NCBI GenBank assembly: GCA_016219765.1
Contig: JACRKM010000028.1
Coordinates: 1 to 11,253, forward strand
Length of the DNA: 11,253 bases
Reading direction: 5' to 3'
Origin: Candidatus Woesearchaeota archaeon
GTDB lineage: Archaea > Nanobdellota > Nanobdellia > Woesearchaeales > UBA11576
Every line of letters begins with the position of its first letter. The stretch's first letter is position 1. Position numbers and translations under genes: made by a program. Shown one piece after another: positions 1 to 11,253 of the stretch. The notes beneath the pieces are model-generated. The model saw only the letters and a program-made list of their open reading frames with translations, ran no database searches and had not been told where the DNA came from.

Positions 1-160
1 AAAACCAGAAACAGACGAACATATCAGACTAGCTTTATAGACCGTATAAACGAAGAAAAAGTAGCACCCCACAACATTTTATGATAACTTGCAAACAAGC
101 CGAATTTTGGTCTTGTTGGGTTTTCGGGACTTTTAACGAAGCGTTAAGAAACGGGACTTT
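1..160. other. Non-coding stretch downstream of the AAA+ ATPase gene
   Basis: I see no gene here. The stretch holds a short inverted repeat, AACAAG (94-99) against CTTGTT (112-117). It also holds a perfect 6-bp palindromic hairpin, TTAACG-aag-CGTTAA (133-147), and two direct copies of CGGGACTTTT (125-134 and 152-161), the second running into the ATPase stop codon. On the minus strand these lie directly downstream of the ATPase and could form its 3' end or terminator. The same GTCCCG core recurs in inverted orientation at 1744-1755. Confidence 0.5.
112..134 (-). repeat. Left inverted-repeat end of the ATPase module
   Basis: The segment starts CTTGTT (112-117) and contains TTCGGGACTTTT (123-134). 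The reverse complement of the second part, AAAAGTCCCGAA, occurs exactly at 1744-1755, followed by AACAAG at 1759-1764. The two ends therefore match as imperfect terminal inverted repeats: a 12-base identical block, then a 6-base identical block, with a spacer of 3 bases on one side and 5 on the other. No adjacent target-site duplication is visible. Confidence 0.5.
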
Positions 161-1477
161 TTACAAGGGGAAGTTACCAAGAACTTTTTGCACTTCGTTT
201 GATACTTTTACCTCTGACTGTGGCTGTGATTTTCTTTCGTTTTGAAGCAGGAACCACTTTATGTCAAATTCCGCTGTAAAGAACTTTTCTGTTCCTTCTA
301 CTCGTGATTTGATTGCAGATAACTCTTTGAGTTTTTTTGTTATGGGTGAGACATTCTGTTTTTGTTTTTTTAAGTCCGTTGCAATTTTCTTGTTATTTAC
401 TTCGCCAGTGTGGAGAATATACATCAATACTTCTTGCTCTTGAGTGGTGAGTTTGTTTAACCATCTGTTCTTTGCAACTTCCGGTAAAATTTGCTTAACA
501 TCTTCTGAAGATACTACTAGTGGAACATCTCTCACTACCTCTTTAATTGCGGTGGACATTGCATTTAAAATGAATCTTAAGTTACCTCCATATAGAGAAT
601 AGAGTGTAGAAATTGCGTCATCTTTGTAGGGTTTTTTGGGAATAAGCCCGGATATAGACAGATAGTGTATTCTTTTTTCCAAAAGTTCTTTGATTTGAGT
701 GAGCGAAAGATTTTGAAGAACGATTGGACTTTCAGTCATAATGCTTTGAACACGAGGAATATTACTGATTGTTTCCGAGACAGAACTTCCTCCTATGAAG
801 ATGAACTTCGTATTTTTAGTTTGGATGAAATCTCTTACTGAATTAAAAAGTCTTGTGAGGTCTTTAGGTTCTATAATTTCGAGATTGTTATAACTTAATA
901 TGACTTGTCGGAAACCCATTTTTTGTATCTCCGCTACCAGTTGTTCAAAGAAAACGTGAAGCGAGTTTATTGTGGGTGTTGGAACATTAATTGTCGTGCT
1001 TGTTCCATATCCTCCTCCGACTGATAATACGTCTAATGAGAAATTTCTGTCCTTTCTCTCCACGATGTCGACCAGTAGTTCAAGTTTCTTCCAAATTTCT
1101 TGAGAAATTTGCTTTGAATCTAAGTCCGACCTTAGTTTAATGGTGTTGTGAATTGCCGCAAGGGTGTTAAGTACAAAATCAGTTCCCGTCCATTCTGGTT
1201 GTGTTTGAATTTCTTTAAGTGGTGTAAAAAATTGTTTTGAAGGTGCGCTTGCGCGAACAAAATTTACGAATGTGGTCTTTCCTACGCCTACATTTCCCGT
1301 AACTAAAATCCGCCCGCCTCCACTGCCACCCATAAGGACTTGCAAACGCCGAACTTCCTCCTCCCTGCCTACAAAACCAACACGGATGTCAATACCCCCG
1401 AACAAAGAAAGAGGTTCGGTAAAAAAAGGGTCGTTACCGAGACCATACAGTTCCCAAATGTCTTCGTATTCATTCAT
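161..1477 (-). CDS. AAA+ family ATPase with C-terminal winged-helix domain
   Basis: This 438-residue protein has a clear P-loop, GNVGVGKTT, at residues 61-69. It follows an N-terminal FVGREEEV segment (35-42) of the kind seen in Orc1/Cdc6-like and archaeal ATPase families. A sensor-1-like strand (FIFIGG, about 225-230) and a sensor-2-like GGNLR motif (297-301) follow. Residues about 343-410 look like a winged helix-turn-helix of MarR or archaeal type. The expected Walker B aspartate is replaced: the strand reads VILSYNNLE (192-200), so Asn-Asn stands where Asp-Asp/Glu is usual. A TATA-like element, CATTATAATG, is centred about 31 bp upstream of the ATG, giving an almost leaderless transcript. 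The gene is more AT-rich than the housekeeping genes in the window and lies in a module with inverted-repeat ends. I infer a nucleotide-dependent DNA-binding role, perhaps initiation or regulation of the module. It is not a canonical Orc1/Cdc6. Confidence 0.8.
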   Translation of the reverse strand: MNEYEDIWELYGLGNDPFFTEPLSLFGGIDIRVGFVGREEEVRRLQVLMGGSGGGRILVTGNVGVGKTTFVNFVRASAPSKQFFTPLKEIQTQPEWTGTDFVLNTLAAIHNTIKLRSDLDSKQISQEIWKKLELLVDIVERKDRNFSLDVLSVGGGYGTSTTINVPTPTINSLHVFFEQLVAEIQKMGFRQVILSYNNLEIIEPKDLTRLFNSVRDFIQTKNTKFIFIGGSSVSETISNIPRVQSIMTESPIVLQNLSLTQIKELLEKRIHYLSISGLIPKKPYKDDAISTLYSLYGGNLRFILNAMSTAIKEVVRDVPLVVSSEDVKQILPEVAKNRWLNKLTTQEQEVLMYILHTGEVNNKKIATDLKKQKQNVSPITKKLKELSAIKSRVEGTEKFFTAEFDIKWFLLQNERKSQPQSEVKVSNEVQKVLGNFPL

Positions 1478-1503
1478 TGTAATATTTTAGCTGTTGAACT
1501 CGA

Positions 1504-1513
1504 CATTATAATG
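1504..1513 (-). promoter_or_regulatory. TATA-like box for the AAA+ ATPase gene
   Basis: The palindromic sequence CATTATAATG is centred about 31 bp upstream of the ATPase ATG at 1477. With the usual archaeal distance of about 26 bp to the start site, the mRNA would begin within a few bases of the ATG. Confidence 0.45.
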
Positions 1514-1601
1514 GTTATTTACATTACGAGTATATTAATCTATCTCTTCTTATAAATTCTAAGCTTGCGAGTAATGCTCCTTTACATTACAAGTACAAAA
1601 C

Positions 1602-1608
1602 GTATATG
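1602..1608 (+). promoter_or_regulatory. TATA-like box for the small ORF
   Basis: GTATATG is centred 27 bp upstream of the ATG at 1632, the distance expected for a leaderless archaeal mRNA. It lies between the two arms of the ATTACAAG/CTTGTAAT inverted repeat, so a protein bound there would be expected to block TBP access. Confidence 0.35.
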
Positions 1609-1631
1609 CTTGTAATACATTTGTAATTAGA

Positions 1632-1760
1632 ATGGTCATTACGAACAAGGATGTTAAAGAAATATCGAATGAAAGGGCTAAACGGTGCAACATGGGAGTA
1701 ACAGGCACGAACAGATGGGAAATACTCCTCTTAAACTCCTTGAAAAAGTCCCGAACTTAA
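1632..1760 (+). CDS. Small hypothetical protein, 42 aa, divergent from the ATPase
   Basis: ATG to TAA gives 42 residues starting MVITNKDVKEISNERAKRC and ending SLKKSRT. It is basic and mostly polar, with a short hydrophobic run (WEILLLNSL, residues 29-37). I do not recognise the family. In its favour are a TATA-like box 27 bp upstream, which fits leaderless transcription, AT-rich codon use like the neighbouring ATPase, and an operator-like inverted repeat at its promoter. Its last codons overlap the right-hand inverted-repeat end (AAAAGTCCCGAA), so coding and element end coincide. It could be a small regulator or toxin-type protein of the module, a decayed remnant, or a chance ORF. Confidence 0.3.
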   Translation: MVITNKDVKEISNERAKRCNMGVTGTNRWEILLLNSLKKSRT

Positions 1761-1764
1761 CAAG
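1744..1764 (+). repeat. Right inverted-repeat end of the ATPase module
   Basis: AAAAGTCCCGAA (1744-1755), then ctt, then AACAAG (1759-1764), mirrors the left end at 112-134. A partial further copy, CAAGTCCCTAAAAA, follows at about 1772-1785. Together with the left end this delimits about 1.65 kb containing the ATPase, the small ORF and the CATTAC repeats. There is no transposase inside. Confidence 0.5.
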
Positions 1765-1806
1765 GAACCCACAAGTCCCTAAAAATTAACAGAACCCCGA
1801 ATTTTT

Positions 1807-1844
1807 GGCTCTGTCCCTACTGTGCCGCTGCCACCCAGTGAGTT
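1807..1844 (+). repeat. Dispersed repeat, copy 1 (second copy at 6961-6998)
   Basis: It begins with GGCTCTGTCCC, an 11-mer identical to 6961-6971. The next 27 bases align without gaps and about 20 match; most differences are transitions. It is non-coding in both places, and I do not know what it is. Copy 1 lies between the ATPase module and the first hairpin element. Confidence 0.5.
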
Positions 1845-1863
1845 GAATCAAAGAGCACAATGT

Positions 1864-1993
1864 TCGTATTTGTTGGCGGCGCCACCACGACGCTCACCGT
1901 GTAAGTTAAACTGCTTACAGAACCGAGAATCGTGCGAGACTATGCAAGAACTGCAAGCTCGCAGGCCGGCTGCGGCGCTGTTAAATAAATACA
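1864..1993. repeat. Long-hairpin element, copy 1 (downstream of the beta-barrel gene)
   Basis: Positions 1879-1911 match 3178-3210 of copy 2 at 26 of 33 bases. Positions 1956-1981 match 3256-3281 at 23 of 26 bases, including AGCTCGCAGG. The middle is unrelated between the copies. In this copy the outer stem has decayed; only GCGCC (1879-1883) against GGCGC (1974-1978) and a few further pairs remain. The right end reads GTTAAAT (1980-1986), which fits GTTRRRY. This is the weakest of the three copies structurally. Confidence 0.6.
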
Positions 1994-2035
1994 ATTATTA
2001 GAACCGTGGATATTGTGCGGTATTAGGCCAAACTG

Positions 2036-2057
2036 AAAAAAATAATTATTAAAACTA
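2036..2057 (-). terminator. T-rich terminator of the beta-barrel gene
   Basis: On the minus strand, beginning about 15 bases after the stop codon at 2072, the sequence is T-rich and ends in an uninterrupted run of seven T. This fits the oligo-T terminators of archaea. There is no strong GC hairpin. Confidence 0.4.
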
Positions 2058-2071
2058 ATCAAAAGAAATCG

Positions 2072-3121
2072 TTAAAACGAGAATCGCAACCCGGTCATCA
2101 CACGGTATTCATCTACAGAGTGGAATTGTCCTTTTTTTTCCTTCAGGTAGATTTTCTGCGAATCCTGGAAATTAACCATCCATCGGAGCGGTCCGTACAC
2201 ATGAACATCTGCGTCGACTCCCAAAAATGTGCGCTCAGAGTCAACTGTACTATTCGGGTCAAATGCATTCTGGTCAAACGCATTTCCTGCGCGGGCCATG
2301 TACCTTCTGCTGCCAAAATATGGCATCACGGAAAACCAATAGCAGCGATGATCCTCTGAATGCTCTGAGTTTTCAAGTTCGCAATTCTTTGCTGTGCTAT
2401 AAATTACAGGAACACCGGCGAATACATCAAGCGTGGTGAACTTGGTTTTTATCTCTGAACCGCCAGCCAAGGCCAATTCATCCTGCCATCCTAAGCCGAA
2501 CATGACCCGCCAATCAACATGGAAGTCTCCCATTTTTAATGCTTCAAAATTTCCTCGCAGAAGCCATCCATAGTTCACTATTTTATCTGAGCGTTGAACT
2601 TCGCCAAAATCGAACCTCACGTAGCGATCTATCTGACTGACGTACGGACCAAACTCAACAGTGTGGTCTTTCCCAAAAGGAATCACCGCCGTGATGTCTC
2701 CGGCACCCTTGAATTGCTGGTAGTCTCCGATCGTCTTATTCTGATAATCGATAATCCCAGAAAGTGAGACGCTACCACTAATGCGCGAACGCACAAATGC
2801 ACTCCATTGTGGTTTGCGCATCTGGAAATTGACGGCAGCCTCAAGCGCAGAATCCTTCAGTGAAACAACATCATCGTCATTGTTGTAGGCTGTCCGTGTC
2901 TGAGCGACACCCACAGTCAGGCTCTCCACTGGTCGCAAGAAGTCCTCCTTTTTCGGGGGCCGCGAATCTGGGCTGTTTTCAACTCGGGCAGGGTCGCCAG
3001 GATTCGCGAGTGCGGGCAGTGTTGCAGAAGTAGCAAAAACAAACGCGGCAAAAGAAAGTGCCGGCGCGGCTGGCCGCGAGATCTTGCTAAACAGGCTTTT
3101 AGTTGTATCTTCAAGCCTAAT
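2072..3121 (-). CDS. Predicted Sec-exported outer-membrane-type beta-barrel protein
   Basis: From residue about 40 to the end the protein shows repeated 8-12 residue amphipathic strands with tight turns. It has many aromatic residues at strand ends and a final strand, EYRVMTGLRFSF, ending in Phe, as in bacterial outer-membrane barrels. Upstream in the same frame is a classic signal peptide: a basic region (SLFSKISR), a hydrophobic core (LSFAAFVFATSATL) and a likely cleavage site after PALA (residue 39). No ATG, GTG or TTG precedes it in frame. An ATT codon at 3121-3119 lies 8 bp after a perfect AAGGAGG, so I use it (349 aa). A TTG at 3114 is in another frame and would need one extra A in the run near 3098. 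TTG at 2938 would lose the signal. The strong Shine-Dalgarno differs from the leaderless genes nearby and suggests transfer from a bacterium. Specific function is unknown; a pore or adhesin-type surface protein is possible. Confidence 0.65.
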   Translation of the reverse strand: MRLEDTTKSLFSKISRPAAPALSFAAFVFATSATLPALANPGDPARVENSPDSRPPKKEDFLRPVESLTVGVAQTRTAYNNDDDVVSLKDSALEAAVNFQMRKPQWSAFVRSRISGSVSLSGIIDYQNKTIGDYQQFKGAGDITAVIPFGKDHTVEFGPYVSQIDRYVRFDFGEVQRSDKIVNYGWLLRGNFEALKMGDFHVDWRVMFGLGWQDELALAGGSEIKTKFTTLDVFAGVPVIYSTAKNCELENSEHSEDHRCYWFSVMPYFGSRRYMARAGNAFDQNAFDPNSTVDSERTFLGVDADVHVYGPLRWMVNFQDSQKIYLKEKKGQFHSVDEYRVMTGLRFSF

Positions 3122-3129
3122 TTTTGATG

Positions 3130-3136
3130 CCTCCTT
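3130..3136 (-). promoter_or_regulatory. Strong Shine-Dalgarno before the beta-barrel gene
   Basis: On the minus strand AAGGAGG occupies 3136-3130, eight bases before the in-frame ATT at 3121 and fifteen before the out-of-frame TTG at 3114. The spacing favours the ATT as initiator. Confidence 0.5.
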
Positions 3137-3156
3137 ATTTCTGATTTATTTGTATC

Positions 3157-3300
3157 TGTTTAGCTCTTATGCTCACAGCGCCGCCACGACGCTCGCTATG
3201 TATGTGAAAGCGAATGTGCATTCCAAGAGCTGTGGAGACGTATCCATTTTCCATCAGCTCGCAGGTCGGTGGCGGCGCTGTGAGCGCGATTAGCTAAACA
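3157..3300. repeat. Long-hairpin element, copy 2 (upstream of the beta-barrel gene)
   Basis: A perfect 17-bp inverted repeat, GCTCACAGCGCCGCCAC (3171-3187) with its complement at 3269-3285, encloses 81 bases. A second matching pair further out, TGTTTAGCT (3157-3165) and AGCTAAACA (3292-3300), extends the stem over a small mismatched region. Inside the stem are GCTCG on the left and AGCTCGCAGG on the right, both shared with copy 1. The central 60 or so bases are not conserved. No ORF fills the element. It lies directly upstream of the promoter region of the beta-barrel gene. It could be a folded-DNA recombination site, a MITE-like element or a structured RNA. Confidence 0.75.
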
Positions 3301-3426
3301 AAGACATTTATTTGACTAATGCAGGTTACCCCAATAACTCTCATTTCGACTATCGGCGAGTAACGATCGATATTTAAATATTCCTTTCCCGAATTTTACC
3401 GAAATGATTATTAAGATGAAACTCTT
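3301..3426. other. Spacer downstream of the M24 peptidase gene
   Basis: This is a non-coding, AT-rich spacer containing the 12-base palindrome ATATTTAAATAT (3370-3381). On the minus strand it is the 3' flank of the M24 peptidase gene. I see nothing else in it. Confidence 0.4.
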
Positions 3427-4518
3427 TCAGCGCAGAACAAGGAGAGAGCGACTAGACTTCGTGAGCGCTCGCGGGCCTTTTTTTGTCATGACGTAATCAT
3501 CTTCGATGCGAATGCCGAATTTTTCGGGATAGTAGACGCCAGGCTCAATTGTAAAAACAACATCTTGTCCTAATTGTGTAAATGATTTGTTGGTATGGCC
3601 GCGTATAAACGGGTACTCGTGAACGTCGATGCCAAGCCCGTGCCCGATGCTGTGGATGAAGTATTTGCCATGTCTGCCAAGTTTCTGCCGGGCAACCTTC
3701 TCTATGCTTGCAAAGCTGCAGCCAGAGACCGCCGCGTCGCGTGCAGCATCGTGCGCAGAGAGCACTGCCGCGTAAGCAGTTTTATCTTGCTTCGTTGGTT
3801 TTCCGACAAAGGCTGTTCGCGTCATGTCTGCGCAGTATCCCTGATAACGGAGTCCGTAATCAATAATGCAAAATCCTTTGCGCAGTTTTGTCGGTTTTAC
3901 CTCATAATGGGGTTGCGCTCCGGCTGCGCCTGATGCGACGATTGGTCGGAAGCTTGGATCGCATCCGAGGCGCGCAGTCTCTTGCAGCATAAATGCTGCA
4001 ACGTCTGCTTCAGTGCGAAATGAATCAAATGCAGCGAATGTTCTCTGAAAAGTTTTGTCCGTAAGCGCGCAAGCGCGTTGGATTTTCTCTAATTCAGATG
4101 GCGTTTTTCGTAATCGGAGTGTCTGGCAGAGTTCCGCTATGTCAAGAAAGGATGACCGAACCTGTTTGCGAAGCCGTGCCAGCTGCGCGATACTGGTGTG
4201 ATCGTAGTCGAGCCCTGCACGTTTTGCACGCAGCATTCGTCGCGAGAATCGTGCCGCGATCTCTGCTGGAAGCTTCTTTTTCATAACTGCAACAGGCACG
4301 CAGCTTGCGTGTTTTGCTCGTTCGTACTCCATTTGAGCGACAAGAAGCAGTGGTTTGTCGTCGGCAGGAATAACAAGAATTCCTAAACCGTTGTAATTAC
4401 ATAAATGAAAGAAGTTGCCGCTTGAAGCGTGACTATCTATGTTCTGCAACAACGCATAGCGGATGTCGCGCGCTCGCAGCATATCCTGGAATCTGCTTAC
4501 GTTGGAACGAGTTGCCAT
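3427..4518 (-). CDS. M24 family metallopeptidase (Xaa-Pro aminopeptidase/dipeptidase type)
   Basis: This 363-residue protein of the creatinase/aminopeptidase-P fold is expected to remove or split N-terminal Xaa-Pro bonds in the cytoplasm with two metal ions. All five metal ligands are visible: Asp220 (IIDYG), Asp231 (ADMTR), His293 (IGHGLG), Glu325 (TIEPG) and Glu339 (RIEDD). The supporting His204 (PHY) and His300 (VHE) are also present. Residues 1-130 fit the smaller N-terminal creatinase domain, and 363 aa is normal for PepQ/PepP-like enzymes. I chose ATG 4518 because a TATA-like TTAAATAT (minus strand, 4550-4543) is about 28 bp upstream, giving a leaderless mRNA. A longer reading to 4758 would run antisense through the M16 gene and adds no family-like sequence. 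The gene diverges from the M16 gene with 40 bp between starts. Substrate preference cannot be read from the sequence. Confidence 0.9.
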   Translation of the reverse strand: MATRSNVSRFQDMLRARDIRYALLQNIDSHASSGNFFHLCNYNGLGILVIPADDKPLLLVAQMEYERAKHASCVPVAVMKKKLPAEIAARFSRRMLRAKRAGLDYDHTSIAQLARLRKQVRSSFLDIAELCQTLRLRKTPSELEKIQRACALTDKTFQRTFAAFDSFRTEADVAAFMLQETARLGCDPSFRPIVASGAAGAQPHYEVKPTKLRKGFCIIDYGLRYQGYCADMTRTAFVGKPTKQDKTAYAAVLSAHDAARDAAVSGCSFASIEKVARQKLGRHGKYFIHSIGHGLGIDVHEYPFIRGHTNKSFTQLGQDVVFTIEPGVYYPEKFGIRIEDDYVMTKKGPRALTKSSRSLLVLR

Positions 4519-4529
4519 AATGCAAAACA

Positions 4530-4537
4530 TTATAAGG
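4530..4537 (+). promoter_or_regulatory. TATA box for the M16 peptidase gene
   Basis: TTATAAGG is centred about 26 bp before the ATG at 4559, the textbook archaeal spacing for a leaderless transcript. It lies only 12 bp upstream of the divergent peptidase start. Confidence 0.55.
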
Positions 4538-4542
4538 TGTGG

Positions 4543-4550
4543 ATATTTAA
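4543..4550 (-). promoter_or_regulatory. TATA box for the M24 peptidase gene
   Basis: On the minus strand this reads TTAAATAT, centred about 28 bp before the ATG at 4518. The two divergent TATA boxes are 5 bp apart, so TBP is unlikely to occupy both at once. Confidence 0.5.
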
Positions 4551-4558
4551 TTCTTGTC

Positions 4559-5761
4559 ATGCTTGTGCAGAAAAAATTGCCGAATGGCTGTCGGATGGTA
4601 ATTGAGAGGAGGAGTTCTCCCATCGTCTGCGTCCAGATCAGCGTAGGCGTCGGTTCTGACGATGAGAACTTGCGTGTCGCAGGAATATCCCACTTTCTTG
4701 AGCATATGCTTTTTGAGGGCTCTACGACGCGCACGACTAAGGAGATAAGCGAGGCCATCGAGAATGTTGGTGGTGAGCTTAATGCTGCGACTTCTAACGA
4801 GAGAACTTTCTATTACGCGAAGGTGCCGAGAAAGCATTTTGCGATGGCGCTTGAGATTCTTGCAGATGTTGTGTTTAATCCGATCTTCGATCAAAAGATG
4901 ATGGAGAAAGAGCGCAACGTTATACTGGAAGAGATCAAGATGACCGACGATCAGCCTTTGCAATACCAGTGGATACTGTTTGAGAAGACTCTTTGGAAGA
5001 AACTCCCAGCAAAGAATCCTACCTACGGGACTGTGGAGACTGTGAAAGCGATAACGCGAAAAGACATGATTGACTATCATCAGAGATGGTATTCTCCACA
5101 GAATATAATAGTCAGCGTCGTGGGCGACGCGCCTGATGCAGAGCGCGAGATCAAGAGGTGGTTTGATAGGCGCGAATCGACTGCTGTGCCAGAGTTACCG
5201 GAGGTAACAGAACCTGTGGACAATCGCGCGCTTGTTAAGCGAGAGAAGAAAGGTGTACAGCAGGCGTATATGAATTTCGGTTACAAGACGGTGGCAAGAA
5301 GTCATCCTGATAGTGTCGTGCTTGATGTGATAAGCGCGGTTTTCTGCAAGGGTCTCTCTGGAAGGATTGTCGACGAGATCCGCATCAGGCGCGGTCTTGT
5401 GTACTCTGTCGGTTGCACGCATCAATCTCTTGGCAGTTTCGGTTTTTTTGCGGTTTATCTCAATGCTGCGAAGAAGAACATCGAGCCTTGCCGCGGGATA
5501 ATACTTCAGGAGATCGGCAAGCTTTCTACGCTCAGTAAGCGCGAACTTGACGAGGCTAAGGATTTCATCGAGGGGAAGCTGGTGATGTCTGCTGAGGATC
5601 ATCAGCATCGTGCTGATATCCTGGCGTTCTGGGAGTCTGTGAGTTCCGCAAAGGACGCGGAACACTACCTTACCAAGGTAAAGAAAGTTACAAAAGAAGA
5701 CATCCTAAAAGCGGCGAAGAGATATCTCAATAAGAATTACACGATGACGGTTGTGGAATAA
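4559..5761 (+). CDS. M16 family zinc metallopeptidase (processing-peptidase/pitrilysin-like)
   Basis: This 400-residue protein has the inverted zinc motif HFLEH (His45, Glu48, His49) and the distal zinc ligand about 76 residues on, in ILEEIKM (Glu125 most likely). Typical surroundings are present: LPNGCRMV at the N-terminus, VGSDDE, GGELNAATSNERTFYYA (about 71-87) and the second-domain motif RRGLVYSV (277-284), the usual substrate-contact region. The length fits a one-unit M16B peptidase with two homologous domains. The start at 4559 is supported by family alignment and by a TATA box 26 bp upstream; a longer reading from 4463 adds unrelated residues antisense to the M24 gene. M16 enzymes are mainly bacterial and organellar, so presence here may reflect transfer, although the promoter is archaeal in form. 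No signal peptide is evident, so it is probably cytoplasmic. Confidence 0.9.
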   Translation: MLVQKKLPNGCRMVIERRSSPIVCVQISVGVGSDDENLRVAGISHFLEHMLFEGSTTRTTKEISEAIENVGGELNAATSNERTFYYAKVPRKHFAMALEILADVVFNPIFDQKMMEKERNVILEEIKMTDDQPLQYQWILFEKTLWKKLPAKNPTYGTVETVKAITRKDMIDYHQRWYSPQNIIVSVVGDAPDAEREIKRWFDRRESTAVPELPEVTEPVDNRALVKREKKGVQQAYMNFGYKTVARSHPDSVVLDVISAVFCKGLSGRIVDEIRIRRGLVYSVGCTHQSLGSFGFFAVYLNAAKKNIEPCRGIILQEIGKLSTLSKRELDEAKDFIEGKLVMSAEDHQHRADILAFWESVSSAKDAEHYLTKVKKVTKEDILKAAKRYLNKNYTMTVVE

Positions 5762-5796
5762 CGCCTATTACAGTCAAGTTCGCCTTCAAGCCGAGC

Positions 5797-5825
5797 TAAA
5801 TAAAAATACAAATTAAATATAAATC
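5797..5825 (-). terminator. T-rich 3' end of tyrS
   Basis: On the minus strand, after the tyrS stop at 5838, the sequence is rich in T, including TTTAATTTG and TATTTTTATTT. This suits an archaeal oligo-T terminator. It lies in the 76-bp convergent gap with the M16 gene. Confidence 0.35.
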
Positions 5826-5837
5826 AAGCAGAATTGG

Positions 5838-6914
5838 CTAACGTGTAATCTCAAAGCTCTGCACTTGCTCAAACAGCCTTCGCGCCTGCGGATTCTTAGA
5901 AAAATGCTCTCGCACGGGTTTGATGAGTTCATTAGTGTAGTGCGCGACTGCATTCTTAAGATCAAGCGGGTGAAGTTTTCCCGACGTATAGACTTCTTCT
6001 AGTTCAAGGAAGCTCGCAAGTTCCAGTGGTCCGCCGAATTTTTGTGGCCGATCGATCTGGATTGTCTTGAATTTTGGAAATAATAAATGGCAGGCATAGT
6101 CCATAACTGGGTTTTCATGCACAACCTTCTCAGGGCAGTATGCTTTTTTGATTTTATGATTAATTTGTTCTTCATTATCAGTCATGAAAATGGCGGTGTC
6201 GGGAATTGATTTGCTCATCTTGAGCGATATCGCGCGTTCTATCGTGTCTGCATCAGATTTCGGTGGCTCTCCAAGGCCGAATAGCATGTGGTGGTGTACG
6301 CAGACCGGCTTATAATAGCCCAGTTTAGGACCGAGTTCTCGCGCCAGCACATTAACTTTGCGCTGGTCCATGCCTAACTGTGCAATATCAACGCCGAGGT
6401 AAAAGATATCTGCCGCCTGCATGCATGGATACAGGATTTGTGCTGCAGAGAGTTGTTCTGATTCACTGCGTCCCATGATCTGCGAGCATCGTACTATGCG
6501 ATTTACCGTGCTGTTCCTGCTGACTTGCATGACCATCTTCCAGTATGCGTCATCCTTGACGAGATCCGATGCCCAGACAAATTCAACATTATCGAGATCC
6601 ATGCCACATGCTTTCCATACTTCGATGAGATATTTTCCAGTTGTCTGGATTTTCTCAAGATCTCCACCCATCTTGTTGTTTGCCCACCCATGCCAGTCTG
6701 CAACGAGCATCTTGAACTTGGCTCCTGCAGCAGTCATGCGATTGATGTTGATTGCACGCATGATGCCTTGTGCGATATGTGGATTGCCGCTGGGCTCAAA
6801 GCCATCATAGGCAACCGGGTGTTTTTTTGTCTTGAGAAGTTCGTCAAGCTCGTCACGCGTTAGAATCTCTTCGCCTACCTGTTCGATAAGGGCAAGTCTT
6901 TTTTCGTGTTGCAT
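5838..6914 (-). CDS. tyrS: Tyrosyl-tRNA synthetase, archaeal type
   Basis: This class I aminoacyl-tRNA synthetase charges tRNA-Tyr in the cytoplasm. In the 358-residue reading, VAYDGFEPSG (34-43) is followed by the HIGH-box equivalent HIAQ (46-49). Tyrosine-pocket residues have archaeal spacing: Tyr162, Gln166 and Asp169 in LYPCMQAADIFYL. MDQRKVNVLARE (182-193) and the KMSKS loop (232-236) follow. The length matches archaeal and eukaryotic-type enzymes, without the bacterial S4 tail. I chose ATG 6914 over ATG 6938. A TATA-like TTTATATA overlaps the upstream ATG, and the expected start site falls at the second one, whose MQHEKRLALIEQVGEEILT matches the family N-terminus. The longer form would add only MNRGTAIT. 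TyrRS rather than TrpRS is supported by the YDGFEPSG and MDQRK motifs. Confidence 0.93.
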   Translation of the reverse strand: MQHEKRLALIEQVGEEILTRDELDELLKTKKHPVAYDGFEPSGNPHIAQGIMRAININRMTAAGAKFKMLVADWHGWANNKMGGDLEKIQTTGKYLIEVWKACGMDLDNVEFVWASDLVKDDAYWKMVMQVSRNSTVNRIVRCSQIMGRSESEQLSAAQILYPCMQAADIFYLGVDIAQLGMDQRKVNVLARELGPKLGYYKPVCVHHHMLFGLGEPPKSDADTIERAISLKMSKSIPDTAIFMTDNEEQINHKIKKAYCPEKVVHENPVMDYACHLLFPKFKTIQIDRPQKFGGPLELASFLELEEVYTSGKLHPLDLKNAVAHYTNELIKPVREHFSKNPQARRLFEQVQSFEITR

Positions 6915-6937
6915 TGTTATGGCGGTGCCACGGTTCA

Positions 6938-6946
6938 TATATAAAG
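6938..6946 (-). promoter_or_regulatory. TATA box for tyrS
   Basis: On the minus strand CTTTATATA ends at the first possible ATG (6938) and is centred about 28 bp before ATG 6914. An ATG touching the TATA box cannot be in the transcript, so the box decides the start. Confidence 0.6.
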
Positions 6947-6960
6947 TTTATGAGGTGGGC

Positions 6961-6998
6961 GGCTCTGTCCCGAATGTACCACTGCAACCCTGCGAGTT
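6961..6998 (+). repeat. Dispersed repeat, copy 2 (first copy at 1807-1844)
   Basis: Identical to copy 1 over GGCTCTGTCCC, then similar over the next 27 bases, about 31 of 38 in all with no gap. It lies in the tyrS/PRC-barrel intergenic region, just upstream of the tyrS promoter. It is followed by a further TGTCCCTA-type segment at about 7036-7043. It is not a tRNA that I can fold. Function unknown. Confidence 0.5.
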
Positions 6999-7081
6999 AG
7001 GGGAACCTTCTTTAAACAGACGGAAGGCCTAAAAATGTCCCTACCAGTGAGTGTTCCCATTCGAAGAAAAAAATACAAAGG

Positions 7082-7089
7082 TTTATATA
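7082..7089 (+). promoter_or_regulatory. TATA box for the PRC-barrel gene
   Basis: TTTATATA here would place the transcription start near 7111, giving a leader of about 98 bases before the PRC-barrel ATG. This contrasts with the leaderless genes around it. Confidence 0.45.
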
Positions 7090-7180
7090 TGATTGCCTCT
7101 CTTGGTGCGTCAATAAAAGTTAGTTTTACCTCGGATTATTTGGTTCATCGCTGGTAACCCGATGGCAAAAAGAGGGTGAC

Positions 7181-7216
7181 ATGAAAAAAAGGTTAGAGGG
7201 GTTGTACTATGGCTGA
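7181..7216 (+). CDS. Possible 11-codon upstream ORF overlapping the PRC-barrel start
   Basis: ATG follows a good archaeal ribosome-binding sequence, GGTGA (7175-7179), at one base spacing. It encodes MKKRLEGLYYG and stops at 7214-7216, overlapping the PRC-barrel ATG at 7209 in another frame. The overlap would suit translational coupling or a leader peptide. The spacing is very short and the peptide may be chance. Confidence 0.2.
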   Translation: MKKRLEGLYYG

Positions 7217-7472
7217 CGATGACAAGCGATTTGCACGCGAACTCATTGGGAAGACTGTTGTTTCTAAAACGGGCAAGAAATTTGGTGAAGTCGGCGATAT
7301 AGTTTTTGAAGTGAAGTCTGGCGAACTCATCCACCTGGTCCTTGTGAAGCCGACGGCTTACACAGAAAAACTTGAACTGGAAAAGGATAAATCCGGCAAC
7401 ATCTTAATCCCGTATTCTTCGCTAATCGCAATTGGAGACTTCATGGTAATCGCGGAAGAAGACATTATTTGA
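7209..7472 (+). CDS. PRC-barrel domain protein
   Basis: This 87-residue protein consists almost entirely of one PRC-barrel. The signature is visible: ARELIGKTVVSKTGKKFGEV (residues 9-28), then GDIVFEVKSGELIHLVL and the closing strand IPYSSLIAIGDFMVIAEE. Stand-alone PRC-barrel proteins are common in archaea. The domain is known from RimM and photosynthetic reaction centre H subunits. Proposed roles include RNA binding and, in some archaea, cell division; the role here is not determined. GAGGGG (7196-7201) lies 7 bases before the ATG. The gene is monocistronic, with its own TATA box and a leader containing a possible upstream ORF. A T-rich stretch follows the stop. Confidence 0.88.
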   Translation: MADDDKRFARELIGKTVVSKTGKKFGEVGDIVFEVKSGELIHLVLVKPTAYTEKLELEKDKSGNILIPYSSLIAIGDFMVIAEEDII

Positions 7473-7500
7473 AATTATTTCATTTTCTCCTTTCTTTCGT
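7473..7500 (+). terminator. T-rich 3' end of the PRC-barrel gene
   Basis: Directly after the TGA the sequence is pyrimidine and T-rich (TTATTTCATTTTCTCC and TTTCTTTCG). This fits an archaeal oligo-T terminator without a hairpin. Confidence 0.35.
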
Positions 7501-7540
7501 TAGTTCGTGTCTCCGGGATTTCTTAATATACGTTATTGAA

Positions 7541-7588
7541 AAGGGTGCTCTCTGGTGCACGGCACCACTCCGGCGTGCTGCGCACACC
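7541..7588. other. GC-rich hairpin-prone stretch next to hairpin element 3
   Basis: It contains the tight hairpin GGTGC-acg-GCACC (7553-7565), and further out GGTG (about 7545) could pair with CACC (about 7585). It may be part of the same folded element, because GCGCACAC at about 7580 partly mirrors GTGTGAGC after the right arm. I see no gene. Outside it and element 3, the 7473-7801 intergenic region shows only the T-rich stretch after the PRC-barrel gene and the rfcS TATA box. Confidence 0.35.
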
Positions 7589-7594
7589 TTCGTT

Positions 7595-7726
7595 CGTTCA
7601 ACACCGCTGCCGGCTCGTGATGTGGTATTCTTTTTCCGCAGGTCGACATTCCCCGATGGGGCATCCCCCTTGTCGACATCGAAGCAAGATCCGCTATCTC
7701 TCGCAACAGGGCAGCGGTGTTGAACG
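7595..7726. repeat. Long-hairpin element, copy 3 (upstream of rfcS)
   Basis: A perfect 17-bp inverted repeat, CGTTCAACACCGCTGCC (7595-7611) with its complement at 7710-7726, encloses 98 bases. Nested inside are GTCGACA (7642-7648) with TGTCGAC (7671-7677) and the tight hairpin CCCC-GAT-GGGG (7651-7661). Aligned to copy 2 (stem CAGCGCCGCCAC), this stem reads CAACACCGCTGC. It differs at four positions, and each change is matched on the other arm, so pairing is kept. GCTCG next to the left stem and CTCGCA (7700-7705) near the right stem match the other copies. The outermost bases are GTTCAAC and GTTGAAC. The element fills most of the PRC-barrel/rfcS intergenic region. Confidence 0.7.
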
Positions 7727-7770
7727 TGCCTGTACGTGTGAGCTTTTCAATAACGCCTCTTAATAGCAAC

Positions 7771-7780
7771 TTTTTTATAG
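7771..7780 (+). promoter_or_regulatory. TATA box for rfcS
   Basis: TTTTTTATAG is centred 26 bp upstream of the ATG at 7802, so the rfcS mRNA is expected to be leaderless. The box lies about 45 bp after hairpin element 3. Confidence 0.55.
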
Positions 7781-7801
7781 CTTGTTGGATTCCGGGCAGG
7801 T

Positions 7802-8806
7802 ATGATCGAGAACGAACAAAGATACACACACGACGAGGAATTGCAGGCTTCGAATCACACGATCTGGACTGAGAAGTATCGTCCAAAAAAGTTTTCAGAA
7901 GTTCTCGGGCAAGACGAAATCGTCAAGCGCGTTGAGGCGTTCGTGAAGCAGAAAAATATGCCTCACGTGCTTTTTTCGGGTCCTGCCGGGGTCGGGAAGA
8001 CATCGCTTGCGCTTGTTATCGCGCGCCAGTTATTCGGTAATTCGTATCACATGAATTTCCTTGAGCTGAACGCGTCTGACGAGCGCGGAATTGATGTTGT
8101 CAGGAACAAGGTCAAGGATTTCGCCAGGACGCGCTCTATCGGGGATGTACCGTTCAAGATTATTTACCTTGACGAGTGTGATGCGCTAACTAGGGAAGCT
8201 CAGCAGGCATTGCGCCGGACAATGGAAAATTTTACGCAAACAACGCGTTTTATCCTTTCAGCAAACTATTCAAGCAAGATCATTGATCCCATCCAATCGC
8301 GGTGCGCGATATTTCGCTTCAAGCCGCTTGCCAAAGAAGATATCTTCAAGCTGATTGACAAGATTGCTGCTCAGGAAGGGATCAGAATCGACTCAGCGGC
8401 AAAAGAAGCGCTCTACGTAATCTCGCAAGGCGACTGCCGCAGGGTTGAGAACATCTTGCAGAGCGCCGCATCGATGGAAAAGCACATTAGTGAAGAAAGC
8501 GTATTTTCCCTTGCATCGATGGCAAGGCCCAAGGAAGTCAAAGAGGTTTTGGAGCTTGCACTTAAGAACAAATTTGTAGACGCCAGAAACAAACTTTTAA
8601 ATATAATGCTTGACTATGGGTTGTCGGGAATAGACGTCATTAAGCAGATCCAGTCAGAGATCATCTCGCTTGATATTTCAGGAAAACATCGGATGGTCCT
8701 GATGGAAAAGTGCGGTGAGGTCGAATTTCGCATGACTGAGGGAAGCGACGAGTTTTTGCAGCTTGAGTCATTCCTTGCACAAGTGGCATTGGTCGGTATG
8801 CAGTGA
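7802..8806 (+). CDS. rfcS: Replication factor C small subunit (clamp loader)
   Basis: This 334-residue AAA+ protein, with the large subunit, loads the PCNA sliding clamp onto primed DNA in an ATP-dependent step. After a short extra N-terminus come WTEKYRPKKFSEVLGQDEIV (22-41, the RFC box II region), Walker A GPAGVGKTS (60-68) and NASDERG (90-96). Walker B is IIYLDECD (120-127), sensor 1 is ILSANYSSKI, and the IQSRC motif (164-168) supplies the arginine finger. The C-terminal helical collar domain fills the rest, and the length is normal. The first 20 residues before the conserved WTEKYRP are somewhat longer than usual. The ATG at 7802 is supported by a TATA box 26 bp upstream. The coiled-coil gene follows 57 bp downstream on the same strand and may be cotranscribed. 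This gene is the strongest single sign that the window is archaeal. Confidence 0.95.
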   Translation: MIENEQRYTHDEELQASNHTIWTEKYRPKKFSEVLGQDEIVKRVEAFVKQKNMPHVLFSGPAGVGKTSLALVIARQLFGNSYHMNFLELNASDERGIDVVRNKVKDFARTRSIGDVPFKIIYLDECDALTREAQQALRRTMENFTQTTRFILSANYSSKIIDPIQSRCAIFRFKPLAKEDIFKLIDKIAAQEGIRIDSAAKEALYVISQGDCRRVENILQSAASMEKHISEESVFSLASMARPKEVKEVLELALKNKFVDARNKLLNIMLDYGLSGIDVIKQIQSEIISLDISGKHRMVLMEKCGEVEFRMTEGSDEFLQLESFLAQVALVGMQ

Positions 8807-8863
8807 CCTTTGTGTGCACGCAGTCTTGTACGCTACAAAAAGACGGAGTAAAAAAGCGGTGAC

Positions 8864-9310
8864 ATGGCAAATCCTCTGATTCTAGATGAACTGAAAAAAA
8901 AAAGTCAGGAGATGCTTACGCTCCAGCACGATCTTACGAATCGGCTTTCTCAGAGCCAGCAGATTATTGCGGATTTCTCGCTAGAGCTTGAACAACTCAA
9001 AGAAGAGATTACCTCAAAGGAAGGCACAGAGCGTCTGTTGCCGGGGTACCTTGGAACCTTGCAGTCGGCGCTGGTTGAAAAACAAGAATTGATCAAAAAC
9101 CTGATTGATGATGTCACAGCATTAAGAAATGTAATCGATAAAAAAGACGAGCACCTGCGTGAACTGAAACAAAAACTCACAGAGCAGATCACCACAGCAA
9201 CAGAAAATGAAGCGAAGGCCGTTGAGAAGCAAGGATTGGTCAAAAACCTGATTGACGACGTTACAGCATTAAGAAATGTGGTCGATAAGAAGGACGAGCA
9301 CCTGCGTTAA
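8864..9310 (+). CDS. Coiled-coil protein, N-terminal part, ended by an in-frame TAA
   Basis: ATG 8864 follows GGTGA (8857-8861) and begins a 148-residue reading that is almost entirely helical coiled coil, rich in Glu, Lys, Gln and Leu. It contains one full 49-residue repeat (residues 71-119) and most of a second. The TAA at 9308-9310 stands where the first repeat has GAA (9161-9163). Beyond it the same frame stays open to 10120 and continues the coiled coil without a break. I therefore read this as the front of a 418-codon gene interrupted at codon 149, by mutation, sequencing error or readthrough. TAA also ends the M16 gene, so a recoded genetic code is unlikely. The gene follows rfcS by 57 bp. 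Coiled-coil content alone does not reveal function; a structural or chromosome-associated role is only a guess. Confidence 0.7.
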   Translation: MANPLILDELKKKSQEMLTLQHDLTNRLSQSQQIIADFSLELEQLKEEITSKEGTERLLPGYLGTLQSALVEKQELIKNLIDDVTALRNVIDKKDEHLRELKQKLTEQITTATENEAKAVEKQGLVKNLIDDVTALRNVVDKKDEHLR

Positions 9311-9367
9311 CTGAAACAAAAACTCACAGAGCAAATCACCACAGCAACAGAAAATGAAGCGAAGGCT
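9074..9367 (+). repeat. 147-bp tandem duplication within the coiled-coil gene
   Basis: Two in-frame copies, 9074-9220 and 9221-9367, each encode 49 residues centred on KNLIDDVTALRN and DKKDEHLR. I count about 10 synonymous changes, three amino-acid changes (Glu to Gly and two Ile to Val) and one nonsense change between copies. The excess of silent changes shows that both copies were kept as coding sequence for some time after duplication. Confidence 0.85.
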
Positions 9368-9409
9368 GTTGACCTAAAACAGGAGCTTCTTGAGGCACGC
9401 AAGGAGATC

Positions 9410-10120
9410 GTGCGATTGAAGAATGACATCGCCATCTTTGATTCAAGGTTTAGCGAAAGCAATGCACAAAACAAGAAGCTTGCTGCAGATTTGCTGCAAA
9501 CGAAAGACGAACTGCAGCGCACCACTGCCGAAGTGAACACTGTGCGTGCCGCGCTTGTAGAACAGCAGCAGAATATGAAAAGTGCGATCGAGAAGCTGGC
9601 TGGGGAGCACGAGAGTGCAACGAAGAGGATAGTGAACGAGGGCATTCGGCGCAATCTTGCGCTCGCGACAGAAGTGAAGCAGTTGCGCGACATGGTTGGT
9701 GCGCAGCGCAGGGTCATTGATCTTAAAGAGAAGAAAGAGACTGAGCTTGCACAGGAAACGGTGAGCAGGGTAAAGGAACTGCTCTCGGTCAAGGAAAGCG
9801 CATCATCGCAGACAAGCGAAGCTGCACTCCGGGGAGTTTCTCCAATGCCATCGCGGTCGTCATTGCAGCCAGAATACGCGCGGGAGGCATACGTTGAGGA
9901 GGAAGAGGATCTTCTTGAGAGCTTGCGGACGCTCGTTGGAAGCGATAATTACGAACAGAGCGCCAGCATTCCACAATTGAGTGACTTGTGTCCAATGATC
10001 GAGACTGCATTCGACCATGGAGATACGAAAGATAAGATTATTCGGTCGTTGCGCAGTTGTGGTTATGCGCTGTCAGACATTGACGAGGCGTTCAGAAAGC
10101 TTGGACGTTGGACTGATTAG
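9410..10120 (+). CDS. Coiled-coil protein, C-terminal part, with terminal helical domain
   Basis: This is the same frame as the upstream piece (open from 9311). It could be translated separately from GTG 9410 or TTG 9416, since AAGGAG at 9401-9406 could serve as a ribosome-binding site. The first 130 or so residues continue the coiled coil (for example EVKQLRDMVGAQRRVIDLKE). A Ser/Pro-rich and then acidic linker (VEEEEDLLE) follows. The last 45 residues form a separate helical unit with the pattern DLCPMIETAF, GDTKDKIIRSLRSCGYALSDIDEAFRKL. It resembles a UBA-like helical tail that I associate with DPANN archaeal proteins of otherwise different content; that is recollection, not a search result. 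The intact gene would be 8864-10120. It converges on the lipoprotein gene with 39 bp between stops. Confidence 0.65.
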   Translation: MRLKNDIAIFDSRFSESNAQNKKLAADLLQTKDELQRTTAEVNTVRAALVEQQQNMKSAIEKLAGEHESATKRIVNEGIRRNLALATEVKQLRDMVGAQRRVIDLKEKKETELAQETVSRVKELLSVKESASSQTSEAALRGVSPMPSRSSLQPEYAREAYVEEEEDLLESLRTLVGSDNYEQSASIPQLSDLCPMIETAFDHGDTKDKIIRSLRSCGYALSDIDEAFRKLGRWTD

Positions 10121-10159
10121 AATAGAAAGATGAAAAGAAAATTAAAAGATTAAGCGGGA

Positions 10160-11134
10160 TTATCCGCCAACGTGTTGCACGACGAGGGGCTTGCTTACAA
10201 ACTGCTTGTAGTCATAGCCGAGCTCGATTGTGACAAGCTTTTCAAGATCGCTCGGGGTGTTAACCGTTTGCGTACAGCGGATTTCACGTTCTCCATTGAG
10301 GAGTGTTGCGTCCCCTTCAAAGGTTGTGCCGCTTGCTGCGCCATTCTGGAGTCCACTGCAGGTTAAGCCATCAGAGAGTCCTGTATCGACTTTTACATGA
10401 ACCTTATCTTTTTTCTGGAAGCTTCCATCGCATTCACTTGCTTTCTCGTGGACGGTCCCTGTTCCAACGGATTTAATCTTAAAGACAAACGCAACCTTGT
10501 TTGAGGAGCTTACAGATTCTCGAAATGACTGGCTCTCAATCTGTACTGGTGCTCCCGAATTATCAACAGACTTGACTTCATTGATTTGACAAAGCGTGCT
10601 TGTTTTGCCTTCTGTTCCAAGGATGTCTTCGAGAACGCATAGTTTGGTGTTGGTCATGCTCTTGTAGGCATAGCAGACATCTGCGCGGATATTGTAGCTT
10701 ACAGATCCTGCAATCGTCTTTTGGTGCTGCATTGTTCCAGAAACAGGGAAGTCGATTGTGACGTCAGCTCCCGAAACAGCGTTTCCGCTTGCATCCCTTT
10801 GCGCTCCTCGCAACGGGTCGGGGCTGTCACGTTTGAGGTCTGCTGCAGTAACGCCGAAATCAGCAGGGTCGATGCCACTGATCGTGACGGTTGCATCAGC
10901 AGTGTCCTCGATGGTATAATCTCCTTTGTTCACAAGGCGTACGCTGATTCCGAACGGTTGGCCTGTATCAAAAACCTTATCTGGCGGAGTTCCTGTGACA
11001 AAGCTGAGTTCAAGTCCCTGGGTTCCGCCGACAAATTGCGATCCTGCGACACCCTGCTGTTTGTCTCCGCCCTTACATCCTGCAAGGATGAAAAGAACTG
11101 TTAGCGCTGCGATGGAGATGATTTTTTTGTTCAT
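10160..11134 (-). CDS. Predicted secreted lipoprotein, DPANN-type
   Basis: This 324-residue protein begins with a lipoprotein signal peptide: Lys3 and Lys4, a hydrophobic core, and lipobox LAGC with the cysteine at residue 20. It would be anchored on the outside of the cytoplasmic membrane. After a flexible Gly/Gln-rich linker comes FVGGTQGLELSFVTGTPPD (35-53), then a beta-rich domain with PFGISVRLVNKGDYTI. The latter resembles immunoglobulin-like or CARDB-like folds. Six further cysteines (DVC, KLC, TLC, SEC, LTC, IRC) could make three disulfides. The GGTQGL/PP/VFD style is one I recall from many Woesearchaeota-like genomes. A ribosome-binding site, GGAGG (11143-11147), lies 8 bases before the ATG, so this gene has a leader, unlike the leaderless genes. 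Function is unknown; binding or surface display is the likely role. Confidence 0.82.
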   Translation of the reverse strand: MNKKIISIAALTVLFILAGCKGGDKQQGVAGSQFVGGTQGLELSFVTGTPPDKVFDTGQPFGISVRLVNKGDYTIEDTADATVTISGIDPADFGVTAADLKRDSPDPLRGAQRDASGNAVSGADVTIDFPVSGTMQHQKTIAGSVSYNIRADVCYAYKSMTNTKLCVLEDILGTEGKTSTLCQINEVKSVDNSGAPVQIESQSFRESVSSSNKVAFVFKIKSVGTGTVHEKASECDGSFQKKDKVHVKVDTGLSDGLTCSGLQNGAASGTTFEGDATLLNGEREIRCTQTVNTPSDLEKLVTIELGYDYKQFVSKPLVVQHVGG

Positions 11135-11142
11135 GTCTGGTG

Positions 11143-11147
11143 CCTCC
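11143..11147 (-). promoter_or_regulatory. Shine-Dalgarno of the lipoprotein gene
   Basis: GGAGG on the minus strand, 8 bases before ATG 11134. The beta-barrel gene, the other exported protein, also has a strong AAGGAGG, and both have TGATTTATTT on the plus strand upstream (3142-3151 and 11222-11231). Confidence 0.5.
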
Positions 11148-11253
11148 GAAATGTAGTCCGTGATTCAGTTAGTGTTAGTCAGCTAGTTTAGTTGCCGTAT
11201 TTCCTATTCTTGTTCATACCTTGATTTATTTCCTTAATTATGATTGGGTTGTG
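11148..11253. other. Upstream region of the lipoprotein gene
   Basis: There is no gene. Repeated TTAGT words lie at 11168-11192. An A/T-rich element reading AAATAAATCA on the minus strand (11222-11231) might serve as promoter, but its distance of about 90 bp to the ATG is long. I cannot place a confident TATA box. Confidence 0.3.

What the first reader, a model, noticed from the sequence alone, without database searches (positions are those of the whole stretch)
1864..7726. Family of three long-hairpin elements with compensatory stem changes
Intergenic elements at 1864-1993, 3157-3300 and 7595-7726 share one plan: an outer stem, GCTCG just inside the left arm, CTCGCA just inside the right arm, and a variable centre. 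Copies 2 and 3 have perfect 17-bp stems. Their stem cores, CAGCGCCGCCAC and CAACACCGCTGC, differ at four positions, each compensated on the opposite arm. Related elements keeping pairing while changing sequence indicates selection on a fold, either of single-stranded DNA or of RNA. None of the three contains a gene. I know of no named archaeal element of this form.
Basis: seen in the sequence. Interest (0 to 1): 0.82.

Follow-up and report, generated by a model that had tools for sequence, protein, structure and literature searches.

The report
Mobile hairpins capped by triple helix
The three hairpins are copies of small hitch-hiking transposons that litter the genomes of Woesearchaeota (tiny, mostly uncultured archaea), and one of them carries a folded core, apparently a hairpin closed by a three-stranded helix, that has been kept across many genera although the transposon ends around it keep changing.

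Summary
The hairpins are real and belong to large families. All three are MITE-like. Copy 2 (3152-3305) and copy 3 (7529-7757) have terminal inverted repeats and exact 8-bp target duplications; copy 1 (1866-1992) is a decayed relative of copy 2. The nearest relative has an empty site where copy 3 sits. At least 25 elements of copy 2's family and 40 sites with copy 3's core were read in this 1.09-Mb genome. A model of copy 3's apex hits 119 of 352 genomes of the order, often in many copies. The core sits between many different terminal repeats with 8- or 9-bp duplications; one type is shared with full-length IS5-like insertion sequences in two other genera. The stronger evidence is the apex: a pyrimidine run, a purine run and a second pyrimidine run change together (C-G.C to U-A.U) at two positions, weakly at a third, only in the register of a parallel triple helix. 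Wobble pairs suggest that the + strand folds. Whether it works as RNA or single-stranded DNA, and what it does, is not shown. My searches found no description.

The parts
1866..1992 (+). Copy 1: diverged family-A element; end remnants GTATTTGTT...AATAAATAC, inner motif GCTCA...CTCGCA
   Evidence: Sequence; pieces match family-A copies, e.g. 71% over 103 nt to C107 and 81% over 32 nt to copy 2; no target duplication recognised; fold z -4.0 on the + strand
3144..3151 (+). Left 8-bp target duplication of copy 2 (ATTTATTT)
3152..3305 (+). Copy 2: family-A MITE, 154 bp, inverted ends GTATCTGTTTAGC/GCTAAACAAAGAC (family consensus GTATTTGTTTAGC)
   Evidence: 26 full rows extracted from own genome, 25 loci since L039 counts twice; exact 8-bp duplication in 20 of 26 rows
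3171..3285 (+). Copy 2 perfect 17-bp stem (3171-3187/3269-3285) enclosing GCTCG and CTCGCA motifs
   Evidence: I5
3306..3313 (+). Right 8-bp target duplication of copy 2 (ATTTATTT)
7521..7528 (+). Left 8-bp target duplication of copy 3 (TCTTAATA)
7529..7757 (+). Copy 3: 229-bp MITE, inverted ends TACGTTATTGAAAA/TTTTCAATAACGCC, structured core
   Evidence: absent from the same gap in the congener G001
7595..7611 (+). Copy 3 stem P3, left arm (right arm 7710-7726)
   Evidence: I9; stem covaries over 33 elements
7612..7709 (+). Inner part: conserved, not regularly paired motifs GGCTCGTGAT...ATCTCTCGC either side of the apical domain
   Evidence: invariant and nearly invariant columns
7642..7677 (+). 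Apical domain P5: stem GTCGACA/TGTCGAC; y run 7650-7653 (TCCC), purine run 7658-7661 (GGGG), third-strand run 7667-7670 (CCCT): proposed parallel pyrimidine triple helix
   Evidence: coordinates; three-way covariation; model R1 hits 119 of 352 genomes
7710..7726 (+). Copy 3 stem P3, right arm
   Evidence: I9
7758..7765 (+). Right 8-bp target duplication of copy 3 (TCTTAATA)

Best explanation
The hairpins are non-autonomous DNA transposons (MITEs) moved in trans by transposases that recognise their terminal inverted repeats and duplicate 8 or 9 bp of target. Shown: ends, duplications, one empty site, and full-length IS5-like elements with one of the superfamily's end types in two other genera. 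Copy 3 belongs to a superfamily with a conserved core whose + strand folds into a long hairpin: variable base-paired stems, an internal loop with conserved GCUCG/CUCGC sides, and an apical hairpin in which a pyrimidine run downstream lies along the purine strand as a short parallel triple helix. Shown: covariation of stems and of the three runs. Inferred: the triple helix itself. The core persists across many end types, so it is probably under selection in its own right (inferred). My most likely mechanism is that it works as a strand-specific folded single strand, more probably a small RNA or RNA domain than single-stranded DNA, that helps the element persist. The RNA step and the purpose are inference.
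For: Ends and target duplications: 20 of 26 family-A rows have an exact 8-bp duplication at the expected edge, two more a shifted one; 57 of 98 apex loci and 58 of 106 loci have 12-nt inverted ends with a 7-10-bp duplication, 113 distinct elements, against 0 of 82 control positions away from the apex, same criteria stopping at the first fit. Empty site of copy 3 in the congener, whose flanks match at 85-87%. Full-length transposons with the GGCTCTGTAGAAA end type: L167 (1076 bp, 315-aa ORF, exact 8-bp duplication) and L162 (883 bp, 270-aa ORF, one end GGCTCAGTAGAAA, no duplication seen); both ORFs best match NF033579 IS5 family, 139.1 and 120.4 bits against a cut-off of 140. Fold. Three-way covariation on 93 of 112 distinct P5 strings: y2/r3/z5 Fisher 3e-14 (y2-r3), 4e-10 (y2-z5), 7e-11 (r3-z5); y3/r2/z4 1e-7, 4e-7 (y3-z4), 2e-6 (r2-z4); y1-z6 3e-4; off-register pairs r3-z4 and r2-z5 both P 0.59. 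Model R1, which supplied most loci, leaves the z run unpaired, so its coupling was not imposed by the search. Spread: 119 of 352 genomes of the order. Strand: at the pair next to the triple helix G.U 24 against A.C 1.
Against: No match to the two transposase families tried (PF13610, PF01609) in this genome's assembly, and no full-length element found for the end types of copies 1-3. Duplication lengths differ: L167 has 8 bp, 23 of 27 GGCTCTGTAGAA-type elements have 9. 41 of 98 and 48 of 106 apex loci gave no ends with duplication, some because contigs end there. Stem P3 shows almost no G.U (3 G.U, 7 A.C over 33 sequences), and outside the pair beside the triple helix the apical stem has G.U 11 against A.C 10 (o4 left out), unlike typical RNA. 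In the apex, two covariation measures do not beat shuffles: pairs with a change on both sides (126/500 and 122/500 shuffles reach it) and further pair types (500/500 and 499/500). No orientation bias to flanking genes (14 both +, 15 both - of 55 scored). C+.G-C triples need protonation; the complementary strand could form an antiparallel purine triple with the same exchanges. The short family-A copies in the window (1, 2) lack the triple-helix apex. Some strings break the triple (at y2/r3/z5: TGC 2, CGT 2, TAC 1, CAC 1 and five single others; at y3/r2/z4: CGT 3, CTC 1, CAC 1). Fisher tests treat sequences as independent, which they are not.
Confidence: 0.68

Rival explanations
1. The selected fold is single-stranded or cruciform DNA (for instance on the lagging strand or as an extruded hairpin) that helps transposition or replication of the element; RNA plays no part.
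For: Very few G.U pairs in the long stem P3; no orientation bias to genes; elements are DNA transposons; homopyrimidine mirror runs are the classical H-DNA sequence type (recalled).
Against: One strand is favoured at two places (G.U 24 against A.C 1 at the pair beside the triple helix; U.G at y1-r4 in 49 of 101 distinct strings), whereas replication exposes both strands; several different terminal-repeat types share the core, so it is not a site for one transposase.
Confidence: 0.35
2. There is no selection on a fold: the elements are long palindromes whose arms copy-correct each other by template switching or gene conversion, giving apparent compensatory changes.
For: P3 and the inverted ends pair almost perfectly with transversion-type double changes and few intermediates; one copy has its centre inverted relative to its ends (L039), so arms do interact.
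Against: Well conserved positions include ones not in the consensus stems (GCTCGTGA, CTCTCGC). The third run z is a mirror image of y, not its complement, and arm copying should not couple them. Against other families BLASTN matches shrink to the apex, yet the apex is found in 119 of 352 genomes.
Confidence: 0.12
3. The elements serve the host as bidirectional transcription terminators or promoter-proximal regulators, and mobility is secondary.
For: Many lie between genes, by eye often just upstream of TATA-like stretches (sequences); 16 of 38 scored loci in other genomes lie between divergent genes, 1 of 17 in the own genome.
Against: No orientation preference (both + 14, both - 15 of 55 scored); divergent spacing is not where terminators belong; the congener keeps the same two neighbouring genes without copy 3.
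Confidence: 0.15
4. They are integron attC-like recombination sites folded from one DNA strand.
For: Same principle of variable paired arms with conserved unpaired bases; copy 3's arms happen to contain GTTCAAC and GTTGAAC.
Against: Those boxes are not kept in the family (alignment); elements are bounded by inverted repeats with target duplications, which attC sites are not (recalled).
Confidence: 0.03

Closest known systems
MITEs of bacteria and archaea (review PMC10969869, passages read)
   Same: Short, no gene recognised, inverted ends, target duplications, many copies, transcripts predicted to fold
   Different: A core conserved in sequence and structure, shared between different terminal repeats across an order, with three-way covariation; GC-rich core rather than AT-rich; Woesearchaeota do not appear in the passages seen
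IS5-family insertion sequences (NCBIfam NF033579)
   Same: Full-length copies in two other genera share the GGCTCTGTAGAAA-type ends of one subset of the elements
   Different: They carry a transposase and no room for the core; scores are just under the curated cut-off; ends of copies 1-3 are not this type
ENE/dsENE triple helices in transposable-element RNAs of plants and fungi (recalled; one search listed only a meeting report)
   Same: Triple helix in RNA of mobile elements
   Different: Those clamp a poly(A) tract with U-rich loops; here the three runs lie in one compact hairpin and are mostly C-G.C
H-DNA (mirror-repeat intramolecular triplex) (recalled)
   Same: Pyrimidine mirror runs and a purine run forming Y.R-Y triples
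   Different: H-DNA forms from duplex DNA; here all three runs lie on one strand inside a hairpin and covary across species
Integron attC sites (recalled)
   Same: Variable arms that keep pairing, conserved unpaired bases, one strand functional
   Different: No integrase boxes kept; terminal repeats and target duplications instead

Membership tests
MITE | Terminal inverted repeats | tested here: met
   113 distinct elements with 12-nt inverted ends and duplications, out of 98 + 106 loci tried; control 0 of 82
MITE | Target-site duplication | tested here: met
   Copies 2 and 3 exact 8 bp; copy 1 none recognised; 8 bp for GGCGTTATTGAA (8 of 8), GTATTTGTTTAG-like (8 of 8) and GTACGTGGAAAG (2 of 2) ends, 9 bp for 23 of 27 GGCTCTGTAGAA ends
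MITE | Small, no transposase gene, many copies | tested here: met
   About 120-398 bp, too short for a transposase; copy counts
MITE | Ends shared with an autonomous element | tested here: inconclusive
   Met for GGCTCTGTAGAAA-type ends in G275 and G055; not found for the ends of copies 1-3; no PF13610 or PF01609 match in own genome
MITE | Evidence of movement (empty site) | tested here: met
   Copy 3 absent from the orthologous gap in G001; copy 2 not testable, synteny ends there; one site only
Structured RNA family | Covariation beyond chance | tested here: met
   no phylogeny-corrected test was run, and two of five measures do not exceed shuffles
Structured RNA family | Transcription | not testable with these tools
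   No RNA data available
Known Rfam family | Match to one of 4227 models | tested here: not met
   Window; 20 loci with copies (only an RNase P beside one copy and a weak miRNA-model hit)
Triple helix, parallel pyrimidine motif | C-G.C to U-A.U exchange in one register | tested here: met
   the same exchanges also allow a purine-motif triple on the other strand
Integron attC site | Conserved RYYYAAC/GTTRRRY boxes | tested here: not met
   Not kept in alignment
Integron attC site | Cassette array beside an integrase | not tested
   No search for an integrase was run
REP/BIME palindromes (definition recalled) | Short palindromes without target duplications | tested here: not met
   Target duplications present

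The most novel reading that the evidence does not exclude
A new class of structured noncoding RNA, built round a hairpin with an intramolecular triple helix, that spreads through Woesearchaeota as the common cargo of several different DNA-transposon end systems: a core that changes its vehicles.
Probability: 0.35. Interest if true: 0.9.

Novelty: new variant of a known kind. Interest (0 to 1): 0.78.

Why it matters
MITEs are usually treated as leftovers of insertion sequences with nothing inside that matters. Here the inside holds the best conserved part, found in 88 of 220 sampled genera of one archaeal order, while the ends differ. That asks what a transposon-borne fold does for its carrier, in archaea with small genomes where little is known of noncoding RNA or transposition. 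The proposed triple helix rests on natural three-way exchanges and can be tested on a 36-nt oligonucleotide.

Tried and rejected
Rejected: Rfam families (none over the elements); tRNA or tmRNA in the window; integron attC; an untranslated-region role with fixed orientation; IS6-type mobilisation, suggested by the GGCTCTGT end, because no PF13610 was found in own genome and the two full-length elements are IS5-like. An antiparallel r-z hairpin instead of a triple helix: it cannot pair GGAG with CCCCUUU in the variant GACATTTCCCGTAAGGAGCATCCCCTTTGTC. Viral contigs hold none of three exact patterns. Copy 2 empty site: synteny with G001 stops at window 3389, so nothing can be said. No full-length element between exact GTATTTGTTTAGCT ends among the sites listed (the list was cut by the tool). 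(371 genomes of the phylum, E 0.001): all 51 genomes with a match are own, same family or same order; how many of the 371 lie outside the order was not stated.

Dropped rows. One search used 93 of 112 distinct P5 strings: 15 fell out by length (not 30 or 31 nt) and 4 by hand (two strings that are not P5, from L167 and L002, and two misregistered ones from L230 and L080). One search's triple counts (101 strings) still include those; one of its six y3/r2/z4 TAT strings is the L167 chance match, so five remain. The collecting pattern allowed only pyrimidine or purine classes at some of these positions with up to 4 errors, which favours Y and R but not the C-G.C/U-A.U coupling. The G.U/A.C tally quoted leaves out column o4, which is not a conserved pair; with it the script total is G.U 81, A.C 19. 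One search scored 55 of 98 loci; 19 were set aside because a spurious or real ORF spans the apex, the rest for lack of a neighbour within 700 bp. In one search the threshold E 0.01 is per genome, so about 3 to 4 of the 119 may be chance.
Full report
WHAT WAS CHECKED. The window is one whole contig (C151, 11,253 bp) of a 1.09-Mb, 178-contig archaeal genome, 81% complete. Its nearest held relative, G001, is very probably the Woesearchaeota MAG NC_groundwater_1524_Pr4_B-0.1um_47_4 (JACQXV01): several contig lengths agree, for example 28,199 and 54,649 bases. The three hairpins are present as described, with small corrections given under the observation check. Genes around them are ordinary: M24 and M16 peptidases, a class I tRNA synthetase (W/Y type), a PRC-barrel protein, a replication factor C subunit.

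THEY ARE COPIES OF LARGE FAMILIES. BLASTN with copy 2 gives about two dozen long matches in its own genome, plus more that match only at the two ends. From loci fetched round them I extracted 26 full rows of 145-389 bp, of which one locus (L039) appears twice because its centre is inverted relative to its ends, so 25 loci. All end in or near GTATTTGTTTAGC...GCTAAACAAATAC; 20 of the 26 rows show an exact 8-bp duplication at the expected edge, two a shifted one, four none. Copy 3 belongs to a second set: 40 distinct sites with its apical core were read in own-genome loci, a few cut by contig ends. They share a core but not their ends.

THEY ARE MOBILE. An automatic search for 12-nt inverted ends flanked by 7-10-bp duplications succeeded at 57 of 98 apex loci and at 58 of 106 later ones, 113 distinct elements together; the same criteria, stopping at the first fit, gave 0 of 82 at positions away from the apex. 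Duplication length follows the type of end: 8 bp for GGCGTTATTGAA (8 of 8), GTATTTGTTTAG-like (8 of 8) and GTACGTGGAAAG (2 of 2), 9 bp for GGCTCTGTAGAA (23 of 27) and GGCTCTGTCCTA (7 of 7). The commonest size in this sample is 160-169 bp (51 of 113). In the congener G001 the replication factor C gene (91% identical) has an upstream gap that aligns with the window on both sides of copy 3 and lacks the element. Searching 16 genomes for DDE_Tnp_1 transposases (matches in 7, none in the own genome) gave full-length insertion sequences bounded by GGCTCTGTAGAAA-type ends: L167 (1076 bp, 315-aa ORF, exact 8-bp duplication) and L162 (883 bp, 270-aa ORF, no duplication seen). Both proteins best match the IS5 family, below the curated cut-off. 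So for one end type a plausible mover exists in other genera. For the ends of the three window copies none was found, and the own assembly holds no match to PF01609 or PF13610; repeats appear to break this assembly, so absence is weak evidence.

ONE CORE, MANY ENDS. In the own genome the core is found between four end types with both ends verified, including the family-A end (L062), and beside a fifth, GTACGTGG, at copies clipped by contig ends or by the stretch read (verified with duplications in L091 and L092 of the congener). Mosaics exist: L192 has a GGCGTTATTGAAAA left end and a GTACGTGG right end. The core is therefore not simply the inside of one transposon family.

THE FOLD. In 33 own-genome elements RNAalifold gives 31 pairs, 15 with changes on both sides. 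Pairs in the long stem P3 are almost always Watson-Crick, with G.U in 3 and A.C/C.A in 7 cells of the listed pairs. Motifs on either side of the internal loop, GCTCGTGA and CTCTCGC, are nearly invariant though not regularly paired. A model of the apical hairpin (R1, 41 sequences) finds 119 of 352 genomes of the order and 88 of 220 genera at E 0.01 or better, up to the scoring limit of 18 per genome; E is per genome, so three or four may be chance. On 52 distinct rows 98.9% of cells pair; no shuffle of 500 reaches the covariation score or the number of doubly changed cells, though 122 reach the number of doubly changed pairs and 499 the number of pair types; slid controls fall to 30-51% paired.

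THE TRIPLE HELIX. The apex reads GACAU-y1y2y3y4-loop-r1r2r3r4-CNN-z1...z6-UGUC. The y and r runs pair. The third run z changes with them. Over 93 of 112 distinct strings mutual information stands out at y2-r3 0.65, r3-z5 0.39, y2-z5 0.36, y3-r2 0.26, y3-z4 0.24, r2-z4 0.20 and y1-z6 0.16 bits; all other combinations are 0.10 or less. C-G.C becomes U-A.U at y2/r3/z5 in 11 distinct strings and at y3/r2/z4 in 5. By my reading these come from nine genomes in five families each, and several of those genomes also hold the ordinary form. Off-register pairs show nothing (r3-z4 and r2-z5, P 0.59). This is the register of a third strand running parallel to the purine run, with isosteric triples. A competing r-z hairpin would need antiparallel complementarity, which the y2 variant lacks. 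Mirror coupling of y and z is not expected from copying of palindrome arms. The P values treat sequences as independent, which they are not; the within-genome contrasts and the number of families make pure inheritance unlikely, but a phylogeny-corrected test was not run.

WHICH STRAND, RNA OR DNA. At the pair beside the triple helix G.U occurs 24 times and A.C once, and y1-r4 is U.G in 49 and U-A in 33 of 101 distinct strings, so the + strand is the better folder there. Elsewhere in the apical stem G.U and A.C are equal (11 and 10, o4 left out). On the complementary strand the same exchanges would fit an antiparallel purine triple, so covariation alone does not settle the strand. The elements show no preference for orientation with respect to neighbouring genes (55 of 98 loci scored: 14 both +, 15 both -, 17 divergent, 9 convergent; simple ORF calls). 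A strand-specific fold without orientation bias fits a small RNA or a specifically exposed DNA strand better than an untranslated-region element. I lean to RNA, weakly.

COMPARISON WITH WHAT IS KNOWN. By ends, size and copy number they are MITEs. A 2024 review lists archaeal MITEs in Sulfolobus, Halobacterium, Haloquadratum and others and notes folded transcripts (PMC10969869, passages read). Searches of the held library returned no paper that its listing shows to be on such elements: Woesearchaeota + MITE, archaea + MITEs + stem-loop, DPANN + noncoding RNA + structured RNA, Woesearchaeota + transposon + inverted repeats, archaea + mirror repeat + triplex + transposable, Woesearchaeales + repeats + non-coding RNA. 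Rfam has no match over the elements. Most subscription literature is not in that library.

LIMITS. Genomes are mostly metagenome assemblies; copy numbers are lower bounds. Terminal-repeat detection failed at 41 of 98 and 48 of 106 loci, in part where contigs end or ends have decayed. The function of the core is not shown.

Noticed in passing
window 1807-1844 and 6961-6998: An 82%-identical 38-bp repeat GGCTCTGTCCC...CCACC; related pieces lie in nine places among fetched loci, these two included, several beside other mobile elements: probably single ends of another mobile family.
   Followed up: partly
window 9074-9367: A 147-bp tandem duplication (90% identical) in a gene without Pfam match; the second copy brings a stop at 9308-9310, splitting the reading frame into 8864-9310 and 9410-10120.
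   Followed up: no
L039 (own C17), about 833-1062: A family-A element whose centre is inverted relative to its ends, as if the stem arms had recombined.
   Followed up: no
L059 (own C113) about 1607-1980; L035 (own C133): Family-A elements inserted into the end of a GGCTCTGTAGAAA-type element at the same 8-bp target AGATTTTC: nested insertion.
   Followed up: partly
L192 (G001:C142): Hybrid element with two different terminal repeats on its two sides, suggesting recombination within the shared core.
   Followed up: no
L041, L042, L045 (own C132, C82, C32): Longer family-A elements (306-389 bp) hold nested hairpins with GACATCCCTGAGGGAACCCTGTC-like apices, the same y-r-z design in shorter form.
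   Followed up: partly
L032, L033, L046, L088, L030, L061, L082, L120: Some elements carry extra modules of small perfect hairpins (such as AAGGGA...TCCCTT or GGCAGGCATGAAGCCTGCC) inserted at loops of either family.
   Followed up: no
L115 1611-1939 (minus): Archaeal RNase P RNA (103 bits) beside a triple-helix element in G008.
   Followed up: no
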